In this document: positions 1 to 64,000 of the stretch, one piece after another
How the letters are laid out: each line of letters begins with the position of its first letter
Numbering within the stretch: the stretch's first letter is position 1
Source: Hymenobacter sp. 15J16-1T3B
Lineage (GTDB): Bacteria; Bacteroidota; Bacteroidia; Cytophagales; Hymenobacteraceae
Assembly: GCF_020711235.1 (NCBI RefSeq)
Contig: NZ_JAJFAV010000009.1
Coordinates: forward strand, 124,001-188,000
Reading direction: 5' to 3'
DNA: 64,000 nucleotides
Notes under the pieces: model-generated
What the model saw: only the letters and a program-made list of their open reading frames with translations
Database searches by the model: none
Told to the model about the DNA's origin: nothing
Translations under genes and position numbers: made by a program

Positions 1-666
1 CGAGTCGCGCAGGGAAATGACGCAGCCCTGGCCGGCGTGCACGCCCTCCGTGACCCAGGTAATGTCGCAGACGAGGGCCTGGCGCACCTGGTATTGCTCG
101 TAGATGCGCTTGGCCAGGTACTTCACCGAGCCGCCGCCGTGCTCTTCCCAGCAGCTGAAGGCCACGATGCCGTGCTCCAGCGTTTCGCACAGGCGCAGGG
201 CCGTCCACACGCCCAGGCGGTTGTCGAGGTAGCAGCTCTGTACCGACTCCTCTGTCTCGCGGAAGTCGCACTGGTAGGTCAGCTCGGTGCCCCGCTCGAT
301 GTCGCGGGTGAACTCGTAGCCCAGCGCGCCGGTTTCCTCGTCGACGGTGAGGGTGCACTCGATGCTGCCCTGCCCGTCGCGGCCGACGAGGCGGGCACCG
401 GGCTCGGCCGCCGGCCCGCCGATGCGCACCAGCTGCCGGCCGTAGCGCACCGTGTACCCAATGGAATCGATATGCGCAAACACGGCCGTGCGCGGCTGCC
501 CAAACACGAGCATGATGCAGTCCTGCAGGTCGTCGCCGGCCAGCACCTGGGGCTGCACCCGCCAGCCCGGCGCGTGCTGGTGAATGTAGTTGAGCAGAAA
601 TTCGGTGAGCGGGGCTTCGTGGCCCGACGGGGCCTGGATTTCGCAGAGGGTGCGTAGCAGCTGCAT
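1..666 (-). CDS. M42-family metalloaminopeptidase, 3' part cut by window edge
   Basis: The 222 visible codons read as the N-terminal two thirds of an M42 (glutamyl aminopeptidase/FrvX-like) co-catalytic metallopeptidase, a cytoplasmic enzyme that trims peptides from the N-terminus. Visible metal and catalytic motifs in order are AHIDSIGY (the family HxD), DNRLGVW (DxR), EEHGGG (the paired Glu) and CDIT (metal Asp). The last metal His lies beyond the left edge. The ATG gives a typical family start, [15 protein letters not shown], shortly after the initiator. It is transcribed divergently from the membrane protein that starts at 772. The frame stays open to base 1. Confidence 0.85.
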
Positions 667-771
667 GGGGTACGGGTAGGTGTCGGGCCCAATATCCGAC
701 CTAAATGGCGTATTTTAGCCTTTCGTTAAGGCGGCGCGGGCCCGGCGGCCCGTGTTCCTAACCCGCTTCTT

Positions 772-2109
772 ATGGAATTAACTGACCTGCTTCTAGCGCC
801 GCTGTACCTGGCCTTGTTCTACGGCCTGGCGCTGTGGGTGCGCCCGATGGTCACGAACGTTTACACCAAGCCCTACTACCTGCCGGCCCTCACGCTGAAG
901 TTTGTGGGCGCTATTGCCCTGGGCCTGATCTACCAGTTTTACTACGGCGGCGGTGACACGTTCAACTACTTCGTGCACACGAAGGTCATCAGCAAGGCCT
1001 TTTCCGATTCGCCGGCGCTGGGCTGGAAGCTGCTCACCGCCAGCGAATACGAGCCCGACATTGCCCGCTACATCGCGTACATGTTCTGGTTCTATGCCAA
1101 AACGGAGTATTTCGTGGTGCGCATTGCCGCGTTTATTGGCCTGTTCTGCTTCAACAACTACTCCGTTATAGCCCTGACCTTCGCCCTAATCAGCTTTAGC
1201 GGCATCTGGGCCATGTACATCACCTTTGCGCGCCTGTACCCGGCGGCTTACAAGGAGTTGGCTGTTGCGGTGTTTTTCCTGCCCTCGGTGTTTTTCTGGG
1301 GCTCGGGGCTGATGAAAGACTCGCTGTGCATGGGCGCGCTGGGCTGGATTTTCTACAGCTTTTACCACCTCTTCATTGAGAAGCGCCGCATCGTGCTGTC
1401 GGTGGTGATGGGCGGGCTGAGCATGTACCTGCTGGTGATGGTGAAGGTGTACATCCTGATGTCGTTTATGGCGCCGGCGCTGCTGTGGGTGTTCAACGAG
1501 AACAACCGCCGCATCAAAAACGCCACCCTGCGCCTGCTGCTCAAGCCGCTGTTTTTGGGCATCGGCATACTGGTGGGCGTGGTGGGCGCCACCAACCTGA
1601 CGGCCGGCGACGAACGGTTCGACGTGAACAACATCGGCGAGCGGACCAAGATCAACCAAAGCGCCCTTTACGAGCGGGCCCGCGACAAAGGCTCGGGATA
1701 CAACATCGGCACCATCGACGGCAGCGTAGGCAGCATTCTGCGCGTGGCCCCGCAGGCGGTGGTGGTGTCGCTGTACCGGCCGTTTCTGTGGGAGGCGCGC
1801 AACCCGGTGATGCTGCTTTCGGCCCTGGAAGCGCTGTGGTTTACCATCGTAACCGTCCGCATCTTTGTACGAACGGGCCTGCTTCGGACCCTGCGGCTTA
1901 TTGCCGGCCAGCCCTTGGTCACGCTGTGTTTTATTTTCAGCATCATCTTCGCCATCGGGGTGGGCACCAACAGCGGCAACTTCGGCACGCTGGTGCGCTA
2001 CAAAATCCCGCTGATGCCCTTTTACGCCGCCGGCCTCTACGTGCTGCAAGCCGAAGCCAACAAGCTCAAGCGTCCCGCACCCGGCCGCAAGCCGGTGCTG
2101 ACTACTTGA
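772..2109 (+). CDS. Polytopic membrane protein, candidate polysaccharide polymerase or GT-C transferase
   Basis: The 445-residue protein has roughly ten hydrophobic helices spread along its length and a loop of about 70 residues around 275-345. Motifs seen are GGGDTFNYF near residue 59 and PSVFFWGSGLMKDS at 171-184. The C-terminus has RYKIPLMPFYAAG, a phrase common in Bacteroidota Wzy/GT-C-like inner-membrane proteins. It lies next to the polysaccharide locus but on the opposite strand, and is closed by a strong terminator. The family is not recognised with certainty. A role as O-antigen or exopolysaccharide polymerase is inferred from topology and position only. Confidence 0.7.
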   Translation: MELTDLLLAPLYLALFYGLALWVRPMVTNVYTKPYYLPALTLKFVGAIALGLIYQFYYGGGDTFNYFVHTKVISKAFSDSPALGWKLLTASEYEPDIARYIAYMFWFYAKTEYFVVRIAAFIGLFCFNNYSVIALTFALISFSGIWAMYITFARLYPAAYKELAVAVFFLPSVFFWGSGLMKDSLCMGALGWIFYSFYHLFIEKRRIVLSVVMGGLSMYLLVMVKVYILMSFMAPALLWVFNENNRRIKNATLRLLLKPLFLGIGILVGVVGATNLTAGDERFDVNNIGERTKINQSALYERARDKGSGYNIGTIDGSVGSILRVAPQAVVVSLYRPFLWEARNPVMLLSALEALWFTIVTVRIFVRTGLLRTLRLIAGQPLVTLCFIFSIIFAIGVGTNSGNFGTLVRYKIPLMPFYAAGLYVLQAEANKLKRPAPGRKPVLTT

Positions 2110-2130
2110 TGAGCACCTTCGCTGGCCCGC

Positions 2131-2175
2131 AGCAAAAAGCCCCGACCTGCTTGTGACAGGTCGGGGCTTTTTGCT
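2131..2175. terminator. Bidirectional intrinsic terminator between convergent genes
   Basis: Two perfect 19-base arms (2131-2149 and 2157-2175) flank a 7-base loop. The stem is GC-rich at the top with an A-run on one side and a T-run on the other. It therefore serves both the plus-strand membrane gene ending at 2109 and the minus-strand glycosyltransferase ending at 2191. Confidence 0.9.
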
Positions 2176-2190
2176 GCGTCACCCGCTTCG

Positions 2191-3264
2191 TTAGCGCGTG
2201 AACAGGTTCAGGAAGTTTTGCGTGTTCGACACCACCGAGTACCGGTCGACCACGGTGGCGCGGGCGGCCTTGCCGAGGGTCTGGCGCAGGCCGGGGTTTT
2301 GCAACAGCCGCTCCAGGGCGCTGCGCCATTCCTCGGGCGTGGTGCACACGTAGCCGTTCACGCCGTCCTCGACCACCTCGGTATTCATGCCCACCGGCGA
2401 CACCAAGGCCGGCTCGCCCAGGGCCATGTACTGCAGGGCTTTGAAAGCGCACTTGCCCTTGGCCCAGGGGTCATCTTCCAGGGGCATCAGGCCCACGTGA
2501 AACTGCAGCAAGTCGGCAATTTCGGTGTCCTTGCGCCAGGCTTGGTAGCGCAAGGAGCGCAGCGGCAGTTCGGGCGGCTGGTTGGAAATAACGCGGAACT
2601 CGAAGTCGTAGCGCTGCTCCAGCTCGGCCAGCACCGGCACCACCTGCTCGATGTACTTCAGGGTGGAGTGCGTGCCCGTCCAGCCAATGACCAGCGGGCC
2701 CGGCACGGCCTGGTCGCGCACCTGGTTGTGCAGGTGTTCGGTGTCGATGGTGGTGGGATTGACCACGGCGCGCGGGTTGAACTGCGCCGCGTAGTTGCGC
2801 AGGTAGCTGTTGCCGCAGCTCACCTTGTAGGCCCAGCGACAGATGCTGTCTACCTTGTGGTGCCACTTTACGCCGGCCACAATTTTGTTGGCCTCCGAGG
2901 TGTTCGGAATCCAGATGGCGTCGTCGAAGTCGTAGATGATGGGCTTGCGCAACAGCTTGGCAATCATCCACTCGAACACCGGCGGCCCGATGGGTGCCGC
3001 TTCGCGGTGAATAAACACGAAGTCGTACTTGCCCACGGCCGTCAGCACCAGCAGCAGGCGGCGCAGAAACCCGCGCAATATGCCCACGGCCTTTTGCACG
3101 GCCAGGCCGGGCTTGTAGAGAATGGCCCAGGTGGCGTCGTCGAGAAAGGGCGCGAGCTGGTACTGGTGGCCGTGCTCGGTCAGCAGGTCGAGGTACTGCT
3201 CGAAGCGGAAGCGCTGCGAGGGGGCCTTGCCAGGCGGATACGGGATGATAAAGAGGATGCGCAC
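2191..3264 (-). CDS. Glycosyltransferase, GT4-like (GT-B fold)
   Basis: The 357-residue protein begins at a GTG codon as (M)RILFIIPYPPG, the usual first beta strand of a GT-B glycosyltransferase. The open frame continues further upstream, but that part lies inside wecE and does not look like protein, so GTG at 3264, 30 bases after the wecE stop, is the better start. Motifs are HREAAPIGPP and YDFDDAIW near residues 87-118, GWTGTHSTLKYI at the start of the donor domain, and a C-terminal KALQYMALGEPALVSPVG in the position of the GT4 nucleotide-sugar site. It probably adds one sugar during assembly of the polysaccharide repeat. Donor and acceptor are unknown. Confidence 0.82.
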   Translation of the reverse strand: MRILFIIPYPPGKAPSQRFRFEQYLDLLTEHGHQYQLAPFLDDATWAILYKPGLAVQKAVGILRGFLRRLLLVLTAVGKYDFVFIHREAAPIGPPVFEWMIAKLLRKPIIYDFDDAIWIPNTSEANKIVAGVKWHHKVDSICRWAYKVSCGNSYLRNYAAQFNPRAVVNPTTIDTEHLHNQVRDQAVPGPLVIGWTGTHSTLKYIEQVVPVLAELEQRYDFEFRVISNQPPELPLRSLRYQAWRKDTEIADLLQFHVGLMPLEDDPWAKGKCAFKALQYMALGEPALVSPVGMNTEVVEDGVNGYVCTTPEEWRSALERLLQNPGLRQTLGKAARATVVDRYSVVSNTQNFLNLFTR

Positions 3265-3293
3265 AACAAAAAGAAGCCAGCCCCAAGGGCGGC

Positions 3294-4421
3294 TCAACGG
3301 CTTTGGTAAAACGTGAGGACCTCGTCGATGATGTAGCGCTGCTGGGCGGCGGTCAGCTCGCAAAACAGCGGCAGGCGCACGAGGCGGGCGCCGTAATATT
3401 CGGCCCAGGGCAGCGCGCGGCCGTCGTGCTGCAGGGCGTAGTAGGGGCTGGCGTGCAGGGGCAGGTAGTGAAACACGGCCATGATGCCCCGCTCCCGCAG
3501 CCGGGCAATGAGGGCGGTGCGCTCGGCCTCGTCGCGGCAGACGAGGTAGAACAAATGGCCGTTGACGGTAGCGTACTCGGGCACCACGGGCAGGCCTACC
3601 CCTAGCGCAGTTAGTGCAGCCAAGGCATCATTATAAGTGTGCCAGAGGCGGCGGCGCACCTGCTGAATCTGCTGCCAGTGCTCCAGCTGCCCCCAAAGGT
3701 AAGCCGCCGTCAGCTCGGAAGGTAGGTATGAGGAGCCCACGTCGACCCAGCTGTAACGGGCTACTTCGCCGCGGAAGAACGCAGTGCGGTTGGTGCCCTT
3801 TTCGCGAATGATTTCGGCCCGGCGGGCGTACTGCTCGTCGTTGATGACCAGCATGCCCCCCTCCCCGGCCTGAATGTTCTTCGTCTCGTGAAAGGAAAAC
3901 GCGGCCAGCTGCCCAAACGAACCCAGCGCCCGGCCGCGGTAGTAGCTGTCGAAGGCCGGGGCAGCGTCCTCCACCACGGTCAGGTTATGCCGGCGGGCGG
4001 TGGCCAGCAGCGGGTCTAGGTCGCAGGCAATACCGGCGTAATGAATGGGAACGACGGCCCGGGTACGGGACGTGACCAGCGCCTCCAGCGCTTCGGTGTC
4101 GAGGTTGGGGTTGAGCGGGTTGCTGTCGGCAAACACCACGCGGGCGCCGCGCAGCACGAAGGCATTGGCCGTCGACACGAAGGTGTAGCTGGGCACGATA
4201 ACCTCGTCGCCGGGCCCGAGGTCGAGCAGCAAGGCCGCCATTTCCAGCGCCGCCGTGCACGAGGTCGTCAGCAACGGGTGGCCGAAGCCGAAGGTGTCGG
4301 CGAAAAAGCGGTGGCAGCGCTGCGTGAATTGCCCGTCGCCAGACAAATGCCCCGCCCGGATGGCCTGCTCGATGCAGGCAAGCTCGGAGCCGGCCAGGAA
4401 GGGCTTGTTGTAGGGTATCAA
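3294..4421 (-). CDS. wecE: dTDP-4-amino-4,6-dideoxygalactose transaminase WecE
   Basis: The 375-residue enzyme matches the WecE/RffA branch of the DegT/DnrJ/EryC1/StrS aminotransferases in length and motifs. It opens with IPYNKPFLAGSE, has SYTFVSTANAF and VVEDAAPAFDSY, and carries the PLP lysine at K181 in SFHETKNIQAGEGG. The reaction is glutamate-dependent amination of dTDP-4-keto-6-deoxyglucose to dTDP-4-amino-4,6-dideoxygalactose, the precursor of Fuc4NAc. The WecD-type acetyltransferase for the next step lies just upstream. A TATCTTTG element about 30 bases upstream suggests that a transcript starts here. Confidence 0.92.
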   Translation of the reverse strand: MIPYNKPFLAGSELACIEQAIRAGHLSGDGQFTQRCHRFFADTFGFGHPLLTTSCTAALEMAALLLDLGPGDEVIVPSYTFVSTANAFVLRGARVVFADSNPLNPNLDTEALEALVTSRTRAVVPIHYAGIACDLDPLLATARRHNLTVVEDAAPAFDSYYRGRALGSFGQLAAFSFHETKNIQAGEGGMLVINDEQYARRAEIIREKGTNRTAFFRGEVARYSWVDVGSSYLPSELTAAYLWGQLEHWQQIQQVRRRLWHTYNDALAALTALGVGLPVVPEYATVNGHLFYLVCRDEAERTALIARLRERGIMAVFHYLPLHASPYYALQHDGRALPWAEYYGARLVRLPLFCELTAAQQRYIIDEVLTFYQSR

Positions 4422-4449
4422 GCGACGTCGATCAGGGAAAACACGGCCG

Positions 4450-4457
4450 CAAAGATA
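4450..4457 (-). promoter_or_regulatory. TAnnTTTG -7 element upstream of wecE
   Basis: On the minus strand the sequence reads TATCTTTG, a perfect match to the Bacteroidota -7 consensus, 28 bases before the wecE ATG. No clear -33 TTG is seen at the usual spacing. Confidence 0.55.
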
Positions 4458-4489
4458 GCCGACGGCCGGCAGCTTGGCTTAGCGCCGGC

Positions 4490-5215
4490 TCACAGCCACA
4501 GGTGGTAAACCAGCGCCTCGCTCTCGATGCGGAACCCGCGGGCCTGGTACAAGGCCACTGCGGGCTGATTTGCGCGCTGCGTCGCCACCGTCAGGCGCTG
4601 GCAGCCCCAGGCGTGGGCCCGTTGCGCAGCCGCATCAAGCAGGCTGCCACCCACGCCGCGCCGCCGCGCCGTCGGGGCCACCGCCAGCAGCCCGATAGAA
4701 GCCTCGGCGTCCCGGTGCGCCAGCGTCAGGAGCCCCTGCGGTTGCCCGGCTGTGGCTTCGTGCACCAGCACCTCCCGCGCCAGCCGCCCGCGCAACGACT
4801 CCCGCAACCACTGGTTGTAGAGGCGCTGCCAACTGCCCGGGGCAAAGCGCACATCGCGCCGAAACCGTGACCAGCCGCTGCTGACCTGAGCCAGTTCCCG
4901 CAATGCCGGCGTGGCCGTGAATACCGGCCGCACCTGCGGCCCCACCGCCGCGGGCGGCGCCGGCAGGTCCAAGGCGAAGCTGACGCGGTGGTCGATGGGG
5001 CGCAGGGCAAGCACGGCGGCGGCTTGCAGGGCGGCCACGTCGGCGGGCTCGACAAACCAGTAGAGCAACCGATAGCCCTGCTGCCGGGCGGCGCGCAGCT
5101 GGTCCCGGAGCGCGGCGGCATTGGGTACGGGCGCCCGCAAACGCCCAATCGGCAGGCCGAAAAAGCGGCTGTCCCAGCCCAGCGGCTCCAAGTCTGGCGC
5201 GGCCTTACTGCTCAT
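4490..5215 (-). CDS. wecD: WecD-like dTDP-fucosamine N-acetyltransferase (GNAT)
   Basis: The 241-residue protein starts MSSKAAPDLEPLGWDSRFFG. The LEPLxWDSxFFG stretch is the N-terminal hallmark of WecD, which acetylates dTDP-4-amino-4,6-dideoxygalactose using acetyl-CoA. The C-terminal half is a GNAT fold with LLAVAPTARRRGVGGSLLDAA (acetyl-CoA loop) and ANQPAVALYQARGF. The frame is open further upstream, but this ATG overlaps the preceding stop by 11 bases, which indicates translational coupling to the GT2 gene. Position next to wecE supports a dTDP-Fuc4NAc module. Confidence 0.87.
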   Translation of the reverse strand: MSSKAAPDLEPLGWDSRFFGLPIGRLRAPVPNAAALRDQLRAARQQGYRLLYWFVEPADVAALQAAAVLALRPIDHRVSFALDLPAPPAAVGPQVRPVFTATPALRELAQVSSGWSRFRRDVRFAPGSWQRLYNQWLRESLRGRLAREVLVHEATAGQPQGLLTLAHRDAEASIGLLAVAPTARRRGVGGSLLDAAAQRAHAWGCQRLTVATQRANQPAVALYQARGFRIESEALVYHLWL

Positions 5216-6176
5216 GGGGCGGCGGGACCGGCGTGAGCTGGTCGATGAGGTAGAGCGGGCGCTGCCGGGCTTCCTCGAAGGTGCGGCCCACGTAGAGGCC
5301 GACGAGCCCAATCAGGGCAATGACGAGGCCTGCAAAAAAGCACATCAACAACACCAAGCTGGTGTAGCCGGGTACGGTGATGCTACCGATAAAATAGCGC
5401 ACCAGCGTAATCAGCCCCAGCGCGGTGGCACCAGCCGAGATGAACGCGCCGAATAGAATAGCCAGCCGCAGGGGCTTGTCGGACCAGGCCAGCAGCACAT
5501 CCAGCGCCAGCTGCAGGCGCCGGCCGAAGGAGTAGCTGCTGCCGCCCGCGGGCCGGGTGCCGTGGGGCACCGCCAGCGCGGTGCCCTCAAAGCCGACCCA
5601 CCGCACCAGTACCGGAAAAAACCGCCCGCGCTCGGGCAGCTGCCCCACCGCATCGATGACGCGGCGGTGGTACACCCCGAAATTGGCCACAGTATCGTCC
5701 TGTGGCACGCCGGTGAGAGTCGACAGCACGCGGTAGAACGCTTTCGAGGTCAGCCGCACGCCCCAGCCGTGTTGCCGGGCTTCGCGCCGGGCCACAGCGT
5801 AGTCGAACGGCGGTTGCTGTGCCGCGGCCCACAGCGCCGGAATGGCTTCCGGCGCGTCTTCCAGGTCGCAGTCGAGCACTGCCACCCAGGTGCCGCGGCT
5901 CTGGGCCAAACCGGCGGCCAGGGCCCGGTGCTGCCCGAAATTGCGCGAAAGGCGCACCCCACGCACCCGCGCATCGGCCCGGCTAGCTTCCTCGATGCGA
6001 GACCAGGCGTTATCAGGGCTGCGGTCATCGACGAGGATGATTTCGAAGCGCCCCCCGGTTGGTTCGTCCACGGCCGCCACGATGCGCCGTACCAGCTCGG
6101 GCACCAGCGCGGCGGCTCCGTACACCGGGCTCACCACCGACAGCAGCGGTGCGCCGAACTCAGCAATGGGCCGCAT
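5205..6176 (-). CDS. GT2 glycosyltransferase with two C-terminal TM helices (DPM1/ArnC-like)
   Basis: The 323-residue protein has an N-terminal GT-A domain with SVVSPVYGAA, LVDDRSPDNAW and AVLDCDLEDAPEAIP (the DxD-type metal site). Two long hydrophobic helices follow at about residues 230-300, with the charged end VGRTFEEARQRPLY. This is the layout of polyprenyl-phosphate glycosyltransferases such as ArnC and GtrB, so it may load a sugar onto undecaprenyl phosphate at the inner membrane. It overlaps the wecD-like gene by 11 bases. Confidence 0.85.
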   Translation of the reverse strand: MRPIAEFGAPLLSVVSPVYGAAALVPELVRRIVAAVDEPTGGRFEIILVDDRSPDNAWSRIEEASRADARVRGVRLSRNFGQHRALAAGLAQSRGTWVAVLDCDLEDAPEAIPALWAAAQQPPFDYAVARREARQHGWGVRLTSKAFYRVLSTLTGVPQDDTVANFGVYHRRVIDAVGQLPERGRFFPVLVRWVGFEGTALAVPHGTRPAGGSSYSFGRRLQLALDVLLAWSDKPLRLAILFGAFISAGATALGLITLVRYFIGSITVPGYTSLVLLMCFFAGLVIALIGLVGLYVGRTFEEARQRPLYLIDQLTPVPPPHEQ

Positions 6177-6232
6177 GGACGGGGCGTGGGCGGTTGACGA
6201 CGGGCATAACGCGCGGCTCCATCAGGCAGGGA

Positions 6233-7426
6233 TTAGGCGCCGAAGAAGGTGGCGTAGGCCTGGCGGGCGCGCTCGGGCGAGCGGTAACGCTCGGCCAGCT
6301 GGCGCGTCTGCTGGCGGTAATCGGGCTGCTGCACCAGTTCGGCAATGCGCCGCACGGCGGCGGGCACGGTTTCGGGGTGGTCGAGGTTGAACACCGCTCC
6401 CCCACCCTCGGCCTTGATGATGTCGCTGTCGTCGCCCACGCCTTCGGTGAGGATGACGGGCAGGCCATTGGCCCAATACTCGCCCACCTTGATGGGCGAG
6501 CAGAACTGCCGGCAATCGGCGGGCTTGATGGGCGCAAAGGCGAAATCGGCGGCCGAGAGGTAACCGGGCACCTCGTGGTGCTGGGCCCGGGTGACGAAGC
6601 TGCGCTCCGGCCCCAGCCCCGCGGCGGCCAGGCGCGCCTGCACTTCCGGAATGGCGTTTGGAGTCAGCACGATCAGGCGGAATTTCTCGCCGAAGTGCTG
6701 GGCGGTGGCGGCAAACAGGTCGTAGGCTTCCTGGTCGTAGTAAATGTCGCCGAACTTGCCCACGTAGATGCCCACAATGGCGTCGGCGGGCAGGCCGAGC
6801 TGGGCGCGCACGGCGGCGCCGCGGGCCGCGTCGTAGCCGAAGGCGGCCAGGTTTACCGAGCAGGGCACCGTCACGATCTGATCCGCGGGCACGCCTTCGC
6901 TGATGAGCTGGCGGCGGTAGTTTTCGGCCACCGGCATCAGGCCGCGGGCCAGCTGCTTCTGCTTCCGCTCCCAGTGGCGCTGAAAGAGGTAGCGCGGGTC
7001 GTAGCGCCGCCACACGCCCGATTCGAGCATGTAGTCGGCGTGCGGCTCAAAGGACTCCACGTAGAACGGCAGCTTGTTTTGCTTCCACACGAGGTAGGCC
7101 AGCGCGCCGGCCGGGGCGCCGCGGGCCAGCAGAAAGTCGCTGCGGTGGCCGGCGGCCAGCTGCACCAGCTGCTTCGGGAAGCGCAGGAAGTCGTCGGTTT
7201 TGGTGACGAGCACGTTGCGGCCGGGCTCGGAAATCAGCGGGGCAAACTCGATTTTATCGGCCGCAAAGGGCAGACGAAATGCGGGCGCCTTGCCGTTGCG
7301 CTCGATGGTCACGAGCAGCACGCTCTCCACGTCGGGGCGCTGCTGCAGCAGCTGCAAGTGCGGGAAAACGGTCGAAACGGTCAGCGGGTCGTCCAGCCCC
7401 CAGTAGCTCAGAAACAGAATGCGCAT
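6233..7426 (-). CDS. Glycosyltransferase, GT4-like
   Basis: The 397-residue GT-B protein starts MRILFLSYWGLDDPLTVSTV. Domain features are FYVESFEPHADYM in the N-domain, the linker VPCSVNLAAFGY, GIYVGKFGDIYYD at the start of the C-domain, and SPIKVGEYWANGLPVILTEG in the donor-binding region. The GVGDDSDII segment after it resembles the GT4 end motif. The substrate is unknown. It is the downstream member of a group of glycosyltransferase genes on the same strand. Confidence 0.82.
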   Translation of the reverse strand: MRILFLSYWGLDDPLTVSTVFPHLQLLQQRPDVESVLLVTIERNGKAPAFRLPFAADKIEFAPLISEPGRNVLVTKTDDFLRFPKQLVQLAAGHRSDFLLARGAPAGALAYLVWKQNKLPFYVESFEPHADYMLESGVWRRYDPRYLFQRHWERKQKQLARGLMPVAENYRRQLISEGVPADQIVTVPCSVNLAAFGYDAARGAAVRAQLGLPADAIVGIYVGKFGDIYYDQEAYDLFAATAQHFGEKFRLIVLTPNAIPEVQARLAAAGLGPERSFVTRAQHHEVPGYLSAADFAFAPIKPADCRQFCSPIKVGEYWANGLPVILTEGVGDDSDIIKAEGGGAVFNLDHPETVPAAVRRIAELVQQPDYRQQTRQLAERYRSPERARQAYATFFGA

Positions 7427-7462
7427 GATGGCTATAACAACGAGAGGCGACCGGGCGGTGCC

Positions 7463-8362
7463 TTAACTCCGGATTTTCTTGAGGCGGTCCACCACCTGCA
7501 CGCCGAGCAGGCAGCGCACCAGCAGAATCAGCCCCTGGGCCGTGGGCAGGTGCGGCTGCGCCAGTCGGGCGAAGCGCACGGCTTCGCGGCGGTGGTCGTC
7601 GGCGTAGGCGTGAATGGCGCAAAGGTAATACACCCGTCCGGTCAGCGTCCGGCGCTGCTCGGGGCTGAGCTGAATGCGGGCCAGCATCCACTCCAGGGCC
7701 AGTTGCAGGCGGCGCACCAGGGCCGAGTTGTCGGAGCGCATGGAGCGGGTGTCGTGGTCGTTCATGGTGATGCTCACCTGGTCGACGACGTAGACGCGGT
7801 CCTGCTGGGTGTTTTCGAGCATGAACATCCAGTCTTCCACGGCCGAGTAGCGGCGGTCCTCCTCGAAGGGATGCAGGCCGGGATTCTGGCGGCGCACGCA
7901 GATGTTGCAGGCCAGCGCGTTGCCCCGGACGAAGGTGTCGAGCCCGTACCAGCCCTCGGCCAGCCCGGCCATGTCGCTGTCGGCGCGCACGCCGTCGCGG
8001 TCGAAGTCGTACTTGGCGGCAATAAAATTGGGCCGGTTCAGCTCCTGAATCTTGGCGTAGAGCCCCGACAAGTGGTTGGGGTGAAACAGGTCGTCGGAGT
8101 CCAGAAACAGCACGTACTCGCCCTGGGCGCGGGCCAGGCCGTAGTTGCGGGCCGCGCCCCGCTCGCCGTTGGCCTTGGGCAGGTACTGTATGCGCGCGTC
8201 GGGCAGCGAGGCCACGACTTCCGCCGTGTTATCGGTGCTGCCGTCGTCCACCACCAGCACTTCCCAGTCGGCGAACTGCTGGGCTAGCACGGACTGCAGC
8301 GTGGCCCGGATAAAGCCGGCGCGGTTGTAAGTCGGAATGACAATGCTGAAAAAGACAGCCAC
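7463..8362 (-). CDS. GT2 glycosyltransferase
   Basis: This 299-residue GT-A enzyme is soluble or peripheral. Motifs are FSIVIPTYNRAGFIRATLQS, VLVVDDGSTDNT and LFLDSDDLFHPNHL (the DxD metal site near residue 95). Downstream is SAVEDWMFMLEN, where the ED is in the usual position of the catalytic base. No membrane helices are evident. It is expected to add one sugar to the growing lipid-linked repeat. Specificity cannot be read from the sequence. Confidence 0.87.
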   Translation of the reverse strand: MAVFFSIVIPTYNRAGFIRATLQSVLAQQFADWEVLVVDDGSTDNTAEVVASLPDARIQYLPKANGERGAARNYGLARAQGEYVLFLDSDDLFHPNHLSGLYAKIQELNRPNFIAAKYDFDRDGVRADSDMAGLAEGWYGLDTFVRGNALACNICVRRQNPGLHPFEEDRRYSAVEDWMFMLENTQQDRVYVVDQVSITMNDHDTRSMRSDNSALVRRLQLALEWMLARIQLSPEQRRTLTGRVYYLCAIHAYADDHRREAVRFARLAQPHLPTAQGLILLVRCLLGVQVVDRLKKIRS

Positions 8363-8424
8363 AAAGAAGCAGGGTTAGGTGAGCCGCCGGCCGGGCGGAA
8401 GCGGACGGAGCACGGCCGCCGCGG

Positions 8425-9450
8425 TTAGTCCACTACTACGCCCATGCTGGCGTACAGGCCCTTGAAGCGCTCAATCCAGAGAAGCCAATTGGCGTAGGTG
8501 CAGCGCGGGTCGTTGGCTTCCTCGAATACCGGTTTGAGGTAAGCCGGCTCCAGATCCTTAGGGAAGTTCTGCATGGCGTCGAAACGCCCGTGGTACCAGG
8601 CTTCGTTTAGGTAATGGCTGGCCACTATCACGTCGAAATCCACGTCCTTGAAGTTGTTGGTGGCCGAAGTGGTAAACGAAGTCTGCGTGAGTTCTTCTTC
8701 CGACTTGGCAAAGCGCGAAAGGTGACGCTTGGTCCAGTTCAGCGCCCGCGCCAGCTGATGGACCTCGTCGGCCTGCTTTTGCTTGGCCTGCCACAGGTGC
8801 AGCCAGTACTGCTTGTTGAACATGGCCGAGGCCACCGAGTAGAGGCCGTAAAACGGCAGCTGAAAGTAGATGCCCTCTTTTACCAGCCCCAGCCGGTGCA
8901 GGATGGACTGCGACTTGAACGTGTTCAGCAGCAGCATGCGCGTAAACCACTCCGGGCCTTTGGGCAGGGCGGGCACGTATTCTTGCAGCCCGTGGCCACT
9001 CCCGGCCATTTTACCCTCAAAACCACTCAAGTCGCCTCCCCAGTACATTTTGGTCAGCACAATCTGCCGCTCCGCCATGTAGGAAGCCAGCTCGCTGATA
9101 TCGAAGCGCCGGGTTATCCACATATCGTCCTCCATCATGCAGAAGATGTCCGAGGCACCGCGCACCCCTTGCATCCACATTTCGGTGGGGATGATGCGCA
9201 GGCTGAACGGGGCTTTGCTGGCCACGTGGGCCCGGAGCTGGGCTACTTTCGCGTCGTATATCTCCGAGCGCACCAGTTGCACCAGCGGGTACTGCGCCTG
9301 AATCTTAGCCAGGTACTCCGGCGGCGTGCCGTCGTCGAGCACCGTGATGGTGTAATCACCCGTCACATAGTCGTAGATGCTGCGCAAGCAGCGGTCCAAG
9401 TAGTACGGGCGGTTAAAGGACTTAACCAGGATAGAAACGTTGGTGGGCAT
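8425..9450 (-). CDS. GT2-like glycosyltransferase
   Basis: The 341-residue protein begins with a GT-A fold: VSILVKSFNRPYYLDRCLRS, TITVLDDGTPPEYL and CMMEDDMWITRRF, where EDDM replaces the usual DxD. The rest is long and hydrophilic with several Trp-rich segments and shows no helices. It resembles Bacteroidota glycosyltransferases in polysaccharide loci, but the fine family is not recognised. The 240 bases upstream separate it from the next gene and contain no gene I can support. Confidence 0.78.
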   Translation of the reverse strand: MPTNVSILVKSFNRPYYLDRCLRSIYDYVTGDYTITVLDDGTPPEYLAKIQAQYPLVQLVRSEIYDAKVAQLRAHVASKAPFSLRIIPTEMWMQGVRGASDIFCMMEDDMWITRRFDISELASYMAERQIVLTKMYWGGDLSGFEGKMAGSGHGLQEYVPALPKGPEWFTRMLLLNTFKSQSILHRLGLVKEGIYFQLPFYGLYSVASAMFNKQYWLHLWQAKQKQADEVHQLARALNWTKRHLSRFAKSEEELTQTSFTTSATNNFKDVDFDVIVASHYLNEAWYHGRFDAMQNFPKDLEPAYLKPVFEEANDPRCTYANWLLWIERFKGLYASMGVVVD

Positions 9451-9692
9451 GGAGGCCGAGAAACTTGCGCCCAGTGCCGTAAAGGACAGCTAAGCAGTGA
9501 AACCGGCGACAAAAGCCCCGGCATAAGCGGCTGCGAAATTAGCAAAATGCGGGCGCCAGGCAGCTATGGGCCCGGCGGAGCCGCGGCGACGTGCCAACGA
9601 GCCCGACGTCCTGCAAGCACTCGTTTGCCCAGCGCGGAGCTGCAGATTGCCAACGCGGAAGTCGGGAAACCGCCGGCTCCCAGAAGCCCATT

Positions 9693-10895
9693 TTACCGCT
9701 TCTGCTCGATGCGGTCCAGCAAGGCAGCGAACGAGCGGGCATAGGCAGCCCGGGTGTGGTGTTCCCGCGCAAAAGCGTGGGCCGCCTCGGAGCGGGCGTG
9801 CAAGTCGGCCTCGGGCAGGGCCACCAGTTCGCGCACGGTTTTGATGGTCTGCGCGATGATTTCGCTGGGTTCCTGCGAGCGAATAACCGTGGCCAGGCCC
9901 TCGCGCACGGTGCTGGTTTCCGTGGTGATGGGAATCAGCCCGAAATGAGCCAGCTGCACCACGGCCCCGCCCCCACCTTCGCTGGCGCTTAGGTACACGG
10001 TGCCCAGGCACTGCTGGGCCAGGTCGGCAAACTTGCGGCTGCCCACGTCCACCCACCCCATGTACTTCAGGTTGGGGTGCTTGGCCAGCATGGGCTGCAG
10101 CCACGACCAGAACCGGGTTTCCCGTTCGGCGTGCCCCCCGATGTAGAGCGTCAGCTCGGGCATTTGCGCAAACGCTTCCACCACCAAGTCCAGTCCCTTC
10201 AGCAGCAGCCCGCCGCTGCCCAGCCACACAAACTTCGTGCGGGCCTCGGCCATGTTGCGCCGCTGATAATCCGGCTCGTATACCGCCGAAATATTCAACT
10301 GATGCTTGAGGGCGGGCCGGTCGAACAGCCGCAACTGAAAGTCGGTGCCGAGGTAGGTCATGTAATCGGCTACCTCGTTGGCGTAGTTGGGCGGCGCCTG
10401 CCGTTCCGGCGACACGAAGATGCCGTGGCGCCGATGAAAATCCCCGATGCGCTTCAGCTCGGCCGTATTCTGAAACAGCCAGTAGTTGCCGGACGAGTAA
10501 AAAATCTTGGTGCGCCCCGCCCGGAGGTTTTCCGGCATGTTGATCAGGCTGCCCCCCTCGTCGATGATCAGGTCGTACAGTTCCCAGTTGATGGGGGCCC
10601 GGCTGTGCACGTGGTGGTAGTCGACCACGTACCCGCGTTCGTTGAGCTGGCGCACCATCTCGGCCGATTCCCAGTACATCGTGTGCTCGTTGATCTGCGG
10701 GCACTGCATGGGGTCCCCTTTGATGTAATAGGGAATCGAGTAAATGGAGTACTTGATAAACGCGCGTTTCGCCTTGGGTCCCAGGCGCTCTTGCCCGATG
10801 CCGTGGATTTCGCCGCCCGGCGGACGGAACGTAACATCAGCCGCCTTTCTGAGGAGTTCCGACAGGCGGTAACGCGCCCCTTGGATGGTTGGCAT
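9693..10895 (-). CDS. Glycosyltransferase, GT4-like
   Basis: The 400-residue protein has a GT-B layout: an N-domain with YDLIIDEGGSLINMPENL and KIFYSSGNYWLFQN, then FVWLGSGGLLLKGLDLVVEA and LYIGGHAERETR in the C-domain. SASEGGGGAVVQLAHFGLIP is in the donor-binding position, where GT4 enzymes usually have an EA..G motif. The glycine-rich run SEGGGG is a variant of that site. The flippase gene lies 92 bases upstream on the same strand. Confidence 0.8.
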   Translation of the reverse strand: MPTIQGARYRLSELLRKAADVTFRPPGGEIHGIGQERLGPKAKRAFIKYSIYSIPYYIKGDPMQCPQINEHTMYWESAEMVRQLNERGYVVDYHHVHSRAPINWELYDLIIDEGGSLINMPENLRAGRTKIFYSSGNYWLFQNTAELKRIGDFHRRHGIFVSPERQAPPNYANEVADYMTYLGTDFQLRLFDRPALKHQLNISAVYEPDYQRRNMAEARTKFVWLGSGGLLLKGLDLVVEAFAQMPELTLYIGGHAERETRFWSWLQPMLAKHPNLKYMGWVDVGSRKFADLAQQCLGTVYLSASEGGGGAVVQLAHFGLIPITTETSTVREGLATVIRSQEPSEIIAQTIKTVRELVALPEADLHARSEAAHAFAREHHTRAAYARSFAALLDRIEQKR

Positions 10896-10987
10896 AGTGC
10901 AGGGTTGGCTACAAGCCGAGGCTCGTATGAAACGTGGGGAAAACTAGCGGGCCGTAAAACGGGCAAGAGCCGTTTCACATTCCCGCA

Positions 10988-12397
10988 TTACGCTAAGAAG
11001 GACAAATGCAGGCTTTCTATACCCAAGCGCAGCGCAAACAGCAGCGCGGTTACGCCCGCCGTGAGGGCAATGGAACGCAGCGCAATGCGGCCAATAGGCA
11101 GGCGCAGCAGGGAGAGAATGTGCAAGTCGGTAAGGAAGCTGCCGAGCATACTGGCCAGGCCGAAGAGCAGCATGGCAATTTTGACGTCGTGCAGGTACAG
11201 CCCGATGCCCAGGCCCACGGCGCGAGCAGCCAGAATGCAGGCGTTGGCTATGAGCTGGTAGCGCTGCTTTTCGTAGACGGTATAGATGCCCGACGTGGCT
11301 AGGGACGTGAGCTTGAATACGTAGTAGTAGCCTAGAAAAGCCGTGAACATGCCCGCGCCTTCCCAACGGGCGCCAAACACAATCTTGAATATCCAGTCGC
11401 CAAACACGGTAACGCACCCGAAGGGCAGGATGCCGAGGTAGAGCAGCTTGTAGTACAGGTCCAGGGTGATGACGGGCAGGCGCTCCGGCTGGTTCTGGTG
11501 GGTTTCAATGGCCTTTTGGGCAAAAACCGGCGAAATAGCGTTGCCAATCAGGTTGATGGGAATTTCCAGCAGACTGACAGAAAACGAGTAAAGCCCTACC
11601 ACCGTGGAGCCAAACCCCGTGGTCAGCGCAAAGATGGGCAGCTGAGAGGACACCGTGTTTACGTACCCCGCCGGCAGAATGTAAAGGGGGAAATCTTTAT
11701 ATTCTTTGGCTACACTCTTGATTGTCTGCCAGTTAAAGCTAGTCCATAATTCACCCAACTGCCGCCAGATGCCGCCAAACAGCAAGCCAGTGGTGGCCGT
11801 GATGCGGTTAAATAACTCGCCCAGAATCAGGCCCGTAACCGGTCCGCCAAACACCCAACCAAACCCAATGGTAAACGCGCGGCCGGAAAGCGTGGTGGCA
11901 ATATCAACTCCCGCCCGCTTGGTAAACGCCTTGTCCCGGGTGTACCACGTGAACATGATGGCGTTCAGGTTAAAGAGCAGCAGCAGCAGCGGCACGGCGT
12001 ACAGCCAGCCGCCCACGCCCTCCAGGTGCAGCACCCGCCGCAAGGGCTCCGCCGCAAAAGTCAGCAGCCCGCCCAGCACCACGATGGAAGCAACGGTGAG
12101 CAGCAAGCTGAGGTGCACCAAGGCCAGAAACCGCTCACGCAGCTTGGGCATCAGCATCGCGCCGGGGTAGCCCAGCGTGGTAAGCAAGTTCAAGTTGCCC
12201 ACCACCGAGCCGAATACGGCAAACTGCCCGTAGCTGGCGGGCGCATAAATGCGCGACATCACCGGCGTGAGTACGAACCCAATAGCGGCTACAATGGTCG
12301 TTCCCGACAGTGTGACGGCAAAGTTTTGAGCAAACGACCCGCGCTGCCGGATGGCCTGGGTGCTGGTGCGCACCGTGCTACGTATTCGGTTAATCAA
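10988..12397 (-). CDS. wzx: Wzx-type polysaccharide repeat-unit flippase
   Basis: The 469-residue inner-membrane protein has about twelve to fourteen hydrophobic helices and the opening FAQNFAVTLSGTTIVAAIGFVLTPVMSRIYAP, cut here to its pattern: N-terminal amphipathic helix, then LTPVMSRIYAP, the typical Wzx/MOP-superfamily first helix. It would move undecaprenyl-linked repeat units to the periplasmic side. Parts of the gene, for example 11690-11760, are clearly less G+C-rich than the surroundings, a common sign of exchange in flippase genes. A terminator upstream separates it from gmd, so it probably has its own promoter. Confidence 0.88.
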   Translation of the reverse strand: MINRIRSTVRTSTQAIRQRGSFAQNFAVTLSGTTIVAAIGFVLTPVMSRIYAPASYGQFAVFGSVVGNLNLLTTLGYPGAMLMPKLRERFLALVHLSLLLTVASIVVLGGLLTFAAEPLRRVLHLEGVGGWLYAVPLLLLLFNLNAIMFTWYTRDKAFTKRAGVDIATTLSGRAFTIGFGWVFGGPVTGLILGELFNRITATTGLLFGGIWRQLGELWTSFNWQTIKSVAKEYKDFPLYILPAGYVNTVSSQLPIFALTTGFGSTVVGLYSFSVSLLEIPINLIGNAISPVFAQKAIETHQNQPERLPVITLDLYYKLLYLGILPFGCVTVFGDWIFKIVFGARWEGAGMFTAFLGYYYVFKLTSLATSGIYTVYEKQRYQLIANACILAARAVGLGIGLYLHDVKIAMLLFGLASMLGSFLTDLHILSLLRLPIGRIALRSIALTAGVTALLFALRLGIESLHLSFLA

Positions 12398-12432
12398 AAG
12401 ACAACGGCGTAACCCGCGTGTTTGGTGAGTTC

Positions 12433-12469
12433 AAAAAGCCTTCCCGCCGCCAGAGCAGCAGGAAGGCTT
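12433..12469 (-). terminator. Intrinsic terminator after gmd
   Basis: Nine-base arms at 12436-12444 and 12461-12469 enclose a 16-base loop. On the minus strand the hairpin is followed by a run of T. It lies 22 bases after the gmd stop and before the flippase gene. Confidence 0.75.
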
Positions 12470-12490
12470 CCAATCAATTGTAACCAACTC

Positions 12491-13609
12491 TTACTCGTGC
12501 TGCGACAACACTTTGTGTCCGCCTTTCAGCAGATAGGCGTCGCGCTTGAACAGCTCCACGTCGGCCTGGACCATGTCTTTTACCAGGGCAGGCAGGTCGT
12601 ACTTAGGCATCCAGTTCAGCTTCTCCTTGCACTTGGTCGGGTCGCCGATGAGCAGGTCCACCTCGGTCGGGCGGAAGTAGGTGGGGTCAACCTCGATGAC
12701 CACCTGCCCCTCGGGCAGCTGGTAGTCAGGGTTGTGGCACGCCACTACCACGCCTTTCTCGTCTACACCCTCGCCTCGGAAGGCTACCTCCACGCCGACT
12801 TCGGCAAAGGCCATGCGCACAAAGTCGCGCACGGTGGTGGTTACACCGGTGGCAATGACGAAGTCCTCGGGCGTATCCTGTTGCAGAATAAGCCACATAG
12901 CTTCCACGTAGTCTTTGGCGTGGCCCCAGTCGCGCTTGGCGGAGAGGTTACCCAGGGCAATGTGCTTTTGCATGCCCAGCACAATCTGCGCTACGCCGCG
13001 GGTGATTTTGCGGGTGACGAAGGTTTCGCCGCGCAGCGGGCTTTCGTGGTTGAAGAGGATGCCGTTAACCGCAAACATGCCGTAGGCTTCGCGGTAGTTG
13101 ACCGTAATCCAGTAGCCGTAGAGCTTGGCCACGGCGTAGGGCGAGCGGGGGTAAAACGGCGTGGTTTCGCGCTGCGGCACTTCCTGCACCAGCCCGTACA
13201 GCTCCGAGGTCGAAGCCTGGTAGATCTTCGTTTTTTTAGTGAGCCCCAGCAAACGCACGGCCTCCAGGATGCGCAGCGTGCCGATGCCGTCCACGTTGGC
13301 CACGTACTCGGGCGTGTCGAACGACACCTTCACGTGCGACATGGCGCCGAGGTTGTAAATCTCGTCGGGCTGCACTTCTTGAATGACGCGAATCAAGTTG
13401 GTCGAGTCCGTCAGGTCGCCGTAGTGGTTGGTGAAGTTCGGGCTCTTATTGCCCTCTTCGTCGGTAAGCAGGTGGTCGATGCGGTCGGTATTGAACAAGG
13501 ACGAACGACGCTTCAGGCCGTGTACCTCGTAACCCTTTCCCAACAGAAGTTCTGCTAGGTAAGCGCCATCTTGACCCGTAATACCGGTGATGAGTGCTAC
13601 TTTTTTCAT
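12491..13609 (-). CDS. gmd: GDP-mannose 4,6-dehydratase
   Basis: The 372-residue short-chain dehydrogenase converts GDP-mannose to GDP-4-keto-6-deoxymannose. The nucleotide site is [14 protein letters not shown] near residues 8-20. TSELYG is at about 134-139 and the catalytic pair is Y158/K162 in PRSPYAVAK. Length and motifs fit Gmd closely, including the early arginines [10 protein letters not shown]. The ATG at 13609 is preferred to the upstream one because family similarity begins at MKKVALITG. It supplies the GDP-sugar branch that probably uses the SDR, aminotransferase and acyltransferases upstream. Confidence 0.95.
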
Positions 13610-13721
13610 AAAAGAAGTTGGTGGCAGCCTTGTGTCCGGCCGCAAGCAATTCGGTGAGAGTTCAAATGCCCGGTTATTTCCTCCGCGCTAGTGCGCAGGT
13701 TCAGCACGGGCCATGACCTTG

Positions 13722-13729
13722 CAAAGATA
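13722..13729 (-). promoter_or_regulatory. TAnnTTTG -7 element upstream of gmd
   Basis: TATCTTTG on the minus strand, 113 bases before the gmd ATG, inside the 173-base gap between gmd and the next glycosyltransferase gene. The match is perfect, but no -33 element is evident. Confidence 0.45.
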
Positions 13730-13782
13730 ACGCGTCAAACGTTAGCTGAAGTAGTTGAGCTTGCCAGCAATAGCGAGTTGAC

Positions 13783-14784
13783 CTAGCTGAGCACTTTGGT
13801 CAATTGATCCGACTTGTAGTAAAATTCCGTCGGGTGCTCTGCATTATAAGTGGCCATGAACTGGTCGCATACGTCGAAAGCCGTAGCCAGTTTAGCCATA
13901 TTATCGGTCGGCATCTCACCAGTAAAACTGGTAGTGCGTCCCTGGTTACCCTGGTACTGCTTCAGGCGCAAGAGCGAATACAAGACGCGCTTGGCCGGGC
14001 GGATGGGCTTTTTAATTGCGTCCATCCAACCAGATTTGTGTTTGACAAAATCACCAACGCTGTCGCTGATGCTTTTGTCGTAATAGAAGCGCATCCGGTT
14101 AGCTTCCAAGGCACTGGCCTTTTGGGCTTTGCCCTGGTTCATCACCCGAAAATTGCTCTGCGGATTCTCGATGCGCACGCTGAGCATGGCAGTGCTCCAA
14201 GCCAAGTTGACGTTCAGGCTGGTGATGCGGTAGGTAAACTCGGTGTCGACCTGCACTACGCCGGTATGGAACAGGCCGGTCAAGGCTAATGACTTACGAC
14301 GGATAATCAGTGGCAGGCCAATCATCCAAACCACGGCCTTGCTGTTGAGCCAACGTTGGAAGTTATCGGCCACATCGTCGTAAATGGTGGCTTTGCCCAA
14401 GTCTTCCAAATGAATCAGGCCGGTGTTGCCCGATAGCACGTCAATCTCGGGGTGGGCCAGCATGAACGATTTGGCCTCTCGGATGGCGGGGTAGCAGAAA
14501 GCGTCGTCGTCGGTAATAATCTTGATCAGTTCCCCCCGCGCCATGAGCATGCATTTGTTGAAGCCGTGCGCTTCTCCTTTGTCACGCTCCGAAACAAACT
14601 GCTGAATCTTGCCAGCTTCGTAGAGCCCGCGCAAGTATTCCGGAGTGCCGTCTTTGCTGCCGCCGTCGGCCACCACAATTTCCTCGTCGGGCTGCCGGGC
14701 CGCAATCAGCCGCTCCAGTACCTGCTGCAGGTAGGGCAATTTGTTGTAGGTCGTCAGAACGTACGATAACGTGTACTCAGCCAT
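13783..14784 (-). CDS. GT2 glycosyltransferase
   Basis: The 333-residue GT-A enzyme starts MAEYTLSYVLTTYNKLPYLQ, with VVADGGSKDGTPEYL and IKIITDDDAFCYPAI (metal-binding DDD). The open frame extends 70 codons upstream into the acyltransferase gene, but that part is not protein-like, so the ATG at 14784 is chosen. The start lies 8 bases after the stop of the upstream acyltransferase, a tight operon arrangement. Confidence 0.85.
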   Translation of the reverse strand: MAEYTLSYVLTTYNKLPYLQQVLERLIAARQPDEEIVVADGGSKDGTPEYLRGLYEAGKIQQFVSERDKGEAHGFNKCMLMARGELIKIITDDDAFCYPAIREAKSFMLAHPEIDVLSGNTGLIHLEDLGKATIYDDVADNFQRWLNSKAVVWMIGLPLIIRRKSLALTGLFHTGVVQVDTEFTYRITSLNVNLAWSTAMLSVRIENPQSNFRVMNQGKAQKASALEANRMRFYYDKSISDSVGDFVKHKSGWMDAIKKPIRPAKRVLYSLLRLKQYQGNQGRTTSFTGEMPTDNMAKLATAFDVCDQFMATYNAEHPTEFYYKSDQLTKVLS

Positions 14785-14792
14785 GCCCTTAT

Positions 14793-15362
14793 TTAGTATC
14801 CCAGTTTTTTGGCGTATTCCAGCATCTTTTCCCGCGGCCGCACCTTCACCGGCCGCGCCGGCACGCCCACGTAGATGGTCCACGGCTCGGTGTCCTTGGT
14901 TACTAGCGAACAAGCCCCAATCACACAACCTTCGCCAATAGTCACGTTGGGCATCACCACGGCATTGGTGCCAATGCCCGAAAAACGGCCGCATCGGATG
15001 GTGCTGAAATCGACGGTGTCACGGTACTCATCCGGTACCGTGACACTGGTGAAGCCCTCGCCCATAAACCGATCTGAACCGCACAGCAGACGGCTCCCAG
15101 CTGCAATGCTAACGAAGTGCTCTACCACCACCCGACTTTGCTCCCCTCCGATGACGGTGATGTAGGGGGCGATGTGGATGTAGTCGCCGATTTCGGCGGC
15201 GGTGGTCAGGTAGAAGCCCGAGTCGATGGCCACGTGGCTGCCCACGGTGACCAGCTGCGGCCGGCGGATTTCCACGTTGGCGCTGATGAACACGTCGTCG
15301 CCGCAGCTCTTCAGCAGCGACTTGTCGTACTGGGCTGATTGAATGGACTTGTCGCTGGTCAT
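14793..15362 (-). CDS. Left-handed beta-helix acyltransferase, copy 1 of a mosaic tandem pair
   Basis: The 189-residue protein has hexapeptide repeats through most of its length (for example VGSHVAIDSG, IGDYIHIAP, IGTNAVVMPNVTIGEGCVIG) and ends like sugar O- or N-acetyltransferases with YVGVPARPVKVRPREKML. It probably acetylates a sugar nucleotide or a lipid-linked sugar. Its first 65 or so residues and its C-terminal stretch are almost identical at DNA level to the upstream copy (15406-15984), while the middle 85 residues differ at about half the positions with no length change. The specific substrate is unknown; the GDP-6-deoxyhexose genes upstream are the likely context. Confidence 0.87.
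   Translation of the reverse strand: MTSDKSIQSAQYDKSLLKSCGDDVFISANVEIRRPQLVTVGSHVAIDSGFYLTTAAEIGDYIHIAPYITVIGGEQSRVVVEHFVSIAAGSRLLCGSDRFMGEGFTSVTVPDEYRDTVDFSTIRCGRFSGIGTNAVVMPNVTIGEGCVIGACSLVTKDTEPWTIYVGVPARPVKVRPREKMLEYAKKLGY
14809..14892. repeat. 3'-end repeat block of tandem acyltransferases, partner at 15428-15511
   Basis: The 84 bases match 15428-15511 with one mismatch, encoding the shared C-terminal part of both proteins. The offset is 619 bases, identical to that of the 5' block. Confidence 0.9.
15148..15343. repeat. 5'-end repeat block of tandem acyltransferases, partner at 15767-15962
   Basis: These 196 bases are identical to 15767-15962 on reading both copies side by side. They encode the common N-terminal part. 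The block stops abruptly on both sides: outside it, at 14893-15147 versus 15512-15766, the two genes diverge strongly. Confidence 0.92.
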
Positions 15363-15405
15363 TGCCGGTAAGTGTGACTAGAGTCAGTAGCTACCAACCA
15401 GGGGC

Positions 15406-15984
15406 CTATACGTCGTACCCCATTTCCTTGGCGTATTCCAGCATCTTTTCGCGCGGCCGCACCTTCACCGGCCGCGCCGGCACGCCCACGTAGATGGTCC
15501 ACGGCTCGGTGCTTTTGTTCACCAACGAGCCTGCGCCAATTACACTGCCTTCTGCCAAAGTCACCCCGGGCATTACCATGACATTGGTCCCGACGCTGGC
15601 AAAATTTTCAAAAATCACCGGTGCGATGTGCACGTTGTCACGGTATTTCTCCGGGATGGTAGGCCCAATGAAACCATGTCCCAGGTGCTCGTCGCTACCG
15701 CAGATAATGCGGCTACCGGCAGCAATCGTGCTGAAATGCCCCATTTTCAACAGCCCTTGCGGCCCGCCGATGACGGTGATGTAGGGGGCGATGTGGATGT
15801 AGTCGCCGATTTCGGCGGCGGTGGTCAGGTAGAAGCCCGAGTCGATGGCCACGTGGCTGCCCACGGTGACCAGCTGCGGCCGGCGGATTTCCACGTTGGC
15901 GCTGATGAACACGTCGTCGCCGCAGCTCTTCAGCAGCGACTTGTCGTACTGGGCTGATTGAAGTTTTTCGCCAGATTGGTTCAT
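15406..15984 (-). CDS. Left-handed beta-helix acyltransferase, copy 2 of a mosaic tandem pair
   Basis: The 192-residue paralogue of the gene at 14793-15362 has the same hexapeptide-repeat fold and the same ends. Its central block reads PQGLLKMGHFSTIAAGS to VGTNVMVMPGVTLAEGSVIG instead of the copy-1 version. Both genes are intact, with proper starts and stops. The central coils of such trimers form the active-site cleft, so the two enzymes may share oligomerisation surfaces but act on different acceptors. That last point is inference from the pattern of identity. Confidence 0.87.
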   Translation of the reverse strand: MNQSGEKLQSAQYDKSLLKSCGDDVFISANVEIRRPQLVTVGSHVAIDSGFYLTTAAEIGDYIHIAPYITVIGGPQGLLKMGHFSTIAAGSRIICGSDEHLGHGFIGPTIPEKYRDNVHIAPVIFENFASVGTNVMVMPGVTLAEGSVIGAGSLVNKSTEPWTIYVGVPARPVKVRPREKMLEYAKEMGYDV

Positions 15985-16041
15985 AAGGAGTCGGTAATTT
16001 TTAGGGGAGGAAGTGAAAAGTCCGCGCGGCAGCGCGCAATT

Positions 16042-16974
16042 CTAGTAAGGAAAAACCGACTCGTAGTAGGCAATGGTCTTGGCAATGCCCTCCTCGAATT
16101 CCGTGAACTTAAAGTCCGGAAACACCTGCCGGAAGCGCGTGTCGTCCATCACTTTCTTGGGCGCCCCGTCGGGCTTGCTGTGGTCCCACACCACCTTGCC
16201 CTGGTAGTCGAATTTGGCTTGGATGATATCGACCAATTCCTTCACGCTCAGCCCGTCGTTCTGAGCCACGTTGAGCACCTGCTCCAGGCCTTTGCGGTCG
16301 GGCTGCAGCAATACCTGCCACACCAGCCGGGCAAAATCCTTGGCGTAAAGCCATTCGCGGATGGCCACCCCGGTGCCCCAGATGGGCAACTCGGGCTGGT
16401 TGATTTTCTCGGCCTTGACGAACTTCGAAATCAACGCGTTGAGGGCGTGGGCCTTGTTCGGGTCGGTCGAGTCGAAAGGGCCGTACATGTTCGGGGTGAG
16501 CAGGTTGATGCTGCGCACTGCGTACTGCATCTGGAAGCACTCGGCGGTGGCCCAGAGCAAACGACGCGTGGCGCCGTAGCTCAGCACCGAGCGGTGCAGG
16601 TGCCCGTCCCACCACTCGTCCTCGCGGAACAGGTCGGCTTTGGCCGGGTAAGCGCAGTTGGCAATGGGGTTGATGACAATGGCCCGCGGGCAGGCGTGCG
16701 CCACGGCCTCGTACATGCCCAGGATCATGCGCGTGTTGTCGGCCACCACGGTAGCGGCCTGCTCGGTCACGTAATTGAGGCTCCCGACGTGAGCGGCGCA
16801 GTTGATGACAAAATCCGGGCGGTGCTTTTGCAGAAACGCCGTGGTTTGCGCGGTGTCGCGCAGGTCCAGGCCGGTGCTCAGCGAAGCTTCAATGGGTTCT
16901 ACGCCGTTTTCGCGCAGCACCTGTGCCATGTTGTGGCCAACGAACCCGTTGGCGCCAAAAAGAACTACTTTCAT
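16042..16974 (-). CDS. NAD-dependent SDR epimerase/reductase, GDP-fucose-synthase-like
   Basis: The 310-residue extended SDR has the nucleotide site VVLFGANGFVGHN at residues 3-15, NCAAHVGS, the INPIANCAYP segment matching the SS.CIYP region of GDP-L-fucose synthase, NMYGPFDSTD, and WGTGVAIREWLYAKD. It is probably the next enzyme after Gmd, reducing or epimerising a GDP-4-keto-6-deoxy sugar. The catalytic pair is unusual: Y133 is followed by R137 (SYGATRR) where the family has YxxxK. The stop is 57 bases upstream of the acyltransferase pair on the same strand. Confidence 0.83.
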   Translation of the reverse strand: MKVVLFGANGFVGHNMAQVLRENGVEPIEASLSTGLDLRDTAQTTAFLQKHRPDFVINCAAHVGSLNYVTEQAATVVADNTRMILGMYEAVAHACPRAIVINPIANCAYPAKADLFREDEWWDGHLHRSVLSYGATRRLLWATAECFQMQYAVRSINLLTPNMYGPFDSTDPNKAHALNALISKFVKAEKINQPELPIWGTGVAIREWLYAKDFARLVWQVLLQPDRKGLEQVLNVAQNDGLSVKELVDIIQAKFDYQGKVVWDHSKPDGAPKKVMDDTRFRQVFPDFKFTEFEEGIAKTIAYYESVFPY

Positions 16975-16978
16975 ATGC

Positions 16979-18139
16979 TTACCAGCCTTGCTTGATGGCG
17001 TCCACGATGTAAGCTACTTGCTCCGCGGTCAGCGCATCGTGCAGCGGCACGTGAATCTGCGTTTCGTCGAAGCGGCGCTGGTTAACCAGCTCGTGGCGCT
17101 TGCCGCCAAACAGGGTATTCTTGTCAATGCCGTCGTGTACTACCGAGGAGGCCACGCCGCGGGATTTCAGGGCGCGAATAAATGCCAAGCGGTTCTCGAC
17201 GTGGAAGCCAAACAGCCAATTGGCGCTTTCCCGGTCCGTCTGGTGCACGAAATGCGTCAGGCCGGGCACGTTCTGCAGGCCTTCGCGGTACTGCTGCACG
17301 CGGGCGCGACGCACGTCCATCCGGTCCCAGAACCCTTCGAGGTTGGCCAAGCCCAAAGCGGCGGCGTAGTCGCTCAGGTGGTACTTGTAGCCCACGTCGG
17401 AGAGGTCGTACTCCCGCTCCCCTACTTCGTTCACGGGTGAATTGGCGCGGTCGATGCCAAACCAGCGGCGGCGGAACACTTCGCGGGCCTTCTCCGGGTC
17501 ACGGGCGCACAGGGCGCCGCCGTCGCCGGTGGTCAGGTGCTTGATGGCCTGGAAGCTGAAGCAGGTGAAGTCGGAGATGGAGCCAATGGCTTGGCCTTGG
17601 TAAGTGGCGCCCGGCGCGTGGGCCGCGTCCTCGATTACCAGCAGGTTGTGGCGCTCGGCAATGGCTTTGATTTCAGCCATGTCGCAGGGATACCCGCCCC
17701 AGTGCACGGCCATAATAGCCTTGGTGCGCGGCGTAATCCGGTGCTCGATGTCGGCCGGGTTGATGTTGCCGTTTTCGTAGTGAATATCGGCAAAGACCGG
17801 CTTGGCGCCGACCTGCACCACGCAGATGGCCGAGGCAATAAAGGTTTGGGGCGAGAGAATTACTTCGTCACCGGGGCCAACGCCGGCCACTTCCATGGCC
17901 AGGTGCAGGGCGCTGGTGCCGCTGTTCAGAGCGGCCGGATTGACCATGCCCAGATCGGAGCTCAAACGACTTTCAAACTCTTTAACCAATCGGCCTTCGC
18001 TGAGCATAGTGGTGGCCAGCACATCGGTCACTCGCTGCGTTGCGGAAGGGTGTACAAACGTACTGAAGAGGCTAATGGGGTTGCCAGTGGGCAGGTTTGC
18101 GGTGCCAGCAGGCAGCGGTGAGTTGGTAGTTCCAGCCAT
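16979..18139 (-). CDS. DegT/DnrJ/EryC1/StrS sugar aminotransferase
   Basis: The 386-residue PLP enzyme has NSGTSALHLAMEV, SPQTFIASA, the PLP-contacting VIEDAAHAPGA (D171) and the Schiff-base lysine K200 in SFQAIKHLTTGDGG. The lysine rules out a ColD-type dehydratase, which has His there. It is expected to transfer an amino group from glutamate to a keto-deoxy sugar nucleotide. With gmd and the SDR beside it, a GDP-4-keto-6-deoxyhexose is a plausible substrate, but this is inferred. The ATG at 18139 sits 22 bases after a TATCTTTG promoter element, which supports this start over the upstream one. It ends 4 bases before the SDR start. Confidence 0.87.
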   Translation of the reverse strand: MAGTTNSPLPAGTANLPTGNPISLFSTFVHPSATQRVTDVLATTMLSEGRLVKEFESRLSSDLGMVNPAALNSGTSALHLAMEVAGVGPGDEVILSPQTFIASAICVVQVGAKPVFADIHYENGNINPADIEHRITPRTKAIMAVHWGGYPCDMAEIKAIAERHNLLVIEDAAHAPGATYQGQAIGSISDFTCFSFQAIKHLTTGDGGALCARDPEKAREVFRRRWFGIDRANSPVNEVGEREYDLSDVGYKYHLSDYAAALGLANLEGFWDRMDVRRARVQQYREGLQNVPGLTHFVHQTDRESANWLFGFHVENRLAFIRALKSRGVASSVVHDGIDKNTLFGGKRHELVNQRRFDETQIHVPLHDALTAEQVAYIVDAIKQGW

Positions 18140-18160
18140 ATAGCTAGTTGAATGAAGCCG

Positions 18161-18168
18161 CAAAGATA
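18161..18168 (-). promoter_or_regulatory. TAnnTTTG -7 element for the aminotransferase operon
   Basis: TATCTTTG on the minus strand, 21 bases upstream of the aminotransferase ATG. It would drive the aminotransferase, SDR, acyltransferase pair and GT2 as one transcript. A matching -33 element is not clear. Confidence 0.55.
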
Positions 18169-18580
18169 CGGCGTAGAAGTTGTTGCCGTTTCGCCTACTA
18201 GGCCTTGCGAACCATCGGCGTGGGTATCCGGCCTCGAAAAACGGGAATTCAGCAATTCCGGGCACAAGTGGCGGGCCAAGCACTCACAGCACCCAAACTC
18301 GGCTTTACACCGTTGCGGGAGCCTTTGAGAATCAGAAGTCCACATCAGCGGTGGCTGCAGCAACTGCCTCTCGCTACTGTGGGCCGCGCTGTCCGGCCTA
18401 AAAGGCGTCGGACAAGCATCGGCAAAGTTCTCGCTTTTTCGATGGCTTGCCAAAGTAAGCTGGCCACTCGTCAGTGACTTCAGCCCTGATTTTCTGATGC
18501 AAACGATTGCGTTGCGCGGCTCCCTGGCGCTTGTGGCGGGAGCGGCGCTGCGGGCGTCCGGCAGTCTGCCGAAAGACGGG

Positions 18581-18588
18581 TACTTTTG
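18581..18588 (+). promoter_or_regulatory. TAnnTTTG -7 element for the plus-strand glycosyltransferase
   Basis: TACTTTTG on the plus strand, 53 bases before the ATG at 18642. It lies downstream of the two earlier in-frame or overlapping start codons and so favours 18642 as the true start. Confidence 0.55.
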
Positions 18589-18641
18589 CCGGGACCAACC
18601 TTTTCCTGTTGCCGCCGGTGCGGCGGCGCCTTTGCCTTGCC

Positions 18642-19661
18642 ATGACGAACCTCGTAGTGCTTTCCTACGGCAGCCAGAAAGAGTACCGGCGCGCAGTGCT
18701 GGCCGTGCTCAGCTTCTTCAGCTTCTACGACGCCCAGTCACCGTTGCCCGAGGTCAACGTTATTATCTACACCGACCGCTCCGACTACTTCGAGCAGTTT
18801 CTGGGCGACGTGCCGGTGCAGTACGTCATTCTCACGCCCGAGCAGCAGACGGCCATGATGGGCACCGTGGGTTACCGCCACCGCATCAAGGCCGTGGTGG
18901 TGGGCGACACCCTGGTGCAACACCCCGCGGACAACCTGCTGTTCTTCGATTCCGACACGTTCTTCGTCAAGCACCCCGGCCCGCTGCTGGCCAGCATCCG
19001 CCCCGGTGTCGACGTGATGCACACCGTGGAGTTTACCTTCAACGATATTGCCACGCAGCCCCTGCCCCACGACAAAACCGTGGCCGACTTTGTGCGGATG
19101 ATGGAGCAGGAGCCGTTTCAGACCACGCGCGGCGCCGAACGGTTTTCGGGCACTCAGCAGTGCTGGAACTCGGGTGTGCTGGGCCTAGCGCCCTCGGTGG
19201 CGGCCTACCTGCCCGACGTATACCAGCTCATCGACCACCTGTACGCCAACTCGCACTGGCACATCATCGAGCAGATTGCCTTCTCGCTGGTGCTTCAGAC
19301 GCGTGACCAGATTCTGCCGGCTATCGACTACGTGTACCACTACTGGGAAGGCGACAAGAAAGTGGCCGCCGATGCGCTGCTGACCGAAGCCATTGACGGC
19401 CGGTTTGCGGCGCTGCCCTACGCCGACAAGCTGGCCGTGGTGCGGCAGCTGGTCGAGCGGCTGCCGAAGGCCATTGCCACTTACCTGAGCGAACATGCCG
19501 AAATCGGCTTGAAGCAGGACGCCATTACCTTCTTCAACGCCAACCGCTTCGGGCCCGCCTACCGCGCGGCCTTGGCCTATTTGCTGAAAGTACCCGCTGA
19601 CCGCAAGTTTCTCAAAGACGTGCTTTACCACACCAAGCGCGGCCTGACGCAACGCGGCTAA
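18642..19661 (+). CDS. GT8-like glycosyltransferase
   Basis: The 339-residue protein begins MTNLVVLSYGSQKEYRRAV and has VNVIIYTDRSDYFEQF, then NLLFFDSDTFFVKHP with the metal-binding D103-D105, and CWNSGVLGLAPS, the layout of GT-A retaining transferases of the GT8 type. No membrane helix or signal peptide is seen. It is the only gene in the 2.2-32 kb locus on the plus strand and is bounded by its own promoter and a terminator. The specific sugar is unknown. Confidence 0.78.
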   Translation: MTNLVVLSYGSQKEYRRAVLAVLSFFSFYDAQSPLPEVNVIIYTDRSDYFEQFLGDVPVQYVILTPEQQTAMMGTVGYRHRIKAVVVGDTLVQHPADNLLFFDSDTFFVKHPGPLLASIRPGVDVMHTVEFTFNDIATQPLPHDKTVADFVRMMEQEPFQTTRGAERFSGTQQCWNSGVLGLAPSVAAYLPDVYQLIDHLYANSHWHIIEQIAFSLVLQTRDQILPAIDYVYHYWEGDKKVAADALLTEAIDGRFAALPYADKLAVVRQLVERLPKAIATYLSEHAEIGLKQDAITFFNANRFGPAYRAALAYLLKVPADRKFLKDVLYHTKRGLTQRG

Positions 19662-19716
19662 CTGCCTCACGGCGGGTTCCCGAAACAATTACCGGGGCGT
19701 CGTTCCTATCATAAAT

Positions 19717-19769
19717 CAGCGGCGCCCGCGCTGGCCAGTTTGTTTAAACTGCCAACGCGGGCGCCGCTG
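19717..19769. terminator. Bidirectional hairpin between convergent genes
   Basis: Perfect 14-base arms at 19717-19730 and 19756-19769 are made of GC-rich sequence around a 25-base loop that itself contains a weaker hairpin. It lies between the plus-strand glycosyltransferase (ends 19661) and the minus-strand membrane protein (ends 19817). T-runs are weak. Confidence 0.65.
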
Positions 19770-19816
19770 TATTTGGGGCCGGTTTTTCTTACGCAAACCG
19801 ATAGGGATGCGGAAAA

Positions 19817-21391
19817 CTATTCCGTTTCGCGGTTAGCAGCCGGGCTCACCGCGGCCTTGGGGGCCGTAAACGCCTTATAGACGACGAAGCCGACCACTGC
19901 GAGGATAGCACCTTGCAACAGCAGATAGGTCGTGCTGATCCACGGGCCCTGGTTCATGAAATACACCTGGAACGGCCACTCCAGCATGATACCCGTGTGC
20001 ACGAACGAAAACGACGGAAAACGGTCGTCGGGTTGCCCGAACGTAGGGTCAAACCAGTTGAAGGGCAGCCACATTTTGGACACGAGCAGCAGCAGCGCAG
20101 CCGTTGTCCACACGGCCGTGCGGTTGAGCGGCAGCGTGTCGGCCACGGCGGCGGCGACCAGGGCCAGCAGCGGCAGCACGTTGGCGAGTTGCCGGGTTTC
20201 GCTGTTGATGGCCTGCAGCAGCACCACCATCAGCATCAGGCTCAGCCCCAGCCCCAGGCGGTCGAGCACGCTCAACACGCGGCGCCAGAACAGCAGCGGC
20301 ACCAGTGCCGCAAGGCCGTAGTATACGCCGTGCGCGACGATGAACTGCAGCGGACGCTGCAGCACGGCGTAGGTGGTGTTGATCAGAAACGTTTTGAAGG
20401 GCAGATACGACCGCGACGGGTCGCCCACGTAGCGGGTCAGCAGGAAATACGCCACCAGCAGCCCCAGCAGGTACAGCCACTTCAGGCTCGGGCGCAGGGT
20501 GCGCAGCACCAACGACCACATCTCGGCCCAACCCGGAATAACCCGCTGCCCCAGCATCCACTGGGTGTAAAACAGGTACGCGCCGGTCAGCACAATGCCC
20601 AGCGGCAGCAGGGACCGGACTTCGGGGGCCATGCGCGGGGGCAAGGGCACGTCGCGCACGTAGAGCACGCCGACAAACAGCAGCATCACCACCAAGCTAA
20701 TGCCGGCGGCCCACAGCAGGCTCAGCGGCCGGTTCTTGGTCTGGGGCAGCGGCTCGTCGGCCGGAATCAGCAGCAGCAGCAGGTTGTAGGCCAGCGCTGT
20801 CGGCCAGATGCCCAATGACACGAGAGCTGTCAGCCAGAGCCCCAGCGTGCTGCGGCGCAGGTAAAAATACAAGCTCGTCAAGCCCGCGGCCGCGGCCAGG
20901 CGGTCGGTGGTAAACGGGATGTAGAGGTCGTATTTGAGAAAGGAAAAATTGATAAAAAAGGCCAAGAAGCCTACCCAGGCCGCTTCCAGGGAAAGGCGCA
21001 TGAGCGTGGCAATTTTGTGCCAGAGCACAATCATGAGCACGCCCAGGCCCAGGTTGAATACCTGCATCCACAGAATCAGGTAGTCGTCCTGGAACGGGAT
21101 GTTGAACAGGCGGAAGAACCCGTGCAGCAGCGCAAAGGGCAGCACCCGCTGAATGGTGTAGCTGTTGATGTGCGTAACCAGCAGCTGCCGCGGCAGATCA
21201 ATAGCTACCGGCTTATAATACGTGTCGCCCTCCCAGGCAAACCCGTTGTGCAGCGGCACCACGTCGGGAAAGACCATATACCACAGCGAGAGGGTAACGG
21301 ACAAGCCCAGGAACACCCACAACGGATTGCGGTATACCAACTCAAAGTAAGAACCTGACGGGGAGCCAGTACGTGTGCTAGTCGAAGCCAT
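19817..21391 (-). CDS. Polytopic membrane protein of the polysaccharide locus
   Basis: The 524-residue protein has about twelve hydrophobic helices with a short cytosolic N-terminus. The first extracytoplasmic loop has acidic residues in FAWEGDTYYKP, a position where GT-C transferases carry catalytic acids. Other notable segments are FINFSFLKYDLYIPFTTDR and the long C-terminal helices. It could be a polymerase or a GT-C glycosyltransferase that uses a lipid-linked donor. It follows a GT2 of the polyprenyl-phosphate type, which would fit the latter. The family is not recognised. Confidence 0.72.
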   Translation of the reverse strand: MASTSTRTGSPSGSYFELVYRNPLWVFLGLSVTLSLWYMVFPDVVPLHNGFAWEGDTYYKPVAIDLPRQLLVTHINSYTIQRVLPFALLHGFFRLFNIPFQDDYLILWMQVFNLGLGVLMIVLWHKIATLMRLSLEAAWVGFLAFFINFSFLKYDLYIPFTTDRLAAAAGLTSLYFYLRRSTLGLWLTALVSLGIWPTALAYNLLLLLIPADEPLPQTKNRPLSLLWAAGISLVVMLLFVGVLYVRDVPLPPRMAPEVRSLLPLGIVLTGAYLFYTQWMLGQRVIPGWAEMWSLVLRTLRPSLKWLYLLGLLVAYFLLTRYVGDPSRSYLPFKTFLINTTYAVLQRPLQFIVAHGVYYGLAALVPLLFWRRVLSVLDRLGLGLSLMLMVVLLQAINSETRQLANVLPLLALVAAAVADTLPLNRTAVWTTAALLLLVSKMWLPFNWFDPTFGQPDDRFPSFSFVHTGIMLEWPFQVYFMNQGPWISTTYLLLQGAILAVVGFVVYKAFTAPKAAVSPAANRETE

Positions 21392-21448
21392 GTGGGGGAG
21401 TGACGGGAAAAACGGATGGGCCCTTGCGCGCTGCCGGCCCGGGGCGCC

Positions 21449-22378
21449 TTATTCGTATACCTGCCGGACGACGTAGAGCGGCCGTTGCCGCGCCGCGTCC
21501 AGCCCGCGCCACACGTACTCGCCGATGACGCCGAGGGCCACCATCTGAAAGGCCGAGACAAACAGCAGCACCACCATCAGGGTCGTCCAGCCCTGCGGCT
21601 CATCGGGGCTGACCAGGCGCAGGGCAATGATGTAGAGGCCATAGAGCAGCGCAATCATGCCCAAGCCCAGGCCCACAGCCGAAATGGCGCGCACCGGGAA
21701 GTAAGAAAACGAGAGCAGCGAGTCGATCAGCAGCTTGATTTTCTTCGACAGTGTCCAGCGCGAGGTGCCGATTTCACGCTTGCGGCGCACGTAAGGAATG
21801 TTTACGTACGGGAAGCCCAGCCACACCATCAGATAGAACACATTGGAGTTGCGCTCTTCCATGCTCACCACTTGCTCGCTCACCTGCCGGTCGAAAAACA
21901 CGAAGTCGAAGCCTCCGTCCGGGATGTTTTTCAGCGCCAAGTGCTTCATCAGCCAGTGAAAGGTCTTGGCGAATACCTGCGAGAGGCCTTTTTCCTCGCG
22001 GTCCTGGCGGTTGCCGATGACCAGCTTGAAGCCCTGTTTCCAGTACTCGTACATTTTCACCATCAGCTCCGGCGGGTCCTGCATGTCGGCCGTGATGATG
22101 GACAGACACTCGCCGGTGGCGTGGGCCATGCCCGCCACGATGGCGTTGTAGGAACCCACGTTGGCGGCCAGGTCGACCACGCGCACGCGGTCGGGGTAAG
22201 CAGCTTGGGCGCGCAGCAGGGCCCCGAGCGTGTCGTCGCCGGAACCGTCGTTGACAAACACGTACTCGAAGCTGACCTCCGGTGGGAAGTTCACTTCGTT
22301 GGCTACCAGCTCACGAACCGTAACGGGGATGTTGTCCTCGTTGTAGTAGCAGGGAATGACGATGGAAAGCTTGGGCAT
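21449..22378 (-). CDS. GT2 glycosyltransferase with C-terminal TM helices (DPM1/ArnC-like)
   Basis: The 309-residue enzyme opens LSIVIPCYYNEDNIPVTV, with FVNDGSGDDTLGAL and IITADMQDPPELM (DxQD metal motif, typical of polyprenyl-phosphate GT2 enzymes). Two long hydrophobic helices occupy about residues 228-290, followed by the end YVWRGLDAARQRPLYVV. It is expected to charge undecaprenyl phosphate with a sugar for use outside the membrane, and the membrane protein immediately downstream is a candidate user of that donor. Confidence 0.87.
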   Translation of the reverse strand: MPKLSIVIPCYYNEDNIPVTVRELVANEVNFPPEVSFEYVFVNDGSGDDTLGALLRAQAAYPDRVRVVDLAANVGSYNAIVAGMAHATGECLSIITADMQDPPELMVKMYEYWKQGFKLVIGNRQDREEKGLSQVFAKTFHWLMKHLALKNIPDGGFDFVFFDRQVSEQVVSMEERNSNVFYLMVWLGFPYVNIPYVRRKREIGTSRWTLSKKIKLLIDSLLSFSYFPVRAISAVGLGLGMIALLYGLYIIALRLVSPDEPQGWTTLMVVLLFVSAFQMVALGVIGEYVWRGLDAARQRPLYVVRQVYE

Positions 22379-22444
22379 CGACTAGGGCAGAGCCAGAAAA
22401 TACATACGCGGAGCACCGGGCCGGGACCCGGACCGGGCCGCTGG

Positions 22445-23551
22445 TTAGAAGCGCCGAATGGCGGCGGCCACGGTGGCCACGTGCTCTTCGGTCATGCCGG
22501 GCCACATGGGCAAGCTCAGGCAGGTCGTGGCCAGTTCTTCGGCAATGGGGAACGAGCCTACCGGCATTTGCAGGTCGGCGTAGGCCTGCTGGCGGTGCGG
22601 CGGCACCGGGTAGTGAATTAGCGTGCCGATGCCCTGGGCGGTGAGGTGCTGCTGCAGGGCGTCGCGGCGCGGGTGCTGCACCACGTAGAGGTGGTACACG
22701 TGAGTAGCGCCGGGCGCGGTGTGCGGCAAGCGCAGCTCCGGAATGCCGGCTAGGTGCTGGTCGTACCACGCGGCCACCTGCTGGCGCTGCTGGGTCCACT
22801 GCGCCAGGTAGGGCAGTTTGGCGCGCAGCACGGCGGCCTGCAACTCGTCGAGGCGGGAGTTGTAGCCCACCACTTCGTTGTAGTATTTCTGCTGCGAGCC
22901 GTAGTTGCGCAGCACGCGCACCTTGTGGGCCAGCGGCTCGTTGTTGGTCGTCACCGCGCCGGCGTCGCCGAGGGCCCCCACGTTTTTGCCGGGGTAAAAG
23001 CTCGTGCCGTTAATGTCGCCGAAGGTGCCGGTCTGCTGCCCGTCGAAGGTAGCGCCCTGCGACTGGGCGTTGTCCTCCACCACGAACAGGTTGTGCTGCT
23101 TGGCCAGGGCCATAATTTCCGTCATGCGGCAGGCCTGCCCGTAGAGGTGCACGGGCATGATGGCCTTGGTGCGCGGCGTCAGCGCCGCCGGAATCAGCGC
23201 CGGGTCGATGTTGCTGGTAGCCGGGTCGGGCTCCACGGGCACCGGCGTGGCGCCCACCTGCGTGACGGCCAGCCAGGTGGCAATGTAGGTGTTGGAGGGC
23301 ACGATGACTTCGTCGCCGGGGCCGATACCCAGGGCGCGCAGGGCCAGCACCAAGGCGTCGAGCCCGTTGGCCACGCCCACCACGTGCGCTACTTGGTTGA
23401 AGGCAGCGTACTCTTGCTCGAACTGCTTTACCTCCTCGCCCAGCACGTACCAATAGGAATCGTACACGCGGGCCACGGCGCCCAGAACTTCTTCGCGGAT
23501 GGGCGCGTGCTGGGGTTGGAACGAGAGGAAGGGAACGACGAGGTTGCTCAT
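22445..23551 (-). CDS. fdtB: dTDP-3-amino-3,6-dideoxy-galactose/glucose transaminase FdtB
   Basis: The 368-residue DegT-family enzyme matches the FdtB/QdtB branch: [16 protein letters not shown] at the start, [46 protein letters not shown], and the PLP lysine K189 in [16 protein letters not shown]. It aminates dTDP-3-keto-6-deoxyhexose, the product of FdtA, which is encoded 1 kb upstream in the same operon. Whether the sugar is the galacto (Fuc3N) or gluco (Qui3N) form depends on FdtA versus QdtA and cannot be settled here. Confidence 0.9.
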
Positions 23552-23600
23552 GAGCGGACTCAGATACTTGAAGCGAAAGAAAGAAGATATGACCTGCGGC

Positions 23601-24575
23601 CTACCACCGGTTGTGGCACGCCAGCACGTGCGTGGTGCTGCCCAAGCGGAACCCGAGCTTTTCGCAGGTGCGAAACACGGCCCGGTTGGTAGCTTGGGTA
23701 GTCATTAGCACATAAGGCAAAGATAAGCCCGCGGCGCGGCGCACCGTCTCGGCCACCAGCTTCAGGTGCCAGCCGCGGTTGGCCGGCCCCACAGCCGTTA
23801 GCAGCACCCGCGAGTGGCCGCTCCCGGGCAGGGCCTCGGTAGCCACCGTGTCGCCGATGGCCAGGAACGAGTCGACGGGCAACTCGGGCGCGTCGGGCAC
23901 CAGCACGGCGTCGGCGTAGGTGCCAGCCGTGGCCGCTTCGGCATAACGGGCCAGAAAAGCATCGGCTTTGGCGTCACCGAACCACGGGTCGGCGTGAAAC
24001 CGGTCGTACACGTTGCGGGCCGCCGCCGAAATGCGCCCGATGTGCTGGGCCTCGTCGGGCCGGGCTAGGCGTACGGGCGCGGGTTCCGGCAAGCGGGCCT
24101 CGGCCACGGGGCAATAAAAGTTCAGGCGCGTTTCCACGAGCTGCCAGCCGCCACCCGTCAGGGCCTGCAGCAGGGCCGTGTCCTCGGCCGGCACCACGCT
24201 GAAGGCATAATACTGGCCGCGGGCGTGCAACTGGGCACGCAATTCGGTAGCCGCCGCCTGCAAGCTGGCCGGGCTGGCCTCGGCCCCAAACAGGCCGCTA
24301 AACAGCCGATAGGTGGGGGTGCCAAAGTAGTCCGAATCCCAGGACAGGCGCTGCAACAGCCACTGCCCGACGCCTCCGGCCATGGGCACTACCTCGTCGT
24401 GGGGCCCGCTGCCGAAACGCAGGGCCGCCCCGGTTCCGAACTGCGCCTGCTGAGCCGCCTGCGGCAGCTCGCGCAGAAACTGGTAGGGCGAGTGCCACGC
24501 CAGCGCCTCGGCCCGGGCCGCTACCAGCGCTGCATCGACCGGGTTAGCCGCGCCGTTCACGGTTTGGCCTGCCAT
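23601..24575 (-). CDS. WecD-like GNAT sugar N-acetyltransferase
   Basis: The 324-residue protein has an unusual N-terminal part of about 75 residues, then [18 protein letters not shown], which is the WecD-type opening, and a C-terminal GNAT fold with [17 protein letters not shown] and [19 protein letters not shown]. It probably N-acetylates the 3-amino sugar made by FdtA and FdtB. Known Fuc3NAc pathways use the hexapeptide enzyme FdtC, so this would be a non-homologous replacement. The ATG overlaps the fdtA stop by 19 bases, which suggests translational coupling. Confidence 0.8.
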
Positions 24576-24967
24576 ATCTGCCGAAACTGCTCGTAGTCGC
24601 GGATGTAATCCTGCTCGTCGTAGGGCGCCGAAGCCAGCACCAGTTGCACGGCGGAGTGCGAGTACTGCATGGTGTGCCAGGCGTGGGGCGGCACGTACAG
24701 TCCCAGGTGCGGGTCTTCCAAGCGGAACGTCTGAATGGTGCCGTCGGCCAGCTCGGTGGTAACGATGATACGGCCGGCCGCGGCAATGAGTACTTGCTCG
24801 GTGCGGTGGTGGGCATGGCGGCCGCGCACGATGCTTTCCGGCGTGTAGTACGTCCAGAACACGCGCTGCACCTCGAAAGGCACCAGCTTCTGCTGCTCCG
24901 ATACGGAAATGTAACCGATGCCCGGGGCACCGAGCTTGGGAAATTCAATTAGAAAAGGATTCGTCAC
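24557..24967 (-). CDS. fdtA: dTDP-4-keto-6-deoxyglucose 3,4-ketoisomerase FdtA (WxcM-like cupin)
   Basis: The 136-residue single-domain cupin has VQRVFWTYYTPESIVRGRHA with active-site histidines H51 and H53, QVLIAAAGRIIV, and VPPHAWHTMQY, the recognised layout of FdtA/QdtA ketoisomerases. It converts dTDP-4-keto-6-deoxyglucose to the 3-keto isomer that FdtB aminates. The first residues ITNP..IEFPKLGAPGIGYI fit the family start. It heads the fdtA-GNAT-fdtB gene group. Confidence 0.9.
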   Translation of the reverse strand: MTNPFLIEFPKLGAPGIGYISVSEQQKLVPFEVQRVFWTYYTPESIVRGRHAHHRTEQVLIAAAGRIIVTTELADGTIQTFRLEDPHLGLYVPPHAWHTMQYSHSAVQLVLASAPYDEQDYIRDYEQFRQIWQAKP

Positions 24968-25071
24968 GGGCGACTACGTATTCCAGAGGCAAAAACGAAG
25001 GACGAGCCAGCGCAAACAACTCAAGCTGCCGCGAGCGGCTCCGGACCAGGCCACCGCGGGACGGGGCGGGG

Positions 25072-25079
25072 CAAATCTA
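25072..25079 (-). promoter_or_regulatory. TAnnTTTG -7 element upstream of fdtA
   Basis: TAGATTTG on the minus strand, 105 bases before the fdtA ATG and in the 260-base gap after the UDP-xylose synthase gene. Confidence 0.4.
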
Positions 25080-25227
25080 TGGCTTTTTGGGCAGTAAGCC
25101 GCAGCCAGAGCCGGCCTTCGGAGCGGGCCCAAGGGCCGGCAAGACGGCCCTGCGCCGACGTACAAGAGCCCGGCTCCAGCACGCCTGCGCGTGTCGGGGC
25201 CGGGCTCGGGGGCAGGCAGCCGTATGC

Positions 25228-26190
<963 letters not shown>

Positions 26191-26230
26191 TGACGGTCAG
26201 CAAAGTGTAGAGTGAGGGACGAACCGGGCG

Positions 26231-27574
26231 CTACTGCACCGCCGGCTCGGGGTGACGCGTGCGGATGCCGATGCAGTGGTAGGCGAAGCCGGCGGCTTCC
26301 ATTTCCTTGGCGTCGTAGATGTTGCGGCCGTCGAACACCACGCGCTGCTTGAGCAGGCGGGCTACCACTTCGAAGTTGGGGGCGCGGAACTGCGGCCACT
26401 CGGTCACGATCAGCAGGGCGTCGGCGTCGATGAGGGCTTCGAACTGGTCCTTGGCGTAGGTAATCCGGTCCCCGAGCGTGTGCTTGGCTTCGGTCATGGC
26501 CACCGGGTCGTAGGCCGTCACCGAGCAGCCCGCGTCGAGCAGCTTGTCGATAATCACCAGCGAGGGCGCCTCGCGCATATCGTCGGTCTTGGGCTTGAAG
26601 GACAGGCCCCAAACGGCGAATTTCTTGCCTTTCAGCTCGCTGCCGAAGTGCTGTTGCACCTTGTTGAAGAGCACCGACTTCTGGTCCTCGTTCACGCTTT
26701 CCACGGCCTTGAGCACCTGCATGTCGTAGCCGTTTTCCTGCGCGGTTTTGATGAGCGCCTTCACGTCCTTGGGGAAGCAGGAGCCGCCGTAGCCGATGCC
26801 GGGGTAGATGAACTTGTTGCCGATGCGGGCGTCGGAGCCGATACCCAGGCGCACCTTGTTCACATCGGCACCCATGATTTCGCACAGGTTGGCAATGTCG
26901 TTCATGAACGAAATCTTGGTCGCCAGCATGGAGTTAGCGGCGTATTTCGTCATTTCAGCCGACGGAATGTCCATGAAGATGATCGGGTGGCCGTTCATCA
27001 AGAAGGGCTTGTAGAGGCGGCGCATCACCTCTTCTGCGCGCTCCGAAGCCACGCCCACCACGATGCGGTCGGGCTTCAGGAAGTCGTCGATGGCGGCGCC
27101 TTCCTTCAGGAACTCGGGGTTGGAAGCCACGTCGAACTCGATGTCGGCCCCGCGCTTGGCCAGCGCGTCGGCCAGCTCCTTGCGCACCTTGGCGGCCGTG
27201 CCCACCGGCACCGTGCTCTTCGTCACGATGACGCCGTAGCTGTTCATATGCTCGCCGATGCCCCGGGCCACGGCTAGCACGTACTTCAGGTCGGCCGAGC
27301 CATCTTCACCGGGAGGCGTACCCACGGCGATGAACGCCACGTCGGCGCCTTTGATGCCATCGGCCAGCGAAGTGGAGAAATGCAGACGCCCCGCTTCCAC
27401 GTTGCGCGTCACCATTTCTTCCAGGCCCGGCTCGTAGATGGGCAGGATGCCCTGCTTGAGGTTGTCAATCTTGCGCTGGTCGATGTCGATGCACGTCACG
27501 TCGATGCCAACCTCGGCGAAGCATGTGCCGGTAACCAAGCCCACGTAGCCGGTCCCTACAACTGCAATTTTCAT
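26231..27574 (-). CDS. ugd: UDP-glucose 6-dehydrogenase
   Basis: The 447-residue enzyme oxidises UDP-glucose to UDP-glucuronate with NAD. Features are the Rossmann site IAVVGTGYVGLVTGTCFAE, VGTPPGEDGSADL, NPEFLKEGAAIDDF, AANSMLATKISFMNDIA and the catalytic C266 in YGGSCFPKD. Length is as expected for bacterial Ugd. It ends 40 bases before uxs, and the membrane-protein gene upstream ends 14 bases before its ATG, so the three genes form one transcription unit. Confidence 0.95.
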   Translation of the reverse strand: MKIAVVGTGYVGLVTGTCFAEVGIDVTCIDIDQRKIDNLKQGILPIYEPGLEEMVTRNVEAGRLHFSTSLADGIKGADVAFIAVGTPPGEDGSADLKYVLAVARGIGEHMNSYGVIVTKSTVPVGTAAKVRKELADALAKRGADIEFDVASNPEFLKEGAAIDDFLKPDRIVVGVASERAEEVMRRLYKPFLMNGHPIIFMDIPSAEMTKYAANSMLATKISFMNDIANLCEIMGADVNKVRLGIGSDARIGNKFIYPGIGYGGSCFPKDVKALIKTAQENGYDMQVLKAVESVNEDQKSVLFNKVQQHFGSELKGKKFAVWGLSFKPKTDDMREAPSLVIIDKLLDAGCSVTAYDPVAMTEAKHTLGDRITYAKDQFEALIDADALLIVTEWPQFRAPNFEVVARLLKQRVVFDGRNIYDAKEMEAAGFAYHCIGIRTRHPEPAVQ

Positions 27575-27588
27575 GTGCGTTTCTGTGG

Positions 27589-29208
27589 TTAGTTTAGAGG
27601 CGTTTCACCGCCAGTCGGGGTCGAGCCGGGGAGTCCGCGGGTGCGAATTTGAAAATGAAATTTCGACGTACGAAGCAGTTCTCGCTCGGCAATGGTGAAG
27701 CCTTCGAACTGGTAAGCTCGGAAGTTGAGAAAATGCAGGCCGTCGAAGAGCACCTGCGAACCTAGCTTGGCCACATCGGGGGCCGGCCCCAGGTGCTTCA
27801 TGGGAAATAGGAAGGCGAAGTTAATCAACGTGAGAGAATCGGTTGCCGGCACGGGGCTCACGTCGTTGCGGTCAACGGGTTGCGGCAGGTCATACTTGAA
27901 CCCCGGCGACTGGCCGATTTCGTTCACGTACCGGACCTTGTCGGCACTGTTGGTGTTGATGTGGTAGGCGCTCAGGATGTCGAAAGGATAATTCAGCGCT
28001 ACGTACTCCTTGAAGAAGAGGCCGAATGATACCACTGCCATGATGGGCAAGGCGTACGTCAGCGTCCGGCGCAATACAGGCGCGGCCAAACGCGGAATTA
28101 CCGACACGGCCCCGATAACCACGAAGGGAATAAACGGGTGCATCAACCGCCCGTAAAACACCATTTTATGCACGAAATACGTGCAAAAACCATGTAGGCA
28201 GTAAAAAGCCGCCACGACAAGAACTAGCTTATCCAAATCAGCTAATTCGGAGTGGTCCTTGTAGGACTTAAGTAAATTGCGAATTAAGTACACGACGTAT
28301 AGCGCAAACAAGGCAATAAGCGCAACGCCAATGACACCTTCTACTTGATACAAGTATTTGAAAATGAAGCTAAAGCCTTCCTCGTAGCTGCCTTGGTCGA
28401 TGGTATGCGCGAGATGAAAGCTGGAAATCAGATACGAGGCGCCGCCAAGCCGCGCTATCAGTTCAAATAGCAGCAGGACGCTAGCCCCCGCCAGGCCGTA
28501 TACCACGATGCCGGCGAAATACTTTTTGAGTAGAACAAAAGGATTTCGGTTGTCCAGCAGCACTGCTAGCACGATAAACGGTGCCATATAAAAGCCCGGG
28601 TAAACGGTAATTAGAAATACCGATAGAAACCCAACCTTGGCAAAGAAACCATACGTCCAATTCTTGCCCTGCTGCTTTTGCCGGAGCACCGTGTACAGTA
28701 CATAAAGCATTAAGCACATGGCAAAATCGTACGGGAGTACGTGCCGCATGTACACGTTGGTATTAATCAGGCCGGCATAAATCAGCGTGGCTAACAGGCC
28801 CAGCATGTCGTCGCGCAGCAGGAGGCGGGCTACTTTATAAAACAGGAAAGTAGACGCGGCCAACACCAGCCAGTTCACAATTACCGGAATCAGCAAGGAC
28901 TTGGGGCTTTGCAGATTCAGGCCAGAAACGGAATAAGCTACGTTTTGCAGCAAAGCCGGAACCAACCGAACAATAGCGTCGCCGGGGCGCCCGGAGGTGC
29001 TGGCAACCTTAGCCGAGAAGGTTTGCCAGTCCCCTTCCAGCAAGCTTTTGGTTGCCATCAGGGAGCTTTGGTAACGCGTCTCGTCAGGAAAAGCCATGGT
29101 GCCTTTGCCCACGAAGAACAAACGAGCCAGCACTATCACGATTACGCCCACGACAAGCAGACGCGCATAATAGCCTTGGCCCCGGCTATTTTCAATAATT
29201 GTTGGCAT
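27589..29208 (-). CDS. Polytopic GT-C-like membrane glycosyltransferase
   Basis: The 539-residue protein has about eleven hydrophobic helices. Its first extracytoplasmic loop has the sequence AFPDETRYQSSLMATKSLL, and a D-E pair here is the catalytic site of PMT/ArnT-type GT-C enzymes. An upstream ATG at 29244 would place the start inside a terminator hairpin, so 29208 (MPTIIENSRGQGYY) is preferred. Much of 28150-28700 is near 45-50% G+C, well below neighbouring genes, which suggests separate acquisition. It probably transfers a sugar from a polyprenyl-phosphate donor, or polymerises the repeat. Confidence 0.77.
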   Translation of the reverse strand: MPTIIENSRGQGYYARLLVVGVIVIVLARLFFVGKGTMAFPDETRYQSSLMATKSLLEGDWQTFSAKVASTSGRPGDAIVRLVPALLQNVAYSVSGLNLQSPKSLLIPVIVNWLVLAASTFLFYKVARLLLRDDMLGLLATLIYAGLINTNVYMRHVLPYDFAMCLMLYVLYTVLRQKQQGKNWTYGFFAKVGFLSVFLITVYPGFYMAPFIVLAVLLDNRNPFVLLKKYFAGIVVYGLAGASVLLLFELIARLGGASYLISSFHLAHTIDQGSYEEGFSFIFKYLYQVEGVIGVALIALFALYVVYLIRNLLKSYKDHSELADLDKLVLVVAAFYCLHGFCTYFVHKMVFYGRLMHPFIPFVVIGAVSVIPRLAAPVLRRTLTYALPIMAVVSFGLFFKEYVALNYPFDILSAYHINTNSADKVRYVNEIGQSPGFKYDLPQPVDRNDVSPVPATDSLTLINFAFLFPMKHLGPAPDVAKLGSQVLFDGLHFLNFRAYQFEGFTIAERELLRTSKFHFQIRTRGLPGSTPTGGETPLN

Positions 29209-29236
29209 GAACAGCGGAAGAATGCTATGAACGCAC

Positions 29237-29280
29237 AAAAGCAACGGCTTTCACCCCGCAAAGCGGATGAAAGCCGTTGC
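29237..29280 (-). terminator. Intrinsic terminator after the GT2 gene
   Basis: Thirteen-base arms at 29241-29253 and 29268-29280 enclose a 14-base loop, with a T-run after the hairpin on the minus strand. It separates the asnB-GT2 unit from the GT-C gene. Confidence 0.8.
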
Positions 29281-29284
29281 TCCC

Positions 29285-30049
29285 TTACGCGAACAGACCG
29301 TATTTCAGAATGCAGTAGATAGCGCGGAATCCGTCGCGCCAGCCGATTTTCTTACCCTCGGCGTAGGTGCGGCCGTAGTAGCTGATGCCCACTTCGTAAA
29401 TGCGCACATCCCGCACTTTGGCCACCTTGGCGGTTACCTCGGGCTCAAAGCCAAACCGGTTTTCCTCCAGTTTCAGCCCTTGAATAATGTCCCGGCGGAA
29501 CAGCTTGTAGCACGTTTCCATATCCGTCAGGTTCAGATTGGTAAACGCGTTCGAGGCCATGGTCAGCCACTTGTTGCCGATGCTGTGCCAGAAGAACAGG
29601 ATGCGGTGCGGGCGGCCGCCCATAAAGCGCGACCCATACACCACATCGGCCATGCCGCGCAGAATCGGGCGCAGCAATACATTGTATTCTTCCGGGTCGT
29701 ACTCCAGGTCAGCATCCTGGATGATGACGTAATCCCCGGTGGCGTGCCGGATGCCCGTGTGCAAAGCGGCCCCTTTCCCTTGGTTGACTTCGTGCTTCAG
29801 GTAGCGAATCGGCAGCTCCGGATTCTGGGATATATAGCGCTGAATGGCCTCCTCGGTGTTGTCCTTCGAGCAGTCATTCACGATGATTACTTCCTTTTCC
29901 ATCTCGCCGAGCAATTGCACGGCTTTCACCTGGTCCAGAATGAGGTGAATGGTCCGCCCTTCGTTGTAGGCCGGGATAACGATGCTGAGCTTACGCGGCG
30001 GAAATTGTACCGGAGCGGCCTGAAGGTCGGCGGTAGGGGTTACGGTCAT
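29285..30049 (-). CDS. GT2 glycosyltransferase, polyprenyl-phosphate-mannose-synthase-like
   Basis: The 254-residue soluble GT-A protein has [53 protein letters not shown] (DxD) and [14 protein letters not shown]. This set is typical of the DPM1-like GT2 enzymes without a membrane anchor, common in Bacteroidota. The C-terminal [20 protein letters not shown] is also characteristic. The ATG overlaps the asnB stop by four bases (ATGA), so it is translationally coupled to asnB. Confidence 0.87.
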
Positions 30050-32004
30050 TGGGGAAAAGAATGTTGCGCTGAAGATGTGTGAAGAGTCGATTTGACGGGC
30101 ATCATATAGCGCTTCCACCAGTGTTGGAACACGATGAGGGCCCAGATGCGGGCGTGCACGTCGCCGGGGTTGCGCGAGAACAACTGCTGCTTGAGCGCGC
30201 GCACGGCGTCGACGGAGAAGATGCCCTGGGCTTCCACGAAGCCGTCGGAGAGCAGGTCGTCCTCGATGAGCGGGCGCAACTCGTTGCGGAACCACTTCAG
30301 CAACGGCACTTCAAAGCCGTGCTTGGGGCGCTTGTACAGTTCTTCGGGCAGCATGGGCCGGAAGGCATCCTGCACGATGCGTTTCTTGATCTGCCCGTTG
30401 ATTTTGCTCTCCTCCGGCAGCGAGAAGGCGAAATTCACCACGTTGTAATCCAGGAACGGGCTGCGCACCTCCAAGGAGTTGGCCATGCTCATCAGGTCCA
30501 CCTTGGCGTTCATGTCGTAGGGCAGCACCAAGTGCATGTCCGTGAGCAGCACCTCGTTCAGGTCGCCGTCGGCGTGGATGTCCTCCAAGATGTCCTTGCG
30601 GCGCTTGTCGGCCAGTTTCTTGTTGACCTTGCGCCGGGCGTCGGGGCTGAGCAGGTTGCGCGCGTCCTTTTCGTTGACGAACGTGGCCCAGTCCCAGTAC
30701 CGGTCTTTCGGGCCGGCGAGCATGCCGCGCGAGAAGCGCTGAAACTGCCGCACTTTGTTGCCCAGGAAGGAATTGCGCGACTTCGGCAAGGCGTCCCAGA
30801 GCAGGTTCAGGCCGGTGACGGCCTCGGCTTTCCAGTCGGGGTGGCGCACCTGCCACTCGCCCATGTGCTTGTTGTAGCCCGCAAACATTTCGTCGGCCCC
30901 GTCGCCCGAAAGGGCCACGGTGACTTTCTCGCGGGTGTGCTTACTGAGGATGTACACGGCCAGCGCCGACGAGTCGGCAAAAGGCTCGTCGAAGTAGTCC
31001 AGCACGTCGAAGAGGTGCTGGTACATATCGTTGTTGGTGAGCGAGAAGACCGTGTGGTTGGTCTTGTGCATCTTGGCCACCAAGTTGGCGTACTTCGTCT
31101 CGTCGAAGAAGGGCTCGTCCTTGAAGCCGATGCTGAATGTGTTCAGGTGCGGGGTATGCTTGGCGGCCAGGGCCGTCACCACCGACGAGTCGATGCCCCC
31201 GCTCAGGAAAGCCCCCAGCGGTACGTCGGCCACGAGACGGCGCGCCACGGCGCCGTCCATCAGCTCCACCAGTTTGGCCTGCTGCTGCTCGTAGCTGAGC
31301 TTGTTCTTGGCAACTTTCTTCGGGTCGTACGGAATCTTGTACCAGCGCTTGCGCACCACCTTGCCGTCGGCCTTAATGAAAAGGTAATGGCCGGGCAGCA
31401 ATTTCTTCACGCCCTTGAAGATGGTGGCCGGGCCCGGAATGTAGTTCAGCTGCAGGTAATGGCTGAGCGCGGCGTAGTCGAGCTTGCGCGGTACGCCCAA
31501 AACCAGCAGCGACTTCATTTCGGAGGCAAACATGAGTTTGTCCTCGTCGCGGTACACCAGCAGGGGCTTCACGCCCATCCGGTCGCGGGCAATGAAGAGG
31601 GTGTTTTCCTCCTTGTCGTAGATGGCCAGGCCAAAAAAGCCGTTGAGCTTTTTCAGAAATCCGCGGCCTTCGGTGATGTACAGCTTCAGGATAACCTCCG
31701 TGTCGGTGTGCGACTTAAAGGTGTAGCCCTTCTTCTGCAGCTTGGCGCGCAACTCGCGGAAGTTGAAGATTTCGCCGTTGAAGACGATGGTGTAACGCCC
31801 CGACTCGTCGGTCATCGGCTGGTTGCCGTCGGCCGAAAGGTCGAGGATGGCGAGGCGGCGGAAGCCCAGGCCCACGCAATCGTACACGAAATGCCCCTGC
31901 GAGTCGGGTCCCCGGCTCACAATGGCGTCGGTGGACGCTTGCAGCCCCGCAAGCGAGGAACGTCCTGGATCAGAAAAGGCGAAGAGTCCGGTGATTCCAC
32001 ACAT
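30046..32004 (-). CDS. asnB: Glutamine-hydrolysing asparagine synthetase, AsnB type
   Basis: The 652-residue protein has the N-terminal nucleophile C2 ([10 protein letters not shown]) of class II glutamine amidotransferases, [11 protein letters not shown], and a synthetase domain with the PP-loop [13 protein letters not shown] and [12 protein letters not shown]. Family similarity begins at ATG 32004, where cleavage exposes the Cys. In polysaccharide loci such enzymes may amidate a uronic or amino-acid substituent rather than make free asparagine, which fits with Ugd encoded downstream, but this is inference. It is the first gene of its transcription unit. Confidence 0.9.
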
Positions 32005-32014
32005 AATTGGTGGG

Positions 32015-32022
32015 CAAAGGTA
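32015..32022 (-). promoter_or_regulatory. TAnnTTTG -7 element close to the asnB start
   Basis: TACCTTTG on the minus strand ends 10 bases before the asnB ATG. With the usual distance to the start site, the leader would be only a few nucleotides long. Confidence 0.5.
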
Positions 32023-32161
32023 CGAAGGTTGAGGACTTGCGGGCGACAAAATAGTACCGCGGTGGCCGGGGCAGCCCGCGCAACCAAAGCCGGGCGGCAG
32101 CAGTAGAGTTCCTACCGGCCCCACCAAAGCGGCTGATTCCCTCCTAACCCCTACCCTTCCG

Positions 32162-32683
32162 ATGAGCCTTCAAGATCAACTCAGCCTGCAACAACAGTTT
32201 GAAGCGGCCGTGTCGCGCGTCGACGGCCTGCCCGGCGACAAAGCCGCCGCCCACATGAACGACTTGTACGGCCTCTACAAGCAAGCCACCGAGGGCGACC
32301 ATGACACCAAGCGCGACGAAGTGGGCGACGACACCCCCGACAACCCCAACGGCCCCAAGGGCATGTCGCAGGCGCAGTGGGACTCGTGGAGCAAGTTCAA
32401 GGGCGTGAGCCAAGACGACGCCAAGCGCCAGTACATCGAAAAAGTCAACGAGCTGGCGGGCCCGGTGGGCGAAGCCGCCACGGCCATTACCGGCATCGGG
32501 CAGCCTGCCACCGGCTCGCAGGTGGGCAGCGGCGGCCAAGTGCCCGGCAACGAAGCCCCCGCGCCCGGCACGGCCAAAGCACCCTACGAAAACGAAGGCG
32601 GCCAGTCCATGGGCGGCCTGCGCGGCGACATCAACGCCGGCGCCCCCTACGGCGGCGAGGACCAGCTGAAAACGCAGCAGTAG
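32162..32683 (+). CDS. Acyl-CoA-binding protein (ACBP) with Gly/Pro-rich tail
   Basis: Residues 7 to about 105 match ACBP: QQQFEAAVSRVDGLPGDKAA, DLYGLYKQATEGDHDTKR with the acyl-CoA-binding Tyr and Lys, and QWDSWSKFKGVSQDDAKRQY with the CoA-contacting Lys and Tyr. ACBPs bind long-chain acyl-CoA in the cytosol. Two features are unusual: an acidic, Pro-rich insertion of about ten residues between helices 2 and 3 (GDDTPDNPNGPKG), and a C-terminal tail of about 65 residues rich in Gly, Ala and Pro. The protein is 173 residues against about 87 in the classical family. It stands alone on the plus strand. Confidence 0.87.
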   Translation: MSLQDQLSLQQQFEAAVSRVDGLPGDKAAAHMNDLYGLYKQATEGDHDTKRDEVGDDTPDNPNGPKGMSQAQWDSWSKFKGVSQDDAKRQYIEKVNELAGPVGEAATAITGIGQPATGSQVGSGGQVPGNEAPAPGTAKAPYENEGGQSMGGLRGDINAGAPYGGEDQLKTQQ

Positions 32684-32714
32684 CCGGCCGCACCGAGCAA
32701 CGGTAGCACCAGTA

Positions 32715-32912
32715 GTCATTGCGAGGCGTAGCTGACGCAATACTCCAGTAGCTCCGCCGCAATACCTACAGACCGAAAACAGCCCCGCCCGAAACCTCAG
32801 ACGCTGGTTTCGGGCGGGGCTGTTTTCGGGTTTCTGCTAGTCGGGCCGTCGTGCCGCGAGCGGAAGGATTGCTTGACTACGTCGACCTCCGATTCGCTTC
32901 GCTCGCAATGAC
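32715..32912. repeat. Composite dispersed repeat, copy A
   Basis: The outer arms read GTCATTGCGAG at the left and CTCGCAATGAC at the right (perfect inverted ends). The right arm also carries GCCGCGAGCGGAAGGATTGC, shared with copies B and C. The centre is a perfect 24-base palindrome (32773-32796 and 32806-32829) with a 9-base loop. The element fills the space between the convergent ACBP and glcD genes and may double as a terminator. Copies B (48564-48749) and C (60476-60679) have the same plan. Confidence 0.8.
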
Positions 32913-32958
32913 GGCTAGGGTTAGTCCCGTATGCTTCGGCGCGGTAGCGGCGCGGCGG

Positions 32959-34389
32959 CTAGAAGATTTTATCCGGGTTAAGGATGCCGTGCGGGTCGAA
33001 CACCTGCTTGATGCCGCGCATGAGCTGCAGGTTGGCTTCTTTCAGCGCAATGCCGATGTAGCCTTTCTGCACCAGGCCGATGCCGTGCTCCCCGGAGATG
33101 GTGCCGCCGAGCTTCACGCACAGTTCGAAGATTTCGGTAATCGGCTGGCGCAGGCCCACGTTCCACTGCTCGTCCGACAGCTCGCCGCGGATGATGTTTA
33201 CGTGCAGGTTTCCGTCGCCGGCGTGGCCGTAGCACACGCTCTTGAAGCCGTAGCGGGCCCCGATTTCCTTGACGCCTTTGAGCAGGGTGGGCAGTTCGGC
33301 GCGGGGCACCACGGTATCTTCTTCTTTGTACACGGAGTTGTAGCGCACCGAATTGCCGATGTTGCGCCGAATCTTCCACAGCTCGTCTTTCTGCGTGGCG
33401 TTGTCGGCCAGCAGGATGTCGCCCACGTCGTAGCTTTCCAGCACACCGTACACCTGTTCAGCTTCCTTATAGAGCTGGTCGAGGTCCTGCCCGTCCAGCT
33501 CGATCAGCAAGTGAGCCTTGATGTCCTCGGGCAAGGTCAGCGGAATCTGCAGGTAGTCCGAGGACCAGGCAATGGCCTCGCGCTCCATAAACTCCATGCC
33601 CGAGGGAATAATCCCGGCCCGAAACACGGCCGACACGGCTTCGGCGGCCTGCTCCTCCTGCCGGAAGGGCACCAGCATCAAAATATTGTGCTGCGGAAAA
33701 GGCAAGAGGCGGAATACCACCTTGGTAATTATGCCCAGCGTGCCCTCCGAGCCCACCATAAGCTGGGTGAGGTTGTAGCCGGTGGAATTCTTCAGCGTGT
33801 TGGCCGCCGTCCAGATAAGGTCGCCGTTGGGCAGCACCACTTCCAGATTCAGCACGTAGTCCTTGGTGGTGCCGTATTTCACGGCTTTGGGGCCGCCGCT
33901 GCTGTGGGCCAGGTTGCCGCCCAGCGTGCAGGAGCCCTTGCTGGCCGGGTCGGGCGGGTAGAACAGCCCCACTTCCTTCACCGCGTTCTGAAACACCTCG
34001 TTGACCACGCCCGGCTCGACGGTGGCCTGCAGGTTGCGCTCATCGATGTGCAGGATTTTATTCAGCCGCTCGGTGCTCAGCACCACGCCGCGGTGAATGG
34101 GCAGCGCGCCGCCGCTCAGGCCGGTGCCCGCGCCGCGGGGCGTGACGGGCAGGCGGTGCTCGTGGCAGAGGCGCATAATAGCACTGATCTGCTCGGCGTT
34201 AGCGGGGCGCAGCACCACGTCGGGCCGAAACACGAAGTCCTCGGTGTGGTCCTGCCCGTAGCGGGCGTACTCGTCGTCGTCGAGGCGGCCGGGCGTAAGC
34301 ACGTGCTCGGGGCCGACAATGCCCTCAAAGGCAGCAATCAACTCCGGGGTAAGCTGCCCGAAACGGGTTTCTTCCAGTAAATGACTCAT
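32959..34389 (-). CDS. glcD: GlcD/D-lactate dehydrogenase-type FAD oxidase
   Basis: The 476-residue flavoenzyme has a PCMH FAD domain (RPDVVLRPANAEQISAIMRL, GAGTGLSGGALP, DPASKGSCTLGGNLAHSSGG, MVGSEGTLGIIT) and a C-terminal oxidase domain with YGHAGDGNLHVNII and SGEHGIGLVQKGYIG. It oxidises a 2-hydroxy acid such as glycolate or D-lactate. Neither glcE nor the iron-sulphur subunit glcF is in the window, so it may act as a single-subunit D-lactate dehydrogenase or with partners elsewhere. It ends beside repeat copy A and is divergent from the NlpC/P60 gene. Confidence 0.9.
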   Translation of the reverse strand: MSHLLEETRFGQLTPELIAAFEGIVGPEHVLTPGRLDDDEYARYGQDHTEDFVFRPDVVLRPANAEQISAIMRLCHEHRLPVTPRGAGTGLSGGALPIHRGVVLSTERLNKILHIDERNLQATVEPGVVNEVFQNAVKEVGLFYPPDPASKGSCTLGGNLAHSSGGPKAVKYGTTKDYVLNLEVVLPNGDLIWTAANTLKNSTGYNLTQLMVGSEGTLGIITKVVFRLLPFPQHNILMLVPFRQEEQAAEAVSAVFRAGIIPSGMEFMEREAIAWSSDYLQIPLTLPEDIKAHLLIELDGQDLDQLYKEAEQVYGVLESYDVGDILLADNATQKDELWKIRRNIGNSVRYNSVYKEEDTVVPRAELPTLLKGVKEIGARYGFKSVCYGHAGDGNLHVNIIRGELSDEQWNVGLRQPITEIFELCVKLGGTISGEHGIGLVQKGYIGIALKEANLQLMRGIKQVFDPHGILNPDKIF

Positions 34390-34394
34390 TCACG

Positions 34395-34402
34395 TATCTT
34401 TG
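34395..34402 (+). promoter_or_regulatory. TAnnTTTG -7 element for the NlpC/P60 gene
   Basis: TATCTTTG on the plus strand. A transcript from here would start near 34406, so the first ATG at 34409 would be almost leaderless, while 34442 gives a normal leader and a complete lipoprotein signal. Confidence 0.6.
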
Positions 34403-34441
34403 TAGCCGATGCGGAAAACGTTCCCAAAGGTACGGCATTCG

Positions 34442-35089
34442 ATGTGGCCCACCCGCTGGTGGGCGCCCTCGCTGTTTGCCGGGTTGCTCTTGTTGGCCAG
34501 TTGTGGCGGCACCAAAAAGCTGAACTACCGCAACGGGCGCTACTACTCGGCCTCGGAAATAGCGCGCATGAAAGCCGCCGAGCGGCGCGGCGCGGGGTCG
34601 AGCAAAACCAAAGTGAAGACCAAAACGGCCGGCATGAGCCCCGGCGGCCGCAAAATCGTGGCGCGTGGGCCCAAGCGCACCAGCAGCCCGGCCACGGCCA
34701 ACCGGCAGATTGCCACTGTCATCGAGGAAGCCCGCTCGTACCAGGGCACCCCCTACAAATTCGGTGGCACCTCGCGGCTGGGCATGGATTGTTCGGGACT
34801 GCTCAGCGTGTCGTTTGGGGCCGCCGGCATTCAGATTCCAAGATCTTCGAACGAGCAGGCAGCCTGGGGCGACCCGGTGCGTCCGCAAGATCTGCAAACC
34901 GGGGATTTGGTATTTTTCGGAGCTTCGCCTGGCAGTAGCACCATCACCCACGTCGGCCTCGTCACCGACGTGAGTTCCGAAGGCGTTCAATTCATTCACT
35001 CCTCGACCTCGCTGGGCGTGGTGGAAAACGCTTTGGAAAGTGATTACTACTTAAGCCGATTTATTAAGGCAGTGCGGCCGAAGTTGTGA
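34442..35089 (+). CDS. NlpC/P60 cell-wall hydrolase lipoprotein
   Basis: The 215-residue protein begins with a lipoprotein signal ending LLLLASCGG (lipidated C21), then a basic Lys/Gly-rich linker, then the NlpC/P60 domain from about residue 88. The catalytic Cys is C117 in GMDCSGLLSVSFG, with His H170 in ITHVGLVTD and H186 in FIHSSTSLG. It is a peptidoglycan endopeptidase of the gamma-D-Glu-diamino acid type, anchored at a membrane facing the periplasm. The ATG at 34442 is preferred to 34409 because the lipobox then sits at the right distance from the start. Confidence 0.9.
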   Translation: MWPTRWWAPSLFAGLLLLASCGGTKKLNYRNGRYYSASEIARMKAAERRGAGSSKTKVKTKTAGMSPGGRKIVARGPKRTSSPATANRQIATVIEEARSYQGTPYKFGGTSRLGMDCSGLLSVSFGAAGIQIPRSSNEQAAWGDPVRPQDLQTGDLVFFGASPGSSTITHVGLVTDVSSEGVQFIHSSTSLGVVENALESDYYLSRFIKAVRPKL

Positions 35090-35419
35090 AATCCCCTCGT
35101 AGCTTTGCGGTGTTTTTGGTTGGAAGCATCCCCCCTTTCTGGTGGATTAACTTCTCTCCTAAAATGTAATAATTCTGTAACACCGACTTGCCGCCCCGAA
35201 GCCGTAATTTTGCCGCGTTTTTTGCCGCTTACTCCTTCCGTCCGTCGTGCTCTTGAAGATGTTGCTGGCTGAATGCTGAGCACCGCCGGAATTGCCCTCC
35301 TTTCTGAGGTCCTGCCCCCGCAGTTGCCGTTTGTGGCCTGGCCCGCTCGCTGGCTTTGCCCGGATACCTGCTCTCTTGGAACGAAAAAATAGCTTGCTCA
35401 CCGTTTCTCACACTCACTC
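35090..35419. other. 330-base upstream region and long leader of the TonB receptor gene
   Basis: No gene is seen here. It contains a TAATTTTG element at 35205-35212 that would give a leader of about 200 bases before the receptor ATG. The stretch 35150-35225 is AT-rich compared with the surroundings. Small open frames on the minus strand have no recognisable similarity. Confidence 0.5.
35205..35212 (+). promoter_or_regulatory. TAnnTTTG -7 element for the TonB receptor gene
   Basis: TAATTTTG on the plus strand, with a TTG at 35188-35190 that is closer than the usual -33 spacing. Predicted start near 35216. Confidence 0.5.
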
Positions 35420-38400
35420 ATGAAACACAAGTTTATTCACCATTTCCTAGCCCCGACGCTGCTGGTAGCTGCCGCAACGCCGGGCTGGAGCCAAGGCATC
35501 ACCACCTCCGCCATCAGCGGGGTGATTACCGACAAGGCGGGCTCGGGCCTGCCGGGCGCCACGGTTATTGCCGTGCACACGCCCACCGGTACGCAGTACG
35601 TAGCTCCGACCAACTCGGAAGGTCGCTTCAACCTGCAGAACATGCGCGTGGGTGGTCCCTACACGGTGCGTATCACCTTTGTGGGCTACCAAGATGTAAC
35701 CCGTGAGGGCATCTACCTGACGCTGGGCCAGACCCTGCGCCTGGACGTGAACCTGAGCGAGCAAACCCAGACCCTGGCCGACGTAGTGGTAACCGGCCGC
35801 GATTCGCGCTCGGTGCTGAACGCCGAGCGTTCGGGTGCCACCACCAACATCAGCACGGAGGAAATTCAGCGCCTGCCCACCATCACGCGCAACCTGAACG
35901 ACTTCACCCGTCTGACCCCGCAGGCTTCCTCGACCAACCAGGGCGCCATCGGCGGCGGTAACTACCGCCAGAACAACGTCACCATCGACGGCGCTGACTT
36001 CAACAACAACTTCGGTATCGGCGGCAACCTGCCGGCCAACGGCAACCCCATCTCGCTGGACGCCGTGCAGGAAATCAGCGTGAACCTGACCCCGTACGAC
36101 GTGCGCCAGTCGGGCTTCATCGGCAGCGCCGTTAACGCCGTAACCCGCTCGGGCACCAACGACTTCTCGGGCTCGGTATACACCTACTGGCGCAACCAAA
36201 ACCAGCAGGGCAACGAGGTTGGCAACGAGACCTTCACCAAGCAGAAGCTCGACGACAAGCAGTACGGCTTCCGCATCGGCGGTCCGGTGATTAAGAACAA
36301 GCTGTTCTTCTTCCTGAACGCCGAGCGTCAGCAGACCGAGCGCCCCGGCCAGCAGAACCTGGCGTCGACGCCGGAGGCCCGCTACGGCGCCCAGGGCACG
36401 CCCTCGAACGTGGTGCGTCCGCGCGCGACGTTCCTCGACTCGGTAAGCAACTACCTGCAGAGCCGCTACGGCTACGAGACCGGCCCCTACCAGAACTACG
36501 CGTTCAAGAGCGACCGGACCAACATCCTGGGCCGCATCGACTGGAACATCAGCAACAACCACCACCTGGCCGTGCGCTACAGCCAAGTGGAGAGCAAGTC
36601 GCCGAGCTTCGTGAGCACCTCGCGCAGCCCGCTGGGCAACTTCGCCCAGACGCGTACCAGCAACTTCGCCCTGCCCTTCAAGAACTCGAACTACTACCAG
36701 GAAGCTAACTTCTACTCCCTGGCCGTAGAATTGAACTCGACCTTCGGCGGCAAGTTCTTCAACACCCTGCGCGGCACGTTCACGCACCAGAACGACCCCC
36801 GCAGCTCCGACTCGAAGGTGTTCCCCTTCGTCGACATCCTCGACGGCACCACCGGCGGCAACACCCCGATTACCTCGTTCGGCTACGAGCCCTTCACCTT
36901 CGGCAACCTGCGCGACGTGAAGTCCTACTCGATCGTGGACTTTGTGAACTACACCACGGGTATTCACAACTTTACCCTCGGCGGCCAGGTGGACCTGCAG
37001 GAAACCAAGAACGGCTTCCAGCGCTTCGCCACCAGCTACTACACGTTCAACTCGTACAGCGACTTCGTGAACGGCCGCAACCCGCGCGACTTCGCCCTCA
37101 CCTACTCGCTGCTGCCGGGCTACGAGCAAGCCTTCCCGCGCTTCAAGTTCGCCCAGTACTCGGCCTACGGCCAGGATGAGCTGACCCTGAGCGAGAAGTT
37201 CCGCCTGACCCTGGGTCTGCGCGCCGAACTGAACGCCTACCGCGACGTGAAGGAAATTCAGACCCTGCAGAAAGCAGCGGAGCTGACCTTCGAAGGCGGC
37301 CGCAAAATCGACACGGGCATCCTGCCGAAGAACCGCGTGCTGCTCTCGCCGCGTCTGGGCTTCAACTACGACGTGAAGGGTGACCGTACCCTGCAGATTC
37401 GCGGCGGCTCGGGCATCTTCGCCGGCAAAGTACCCACCGTGTGGATCGTGGCCCAGTCGGGCGACGCCGGCCTGCTGCAGGTAACGCAGACCTGGTCGAC
37501 CCTGAACGGTGGTTCGCTGCCCTACGCCAACATGCCCTTCAGCGACGACCCGAACGCCTACCGTCCGGCCACGCAGCCGACTCCGGGTGCCGTGATTCCG
37601 TCGACCCTCAGCGCCACGGATCCGAACTTCAAAAACCCGCAGACGTGGAAGAGCAGCTTGGCCGTTGACGCGCAGCTGCCCTGGGGCATCGTAGGTACCC
37701 TGGAAGGTATCTACAACAAAGACCTCATCACGGCCTACGGCAAGAACTACAACCTGGCTCCCTCGGCGGCCCTGAACACCACCACCAACGGTGTGGTGTA
37801 CCCCGACAACCGTCCGATCTACCCGGCAGCCAACAGCGCCAAGTTCCTGAACCCGCTGAACACGTCGGGTCTGGCGAACGGCAACACCAACGCCAACGGC
37901 ACGCCCGCCACTGGTCCGTTCAACAGCGCCTTCAACCCCATCGTCCTCAGCAACGGCCACAAAGGCTACTACTGGTCGGTAACGGCTAAGCTGGACAAGC
38001 GCTTCTCCAACGGCCTGTTCGCCTCGGTTGCCTACGTGAAGAGCCAGCAGAAAGTGCTGTACGACGGCAGCGGTGACCAGCTGATCAACACCTGGTCGGG
38101 CACGCAAATCGTGAACGACCCGAACAACCCCGAGCTGAGCTACTCCAGCTTCGTGGTGCCGGACCGCGTGGTTGGTTCGCTCTCCTACCGCAAGGAGTAC
38201 TTCGGCCACTTGGGCACGCAGGTGTCGGTGTTCTACGAAGGCTCGACCCAGGGTCGTTTCTCGTACACTTACAGCAACGACTTCAACCGCGACGGTCAAA
38301 CCAACGACCTGATCTACGTACCGGCTAACGAAAGCGAAATCGACTTCGTGTCGGGCCCGCTGGCCACCGGCGGTGCTTCGGTTAGCGCCGAAGAGCAGAA

Positions 38401-38809
38401 GCGTCTGTTCTTCCAGTACATCGAGCAGGACGACTACCTGAAGACCCGCCGCGGCAAGTACGCCGAGCGTAACGGCGCCAAGTACCCCTGGCGTCACCAG
38501 TTCGACGTGAAGCTGGCGCAGGACCTGTTCACCAACCTGGGTGACAAGCGCAACACGCTGCAGTTCACGCTCGACATCTTCAACGTGGGCAACCTGCTGA
38601 ACAGCGACTGGGGCGTGTTCAAGACGATTAACAACTCGGCCATCCTGGTGCCGCAGAACGTATCGTCGCTGACCCCGGGCGGCACGACGCGCCCGACCTT
38701 CCGTCTGGCCGCCGACCGTGGCAACCCCATCACCTCGACGTTCCGCAACAACAACACGCTCACGTCGACCTACTACATGCAGTTCGGCCTGCGTTACATC
38801 TTCAACTAA
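35420..38809 (+). CDS. Oar-like TonB-dependent outer-membrane receptor
   Basis: The 1129-residue protein has a signal peptide (cleavage after PGWSQ), a carboxypeptidase-regulatory-like domain (GVITDKAGSGLPGATVIAVH to GYQDVTREGIYLTLGQTLRL), a plug domain (ISTEEIQRLPTITRNLND, NVTIDGADFNNNFG) and a long beta-barrel ending TYYMQFGLRYIFN with the terminal aromatic residue. This is the Oar/SusC-related group without a SusD partner next to it, so uptake of a peptide, protein fragment or other ligand is possible. Codon choice is strongly biased, with many CGT and GGT codons that neighbours avoid, a sign of high expression. Confidence 0.92.
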   Translation: MKHKFIHHFLAPTLLVAAATPGWSQGITTSAISGVITDKAGSGLPGATVIAVHTPTGTQYVAPTNSEGRFNLQNMRVGGPYTVRITFVGYQDVTREGIYLTLGQTLRLDVNLSEQTQTLADVVVTGRDSRSVLNAERSGATTNISTEEIQRLPTITRNLNDFTRLTPQASSTNQGAIGGGNYRQNNVTIDGADFNNNFGIGGNLPANGNPISLDAVQEISVNLTPYDVRQSGFIGSAVNAVTRSGTNDFSGSVYTYWRNQNQQGNEVGNETFTKQKLDDKQYGFRIGGPVIKNKLFFFLNAERQQTERPGQQNLASTPEARYGAQGTPSNVVRPRATFLDSVSNYLQSRYGYETGPYQNYAFKSDRTNILGRIDWNISNNHHLAVRYSQVESKSPSFVSTSRSPLGNFAQTRTSNFALPFKNSNYYQEANFYSLAVELNSTFGGKFFNTLRGTFTHQNDPRSSDSKVFPFVDILDGTTGGNTPITSFGYEPFTFGNLRDVKSYSIVDFVNYTTGIHNFTLGGQVDLQETKNGFQRFATSYYTFNSYSDFVNGRNPRDFALTYSLLPGYEQAFPRFKFAQYSAYGQDELTLSEKFRLTLGLRAELNAYRDVKEIQTLQKAAELTFEGGRKIDTGILPKNRVLLSPRLGFNYDVKGDRTLQIRGGSGIFAGKVPTVWIVAQSGDAGLLQVTQTWSTLNGGSLPYANMPFSDDPNAYRPATQPTPGAVIPSTLSATDPNFKNPQTWKSSLAVDAQLPWGIVGTLEGIYNKDLITAYGKNYNLAPSAALNTTTNGVVYPDNRPIYPAANSAKFLNPLNTSGLANGNTNANGTPATGPFNSAFNPIVLSNGHKGYYWSVTAKLDKRFSNGLFASVAYVKSQQKVLYDGSGDQLINTWSGTQIVNDPNNPELSYSSFVVPDRVVGSLSYRKEYFGHLGTQVSVFYEGSTQGRFSYTYSNDFNRDGQTNDLIYVPANESEIDFVSGPLATGGASVSAEEQKRLFFQYIEQDDYLKTRRGKYAERNGAKYPWRHQFDVKLAQDLFTNLGDKRNTLQFTLDIFNVGNLLNSDWGVFKTINNSAILVPQNVSSLTPGGTTRPTFRLAADRGNPITSTFRNNNTLTSTYYMQFGLRYIFN

Positions 38810-38828
38810 GCCAAGGGCTTAGCTGCTT

Positions 38829-38866
38829 AAAAAGTGGGCTGGCGTGCTGCCAGCCCACTTTTTTTT
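38829..38866 (+). terminator. Intrinsic terminator of the TonB receptor gene
   Basis: A 14-base stem (AAAAAGTGGGCTGG and its complement) with a 7-base loop is followed by eight T on the plus strand, 20 bases after the stop codon. Confidence 0.92.
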
Positions 38867-38898
38867 ACTTTTTTTCGCAAGTTTTTTTCGCCGAGTAC

Positions 38899-38928
38899 TT
38901 GCAGAATCAAAAACGCGCTGTACTTTTG
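38899..38928 (+). promoter_or_regulatory. Complete -33/-7 promoter for the tRNA gene
   Basis: TTG at 38899-38901 and TACTTTTG at 38921-38928 are separated by 19 bases, the expected Bacteroidota sigma-A arrangement. The predicted start is about 35 bases before the tRNA. Confidence 0.75.
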
Positions 38929-38966
38929 CATCACCAAACGCAACCGGCGAATGGTTCTACCGAAAC

Positions 38967-39040
<74 letters not shown>

Positions 39041-39068
39041 CTCCTGTTTAGTTAGATTAGCCCCAAGA

Positions 39069-39101
39069 AGCCCGACCCATAAGGTCGGGTTTTTTGTTTT
39101 T
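39069..39101 (+). terminator. Intrinsic terminator of the tRNA transcript
   Basis: CCCGACC and GGTCGGG arms with a 5-base loop, followed by TTTTTTGTTTTT on the plus strand, about 30 bases after the tRNA. Confidence 0.9.
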
Positions 39102-39144
39102 GGTGCATTACTGCAGCATTAGCCAGTTTATCTGAGCCAGCGGT

Positions 39145-39207
39145 GGTCCAACGGCCACAAAAAAGCCCGCGCTACAACAGCGCGGGCTTTTTTGTGGCCG
39201 TTGGACC
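39145..39207. terminator. Long perfect inverted repeat with embedded terminator after cysK
   Basis: Two 28-base perfect arms (39145-39172 and 39180-39207) surround a 7-base loop. The inner part is an ordinary GC hairpin with A and T runs and works in both directions. The outer part, GGTCCAACGGCCAC, doubles the usual stem length. Confidence 0.85.
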
Positions 39208-39221
39208 GAATTAGGCTGCCC

Positions 39222-40145
39222 TTACACGAACAGGCCGTCGACGGAGAGGTACCGCTCGCCCGTGTCGTAGCAGAAAGTGAGCACGCGGCCGCCTTGGGGC
39301 ACTTCGGCCAGCTTCTTGGCCACGGCCGCCAGCGAGGCGCCCGACGACACGCCGATGAAAATGCCTTCTTCCTTGGCAGCGCGGCGGGCGTAGTCGAAGG
39401 CTTCGGCCTGGCCGACCTGAACGACGCCGTCGAGCACGTCTTGGTGCAGGTTGGAGGGAATGAAGCCGGCGCCAATGCCCTGGATGGGGTGCGGACCGGG
39501 CGCCCCACCGCTGATGACCGGCGAGAGTTCGGGCTCCACGGCGAAGACCTTCAGCTTCGGAAACTGCGGCTTGATGACCTCGGCCACGCCGGTGATGTGG
39601 CCGCCGGTGCCCACGCCCGTAATCAGGAAGTCGAAGCCCTCGGGCACGTCCTGCAGAATTTCGCGGGCGGTGGTTTCGGCGTGCACGCGGATGTTGGCCG
39701 GGTTGTCGAACTGCATGGGCATCCAGGCGCCGGGCGTGCTCTGCACGATTTCGTGGGCCTTCTCGATGGCGCCCTTCATGCCCTTCTCGCGCGGGGTCAG
39801 CTCCAGGTTGGCGCCGTACGCGGCCATGAGCCGCCGCCGCTCGATGGACATGGACTCGGGCATCACCAGCGTGAGCTTGTAGCCCTTCACAGCGGCCACC
39901 ATGGCCAGGCCCACGCCGGTGTTGCCGGAAGTCGGCTCCACGATGAGGCTGTCGGCCGAGAGCAGTCCGTCTTGCTCGGCCTGCTCAATCATCGAAAGGG
40001 CAATGCGGTCTTTGATGCTGCCGCCGGGGTTGGCGCGCTCCAGCTTCATCCACACCTCCACGTCGGGGCGGATGGACTGAAACAGGCGGTTGATGCGCAC
40101 CAGCGGGGTGTTGCCGATGGTGTCGAGGATGGAATTGGCTTTCAT
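39222..40145 (-). CDS. cysK: Cysteine synthase (O-acetylserine sulfhydrylase)
   Basis: The 307-residue PLP enzyme makes cysteine from O-acetylserine and sulphide. Motifs are [13 protein letters not shown], the PLP lysine K45 in [13 protein letters not shown], the substrate loop [12 protein letters not shown], and [15 protein letters not shown]. It begins at [14 protein letters not shown], 81 bases inside a longer open frame, where family similarity starts. The cysE gene ends 96 bases upstream on the same strand. The gap has a 9-base inverted repeat (40171-40179 and 40224-40232) that could form a hairpin between the two genes. Confidence 0.95.
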
Positions 40146-40241
40146 GGAACAGGTGAAATGGGGAGGTGGCGAAATAGTGCGTTGCTGTTTTGGTGCGGGC
40201 CGCTCGAACGATACCCGCCAATTCACTATTTCACCAGCTCA

Positions 40242-41072
40242 CTAAATGGAAAACGTGAGGTCGGCGGTGGGGTCTTCCACGCGCGTGACGTGAATCTGGG
40301 CGCGGTGGTACACGCGGGAATGCGAGGGCACGCTCTCGGTGAGCCACACGTTGCCGCCGATGATGCTGTGGCGCCCCACCACGGTGCTGCCGCCCAAGAT
40401 AGTAGCGCCGGCGTAGATGACGACGTGGTCTTCGATGGTGGGGTGGCGCTTTTGGTGGGCCAGCTCCTTGGCCACGCTCAGCGCCCCGAGGGTAACGCCC
40501 TGGAACAGGCGCACATGGTCGCCAAGCACGGCCGTTTCGCCAATGACGATGCCCGTGCCGTGGTCGATGCTGCAGCTGCGGCCGATGCGGGCGCCGGGGT
40601 GAATGTCGATGCCGGTGCGCTGGTGGGCGTATTCGCTGAGCAGGCGCGGCAGCAGCGGCACCTGGCGCTGGTAGAGGGCATGGGCGAGGCGGTGCAGCCC
40701 CAAGGCGTAGAAGCCCGGGTAGCTGCAGATGACTTCGGCCAGGTCCTGGGCGGCGGGGTCGGCGGCCATGATGGCGCGGGCGTCGAGCAAGAGCAGCTCG
40801 TGGAGCACGGGCAGACGCTCAAACAGGTCGGCGGCCAGGGCCGCGGGCGGTACGGGCAGGCCCGCCACGGCCGTCAGCAGGGCCTCGAGCTGCTGCTGCT
40901 GGGCGTGCAGGCGGGCGGCCACGGCCGCGGGCTCGGGCAGGCGCTGCCCGGTGCGCTCGGGGAAGAGCAAATCGAGCAGGTCTTCGGCCAGCTGGCAGAG
41001 CGCGGGGCCGGGCAAGGGCGGCGGGGCCGTGCGGTGGGCACTGGCCAGGGAACGGAAAAACGCGTCGGTCAT
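40242..41072 (-). CDS. cysE: Serine O-acetyltransferase (EpsC/CysE type)
   Basis: The 276-residue enzyme makes O-acetylserine for CysK from serine and acetyl-CoA. An N-terminal helical region of about 150 residues is followed by a left-handed beta-helix with GIDIHPGARIGRSCSIDHGT, VIGETAVLGDHV, GVTLGALSVAKEL and RHPTIEDHVVIYAGATILGG. The His-Gly-Thr-Gly of the active site is present. It lies directly upstream of cysK and is divergent from the cupin gene. There is no clear TAnnTTTG element. Confidence 0.92.
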   Translation of the reverse strand: MTDAFFRSLASAHRTAPPPLPGPALCQLAEDLLDLLFPERTGQRLPEPAAVAARLHAQQQQLEALLTAVAGLPVPPAALAADLFERLPVLHELLLLDARAIMAADPAAQDLAEVICSYPGFYALGLHRLAHALYQRQVPLLPRLLSEYAHQRTGIDIHPGARIGRSCSIDHGTGIVIGETAVLGDHVRLFQGVTLGALSVAKELAHQKRHPTIEDHVVIYAGATILGGSTVVGRHSIIGGNVWLTESVPSHSRVYHRAQIHVTRVEDPTADLTFSI

Positions 41073-41223
41073 GGCGGGCGGCAGGGGGCGGGGGCGCCCG
41101 GTCAGCGGGATTCAACCGGCGGCGGGGCCGAAATGTTGGCCAGTCCGGGGCACAACCGCCGCGGGGGCGGCTGCGTTAGGGCAAGGTACGTCCGCATCAT
41201 TCACATCCCAAAACACCCGCTCC

Positions 41224-41562
41224 ATGGCCGACACGACCATCACCAAAGTAGACTCGCGCTTTTCGCCCCACGGCCCGGAAGGGCAGAAATACCTTGCCTC
41301 CGGCACCCACGTGGCCATGCGCCTCTGGGAAAACGAGCAACCCAGCGACCAGAAAGAAGCCGTCAGCCGCGACTACGAGACGGTGGGCTTCGTCATCAGC
41401 GGCCGGGCCGAGCTGCACTTGGAAGGCCAGATGGTGCTGCTGGAACCCGGCAACTCCTGGGTGGTGCCCAAGGGCGCCCGCCACAGCTACCGGGTGCTCG
41501 AGGCCTTTACCGCGGTGGAAGCCACCACGCCCCCGGCCCACGCCCACCAGCGCGACGAGTAA
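41224..41562 (+). CDS. Small single-domain cupin protein
   Basis: The 112-residue protein has a cupin core: YETVGFVISGRAELHLEGQM and LLEPGNSWVVPKGARHSYRV. The metal site is partly degenerate, with His at PKGARHSY but no HxH in the first motif. It starts MADTTITKVDSRFSPHGPEG. A longer upstream frame is not protein-like. Function is unknown; a binding or small isomerase role is possible. It is followed by a strong terminator. Confidence 0.8.
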   Translation: MADTTITKVDSRFSPHGPEGQKYLASGTHVAMRLWENEQPSDQKEAVSRDYETVGFVISGRAELHLEGQMVLLEPGNSWVVPKGARHSYRVLEAFTAVEATTPPAHAHQRDE

Positions 41563-41585
41563 TCCGCCCTGCTCCCCAAACCGAG

Positions 41586-41617
41586 AAGCTGCCTGTCGAA
41601 AAACAGGCAGCTTTTTC
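41586..41617 (+). terminator. Intrinsic terminator of the cupin gene
   Basis: AAGCTGCCTGT and ACAGGCAGCTT arms with a 6-base loop, followed by TTTCTTTG on the plus strand. Confidence 0.88.
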
Positions 41618-41813
41618 TTTGTTTATTTAAATCTGTAACTATATTAATATCAATTTATTAGAAATAAATTTTTGAAGCTCGGCCGCGTAAAAACGCCTCC
41701 TGCTACGCGCAGAGGCCACATCGGCGCGCCGACCGCGGCGGCGGTCCGCCCGGGCACCAACCCGGTAATAGGCAGTTACGTTTTGGGAGGGCAAAACCTG
41801 AATGTTTCCCGCT

Positions 41814-44765
41814 ATGAAACCAACCTTACTTGCCCTGGGAACGGCGCTGCTGGCGGGCCTGACTTCGACCAGCGCCGTGGCCCAAACGTCCATCTACGTC
41901 AACGACGCGGCCACCGCCGGCGACATCTATACCTCCGCTCCTGGCAGCGACGCCACGGGCACCGGCTCGGCGGCGGCCCCGTTTGCCAGCGTCAGCCGGG
42001 CCGTGGCCGCGGCGGCGCCCGGCGCTACCATCTTCGTCGACGCGGGCCGCTACCAGCAGGCCATCCTCCTCGACAAGCCGGTGAGCTTGCAGGGCGCGGG
42101 CGACTCGCTCAGCAGCCCCGCCAGCGCTACCATCTTCAGCGACGGGCCGCGCACAGCCGACAACGTGTATACCGGCGTGCCCGCCCTGACGGTGGCGGCC
42201 AGCGGTAGCGCCGCCCAGCCCATGCGCATCAGCCGCATGAGCCTGCGTCGCTACGACTACGGCATTTACGGCAACCTGACGGGCAGCTCGATCAGCTACG
42301 TGGTGTTCGAAGACCTGGACGTGTTCAAGTGCTACCGCCAGGGCATCGAACTGGGCGGCAACGTGAGCGACCTGACCTTCCGCCGGGTAAGCATCCGGTT
42401 TACGCGCATCCAGAGCGCTACGGCCGGCGGCGGGGCGCCTTCCGTGAGCGGCAACAACTACGGCCGGGGCCTCTTCTTCAACGGCGCCGACGCCGGGGCC
42501 GACAAGCGCAACCTGCTCATTGAGGATTCGGCCTTCGAGCAAAACCGCCGCGCCGGCATCGACGTGAACGAGCGGGCCACCTCCAACCTGGTGGTGCGCC
42601 GCAACCGTTTCTACGGCAACCTGGGCCCGGCCCTGGCCCTGCTGAAGGTGGCCGGGCAGCGCGACGCCGGCGGCACCTACACCAGCATCGGCGCCCTGAT
42701 TGAGGACAACGTCATCCAGGACAATGCCGACAACGGCTTCGAACTCAAGTCGTGCACCGGCAACGGCCTGGAAAGCGGCCCGGGCAGCTTCGTGGTGCGG
42801 CGCAACCGCATTGCGCGCGGCCTCGCCCAGCCCACCAACCTGGTGGCCGACAACGCGGCTATTGCCGTGGTCGACCGGGACCGGCTGGTGGCCGGACGCC
42901 CCAGCTTCAACGACGATTTGACCACCAGCGGCCTCTGGATTGAGGGCAACGTGATTCGCGGCTACCGCTCCACGGCTTTTGCCCTTTTCAACCGCAACGG
43001 CTTCGGCATCGTGCTGGAGGGCAGCAACCACCAGGTGCGCCACAACGTGGTGACGCGCTGCCAGCTCGGCATCCAGGTGCAGGACCGCCCCGCCACTACC
43101 GAGGAGCAGTCCACGGCCTACTTCGACATTCCGCGCAACCAACTGCTGGTGTCGAGTGGGGTGATGGTGCAGGAAAATCTGGTGGACACCTGCGACGTGG
43201 CCAGCATCCGGGCCGTCAACCTGACGAACCCGGCCAACGTGGCCCTGAACTGGCTCGGCAGCAACGTCATCAGCGACATCCGCGGGGCCAGCGGCACCGG
43301 CGGGCTGGTGCGCACGCTCACCCCCGGGTTTGGCTTCCCGGAAGTGTCGTCCTCGGCCCCGACGGGCCGGCTGCAGTTCAGCCCCTTCCTCAACAGCCCC
43401 ACGGACGTCTCCGTCGAATTCGGCTTCCAGCCCGACCTGAGCTACCTGCGCGTGGCCGCCAACGTGCCCGACGCGCTGCCCGCCGGCAACATGCAGGAAG
43501 CGGCCGTGGCCATTCTCGACGGCGGTACCATCGAAGCCGAAGGCGGCACCTACAACGAGTCGGTGACCGTGACCAAAAACGTGACGCTGCTGCAAACCAA
43601 CCCCTCCATCATCCTGCGCGACCTGACGCTGAACGGCAGCGGCAAGGCCCTCACGCTCGGCGCCCCGCTGACGCTCAGCGGCAGCCTCACGCTCACGGTG
43701 GGCTTCGTCAACAGCTCGGCCACCAACCTGCTGACCCTGGCCGACGGCAGTAGCAGCACCGAAGGCAACGCCAGCAGCTACGTGCAGGGCCCAGTGAGCA
43801 AAGTAGGCGGTACCGCCTTCGTATTTCCGCTGGGCCGCAACGGCGTGTGGGCCCGTTTGGGCATTTCGGCGCCCACGGCCAGCAGCACCTTTACGGCCGA
43901 GTACTTCGCGCAGGCGTACGCAACGCAGACGGCCGAGCCGGGCCTGGCCACCATCAGCCGGGTGGAATACTGGAACCTGGAGCGCCCTGCCGGCAGCGGC
44001 GCGGTGGCGGTGCGCTTGTTCTGGGAAGACGGCGGCCGCAGCGGCATCACCTCCCTGCCCGAGCTGCGCGTAGCCCGCTTCGACGGCAGCCAGTGGCTTA
44101 GCGAGGGCAACGGCGGCACCAGCGGCAGCGCCGGCGCAGGCTCCGTGGCCTCGGCCGCGGCAGTGGGCGGCTTTGGGCCGTTCACCTTCGGCTCTACCTC
44201 CCCCATCAACCCGCTGCCGGTGGAGTTGACCGCCTTCCGGGCGGAAGCCGCCGGCGAAGGCCGCGCCCGTTTGTACTGGACCACGGCCCAGGAAAAGGAC
44301 AACCGCGGCTTCGATGTGGAGCGCGCCCTCAACGGCCGCGAGTGGCAGAGAGTGGGCTTCGTGGCCGGCCACGGCACCAGCACCAGCACCCAGCAGTACA
44401 GCTTCCTCGACGCCTCGGGCCTGAGCGAAGTGGTGTACTACCGTCTGCGCCAGATCGACTTCGACGGGCAGGCGAAATACTCGTCGGTGGTGGCCGTGCA
44501 GTTGACCGGCAAGGCGGGGCAGCTGGCCCTGTACCCGAACCCGGCGCGCAACGAGCTGACCATTCAGCTGCCGGCAGCCGGGGCCACCCAGGCCACCGTG
44601 CAGGTGCTCGACGCCGTGGGCCGCACGGTGTGGACGACTACCGCCCCCGTAACGGGCCAGCGCCTGGAGCTGCAGCTGGCCGGCCACGTAAAGCCCGGCC
44701 TGTACGTGGTCCGCGTGAGCGGCAAGGGCCTGCCGACCAGTGCCCGCCAGCTGCAAGTCGAGTAG
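41814..44765 (+). CDS. Secreted parallel beta-helix protein with T9SS C-terminal sorting domain
   Basis: The protein is 983 residues from ATG 41814, or 987 from 41802. A signal peptide ends TSTSAVAQ. Residues about 30-520 hold many right-handed beta-helix turns (for example VVRRNRFYGNLGPALAL, IEDNVIQDNADNGFELKS). A beta-rich middle follows, then LPVELTAFRAEA starts a stretch common in Bacteroidota secreted proteins. The end, LALYPNPARNELTIQLPAAG to GLYVVRVSGKG, is a type A T9SS sorting domain. The role is probably polysaccharide binding or degradation at the cell surface. No catalytic site is visible. Confidence 0.87.
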   Translation: MKPTLLALGTALLAGLTSTSAVAQTSIYVNDAATAGDIYTSAPGSDATGTGSAAAPFASVSRAVAAAAPGATIFVDAGRYQQAILLDKPVSLQGAGDSLSSPASATIFSDGPRTADNVYTGVPALTVAASGSAAQPMRISRMSLRRYDYGIYGNLTGSSISYVVFEDLDVFKCYRQGIELGGNVSDLTFRRVSIRFTRIQSATAGGGAPSVSGNNYGRGLFFNGADAGADKRNLLIEDSAFEQNRRAGIDVNERATSNLVVRRNRFYGNLGPALALLKVAGQRDAGGTYTSIGALIEDNVIQDNADNGFELKSCTGNGLESGPGSFVVRRNRIARGLAQPTNLVADNAAIAVVDRDRLVAGRPSFNDDLTTSGLWIEGNVIRGYRSTAFALFNRNGFGIVLEGSNHQVRHNVVTRCQLGIQVQDRPATTEEQSTAYFDIPRNQLLVSSGVMVQENLVDTCDVASIRAVNLTNPANVALNWLGSNVISDIRGASGTGGLVRTLTPGFGFPEVSSSAPTGRLQFSPFLNSPTDVSVEFGFQPDLSYLRVAANVPDALPAGNMQEAAVAILDGGTIEAEGGTYNESVTVTKNVTLLQTNPSIILRDLTLNGSGKALTLGAPLTLSGSLTLTVGFVNSSATNLLTLADGSSSTEGNASSYVQGPVSKVGGTAFVFPLGRNGVWARLGISAPTASSTFTAEYFAQAYATQTAEPGLATISRVEYWNLERPAGSGAVAVRLFWEDGGRSGITSLPELRVARFDGSQWLSEGNGGTSGSAGAGSVASAAAVGGFGPFTFGSTSPINPLPVELTAFRAEAAGEGRARLYWTTAQEKDNRGFDVERALNGREWQRVGFVAGHGTSTSTQQYSFLDASGLSEVVYYRLRQIDFDGQAKYSSVVAVQLTGKAGQLALYPNPARNELTIQLPAAGATQATVQVLDAVGRTVWTTTAPVTGQRLELQLAGHVKPGLYVVRVSGKGLPTSARQLQVE

Positions 44766-44786
44766 CTTGGTTTCTTCCCTTAAACT

Positions 44787-44819
44787 AACGGCCCGCCGGA
44801 GCAGATCCGGCGGGCCGTT
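44787..44819. terminator. Hairpin between convergent genes
   Basis: Perfect 14-base arms (AACGGCCCGCCGGA and complement) with a 5-base loop lie between the beta-helix gene (ends 44765) and the HEAT-cyclophilin gene (ends 44841). T-runs are short. Confidence 0.6.
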
Positions 44820-44840
44820 GCGTGTTTACAGCGGCTTGCG

Positions 44841-46829
44841 TTATCGGGCGCCGCCCGCAGGCAGCAGTTCCACCTTCTCGATCCGGTCCCCGATATCGAG
44901 GCGGTGCACCACGTCCATGCCGCTTTCCACAACGGCGAAGATGGTGTAGCGGCCGTCGAGGTGGGGCGTGGGGCTGTGGGTGATAAACCACTGGCAGCTC
45001 TCGGTGTCTTTGCCGGCCGATGCCAAGCCCACGGCGCCCTGCAGGTAGCCGCGGTCGGCAAATTCGGAGCGCAGGGTGTAGTCGGTGCCGCCCCATCCGT
45101 CGCCGCGGGGGCAGCCGCCCTGGGCCACGAAGTTGGGCACCACGCGGTGGAAGTTCTTGCCGTCGTAGAAGCCCTGGCGAATCAGCTGCACGAAGCTGGC
45201 CACCGAGCCGGGGGCCTCTTCCACCAGCAGGCGCAGCACCACCGGGCCGCGGCCGGTGCTCACCCGCACGCGCTGCCCGGCCGGAATCGTCTCGACCAGC
45301 GTCCAGTCGATGGGGTGCTGGGCGGCGGCGCTGGGCGTGGGCGTCGGGGTCGACTTCTGTTCGAGGTAATCCAGCGCCTGCTGCAGGGCCTGCCAGGCTT
45401 CCACGTCGCGGGGCAGACGGATGCGCTGCTGGGCGGTGCGCAGCAGGGCCAGGTTGCGGAAGTCGCGGCGCAGGTTCAGCTTTTCCTCCTTGAGCGCCCC
45501 TGCCGCCGTGCCAATCAGCGCCACGTCGTCGCTGCTGATGGCGCGCTCCAGCGTCTGCACAAACAGCGGCTGCTGGCCCTCGGGAAAGTCGGGGCGGCTG
45601 CGCAGGGCCACCAGCGCCTCGATGCCGTAGGTGCTGACCACAGGGGGCTGGTTCGGGGCAAACGTGGCCTGCTCGACGAAGGCAAACGCGGCCGGGTCTT
45701 CGCCCAAGGCTTTGAGCAGAAACGCCCGCTCGTAGGCGTCGGTGGCCGTGGCGTAGCGCTGCTGAACGGCCTGCCGGATGGCCTCCTTCTCAGCCGCCGA
45801 AGCGTGGTGCAGCGCGGCGGCCAGTACCACGGCGCGGGGCCGCCAGGCCGTCATGCGGCCAGCTTTGTCGAGGAAGAGTCGGCCGGTTTCGCCGGTGGCG
45901 TGGGTGAGGAAGAACTCGGCGGCCGTCACGGCCACTTGGTTTTGCGGGTCGTCGAGGGCGGCCCAAGCGGCTTCTTTCACCGGGGCGTACATCGGGGCGT
46001 TCATGGCGCGCAGGGCGGCTACGCGCACGCGGTAGTCGGCGTCGCGGCGCAGGATGCCGGCCAGCACCGGCGCCAGCGTCGGCGACTTCACCTTGCCCAA
46101 GGCGCTGGTGGCAGCCGAGCGTACGGCGTAGCTCGGGTCGTTTAGGGCCGCGGCGGTAATGGGTTCCTGGTAGGCCGTCAAATCGAGGCGCGGGGTGCGG
46201 GCCAGGGTGTGCGCGGCGGCTAGCCGGGCCGAAAACGGCTGCTGGCGGCTGAGCAAGCTCACGGTGCGACGTACGGCCGCTTCCGAAGTCAGGCCGCGCA
46301 GGCCGGCGCGATACAGCCCCCACGCTTGTCCGATGGCGAGCAGCGTATCGGTAGGCGCGGCGGTGCGAGGCAGCTGAAGCAGCAGCGGCAGCCCGCCCCG
46401 GCCCGCGCAGCGGCCCAGGGCTTCCAACTCGTAGCGGCGGGCGCGGGCGTCGGTTTCGGTGCTGAGTTGGCTGGCCAGGGGCGCGGCGGCGGCGCTGTCG
46501 GCCGTCTGGCCGAGGGCGAAGGCCGCGGCTTGGCGCACCTCCAGGTTGGCGTCGGACAGGGCGCCGAGCAGGTCGGGCAGGGCGGCGCGGTCTTGCACCG
46601 AGGCAAAGGCCAGGGCCGCGGCCTGCCGGTAGCGGGCTTTGGGGTGGTGCAGGAAGGGGCGCAGCGCCTGGGTCTGGCGCTGGTCCTGGGCCGTAGCAAT
46701 GCGGCGCAAGGTGCTGTCGGCGGCGAATTGGTTGAGCGGGGCGGCAGCTTGCGGGGTGCGGCCGGTGGAGCAGGCCGCAAGCAGCAGGCCGAGGGCCGCA
46801 AGGGCGGTGGCGGAGCGAGGCGTCATCAA
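44841..46829 (-). CDS. HEAT-repeat lipoprotein fused to a cyclophilin peptidyl-prolyl isomerase
   Basis: The 662-residue protein has a lipoprotein signal (LGLLLAACSTG, C20), many HEAT-like helical repeats from about 40 to 470 (for example VRQAAAFALGQTADSAAAAP, SYAVRSAATSALGKVK), a Pro/Thr linker PTPTPSAAAQ, and a cyclophilin domain from about 505. In the latter, FHRVVPNFVAQGG carries the catalytic Arg and Gln, and CQWFITHSPTPHLDGRYT the core Phe. The usual Trp and His in the last motif are replaced. It is likely exposed to the periplasm and folds or binds client proteins. Confidence 0.88.
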   Translation of the reverse strand: MMTPRSATALAALGLLLAACSTGRTPQAAAPLNQFAADSTLRRIATAQDQRQTQALRPFLHHPKARYRQAAALAFASVQDRAALPDLLGALSDANLEVRQAAAFALGQTADSAAAAPLASQLSTETDARARRYELEALGRCAGRGGLPLLLQLPRTAAPTDTLLAIGQAWGLYRAGLRGLTSEAAVRRTVSLLSRQQPFSARLAAAHTLARTPRLDLTAYQEPITAAALNDPSYAVRSAATSALGKVKSPTLAPVLAGILRRDADYRVRVAALRAMNAPMYAPVKEAAWAALDDPQNQVAVTAAEFFLTHATGETGRLFLDKAGRMTAWRPRAVVLAAALHHASAAEKEAIRQAVQQRYATATDAYERAFLLKALGEDPAAFAFVEQATFAPNQPPVVSTYGIEALVALRSRPDFPEGQQPLFVQTLERAISSDDVALIGTAAGALKEEKLNLRRDFRNLALLRTAQQRIRLPRDVEAWQALQQALDYLEQKSTPTPTPSAAAQHPIDWTLVETIPAGQRVRVSTGRGPVVLRLLVEEAPGSVASFVQLIRQGFYDGKNFHRVVPNFVAQGGCPRGDGWGGTDYTLRSEFADRGYLQGAVGLASAGKDTESCQWFITHSPTPHLDGRYTIFAVVESGMDVVHRLDIGDRIEKVELLPAGGAR

Positions 46830-46925
46830 GCCGGAAATTAGGCAAACGGCACGGGATAGGCACGCTCATTCATCCTAATGGCTTCCGCCTGTTCGCGTGC
46901 CGCAGCCCTATTTGCGACAGGACGC

Positions 46926-47340
46926 CTACCACCGATTTAACAGATAAAGCACAGCGGCCGCGGGCAGCCCCATTAGTGCCGCAAACGGTAGATCAGCTCC
47001 ACCGCCCAGGCGCAGTTTGGGCAGTACCGTGCGTGTGTACCACGGAATACGGCCGCACGCGAAATAACCGATGCCAACGCCCCACAACCAGCCCCGTAGC
47101 GCCGCGCGGGCCGGCGCCCCTTAGATCAGAATGTAGCTCACCGGCCGCCGGAGCACGCGGCTCACCGCTATCATCAGCGCCCTCAAGCCGAATATTCCCA
47201 CGCTCGCCAGCAGCACGTAAGGCGCCAACAAAACCCGCCGGCCGGCGTCAGCGCCGCAGTGGTGAGCACCGCGCCAAACAGCAGTACCCCCAGCGAAATG
47301 CCCAGATTCTTTTGCCATGGAGGAATTTCTTCTGCTCCAT
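46926..47340 (-). pseudogene. Decayed small membrane-protein gene with at least two frameshifts
   Basis: Protein-like hydrophobic stretches appear in three successive minus-strand frames. NLGISLGVLLFGAVLTTAAL is at about 47305-47245, VLLAPYVLLASVGIFGLRAL up to a stop at 47121, and WLWGVGIGYFACGRIPWYTR with LMGLPAAAVLYLLNRW ending at 46926-46928. Together they look like one two- or three-helix protein, or two, broken by frameshifts. The first possible start is the ATG at 47338-47340. It lies just downstream of the GT1-like gene. The intact family is not recognised. Confidence 0.6.
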
Positions 47341-47378
47341 CGTTCCAGTGAGGCGGCGCCCCGAGTACCTGTTCCTGC

Positions 47379-48446
47379 TTATCCCTGGGAGTTCAATTCG
47401 GCCAGCACCGCATCCAGCGCCCGAAACAGCTCCTCGTTCCCTTCCTGCCGGTACTCGCTCAGCGCTTGCTCAAACGGCGCGAGGTCGTACAAAAACGCCT
47501 TGAGATTATCCGGCGTCAGCGCGGCGAAGTGCCGGCCGTAGCCCAGCCGCTCGATTTCGGCCGCGTTCAGCCACTGCTCGAACTGGGCCGGAATGGGAAT
47601 GGCGCAGACGGGCTTGTGCAGGTACACGGCTTCGGAAATCAGCGAGAAGCCGCCGTTTGTGACCACGGCGCGGGCCGAGACCAGGTCGTCGATAAAGCCC
47701 TGCTCCGAAAAAGGCCGCAGGCGCACGTTGCCGTGCTCTTCGTCGCGGTTGAAGCCGTAGACGCGGAACTCCTGCCCGGGCAGCTGTTGCAGCAGGCCCA
47801 CCAGGTCGCGCTGGTTGGTGCTCGACTGGTACACCAGCACGTGCTGGCCGCGGGTGGCCGTCTGAGCCAGGATTTCGGGCCGAATGATGGGCGGCACCAG
47901 CGTGGTATCGGGCTTGGCGACGGGCGGGCGGAAGAAAGTGGTGACGAAGTAGTGCCGCGAGCGGGGAAGCTTGGCGCGCACGATGCCTCGGGCCACCTCG
48001 AAGTTGCCGCGCTCCTCGCGCGGAATGGCCACGTCGAGCTGGGTACGGCTGATGATCTGCATGTTGTCGATGCTGACCACCGGCAGGCGTTGGGTTTTGG
48101 CGAAGAAGTAGCTGAACGATTCGAAGTCGGAAATGACCAGGTCGAAGCGGCAGCAGTCGGCCAGCAGGTCGCGGTAGCGCCGGAAGTTCAGCTGCAGATT
48201 TTCCGGCGCCGCGCGCAGCGTGAGGGCCGCCGTCCGGCTCTTCGACACGGTCAGCTCCTTGTAGGCGAGGTGAAAACCCTTGATTTCGCGCACCCGGCCC
48301 GGGAAAGTATCGGCCAGCAGCTTGTAGGCCCGGCTGCTGCTGACCACCTGCACCTCGTGGCCCGCGTCGAGCAGGTGGCGGATAACAACTTTGCTGCGGG
48401 TGGCGTGGCCGAGCCCCTCGCCGGGGACGCCGTAGAGAATGTTCAT
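47379..48446 (-). CDS. GT1-like glycosyltransferase (MJ1255/TIGR00661 type)
   Basis: The 355-residue GT-B protein starts MNILYGVPGEGLGHATRSKV, with the glycine-rich GEGLGHATR loop. Later motifs are ISDFESFSYFFAK, VLVYQSSTNQRDLVG, and VTNGGFSLISEAVYLHKPV, the donor-binding region of MurG/UGT-related enzymes. Substrate unknown. It ends just before the decayed gene and starts 100 bases downstream (in transcript terms) of repeat copy B. Confidence 0.85.
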   Translation of the reverse strand: MNILYGVPGEGLGHATRSKVVIRHLLDAGHEVQVVSSSRAYKLLADTFPGRVREIKGFHLAYKELTVSKSRTAALTLRAAPENLQLNFRRYRDLLADCCRFDLVISDFESFSYFFAKTQRLPVVSIDNMQIISRTQLDVAIPREERGNFEVARGIVRAKLPRSRHYFVTTFFRPPVAKPDTTLVPPIIRPEILAQTATRGQHVLVYQSSTNQRDLVGLLQQLPGQEFRVYGFNRDEEHGNVRLRPFSEQGFIDDLVSARAVVTNGGFSLISEAVYLHKPVCAIPIPAQFEQWLNAAEIERLGYGRHFAALTPDNLKAFLYDLAPFEQALSEYRQEGNEELFRALDAVLAELNSQG

Positions 48447-48563
48447 CTAGTGCGAGAATAAGTACGGACGAGCAAGTAACGAACTGCCGCGCAGAAGCCG
48501 CGGCAGCGCCGTAGCTCCTACGAGTAGGAAGTAGCATCCAAGCACCGCTACCCACAACTAGCC

Positions 48564-48749
48564 GTCATTGCGAGCGGAGCGAAGTAATCTTTCCGCTCGC
48601 GGCACGACGCGACGAGAAGCACTAACCGAAAACCGGCCCCGCTCACACCTGCAGAAGCGGGGTTTCGGGTGAGGCCGTTTTCGGGCAGTAGGTATTGGGT
48701 CGGCGGTGCTACTAGAGGAAAGATTGCCGCAGCTGCGCCTCGCAATGAC
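48564..48749. repeat. Composite dispersed repeat, copy B
   Basis: Left arm GTCATTGCGAGCGGAGCGAA with TTTCCGCTCGCGGCACGAC after it, right end CTCGCAATGAC. The centre is an imperfect palindrome around CCGAAAACCGGCCCCGCT and GAGGCCGTTTTCGG. The element fills most of the 339-base gap between the two minus-strand genes 48786-50483 and 47379-48446; nothing else is seen in that gap. Confidence 0.75.
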
Positions 48750-48785
48750 TGCCAGTGAACCGCCGTCGGTGCGGCTGCCTCTCTA

Positions 48786-50483
48786 CTATTCCGTACGGCG
48801 GAAGCCCTCGGCGAGGGTGCGGCCGCGTAGGCGCAGGCCGGCTTCGGCGCAGTGGGCGCAGGGCAAGGGCGCGCCCCAGCACTGAAACCCTTCGCGCGGC
48901 ACCCGCACGAAGAGGCCGGGCGCGACGGGCACGGCCACGGTGGCGGGCACGGCGGGCAGTTCGGGCCACACCGCGCGAAGGGCAAAGCGGGCCGGGTCGT
49001 GGCGCAGCTGGTAGAGTGGGTCGCGCAGCTGCTGCAGCAGCCAGAGCAGCAGCAGCAGGCCGGGCAAGTAGCGCAGGCGGCCGGTTTGGGCGGGCCCGGG
49101 CCAGCGCGGGCCCAGCCAGGGCCACAGCGCCGCCACCAGCAGAAAGCCCACGCCGAAGCGGTAATCGGGCGCGGCCACAAACCAGAACACGCTGCCCGCC
49201 CAGGCTACCAGCCAGCCGCCGGCCCAGCCCTGCTCGGCGGCCGACCGCGGCCGGCGCCAGCGCCACGCGGCCACCAGCGGCGAGGCCAGCGCGGCCACCA
49301 CCACCGCTCCGGGAAAGCCCGCCATCGGTGCCCACCAGTTCGGCCACCACTCCCACAAGGTTTGGTGGGGCGCGGCGTAGGGGCTTTGGGCCGAGTTGCG
49401 GGCCAGGTTCACAATCATGTTGTGTTCCATGCGGGCGTAGGCCCGCGGCAGCTTCCAGTCGACGGCGAACCAATCAAGTGCCGGGAGCGGGTACACCAGA
49501 TAGCCTGACAACACCACGTTGCGCGCCAGCCAAGGCAGCCCGAGCAGCAGGCCCAGCGCCAGCGGCCCGCCCCAGCGGCGCCCGACGCGTTGCCGCCCCG
49601 GCGCGGCCCACACGGCGTAGAGCGGCAGCAGCAGCACCGGCGCCGCCGAGAGCTTCAGCGTCACGGCCCAGGCGGCCAGCAAGGTCAGCAGCAGGCGCTG
49701 GGCCTCGGTGGCGCGCTGCGGCGGGTGCTGGGCGTAGTAGAGGAAGAGCAGCACCATCAGGGCCGCGGTGGTGCAATCGGAAGTAACCGACGAGAGCCAG
49801 ACCTGAAACGAATACACCAGCAGCAACAGCAGCAACAGCGGCGCCCACACCGGGCGGGCATCGGGCTGCGGGGCGCGCAGGCCGGCCACCAGGGCCCGCA
49901 CGGCGGCCACGGCCAGCAGGGCGTAGAGGTAGGAGCTGAGCGCATAGGCCGGCCCGGCGGGCGTGCCCACCCGAAACAGGGCCAGCGGCAGGTACAGGCT
50001 GGAGTTGAAGGCCAAGCGCCCGTGCAGGTTGCCCAGGCCCGGCACGGCGGCAAACCGCTCGGTCCACTGCAGCGTCTGCAGCTGGTACAGGCCCACGTCG
50101 TAGTTGATGGGCACCTGCGCGGCGAAGGTCAGCAGCCAGCCCAGCAACAGCGCCAGCAGCAGCGCGCCTACTCGTTCGGCCGCGCCCCAGCGGCGGGGCC
50201 ACGGCCCGCGCACGGCCCGCACCCAGGCGCGGCGGTTCAGCAGCAGCACGGCGCCCAGGCCCAGGCCGAATACCAGTTGGGCCCGCCCGTCCACCGGAGC
50301 CGCCAGCGACCAAACTTGCAGGGCGGCCGTCAGCAGAGCCAGGCCGGTCAGGCTCAGCCACTCGGGGGCGGGTAGGTCCGAAGCTCCGCCGAGGCCGAGG
50401 CGGGCGGCCAGCCGCCACGCCCCCACGCCCAGCGCCGTGGAGCCGACGGCCGCAACCAACCAAACGAGCACGACGAGTATCAT
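48786..50483 (-). CDS. Polytopic membrane protein (LIC_10190-like)
   Basis: The 565-residue protein from ATG 50483 has about twelve hydrophobic helices. The distinctive segment INYDVGLYQLQTLQWTERFA followed by VPGLGNLHGRLAFNSSLYLP near residues 130-170 is, as I recall it, the hallmark of the LIC_10190 family of bacterial membrane proteins, which look like GT-C transferases. The open frame extends far upstream on the same strand, but that part is antisense to the lipoprotein gene 50592-51521 and is not counted. Function unknown; glycan-related by resemblance. Confidence 0.75.
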   Translation of the reverse strand: MILVVLVWLVAAVGSTALGVGAWRLAARLGLGGASDLPAPEWLSLTGLALLTAALQVWSLAAPVDGRAQLVFGLGLGAVLLLNRRAWVRAVRGPWPRRWGAAERVGALLLALLLGWLLTFAAQVPINYDVGLYQLQTLQWTERFAAVPGLGNLHGRLAFNSSLYLPLALFRVGTPAGPAYALSSYLYALLAVAAVRALVAGLRAPQPDARPVWAPLLLLLLLVYSFQVWLSSVTSDCTTAALMVLLFLYYAQHPPQRATEAQRLLLTLLAAWAVTLKLSAAPVLLLPLYAVWAAPGRQRVGRRWGGPLALGLLLGLPWLARNVVLSGYLVYPLPALDWFAVDWKLPRAYARMEHNMIVNLARNSAQSPYAAPHQTLWEWWPNWWAPMAGFPGAVVVAALASPLVAAWRWRRPRSAAEQGWAGGWLVAWAGSVFWFVAAPDYRFGVGFLLVAALWPWLGPRWPGPAQTGRLRYLPGLLLLLWLLQQLRDPLYQLRHDPARFALRAVWPELPAVPATVAVPVAPGLFVRVPREGFQCWGAPLPCAHCAEAGLRLRGRTLAEGFRRTE

Positions 50484-50591
50484 TGGGCGCAAAGGTGCCG
50501 AAAACCGCTGGGGCGCGCCACTGCCGCACCAACACCGGCCCGCTTTTTGGATATTCGCGCTTTGCTTTCCGCTGACTTTCTCCCCTACGCT

Positions 50592-51521
50592 ATGCTTCTT
50601 TCTTCTCTCCGCCGCCTGCTGCCGGTGGCGCTGCTGCTGGCCGCCACGGCCTGTTCGGCACCGCGTTCCATCATCCATTCGGGCAAAGTCACGCCCCAGG
50701 GCCAGTTCAAGGCCGGCGGCAACCTGGGTTTCAACGTCGGCACGGCCTCCGTGGGCAAAATCACCGGGGCGGCCAAGGACCTGGTGACCCAGGCCCTGAA
50801 CCGCGACACCATCCGCTACGAGGAAGGCCTCGATAAGGTGCAGTCGGCGGCCCTGGCCTACGTACTCGACCCGACCGTGGCCACGTCCGACCTCTACGTG
50901 CGCTACGGCCTGCTCAAGCGCGTCGACGTGGGCTACAAGTACTCCTTCGGGGCGCACAGCTTCGACGCCATGTACCAGTTTATGGGCCCGCTGGGCACGC
51001 CCGAGAAGCCCCAGGGCCAGTCGGGCGACATGTACGGCAGCGTGGGCGTGCAGTTTTCCACCCAAAAGGCCAAGCTGCCGAGCATTCCGTTCCTCGAAGA
51101 CACCGAGAAGCTGCTGGGCTTCACCGCCCGCCGCGTCGACGTGCTGGTGCCGCTGGTGTTCAGCACCTCGTTCGGCCCGGAGGAGCAAGTCGGCAACGTG
51201 TCGTACGGCTTGGTGTACAGCCGCACCTTCCTCAAATATGGCTTTCAGCCCGGCAAAATCTTCAACTACATTCCCGGCTCCAACCGCGTCACCGACCGCA
51301 TTCCGAACCTGCTGGAGCGGCGCAGCTACGGGGCCATCGGCGGCTTCGTGAACCTGAAGCTGGGTTACCGCTACGCCTACTTCCTGCCCGCGCTGGCCAT
51401 CTATTACCAGAATTTCGGCACCTACAAGATTCTCAACAACAAGGAAACCCGGCTCAAAGGCCTCACCGTCATTCCGACGATGGGCCTGCAGTTCCGCATT
51501 CCGGCCGGCAAAAACCGCTAA
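50592..51521 (+). CDS. Lipoprotein of unknown function, beta-rich
   Basis: The 309-residue protein has a lipobox LLLAATACSAP (C21). The mature part is rich in alternating and aromatic residues (VDVGYKYSFGAHSFDAMYQF, VNLKLGYRYAYFLPALAIYY) and ends GLQFRIPAGKNR, suggesting an outer-membrane-associated beta structure. I do not recognise the family. It is divergent from the membrane-protein gene and ends at a strong bidirectional terminator. Confidence 0.82.
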   Translation: MLLSSLRRLLPVALLLAATACSAPRSIIHSGKVTPQGQFKAGGNLGFNVGTASVGKITGAAKDLVTQALNRDTIRYEEGLDKVQSAALAYVLDPTVATSDLYVRYGLLKRVDVGYKYSFGAHSFDAMYQFMGPLGTPEKPQGQSGDMYGSVGVQFSTQKAKLPSIPFLEDTEKLLGFTARRVDVLVPLVFSTSFGPEEQVGNVSYGLVYSRTFLKYGFQPGKIFNYIPGSNRVTDRIPNLLERRSYGAIGGFVNLKLGYRYAYFLPALAIYYQNFGTYKILNNKETRLKGLTVIPTMGLQFRIPAGKNR

Positions 51522-51545
51522 GTCAGCTTCTGCCGACACTACCAC

Positions 51546-51582
51546 AAAAAAGCCATTCCGGACGGTCCGGAATGGCTTTTTT
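51546..51582. terminator. Bidirectional intrinsic terminator
   Basis: Perfect 17-base arms (51546-51562 and 51566-51582) with a 3-base loop, A-run on one side and T-run on the other, between convergent lipoprotein genes. Confidence 0.93.
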
Positions 51583-51603
51583 CCTTTTGCCTAGCACTTG
51601 CCC

Positions 51604-52203
51604 CTAGCGCATCTGCGGCTCGTTCTGGTAGTCTTCCGACAGCACGCGGTAACGGTCGAAGATGGAGCGCACGGCACGGCGCATGATGATGCTGGCTTGG
51701 GCGCCCTGGCGGGCGGTTACGTTCGAGGCGTAGCCCTGCCACACGGCCCGGCCGTTTTTGTGGTCGATGAGGGTGATGAGCAGGGTGCCGTCGTTGAGCA
51801 AGTAGCGCACCCGGTCGTAGCCCTGTCGCTCGTCGGTGGGCGTTTCGTCGTCTTCCACGGCCTCTTTGCGCACCCACTGCATCAGGTCGGGCTGGTTGTA
51901 GCCGGTGAAGCGCATGGCCCCGTCAAACACGCGGTAGGAAATCAGCAGGTCGGGGCGGCGCTGGTTGAGCTTGTAGCCCTGGGCGCGCAGGTGCGTCTGA
52001 ATAGCGTCGCGCACGGTCTCGTCGAGCACGGCGGCGCTGTCGCGGGGGGAGCCGTCGGCGCCCTGCAGGAAGGCGAAAGTGCGGTAGTGGCGGAAGTTGC
52101 CCGCGTAGCTGTAATCGGACTCAATGCGCCCCTCGCGGGCGGTAAAGCAGCTGCTGAGCAGCAGGGCCAAGGAAACAGTTGCAGCAGTAGCAGTAGGTTT
52201 CAT
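51604..52203 (-). CDS. DUF4136 lipoprotein
   Basis: The 199-residue protein has a lipobox SLALLLSSCFT (C19) followed by the DUF4136 pattern: SDYSYAGNFRHYRTFAFLQG, AIQTHLRAQGYKLNQRRPDL, and LLITLIDHKNGRAVWQGYAS. Proteins of this family are small outer- or inner-membrane lipoproteins with no assigned function. It is divergent from the xanthine dehydrogenase genes, with a 161-base AT-rich gap between. Confidence 0.87.
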   Translation of the reverse strand: MKPTATAATVSLALLLSSCFTAREGRIESDYSYAGNFRHYRTFAFLQGADGSPRDSAAVLDETVRDAIQTHLRAQGYKLNQRRPDLLISYRVFDGAMRFTGYNQPDLMQWVRKEAVEDDETPTDERQGYDRVRYLLNDGTLLITLIDHKNGRAVWQGYASNVTARQGAQASIIMRRAVRSIFDRYRVLSEDYQNEPQMR

Positions 52204-52364
52204 ATGCGCAGGGCGGGCAATGAGGTGTTGGGGTTTAGAAGTTAGGCATATTTCTGTTTACGCAAAAAATATAGCGCTTGATTCTCAAAGTTTAAACCGC
52301 CGGGCTTACTCCCCGCTCCCGGAATTGCTATATTGCTAATCCGCCCCGCGGCGGCCATTCCCCT

Positions 52365-53846
52365 ATGCTCCAGTTTTACCTCAACGACCAGCTCGTGCGG
52401 CCTGCTCACCCGGCCGGCAGCACCCTGCTCGACTACATCCGCTACCAGCAGCACCTGACCGGCACCAAAATCGGTTGCCGCGAGGGCGACTGCGGCGCCT
52501 GCACCGTGCTGGTGGGCGAGCTGCGCCCCGACGCCGAGGGGCAGCCCGTGGTGCGTTACCAATCCATGACCAGCTGCCTCACGCCGCTCGGCAACGCCCA
52601 CGGCCGGCACATCGTCACCGTCGAAGGCCTCAGCCAGGCGGCCGGACAGCTCACGCCGGTGCAGCAGGCCATTGTGGCCGAAGGCGGCACGCAGTGCGGC
52701 TTTTGCACGCCGGGCTTCGTGATGTCGATGACCGGTCACTGCCTGCACGGCGCCGCCACCCCCGAGGCCGCCCGCGCCAGCATCGACGGCAACATCTGCC
52801 GCTGCACGGGCTACAAGTCGCTGGAGCGGGCCACCGACCGGCTCACGGCCGAGCTGCTGACCCGCGACGCGGCTCCCAAGCGGCTGCCCTGGCTGGTGCA
52901 GCAAGGCTACGTGCCAGCCTACTTTGAGCGCATGGCCGCGCGCCTGGCCGAGCTGCGCCGCGAGACCGTGGCCGACGTGGCCGCCCGCACCGGGGGCCAC
53001 TTGCCCGACGCCAACGACCCGGCCGTAACCCCGCCCCTGACCTATCTGCTCGGCGGCGGCACCGACTTGCTGGTGCAGCGCGCCGACGACGTGCTGGCCG
53101 CCGAGGTGCAGCTGCTCTACGGCCACGCCGAGCGCTGCTTTATCCGCGAGCAGGCCGACGGCCGCATCAGCTTGGGGGCCGCCACCACGGTGGAGGATTT
53201 GCGCAGCTCCGAGCTGCTGTTGGGCCGTTTTCCGCGCCTGCGCCAGCACCTGAAGCTGGTGTCGAGCACGCCCATCCGCAACATGGCCACCGTGGCCGGC
53301 AACTTCGTCAACGCCTCCCCCATTGGCGACCTGACCATCTTCTTCCTGGCCCTCGACGCCCGCCTGACCCTGCAAAACGCCGCCGGAGAGCAGCGCCAGC
53401 TGCCCCTGCGCGAGCTGTACCGGGGCTACAAGCAGCTCAACCGCCAGCCCGACGAGCAACTGGTGGAAATCAGCTTCCTGCCCCCGGCGGAGGGCGAGGT
53501 GTTCAACTTCGAGAAAGTCAGCAAGCGCACCCACTTGGACATTGCCAGCGTCAACGCGGCGGCCCGCCTGCGCGTGCACGATGCGGTGATTCAGGAGGCG
53601 CACCTCTCGGCCGGCGGCGTCGGCCCCACGCCGCTCTACCTGCGCCGTACCTCCGAGTGGCTCAGCGGTCAGCCGCTGACGCCCGAGACCCTGCGCGCGG
53701 CCGGCGAGCTGGCTCAGCAGGAAATCAGCCCCATCAGCGACGCCCGCGGCACGGCCGAGTACAAGCGCCTGCTGCTGCGCCAGCTGCTGTACGCGCACTT
53801 CCTGGAGCATTTCCCGCAGCAGCTGACCCTGGCCGAGCTGCTTTAA
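52365..53846 (+). CDS. xdhA: Xanthine dehydrogenase small subunit (2Fe-2S and FAD domains)
   Basis: The 493-residue protein has two [2Fe-2S] domains: GCREGDCGACTV (C38, C43, C46) and QCGFCTPGF with GNICRCTGYKS. An FAD domain follows with PLTYLLGGGTDLLVQ and STPIRNMATVAGNFVNASPI. It passes electrons from the molybdenum subunit to NAD in purine breakdown. Length fits bacterial XdhA. The large-subunit gene follows after 158 bases, where 9-base inverted repeats (53862-53870 and 53980-53988) flank the gap. Confidence 0.95.
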   Translation: MLQFYLNDQLVRPAHPAGSTLLDYIRYQQHLTGTKIGCREGDCGACTVLVGELRPDAEGQPVVRYQSMTSCLTPLGNAHGRHIVTVEGLSQAAGQLTPVQQAIVAEGGTQCGFCTPGFVMSMTGHCLHGAATPEAARASIDGNICRCTGYKSLERATDRLTAELLTRDAAPKRLPWLVQQGYVPAYFERMAARLAELRRETVADVAARTGGHLPDANDPAVTPPLTYLLGGGTDLLVQRADDVLAAEVQLLYGHAERCFIREQADGRISLGAATTVEDLRSSELLLGRFPRLRQHLKLVSSTPIRNMATVAGNFVNASPIGDLTIFFLALDARLTLQNAAGEQRQLPLRELYRGYKQLNRQPDEQLVEISFLPPAEGEVFNFEKVSKRTHLDIASVNAAARLRVHDAVIQEAHLSAGGVGPTPLYLRRTSEWLSGQPLTPETLRAAGELAQQEISPISDARGTAEYKRLLLRQLLYAHFLEHFPQQLTLAELL

Positions 53847-54004
53847 TCTTTCTCGTTACCCGTTGTTCGTTTTCCGCCGGCCGCGCCCGGTTGCAGCCAG
53901 AAGGCCCTGAGCGGCGGCTCGGCAGCCGGGGTTGCGGCCCTGCTAGGTATTGGTCACTGAGTGGGCCGCCCAAGCACGCACGAACAACGAAACACGCCCC
54001 TTCC

Positions 54005-56299
54005 ATGCACAACCTCGACGCTGCCGGCCACGTGCGCGGCGAATCGCAATACCTCGACGACATTCCGACGCAGCGCGGCACCCTGCACGCGGCGGTGTTC
54101 GGCTCCCCGCTGGCCCACGGCGTGCTCGACGGGCTCAGCCTGCAAGCCGCCCGCCGCGCCCCCGGCGTGGTGCGCATCCTCACGGCCGAGGACATTCCCG
54201 GCGAAAACCAGATCGGCGGCATCGTGCCCGACGAGCCGCTGCTGGCCGAGGGCCACGTGCACTTCCAGGGCCAGCCGGTGGCCCTGGTGCTGGCCGAAAC
54301 CGAGGCCCAGGCCCGCGCCGCCGTCAAGCTCATCGAGGCCGACATTACGCCGCTGCCCGTCATCACCGACCCGCGCGTGGCGCAGGCCCAGGGCGAGCTG
54401 ATTGTGCCCCCGCGTACCTTCCGCCTCGGCGACCCGGCCACGGCCTGGGCCGACTGCGCCCACATCATCGAGGGCACGGCCGAAAACGGCGGGCAAGAGC
54501 ACTTGTACATTGAAACGCAGGGCGCCTACGCCTACCCCACCGACGGCGGCGGGGTGCGCGTGCACTCCTCCACGCAGGGGCCGACCGCCGTGCAGCGCCA
54601 CACGGCGCGGGTGCTGGGCCTGGGCATGCATAAGGTGGAAATTGACGTGGTGCGCCTCGGCGGCGGCTTCGGCGGCAAGGAAGACCAGGCCACCACCTGG
54701 GGCGCCTTGGCCGCGCTGGCCGCCCACGTGCTCAAGAAGCCGGTGAAGCTGGTGCTGCCCCGCCACGACGACCTGCGCATGACCGGCAAGCGCCACCCCT
54801 ACTCCTCCGACTTCAAGCTGGGCCTCTCGGCCGATCTGAAGCTGCTGGCCTACGAGGTGACGTTTTACCAGAACGCCGGCGCCGCCGCCGACCTCTCGCC
54901 GGCCGTGCTGGAGCGCACCCTGTTTCACGCCTGCAATACCTACTTCATCCCAAACGTGCGGGCCACGGCCTACAGCTGCCGCACCAATCTGCCGCCCAAC
55001 ACCGCTTTCCGCGGCTTTGGCGGGCCGCAGGGCATGTTCGTCATCGAGTCGGCCATTGCCCAGGCGGCCGAGCAGCTGGGCGTGCCGGCCTACGAAATCC
55101 AGCGGCGCAACCTGCTCGCGGACGGGCAGGTGTTTCCCTACGGGCAGCGCGTGGCCGACTGCAACGCCGGGCTGAGCTGGCAAACGGCCGAGCAGAAGTT
55201 TGAGCTGGCCGGCTGGCAGACCGAAGTCGACGCCTTTAATGCGCAGAACGCGACGAAAAAGCGCGGCTTGGCGGTAATGCCGATTTGCTTCGGCATCTCG
55301 TTCACCAAAACGGCCATGAACCAGGCTCGGGCCCTGGTGCACATCTACACCGACGGCTCGGTGGGCATCAGCACCGGAGCGGTGGAAATGGGGCAGGGCG
55401 TGAACACCAAGATGATTCAGGTGGCCGCCCGCACTTTGGGCATCAACCCAAACCGGGTGCGCATCGAGGCCACCAACACCACCCGCGTGGCCAACACCTC
55501 GCCCTCGGCCGCGTCGGCCACCGCCGACCTCAACGGCAAGGCCGTGGAGCTGGCCTGCCGGGAGCTGCGCGCCCGCCTCATGCGCCACGCCGCCGACGAG
55601 TTAAAGCTGGAATACGAAGGCCTGGAAATCCGCGACGAGCAGGTGCTGGCCGCCGGCAAGCCCGCCGAGACGGACTGGGAAAAGCTGGTGTCCTCGGCCT
55701 ATTGGAAGCGGGTGAGCCTGACGGAAAACGCCCACTACGCCACGCCCGATCTGTGGTTTGACCAGACCGAGGAAAAGGGCCACCCCTTTGCCTACCACGT
55801 CTACGGCACGGCCTTGGTGCAGGCCACGGTCGACGTCGTGCGCGGCACCTACGACGTCGACGCGGTGCGGCTGGTGCACGACTTTGGCCAGAGCTTCACC
55901 CCGGGCATCGACCGCGGGCAGATCGAGGGCGGGCTGGTGCAGGGCCTGGGCTGGATGACCATGGAAGAGCTGATTTACAACGAGCAGGGCCGCCTGCTCA
56001 GCAATGCGCTCAGCACTTACAAAGTACCCGACCTCTACAGCGTGCCGGCCGTGGTCGACGTGGAATTCTTGGAAACCCCGGGCCACCCCAACGCCATTCT
56101 GCGCGCTAAGGCCGTGGGCGAGCCGCCGCTGATGTACGGCCTGGGGGCCTATTTCGCCATTCGCAACGCCGTACGCGCCTTCCGCCCCGATGTGCGCCCG
56201 GCCTTTTCGGCCCCCATCACGCCGGAAAAAGTGCTGACCAGCCTCTACGCCCCGGCCGCAGTGCCAGCCCCCCGCCACGAGCCGGCCACAACCTCGTAA
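54005..56299 (+). CDS. xdhB: Xanthine dehydrogenase molybdenum-binding subunit
   Basis: The 764-residue protein starts MHNLDAAGHVRGESQYLDDI, has GGGFGGKEDQATTWGALAAL, the FRGFGGPQGMF molybdopterin loop, GAVEMGQGVNTKMIQVAART, and the catalytic glutamate E706 in KAVGEPPLMYG. It hydroxylates hypoxanthine and xanthine. An upstream open frame of 116 codons in the same phase overlaps xdhA and is not protein-like, so ATG 54005 is used. Maturation needs XdhC, encoded next. Confidence 0.95.
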   Translation: MHNLDAAGHVRGESQYLDDIPTQRGTLHAAVFGSPLAHGVLDGLSLQAARRAPGVVRILTAEDIPGENQIGGIVPDEPLLAEGHVHFQGQPVALVLAETEAQARAAVKLIEADITPLPVITDPRVAQAQGELIVPPRTFRLGDPATAWADCAHIIEGTAENGGQEHLYIETQGAYAYPTDGGGVRVHSSTQGPTAVQRHTARVLGLGMHKVEIDVVRLGGGFGGKEDQATTWGALAALAAHVLKKPVKLVLPRHDDLRMTGKRHPYSSDFKLGLSADLKLLAYEVTFYQNAGAAADLSPAVLERTLFHACNTYFIPNVRATAYSCRTNLPPNTAFRGFGGPQGMFVIESAIAQAAEQLGVPAYEIQRRNLLADGQVFPYGQRVADCNAGLSWQTAEQKFELAGWQTEVDAFNAQNATKKRGLAVMPICFGISFTKTAMNQARALVHIYTDGSVGISTGAVEMGQGVNTKMIQVAARTLGINPNRVRIEATNTTRVANTSPSAASATADLNGKAVELACRELRARLMRHAADELKLEYEGLEIRDEQVLAAGKPAETDWEKLVSSAYWKRVSLTENAHYATPDLWFDQTEEKGHPFAYHVYGTALVQATVDVVRGTYDVDAVRLVHDFGQSFTPGIDRGQIEGGLVQGLGWMTMEELIYNEQGRLLSNALSTYKVPDLYSVPAVVDVEFLETPGHPNAILRAKAVGEPPLMYGLGAYFAIRNAVRAFRPDVRPAFSAPITPEKVLTSLYAPAAVPAPRHEPATTS

Positions 56300-56460
56300 T
56301 AAACGCGCTCCGGCCGGTCCCACCGCGCCCGTCCAGGTATTCCTGGGCGGGCGCGGTGTGTTTATGATTGACGACCAGGGCTGCGGCAGGGAGGGGCAGC
56401 GTCTCGACAAGGTGAAAATGCTCGTGCCGCTATCCTATTTTATGCTCATAAAATGCTTCC

Positions 56461-57483
56461 TTGCAGTTGGATTCACCCACCACCTTGGACCTTTTTAACG
56501 TTTCGCCCTCCGTTCCACGCGACCTGCTGGTATGGCAGCACGCCATGGCGTGTCTGCGCGCCGGCATTCCGGTTAGTTTGCTGCTGGTAGCGCGCAGCAG
56601 CGGCTCCAGCCCGGGGCGGCAAGGCTTCAAAATGAGCGTGGCGCCGGGCAGCATGGTCGGCTCCATCGGCGGGGGCATCATGGAGCACAAATTCGTGGAG
56701 CTGGCGCGGCGCGGCCTGAGCGAGGGCCGCCGCGACGTGCTGCTGCGCGAGCAGATTCACCGCGGCGAAGCCCCGCATAACCGTTCGGGCATGATTTGCT
56801 CGGGCGAGCAGACGCTGCTGCTGTTGCCCTTGACCGAAGCGCATTTGCCCACCCTGCGCTTTGTAGCCGAAGCCCTGCAGCAGCACCGCCCGGCTTGGCT
56901 GCGCTGCACGGCCGCCGGGGAGCTGTTTGCCGCCGACGGTGCCCCGCCCCTTGCGCCGGGCCTGCACGGGTCGGCCACTGGCGAGGACTGGCAGTACATT
57001 GAGCGCCTTGGGTTTCGCGACCAGCTGACCATCGTGGGCGGGGGCCACGTGGGACTGGCCCTTTCGCAGGTGGTGGCCAACCTGGACTTTCGCCTCACCG
57101 TGCTCGACAACCGCGCCGGCCTGAATACCCTGCAGCTCAACCCCTACGCCCACGAGAAACGCACCCTGGATTACGCCGCCCTGGGCCCGGCCCTGGCCGA
57201 TGGGCCGCACCAGTACGTGGTGGTAATGACCTTTGGCTACCGCACTGACGCAGTGGCACTACGTCAGTTGATTGGGCGGCCGTTTGCGTATTTGGGCGTG
57301 ATGGGCAGCGCCGCCAAAATTGCGACCATGCGCCAAGAGCTACTCGCCGAAGGGTATTCGGAGGAGCAACTGGCCCGAGTACATGCCCCCATCGGGCTGC
57401 CCATTCACAGCCGCACGCCCGAAGAAATAGCCATTAGCGTAGCCGCCGAGCTGATTCGCGTGCGTAACGCGCCGCGCGCCTAA
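56461..57483 (+). CDS. xdhC: XdhC molybdenum-cofactor insertion protein, probable TTG start
   Basis: The 340-residue protein binds and sulphurates molybdenum cofactor for XdhB. N-terminal features are LLLVARSSGSSPGRQGFKMS and GSMVGSIGGGIMEHKFVE. The C-terminal Rossmann domain has QLTIVGGGHVGLALSQV and FAYLGVMGSAAKIATM. No ATG or GTG start is available: an in-frame TAA lies at 56449-56451 and the first plausible initiators are TTG at 56461 or 56467. The 160-base gap after xdhB suggests a separate or long leader. Confidence 0.87.
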   Translation: MQLDSPTTLDLFNVSPSVPRDLLVWQHAMACLRAGIPVSLLLVARSSGSSPGRQGFKMSVAPGSMVGSIGGGIMEHKFVELARRGLSEGRRDVLLREQIHRGEAPHNRSGMICSGEQTLLLLPLTEAHLPTLRFVAEALQQHRPAWLRCTAAGELFAADGAPPLAPGLHGSATGEDWQYIERLGFRDQLTIVGGGHVGLALSQVVANLDFRLTVLDNRAGLNTLQLNPYAHEKRTLDYAALGPALADGPHQYVVVMTFGYRTDAVALRQLIGRPFAYLGVMGSAAKIATMRQELLAEGYSEEQLARVHAPIGLPIHSRTPEEIAISVAAELIRVRNAPRA

Positions 57484-57507
57484 CGACGCCAGCCCCAACG
57501 CTACGTC

Positions 57508-58038
57508 CTAGCGCGCCCCCTGAATCAGAGCGCATTCTTCCACCGTCAGGCCCGACATGCGCACCCAGTGCCGCAGGGCCGCGTCGTTGATGCTGGAGAT
57601 GGGCGCGTGGCGGTACTGGCTGTCGAGCTGCTGCTGCAAGTCGGGGCGGCCGGTTTGTTGCAGCAAGTACCCGAGGGCAGCGGGCCGGCCGTGTTCATCG
57701 AGCAGAGTGGGCTGCGGCCCGGTATCGGGCGGAGCTACCTGCCCGGCCGTGCGGTAGGCGTGCAGCATTTTCAGGGCTTGGTAGCGGCGGCGGCGCAGGT
57801 GACTGGGCAGCTGGCGGGTGCTTTTGTGCCGCAGCACTTCCTCGGCGTAAGCCAAGCGGGCGGCTTCACGGGCGTTTTCGTCGGTATTCGCCTCGGCCTG
57901 CCCGGCGGTCAAGAATTCCTCGTAACTGGCAGCTGAAGCATAAGTGCCACCGCCCGGAGGGGCGGTGGCCGAATCGTGCTGGCAGCTCGTGCTGAGCAGC
58001 ACGACCATCAGGCTGGCAGAAATAGTCAACAACTTCAC
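57508..58038 (-). CDS. Small lipoprotein of unknown function
   Basis: The 176-residue protein has a lipobox VVLLSTSCQHD (C19). The mature part is helical: YEEFLTAGQAEANTDENARE, LPSHLRRRRYQALKMLHAYR, and a C-terminal region ending VRMSGLTVEECALIQGAR. DEHGRPAALGYLLQQTGRPD hints at a short conserved domain seen in secreted proteins of several bacteria, but I cannot name it. It is convergent with xdhC, 24 bases apart. Confidence 0.78.
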   Translation of the reverse strand: MKLLTISASLMVVLLSTSCQHDSATAPPGGGTYASAASYEEFLTAGQAEANTDENAREAARLAYAEEVLRHKSTRQLPSHLRRRRYQALKMLHAYRTAGQVAPPDTGPQPTLLDEHGRPAALGYLLQQTGRPDLQQQLDSQYRHAPISSINDAALRHWVRMSGLTVEECALIQGAR

Positions 58039-58488
58039 GGTGGGTAAGGATAGTAGCTAAAGACAGCGACCGAACCACTGGCAATAATGGCCCGTGGCAG
58101 CTGCCTCTGCCTCCCATGATCCTACTTTACCCCACCAGGTTGCAATGACCTATAAATTTTTTCAGTCGACTGCGGATGCCTGCAGGCTATCAGACCCTTA
58201 CGCTTCATAATTCCCCTTCTACGGTCTGCACTTCTTGTTGACGAGGCCGGCGGCGTACCCGGAACGGCGGCGGGTCCGCACGGGCGGGAAACGGGCCAGT
58301 CCGCGGGCCCCAAGTCGTTCTCAGGCCCAGAAGCAAGCCGCGCAGTTAGCGCCGGCAAGCTTTTGTCGCCATCCGGCAGCCCGGCGCCGCCAGTAGCAGC
58401 GGCCTTGGGAGCGGGTACGCGGGCGTATTCGGAATGCGACGTGTTGTTGACAAAAGCTTCCGGCAGGCCGTTCGTGGCGGGGCGGCGT
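58039..58488. other. 450-base region without a supported gene
   Basis: The only structure seen is a spaced inverted repeat, GCCGGCAAGCTTTTGTC at 58351-58367 and GACAAAAGCTTCCGGC at 58449-58464, with one extra base in the left arm and about 80 bases between. A short AT-rich run lies at 58150-58165. Open frames here are Arg/Pro-rich and look like chance. Confidence 0.4.
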
Positions 58489-60369
58489 TTATTGGTAGCC
58501 GGCGGCTTGCAGCCGGAATAGCTCGGCGTAGCGGCCGCCGCGGGCCAGCAGCTCGGCGTGGGAGCCCAACTCCACGAACTGCCCGTGCTCGATGACGAGG
58601 ATGCGGTCGGCCATGCGCACGGTGCTGAAGCGGTGCGAAATGAGCACGGCGGTTTTGCCCTGGGTCAGGTCTTTGAACCGTTGAAACACCTCGTACTCGG
58701 CGCGGGCGTCGAGGGCGGCGGTGGGCTCGTCGAGGATGAGCAGCTGCGCGTCGCGCATGTAGGCGCGGCCGAGGGCAATTTTCTGCCACTCCCCGCCCGA
58801 GAGGTCCACGCCGCCGTTGAAGCGCCGGCCAATCATCTGCTCGTAGCCCTGCGGCAGCTTGGCAATGACGGAGTCGGCCAGGCTTTGCTGGGCGGCCTGC
58901 TCGATGCGCGGGCGGTTGTTTTTCTCCTCGATGCGGCCCACGGCCAGGTTTTGGCCGGCCGGCAGCTGAAAGCGCACGAAGTCCTGGAAGATGACGCCGA
59001 TTTCCTGGCGCAGCTCGGCCGGGTCGTACTCGCGCAGGTCGTGGCCGTCGAGCAGGATGCGGCCCTCGGTGGGGTCGTAGAGCCGGGCCAGCAACTTGAC
59101 GAGGGTGGTTTTGCCGGCGCCGTTTTCGCCCACCAGCGCCAGCTTCTCACCGGCGCGCAGGTGGAAGCTGAGGTGGCGCAGGGCCCATTTTTCGGCGTTG
59201 CGGTACTTGAAGCCCACGTTGTCGAAGGTAAACCCTTCGCGGATGGGCCGCGGAAAGGGCCGCACCGATTGCCCCGCCTCAGGCCGGCGGATGCGCGGCT
59301 GCAGGTGGAAAAAGTCGAAGAAGTCCTGCAGGTAGAGCGCGCCGTCGGCCACCGAGCTGAAGCGGCTCAGAATGCCTTCCAAGAGCCCGCGCATGCGCCC
59401 GAACGAGCCGGCCAGAAAGGTGAGCTGGCCGATGCTGATTTGCCCGCGCACGGCCTGGCTGATGATGTACACGTAGGCCGCGTAGTAGCCGGCCGCGCCC
59501 ACGGCGGCGAAGAAGGTGCCCCAACCGGCGCGGCGAATCACCAGGGCCCGGTTCTGCTGGTAGAACTGGTCGGAGAGCAGGCGGAACCGATCGATGAGAA
59601 ACCCGGACAGGCCAAAAATCTTGACCTCTTTGGCCGTTTCGTCGGAGGCGCCGGTCTGGCGCAGGTAGTCCAGCTCGCGCCGCTCGGGCGTCCAGCCGTG
59701 CACCAGCGAGTAGCTGCGCTCATTGAAGTGCGACTCGCCCAGGAAGGCCGGCACCACCGCCACTAGCAAGAGCAGCAGCAACCAGGGATTGAAGGCGGCC
59801 AGGCCCACGGCCAGAAACGCCATGGTGATGAAATCCTGAGCTTGCGAGAGGACCTGGGCCATGAGCACGGTGCGCGAGAGGGTTTGGCGCCGGGCCCGTT
59901 CGAGCTTGTCGTAAAAGGCCGCGTCCTCGAACTGGTCGAGGTCCAGCTCGGCCGCGTGCTGCATCAGGCGGATAGACGTCTGGTTGGCAAACAGGTCGCC
60001 GAGCAGGGAGTCGAGCAGGGCCACGCCGCGGCCCAGGGCGTCGGACAGGATGGCCAGGCCGAACTCCAGGGCCACCAGCTCCAGCACCGGGGTGAGGGCC
60101 CGCTCGGCGGCGGGCTGCCGGCTCAGCTGCACCACGCTGTCGAGGATGAGCTGCCCCACGTAGAGCATGGCCACGGGCAGGGCAGCCCGCAGCAGGCGCA
60201 GGGCCACGTTGCCGAGGGTGAGGCCCGGCGAGGTCTGCCAGATCAGTCGTAGAAACTCGGGCAGGTTTTTGAGGGCCGAAAACCGCTCCCGCACGCTCAC
60301 GGCGGGCTTGCCGTCGGGGCGCGGGCGCTTGGCCGATACGCGTTGGAAAAGATCCGTCCAGAAACTCAT
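58489..60369 (-). CDS. ABC exporter, half-transporter (membrane domain plus ATPase)
   Basis: The 626-residue protein from ATG 60369 (MSFWTDLFQRVSAK) has a six-helix membrane domain to about residue 340, then an ATPase domain with Walker A GENGAGKTTLVKLL, the signature DLSGGEWQKIALGRAYM and Walker B LLILDEPTAALD with the H-loop LISHRFST. It is a homodimeric type IV exporter of lipids, drugs or peptides. Substrate unknown. The upstream extension of the frame runs through repeat copy C and is rejected. Confidence 0.92.
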   Translation of the reverse strand: MSFWTDLFQRVSAKRPRPDGKPAVSVRERFSALKNLPEFLRLIWQTSPGLTLGNVALRLLRAALPVAMLYVGQLILDSVVQLSRQPAAERALTPVLELVALEFGLAILSDALGRGVALLDSLLGDLFANQTSIRLMQHAAELDLDQFEDAAFYDKLERARRQTLSRTVLMAQVLSQAQDFITMAFLAVGLAAFNPWLLLLLLVAVVPAFLGESHFNERSYSLVHGWTPERRELDYLRQTGASDETAKEVKIFGLSGFLIDRFRLLSDQFYQQNRALVIRRAGWGTFFAAVGAAGYYAAYVYIISQAVRGQISIGQLTFLAGSFGRMRGLLEGILSRFSSVADGALYLQDFFDFFHLQPRIRRPEAGQSVRPFPRPIREGFTFDNVGFKYRNAEKWALRHLSFHLRAGEKLALVGENGAGKTTLVKLLARLYDPTEGRILLDGHDLREYDPAELRQEIGVIFQDFVRFQLPAGQNLAVGRIEEKNNRPRIEQAAQQSLADSVIAKLPQGYEQMIGRRFNGGVDLSGGEWQKIALGRAYMRDAQLLILDEPTAALDARAEYEVFQRFKDLTQGKTAVLISHRFSTVRMADRILVIEHGQFVELGSHAELLARGGRYAELFRLQAAGYQ

Positions 60370-60475
60370 GATGGGCAGTTGAACGGATGTATAACAAATC
60401 AGGACGAATTCGGGCAGCTGCTGCGGTGCGCCGTCGTTGCGAACCGGCCCGCCAGTAGCGCCAGTAGTGTCGCCC

Positions 60476-60679
60476 GTCCTTGCGAGCGAACCGACGGTCG
60501 ACGTAGTCAAGCGCGGCAAGCCTTCTGCTAGTAGCACCGCCGCCCAGTTCCTGCCAACCGCAGCCGGCCCCGCTCGAAACCAGCGTCATCGGTTTTGGTG
60601 GGGCCGTTTTAAGTCTGTGCCAGTGGGCCCGTTGTGCCGCGAGCGGAAGAATTGCGTCGTCGTGCCTCCTCGCAACGAC
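60476..60679. repeat. Composite dispersed repeat, copy C (degenerate)
   Basis: Left arm GTCCTTGCGAGCGAACCGAC with GTCGACGTAGTCAAGC, shared with copy A in inverse orientation, right end CTCGCAACGAC preceded by TGCCGCGAGCGGAAGAATTG. The central palindrome survives as GGCCCCGCTCGAAACC and GGTGGGGCCGTTTT. It lies in the 452-base divergent gap between the ABC exporter (start 60369) and the MFS gene (start 60822); the rest of the gap holds only the MFS promoter. Confidence 0.7.
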
Positions 60680-60787
60680 GGCGGGGAGACGGCGCAGCCT
60701 TCCTGCAAGGAGGGCGGGATGAATCGGTGTTACGGCCGCGGGCCCGAAGCCGCGTCTTCATACCGGGCGGCACTGCCCGCTGCGGGC

Positions 60788-60795
60788 TACCTTTG
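60788..60795 (+). promoter_or_regulatory. TAnnTTTG -7 element for the MFS gene
   Basis: TACCTTTG on the plus strand, 26 bases before the ATG at 60822. No -33 TTG at the usual spacing. Confidence 0.55.
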
Positions 60796-60821
60796 CGGGC
60801 TCGTTTCGCGTACCGCTTCCC

Positions 60822-62018
60822 ATGTCCACTGCTGCCCCGGGCAAGGTGTACACAACCGGTTTCTGGTTGATGTGCCTGTCGTCCTTTCTGTTTTTCCTGA
60901 GCTTCAACCTGCTGATTCCCGAGCTACCGGCCCACCTGACCAGCCTAGGCGGCGGCGAGTACAAGGGCTACATCATTGCCCTGTTCACCGTCACGGCGGC
61001 CATTTCGCGCCCCTTCAGCGGCAAGCTGGCCGACACGGTGGGGCGCATCCCGGTGATGGTTATTGGCACCTTGGTGTGCTTTGTGTGCGGCTTCCTCTAC
61101 GCCTGGGCCACCACCGTTTTCACTTTTCTGGCCCTGCGCCTGCTGCACGGTTTCAGCACCGGCTTCAAGCCCACCGGCACGGCCGCCTTCATTGCCGACA
61201 TCATCCCGGTGGAGCGCCGCGGCGAGGCCATGGGCCTGCTGGGCGTGTGCGGCACCCTGGGCATGGCCGTGGGCCCGGCCCTGTGCGGGCCCATCACCGA
61301 GTATTTCTCCCTCAACACCCTGTTCTACGTCTCCTCCGGGCTGGCCCTGCTTTCGGTGCTGGTGCAGGGCACGATGACGGAGACGCTGAACCCCGCGCAG
61401 CGGCAGAAATTTCACTGGGGCCTGCTGCGCATCGAGTGGCACGAGGTGCTGGAGCCGCGCGTGCTCAAGCCGGCCGTGGTCACGCTGCTCTGCCTGTTTC
61501 CCTACGGCGCCATCGTCACCATCGTGCCCGACCAAAGCCAGCTGCTGGGCCTGACGGGCCTCACCAAGGGCTCGTTTTTCATCTGCTACACCATTTCCAC
61601 CCTGGCCGTGCGCTTGGTGGCCGGCCGCGCCTCCGACGTGTACGGGCGCGTGCCGGTGCTGCGCCTCTCCACCCTGGCGCTGGTGCTGGCGCTGGCCGTG
61701 CTCACGCTGGCGCGGACCCCGCTGGTGTTTCTGGTCGGGGCGGGGCTATTCGGGCTAGCTTCGGGGCTGAACTCGCCCACGCTCTACGCCTGGACGGTGG
61801 ACCTGAGCCACCCCGAGCACCGGGGCCGCGCCGTGGGCACCATGTACATTGCGCTGGAAGTGGGCATTATGTTCGGGGCGCTGCTGGCCGGCTGGGTATA
61901 CTCCAACGACGCCTCCCGCCTGCCGCTGGTGTACGCCCTGAGCGCGGCCTGCGTGCTCGGGGCGCTGGTGTACCTGTACCGGCAACCCGTGCAGCGGCCC
62001 ACCAGGCTGGCGGATTAA
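60822..62018 (+). CDS. MFS transporter
   Basis: The 398-residue protein has twelve hydrophobic helices and MFS loop motifs: SGKLADTVGRIPVMVIGTLV between helices 2 and 3, and VAGRASDVYGRVPVLRLSTL between helices 8 and 9. The 4-5 region is RLLHGFSTGFKPTGTAAFIA, as in drug/sugar exporters of this family. Length is usual. Substrate cannot be told. It is followed by 122 bases including a short palindrome (TTGGTAC/GTACCAA near 62055) before the next gene. Confidence 0.9.
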   Translation: MSTAAPGKVYTTGFWLMCLSSFLFFLSFNLLIPELPAHLTSLGGGEYKGYIIALFTVTAAISRPFSGKLADTVGRIPVMVIGTLVCFVCGFLYAWATTVFTFLALRLLHGFSTGFKPTGTAAFIADIIPVERRGEAMGLLGVCGTLGMAVGPALCGPITEYFSLNTLFYVSSGLALLSVLVQGTMTETLNPAQRQKFHWGLLRIEWHEVLEPRVLKPAVVTLLCLFPYGAIVTIVPDQSQLLGLTGLTKGSFFICYTISTLAVRLVAGRASDVYGRVPVLRLSTLALVLALAVLTLARTPLVFLVGAGLFGLASGLNSPTLYAWTVDLSHPEHRGRAVGTMYIALEVGIMFGALLAGWVYSNDASRLPLVYALSAACVLGALVYLYRQPVQRPTRLAD

Positions 62019-62140
62019 TTTTTTTCATCTTATCTTCAGAATATGCAGGCCGCTTGGTACTTTTAAGGTACCAAAAGTGGGTTTTGGGGCCAATTAGCCC
62101 TGAAACTGCCCGATTGAATAGCTTTTATCGGTTTTTGAAG

Positions 62141-64000
62141 ATGAGTGTACTTCTACCCTGGCGCCGCGCCGGCATGGCGGTGCTGCTAACCCTTGGTGCC
62201 CTAACCGCCCGCGCCCAAAACGAACCCATCAAGTACGGCAAGGTCGACGCCAAGCTCTTCGACCCGGCGCAGTACCCGACCGCCGCCGGGGCCCCGGCCG
62301 TGGTGCTCTGCGACTACGGCACCTCGCGCATCGAAGGGGCCGACGACGGGTTTCGCGTGGTGTTCGAGCGCGTTACGCGCATTCTGGTGCTCACCAAAGC
62401 CGGCTACGAGCAGGCCACGGTGCAGATTCCGCTCTACCGCCGCGAGGCCGACGAGGAAAAGCTGGTGAACCTGCGCGGGGCCACCTACAACCTGGTGGGC
62501 GGCAAGCTGGAAAAGCAGGAGCTGGACTCCAAGACCGTGTTCGGCGAGCGGCTCGACGAGCACCGCAGCCTGCGCAAGTTCACCCTGCCGGGCGTGCGCG
62601 AAGGCAGCATCGTGGAGTACGCCTACACCATCAAGTCCGACTTCGTGTTCAACCTGCAGGACTGGCGCTTTCAGCGCGACATTCCGGTGGAGTGGAGCGA
62701 GTACCGGGCCGTGATGCCGAGCTTCTACCAATACAAGCAGATTCAGCGCGGCTTCCTGCCCTACAAGATTCAGGAAACCACCGTGGTGCCCTACCACACC
62801 ACCTACCACGCCTCGACCAAGGACGGCTACGGCACGCTGCTCACCGAAAGCGGCAACACCTCCATGCTCACTACCCAGGCCATCCGCTGCCGCTGGGCCA
62901 TGGAGCACGTGCCCGCCTTCCACGACGAGCCCTACATGACCACGGCCCGCGACTACCTGGCCGGCATCGACTTCGAGCTAGACTTGATTCAGTTCGACCC
63001 GGCCCGGCCGCACCCGGTCACCTCGACCTGGGAAAAAATCAGCGCGGAGCTGACCAAGGACGAGCAGTTCGGGGCTTGGATCAACGGGCGCACGGCCCTT
63101 TCGGCCCCGGCCGAAGCCCTGGCCCGCACCTACCCGGACCCGGCCACCCGGGCGGCGGCTGTGCGCACGCTGGTGCAGCGCGCCGTGCGCTACAGCGGCG
63201 AGGAGCGTCTCTACGCCGACCAGCCCCTGCGCCGGGTATTGGAGCAGCAGCGCGGCAACGCGGCCGAAATCAACCTGCTGCTGGTGCGCACCCTGAGCGA
63301 CGCGGGCCTGCCCTGCTGGCCGGTGCTGGTGAGCACCCGCGGCCACGGCCGGGTGTTCACCGATTTGCCCCTGATCAGCCAGTTCAACTACGTGGTGGCG
63401 GCCGTGCCCCTGGCCAACGGCTCGGAGCTGCTGCTCGACGCCACCGAACCCACGGCCGCCGCGGGCACGCTGCCCGCCCGCTGCCTCAACGGGCAGGGCC
63501 GCCTGGTGGCCGCCAACGGCCGCTGGGTTTCGCTGGTGCCCAGCCAGAAGCACGCGCGCGTCACCAACGCCCGGTTTAGCCTCGATGAGCAGGGCCGCCT
63601 GCAGGGCACGGTGCGCCGCGAATACGTCGGCTACGCCGCCCTGGCCGAGCGCAACCAGCTGGCCGAGCTGGGCGAAAAGGCCTACCTCGGGGCCTTGCAG
63701 AAGCAGTACGTCGACTGCCAGTTGCGGCGCACCGCGCTGGCCCAGGTCGATTCGCTCAGCAAGCCGCTGGTGCTCGACGTGGACCTGAGCTTGCCGGCCC
63801 TGGAAACCGGCGCGGCGCAGGTGTACCTGCCGCTGCTGCAGTTCGTCACCGACCGCCAAAACCCGCTTCAGCCCGACTCGCGCATTTACCCGGTTGACTT
63901 CGGCACCCTGCACGAGGACGTGCTGTCGGTGGCGCTGGCGCTGCCCAAGGGCTACCGCATGGACGAGCTGCCCAAAAACGTGGTGCTGAGCCTGCCCAAC
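62141..64000 (+). CDS. DUF3857/transglutaminase-like secreted protein, 3' end cut by window
   Basis: The visible 620 codons start MSVLLPWRRAGMAVLLTLGA, a signal peptide with cleavage near TARAQ. A DUF3857 domain follows (VEYAYTIKSDFVFNLQDWRF, DIPVEWSEYRAVMPSFYQYK), then a transglutaminase-like core around residues 330-440. In that core QQRGNAAEINLLLVRTL has Ala where the catalytic Cys would be, and SQFNYVVAAV has Asn in place of the His, while LLLDATEP keeps the Asp. It is probably a non-catalytic periplasmic protein. The frame is open to the right edge. Confidence 0.85.
   Translation, partial: MSVLLPWRRAGMAVLLTLGALTARAQNEPIKYGKVDAKLFDPAQYPTAAGAPAVVLCDYGTSRIEGADDGFRVVFERVTRILVLTKAGYEQATVQIPLYRREADEEKLVNLRGATYNLVGGKLEKQELDSKTVFGERLDEHRSLRKFTLPGVREGSIVEYAYTIKSDFVFNLQDWRFQRDIPVEWSEYRAVMPSFYQYKQIQRGFLPYKIQETTVVPYHTTYHASTKDGYGTLLTESGNTSMLTTQAIRCRWAMEHVPAFHDEPYMTTARDYLAGIDFELDLIQFDPARPHPVTSTWEKISAELTKDEQFGAWINGRTALSAPAEALARTYPDPATRAAAVRTLVQRAVRYSGEERLYADQPLRRVLEQQRGNAAEINLLLVRTLSDAGLPCWPVLVSTRGHGRVFTDLPLISQFNYVVAAVPLANGSELLLDATEPTAAAGTLPARCLNGQGRLVAANGRWVSLVPSQKHARVTNARFSLDEQGRLQGTVRREYVGYAALAERNQLAELGEKAYLGALQKQYVDCQLRRTALAQVDSLSKPLVLDVDLSLPALETGAAQVYLPLLQFVTDRQNPLQPDSRIYPVDFGTLHEDVLSVALALPKGYRMDELPKNVVLSLPN

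Follow-up and report, generated by a model that had tools for sequence, protein, structure and literature searches.

How did two neighbouring genes come to share identical or nearly identical ends on either side of a middle in which they differ at about half of their residues? The genes, here called A and B, lie in a 64-kb stretch of Hymenobacter DNA (the window, to which all unprefixed positions refer). They stand head to tail on the minus strand, where B precedes A across an intergenic gap of 43 bases (Table 1). An earlier note on this DNA had reported a block of 196 exactly shared bases and one of 84 bases with a single mismatch, both at an offset of 619, and its coordinates and numbers were correct; the sole mismatch of the 3′ block falls at 14832. 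Over the 255 nucleotides that separate the two blocks (14893-15147) the genes stay in register with no indels, the DNA identity of their middles is 59%, and codons 1-8 are also different. Beyond the two repeat families formed by this pair, the window has no direct repeats of at least 60 nucleotides.

Table 1. Features of the A/B pair and of the genes around it (window positions).
Feature	Position	Strand	Basis and content
gmd, GDP-mannose 4,6-dehydratase	12491..13612	-	TIGR01472, 573.8 bits (cut-off 415)
Family 2 glycosyltransferase, directly downstream of A	13783..14781	-	PF00535
Gene A: putative AntD-like hexapeptide N-acyltransferase, A subfamily, 189 aa	14793..15362	-	ORF; PF00132; nearest solved structures AntD; A-type middle
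3′ block in A, probably converted	14809..14892	-	83/84 bases as in B, offset 619
Diverged middle of A, codons 74-153	14904..15143	-	99/240 nt and 41/80 residues differ from B; A state at 20/20 diagnostic sites; Asp97
Core of A middle, codons 74-129	14976..15143	-	holds Asp97, counterpart of AntD Asp94
5′ block in A, probably converted	15148..15343	-	196/196 bases as in B, offset 619
Gene B: putative AntD-like hexapeptide N-acyltransferase, B subfamily, 192 aa	15406..15984	-	ORF; PF00132; nearest solved structures AntD; B-type middle
3′ block in B, probably converted	15428..15511	-	83/84 bases as in A, offset 619
Diverged middle of B, A-frame codons 74-153	15523..15762	-	B state at 17/20 diagnostic sites (2 A, 1 other); Asp98, counterpart of AntD Asp94
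5′ block in B, probably converted	15767..15962	-	196/196 bases as in A, offset 619
GDP-fucose-synthase-like SDR, immediately upstream of B	16042..16974	-	NF047922, 148.3 bits (below cut-off 500); PDB GDP-fucose synthases
DegT/DnrJ/EryC1 sugar aminotransferase, start codon uncertain	16979..18148	-	PF01041; PDB sugar aminotransferases including perosamine synthetases

Both products are hexapeptide (left-handed β-helix) proteins, for which no NCBIfam model reached its cut-off among the best 25 of 35 and the best 25 of 31 matches. By sequence, the nearest solved relative of both is AntD from Bacillus cereus (E 2.8e-30 for B, 4.3e-28 for A), and AntD is also nearest by fold (Foldseek; 31% identity, TM 0.78) to a structure model made for A, the best of five with a pLDDT of 80.6, the remaining four having 51-60. 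The AntD entries (PDB 3vbi-3vbp) carry titles that name an N-acyltransferase solved with dTDP-4-amino-4,6-dideoxyglucose. In the alignment, read with the mutant titles of these entries, AntD Asp94 corresponds to Asp97 of A and Asp98 of B; Asp97 is invariant in 23 of 23 aligned rows, which include six of the nine MAG rows (L041, L042, L044, L045, L046, L049). Sequence, fold and this active-site counterpart together argue that A and B are AntD-like left-handed β-helix N-acyltransferases, and the position of the Asp inside the spared middle agrees, at the level of alignment, with a middle that carries the active site; the earlier note had placed the substrate cleft there.

Around the shared Asp the two types part ways. 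The adjoining residues 98, 99 and 102 differ by type, and the GPTIP loop common to AntD and B reads TSVTVP in the A type. These loop and near-Asp differences fit two specificities, without proving them. Some features set both proteins apart from AntD: its Ser84, also mutated in PDB entries, is Ala in A and B alike, and AntD uses a dTDP-sugar whereas the gmd neighbour here suggests a GDP-sugar. The genes surrounding the pair also include a flippase. From the context of gmd and the DegT aminotransferase we predict acylation of the amino group of a nucleotide-linked 4-amino-4,6-dideoxysugar, and the cluster likely makes a GDP-4-amino-4,6-dideoxyhexose in acylated form, destined for a surface polysaccharide.

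The pair itself occurs in relatives. A search of 204 genomes of the family with A gave matches at E 1e-40 or better in 22 genomes, at 25 places; alignment and the tree of the middles placed the A type in 21 of these genomes, the B type in four and both in three, namely the window's genome, Hymenobacter sp. CRA2 (G006) and G039. An order-wide sample searched with B matched in 8 of 390 genomes, the window's own included. In all three genomes that hold both types the order is the same: aminotransferase, SDR, B, A, glycosyltransferase, gmd. Synteny was compared in eight genomes, a part of the A-only ones among them, and the slot between SDR and glycosyltransferase holds B-A in these three, A alone in four (G002, G003, G023, G051) and B alone in H. 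terrenus (G131). Beside the A-only slot of G051, gmd matches as two overlapping pieces (L055:5189-6332), suggestive of a frameshift or of an error in the assembly.

Along a single gene, likeness then points in two directions. The middles are 79-80% identical in amino acids to their own CRA2 orthologues, as against 49% between the window neighbours, while the 5′ block is 99.5% identical in nucleotides inside the genome and 83-84% identical to the orthologues. Synonymous differences per site follow the same course: 1/48 (5′), 39/58 (middle) and 4/25 (3′) for the window pair, 22/48, 42/59 and 14/27 for A against its orthologue in CRA2, and 22/47, 41/57 and 14/24 for B against its own. Third-position identity within the pair is 0.98 in the 5′ and 0.88 in the 3′ block, values reached by none of 55 cross-genome A × B comparisons, a background that rests on only three B rows and excludes G142, G367_B and the window's own rows.

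Trees of the separate regions, which with the alignments and the list of third-position GC content (GC3) are where the MAG rows L041-L049 were used, gave conflicting placements. In the tree of the middles the A and B types split at 97/100 and the window's B groups with that of CRA2 (91/90), while the middle of the window's A sits on a long terminal branch (0.39) whose position inside the A clade is poorly fixed. The tree of the 5′ block joins the two window copies as sisters (96/94). The 3′ tree is weak (84/73) and points to no direction of copying in that tract. AU tests, run on A/B sets that excluded G142 and G367_B, rejected a clade of the window pair for the middle (p 1.3e-5), as they did the pair clades of G006 (2.1e-6) and G039 (2.4e-4), and rejected a B-type clade for the 3′ block (p 0.019). 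For the 5′ block they did not reject a clade made up of the B types with the window's A left outside (p 0.39); the 5′ tree names no donor because the shared sequence sits at the junction of A and B, where splitting it costs little. Twenty-four nucleotide sites are diagnostic of A versus B (G142 was left out of this count and G367_B used for identity means only), 20 of them in the middle and four in the 5′ block. At these four the two copies agree, with the A state at codon 48 and the B state at codons 50, 64 and 65, and because of these mixed states the 5′ tract may itself be composite.

We conclude that A and B are very probably an old pair whose ends were recently homogenized by gene conversion, the middle being spared, because the middles match their CRA2 orthologues while the 5′ block has one synonymous difference in 48 sites where the orthologues have 22. 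In sequence, this is a paralogue tract more alike than either copy is to its orthologue, the usual sign of gene conversion, and a duplication older than the tract is indicated by the presence of this pair at this slot in both G006 and G039, by the split of the types and by the AU test on the middle. The earlier note had offered conversion of the ends of an old pair as one of two origins, and it is favoured by the middles, which are orthologous to one and the same pair of genes in CRA2 and G039, with order and slot unchanged.

We suggest the following course of events. A and B would be old paralogues, both nucleotide-sugar N-acyltransferases of the AntD kind, flanked within a surface-polysaccharide cluster by an aminotransferase/SDR pair on one side and a glycosyltransferase on the other, and homologous recombination between the in-register copies would recently have transferred the first third of the gene and its final sixth. 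Homologous recombination of in-register direct repeats requires high identity and halts at a diverged core. The middle may have been spared by being too diverged to recombine, or by the loss of one of two substrate specificities that overwriting would bring, or by both. We infer the recombination machinery as the agent; A and B would act on two different substrates or with two acyl donors, and selection would be a cause of the spared middle.

The second origin proposed in the earlier note was a recent duplication followed by replacement of the central cassette, taken here as a tandem duplication in which one copy recombined with a gene of another lineage. Identical ends and a foreign middle would be predicted by it, and the long, loosely placed branch of the A middle is in keeping with it, but CRA2 and G039 have orthologous middles in the same B-A order and slot, the B middle groups with that of CRA2, codons 1-8 differ and the SGEKL start of B is common to the CRA2 B gene, which is unexpected from a fresh copy, and the replacement would call for two exact junctions within a single gene. 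We therefore regard this origin as very unlikely, although another A-type middle may have been imported into gene A. Nor do the data bear out the idea of cassette exchange as a route to new specificity: they show two old middles held apart and ends exchanged. Simple recent duplication is ruled out by the same-slot pairs in relatives, the tree of the middles and the AU test (p 1.3e-5).

A further possibility, which we consider highly improbable, is that some third, external gene rich in GC, such as a resident gene of the A type, supplied the ends of both genes, that the middles came from an imported cassette, and that later exchange equalized the ends. This would accord with the high GC3 of the 5′ block (0.94-0.95, versus 0.61-0.62 in the middles), with the closest nucleotide match of that block outside the genome, the A gene of G003 (0.86), and with the identity to G003 of the aminotransferase (68%) and glycosyltransferase (70%), lower than in most outer genes (84-95%), although one of these, GT8425, is at 70% as well. 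However, the G003 gene is without the B-type residues of the 5′ block at codons 50, 64 and 65, and exchange inside the genome would still be required, so that an external donor adds a step to conversion and does not replace it.

Constraint on the protein or on synonymous sites, making the ends alike in all members without conversion, can be given virtually no credence: protein-level conservation is indeed higher in the ends (pN 0.14, 0.31 and 0.16 for 5′, middle and 3′ in 77 cross-genome A-B pairs, from rows that exclude G142 and G367_B and keep the window's own), but pS in the same pairs is nearly equal across regions (0.72, 0.73 and 0.71), which refutes it. Against constraint at synonymous sites, named in the earlier note as a possible refutation, stands the 5′ block of the window pair, with a pS of 0.02 (1/48) where the cross-genome comparisons have a mean of 0.72 and a minimum of 0.30 and the CRA2 orthologues give 0.45 and 0.48. 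Chance is ruled out by column shuffles (25 rows without G367_B, 346 polymorphic sites; the accompanying list of A/B diagnostic sites also leaves out G142), in which 0 of 10000 reached the 116 polymorphic sites that are identical in one run between A and B, the 99th percentile being 23, and 0 of 10000 the 3′ run of 31 sites in codons 74-187 alone. Assembly collapse is an unlikely cause of the identical ends, since collapse loses a copy and here there are two, with distinct middles and flanks, and since the two CRA2 copies differ by 16% within the 5′ block, too much for an assembler to merge. The window pair comes from one assembly of one strain, analyzed as assembled sequence.

One feature of the pair is not predicted by a single conversion event. 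GC3 in A/B is 0.94/0.95 for the 5′ block and 0.85/0.88 for the 3′ block but falls to 0.61/0.62 for the middles; in CRA2 it is flat (0.71-0.77). The end-middle contrast in the window exceeds all 593 overlapping contrasts in a sample of 13 genes near the locus (maximum 0.31). Third-position changes from GC to AT number 14 at 32 GC sites in the A middle (against 19 A rows), 10 at 33 in the B middle (against the B gene of CRA2 and G039_2), and 1 at 31 or 1 at 39, depending on the reference set, in the 5′ block; compared with the A rows over all codon positions, the 5′ block has not gained GC (3 AT-to-GC changes, 5 GC-to-AT). GC-biased conversion is proposed for bacteria in PMC4450053. We do not accept it as a full explanation of the split, because the middle of the single-copy G003 A gene has a GC3 of 0.94, CRA2 is flat, and the 3′ rise in G039 is small at most; the GC-rich middle of that single-copy gene makes an imported cassette an equal candidate.

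Older and weaker end tracts may exist in the relatives. Against the background of 55 comparisons described above, third-position identity is raised in the G006 pair over codons 9-73 (0.71; background maximum 0.60) and in the G039 pair over codons 154-187 (0.68; maximum 0.56) and 130-175 (0.76; maximum 0.63). The margin is thin in smaller parts: 1 of 55 reaches the pair in codons 46-73 of G006 and in codons 130-153 of G039. Codons 74-113 and 114-129 are at background level in all three pairs, with one partial exception, codons 114-129 of the window pair, whose 0.44 lies above the maximum of the window's B against 19 other A genes (0.38) and is reached by 20 of 55. Shuffles gave 1/10000 for the G006 pair and 202/10000 for the G039 pair, and fail to single out the latter because a cross-genome control, the window's B with the A gene of G003, gave 300/10000. 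From these sequences we judge the 5′ tract of G006 a fair case and the 3′ tract of G039 a weaker one, recurrence thus resting on two other pairs and three B rows. A bolder reading, which we think doubtful, is that the ends have been exchanged repeatedly, across three or more lineages, and have remained rich in GC, whereas the core (codons 74-129) has never been exchanged and drifts to AT at third positions in both window copies. If true, GC-biased gene conversion would be at work inside individual genes of bacteria, with selection preserving both enzyme specificities.

Duplicated genes of prokaryotes that evolve in concert are the subject of PMC6053082, where paralogues more alike than orthologues are attributed to recurrent gene conversion. 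The cases given there, which include the tandem pairs fla and mtrA, share with A and B the greater closeness of paralogues inside a genome; in the A/B pair, in contrast, only the ends are homogenized, with the middle at the level of the old split. Acyltransferases, a middle and conversion tracts go unmentioned in the text of PMC6053082, and among the papers on bacterial cases listed by literature searches we recognized no end-only conversion in acyltransferases, which is no claim of absence from print. The A/B pair is a clear case of recent, end-restricted conversion in an old enzyme pair, a new instance of an ordinary and well-known process. It separates parts of an enzyme by their mode of evolution, with ends that can be exchanged and a protected core, different in A and B, that surrounds the active-site Asp, and it names residues for testing substrate choice in an uncharacterized sugar pathway. 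Gene trees of such paralogues will hold conflicting histories along one gene.

Two minor observations concern the wider cluster. Next to the close orthologue of the window's flippase, G003 (L051:12327-16481) and G002 (L052:13017-17216) each have another flippase-like gene, with 53-55% identity to that of the window. Among the outer genes compared with G003, four are 90-95% identical and the others 84%, 87% and 70% (GT8425); from the 68-70% identity of the aminotransferase and glycosyltransferase, the inner block 13783-18148 may have been exchanged with another lineage.
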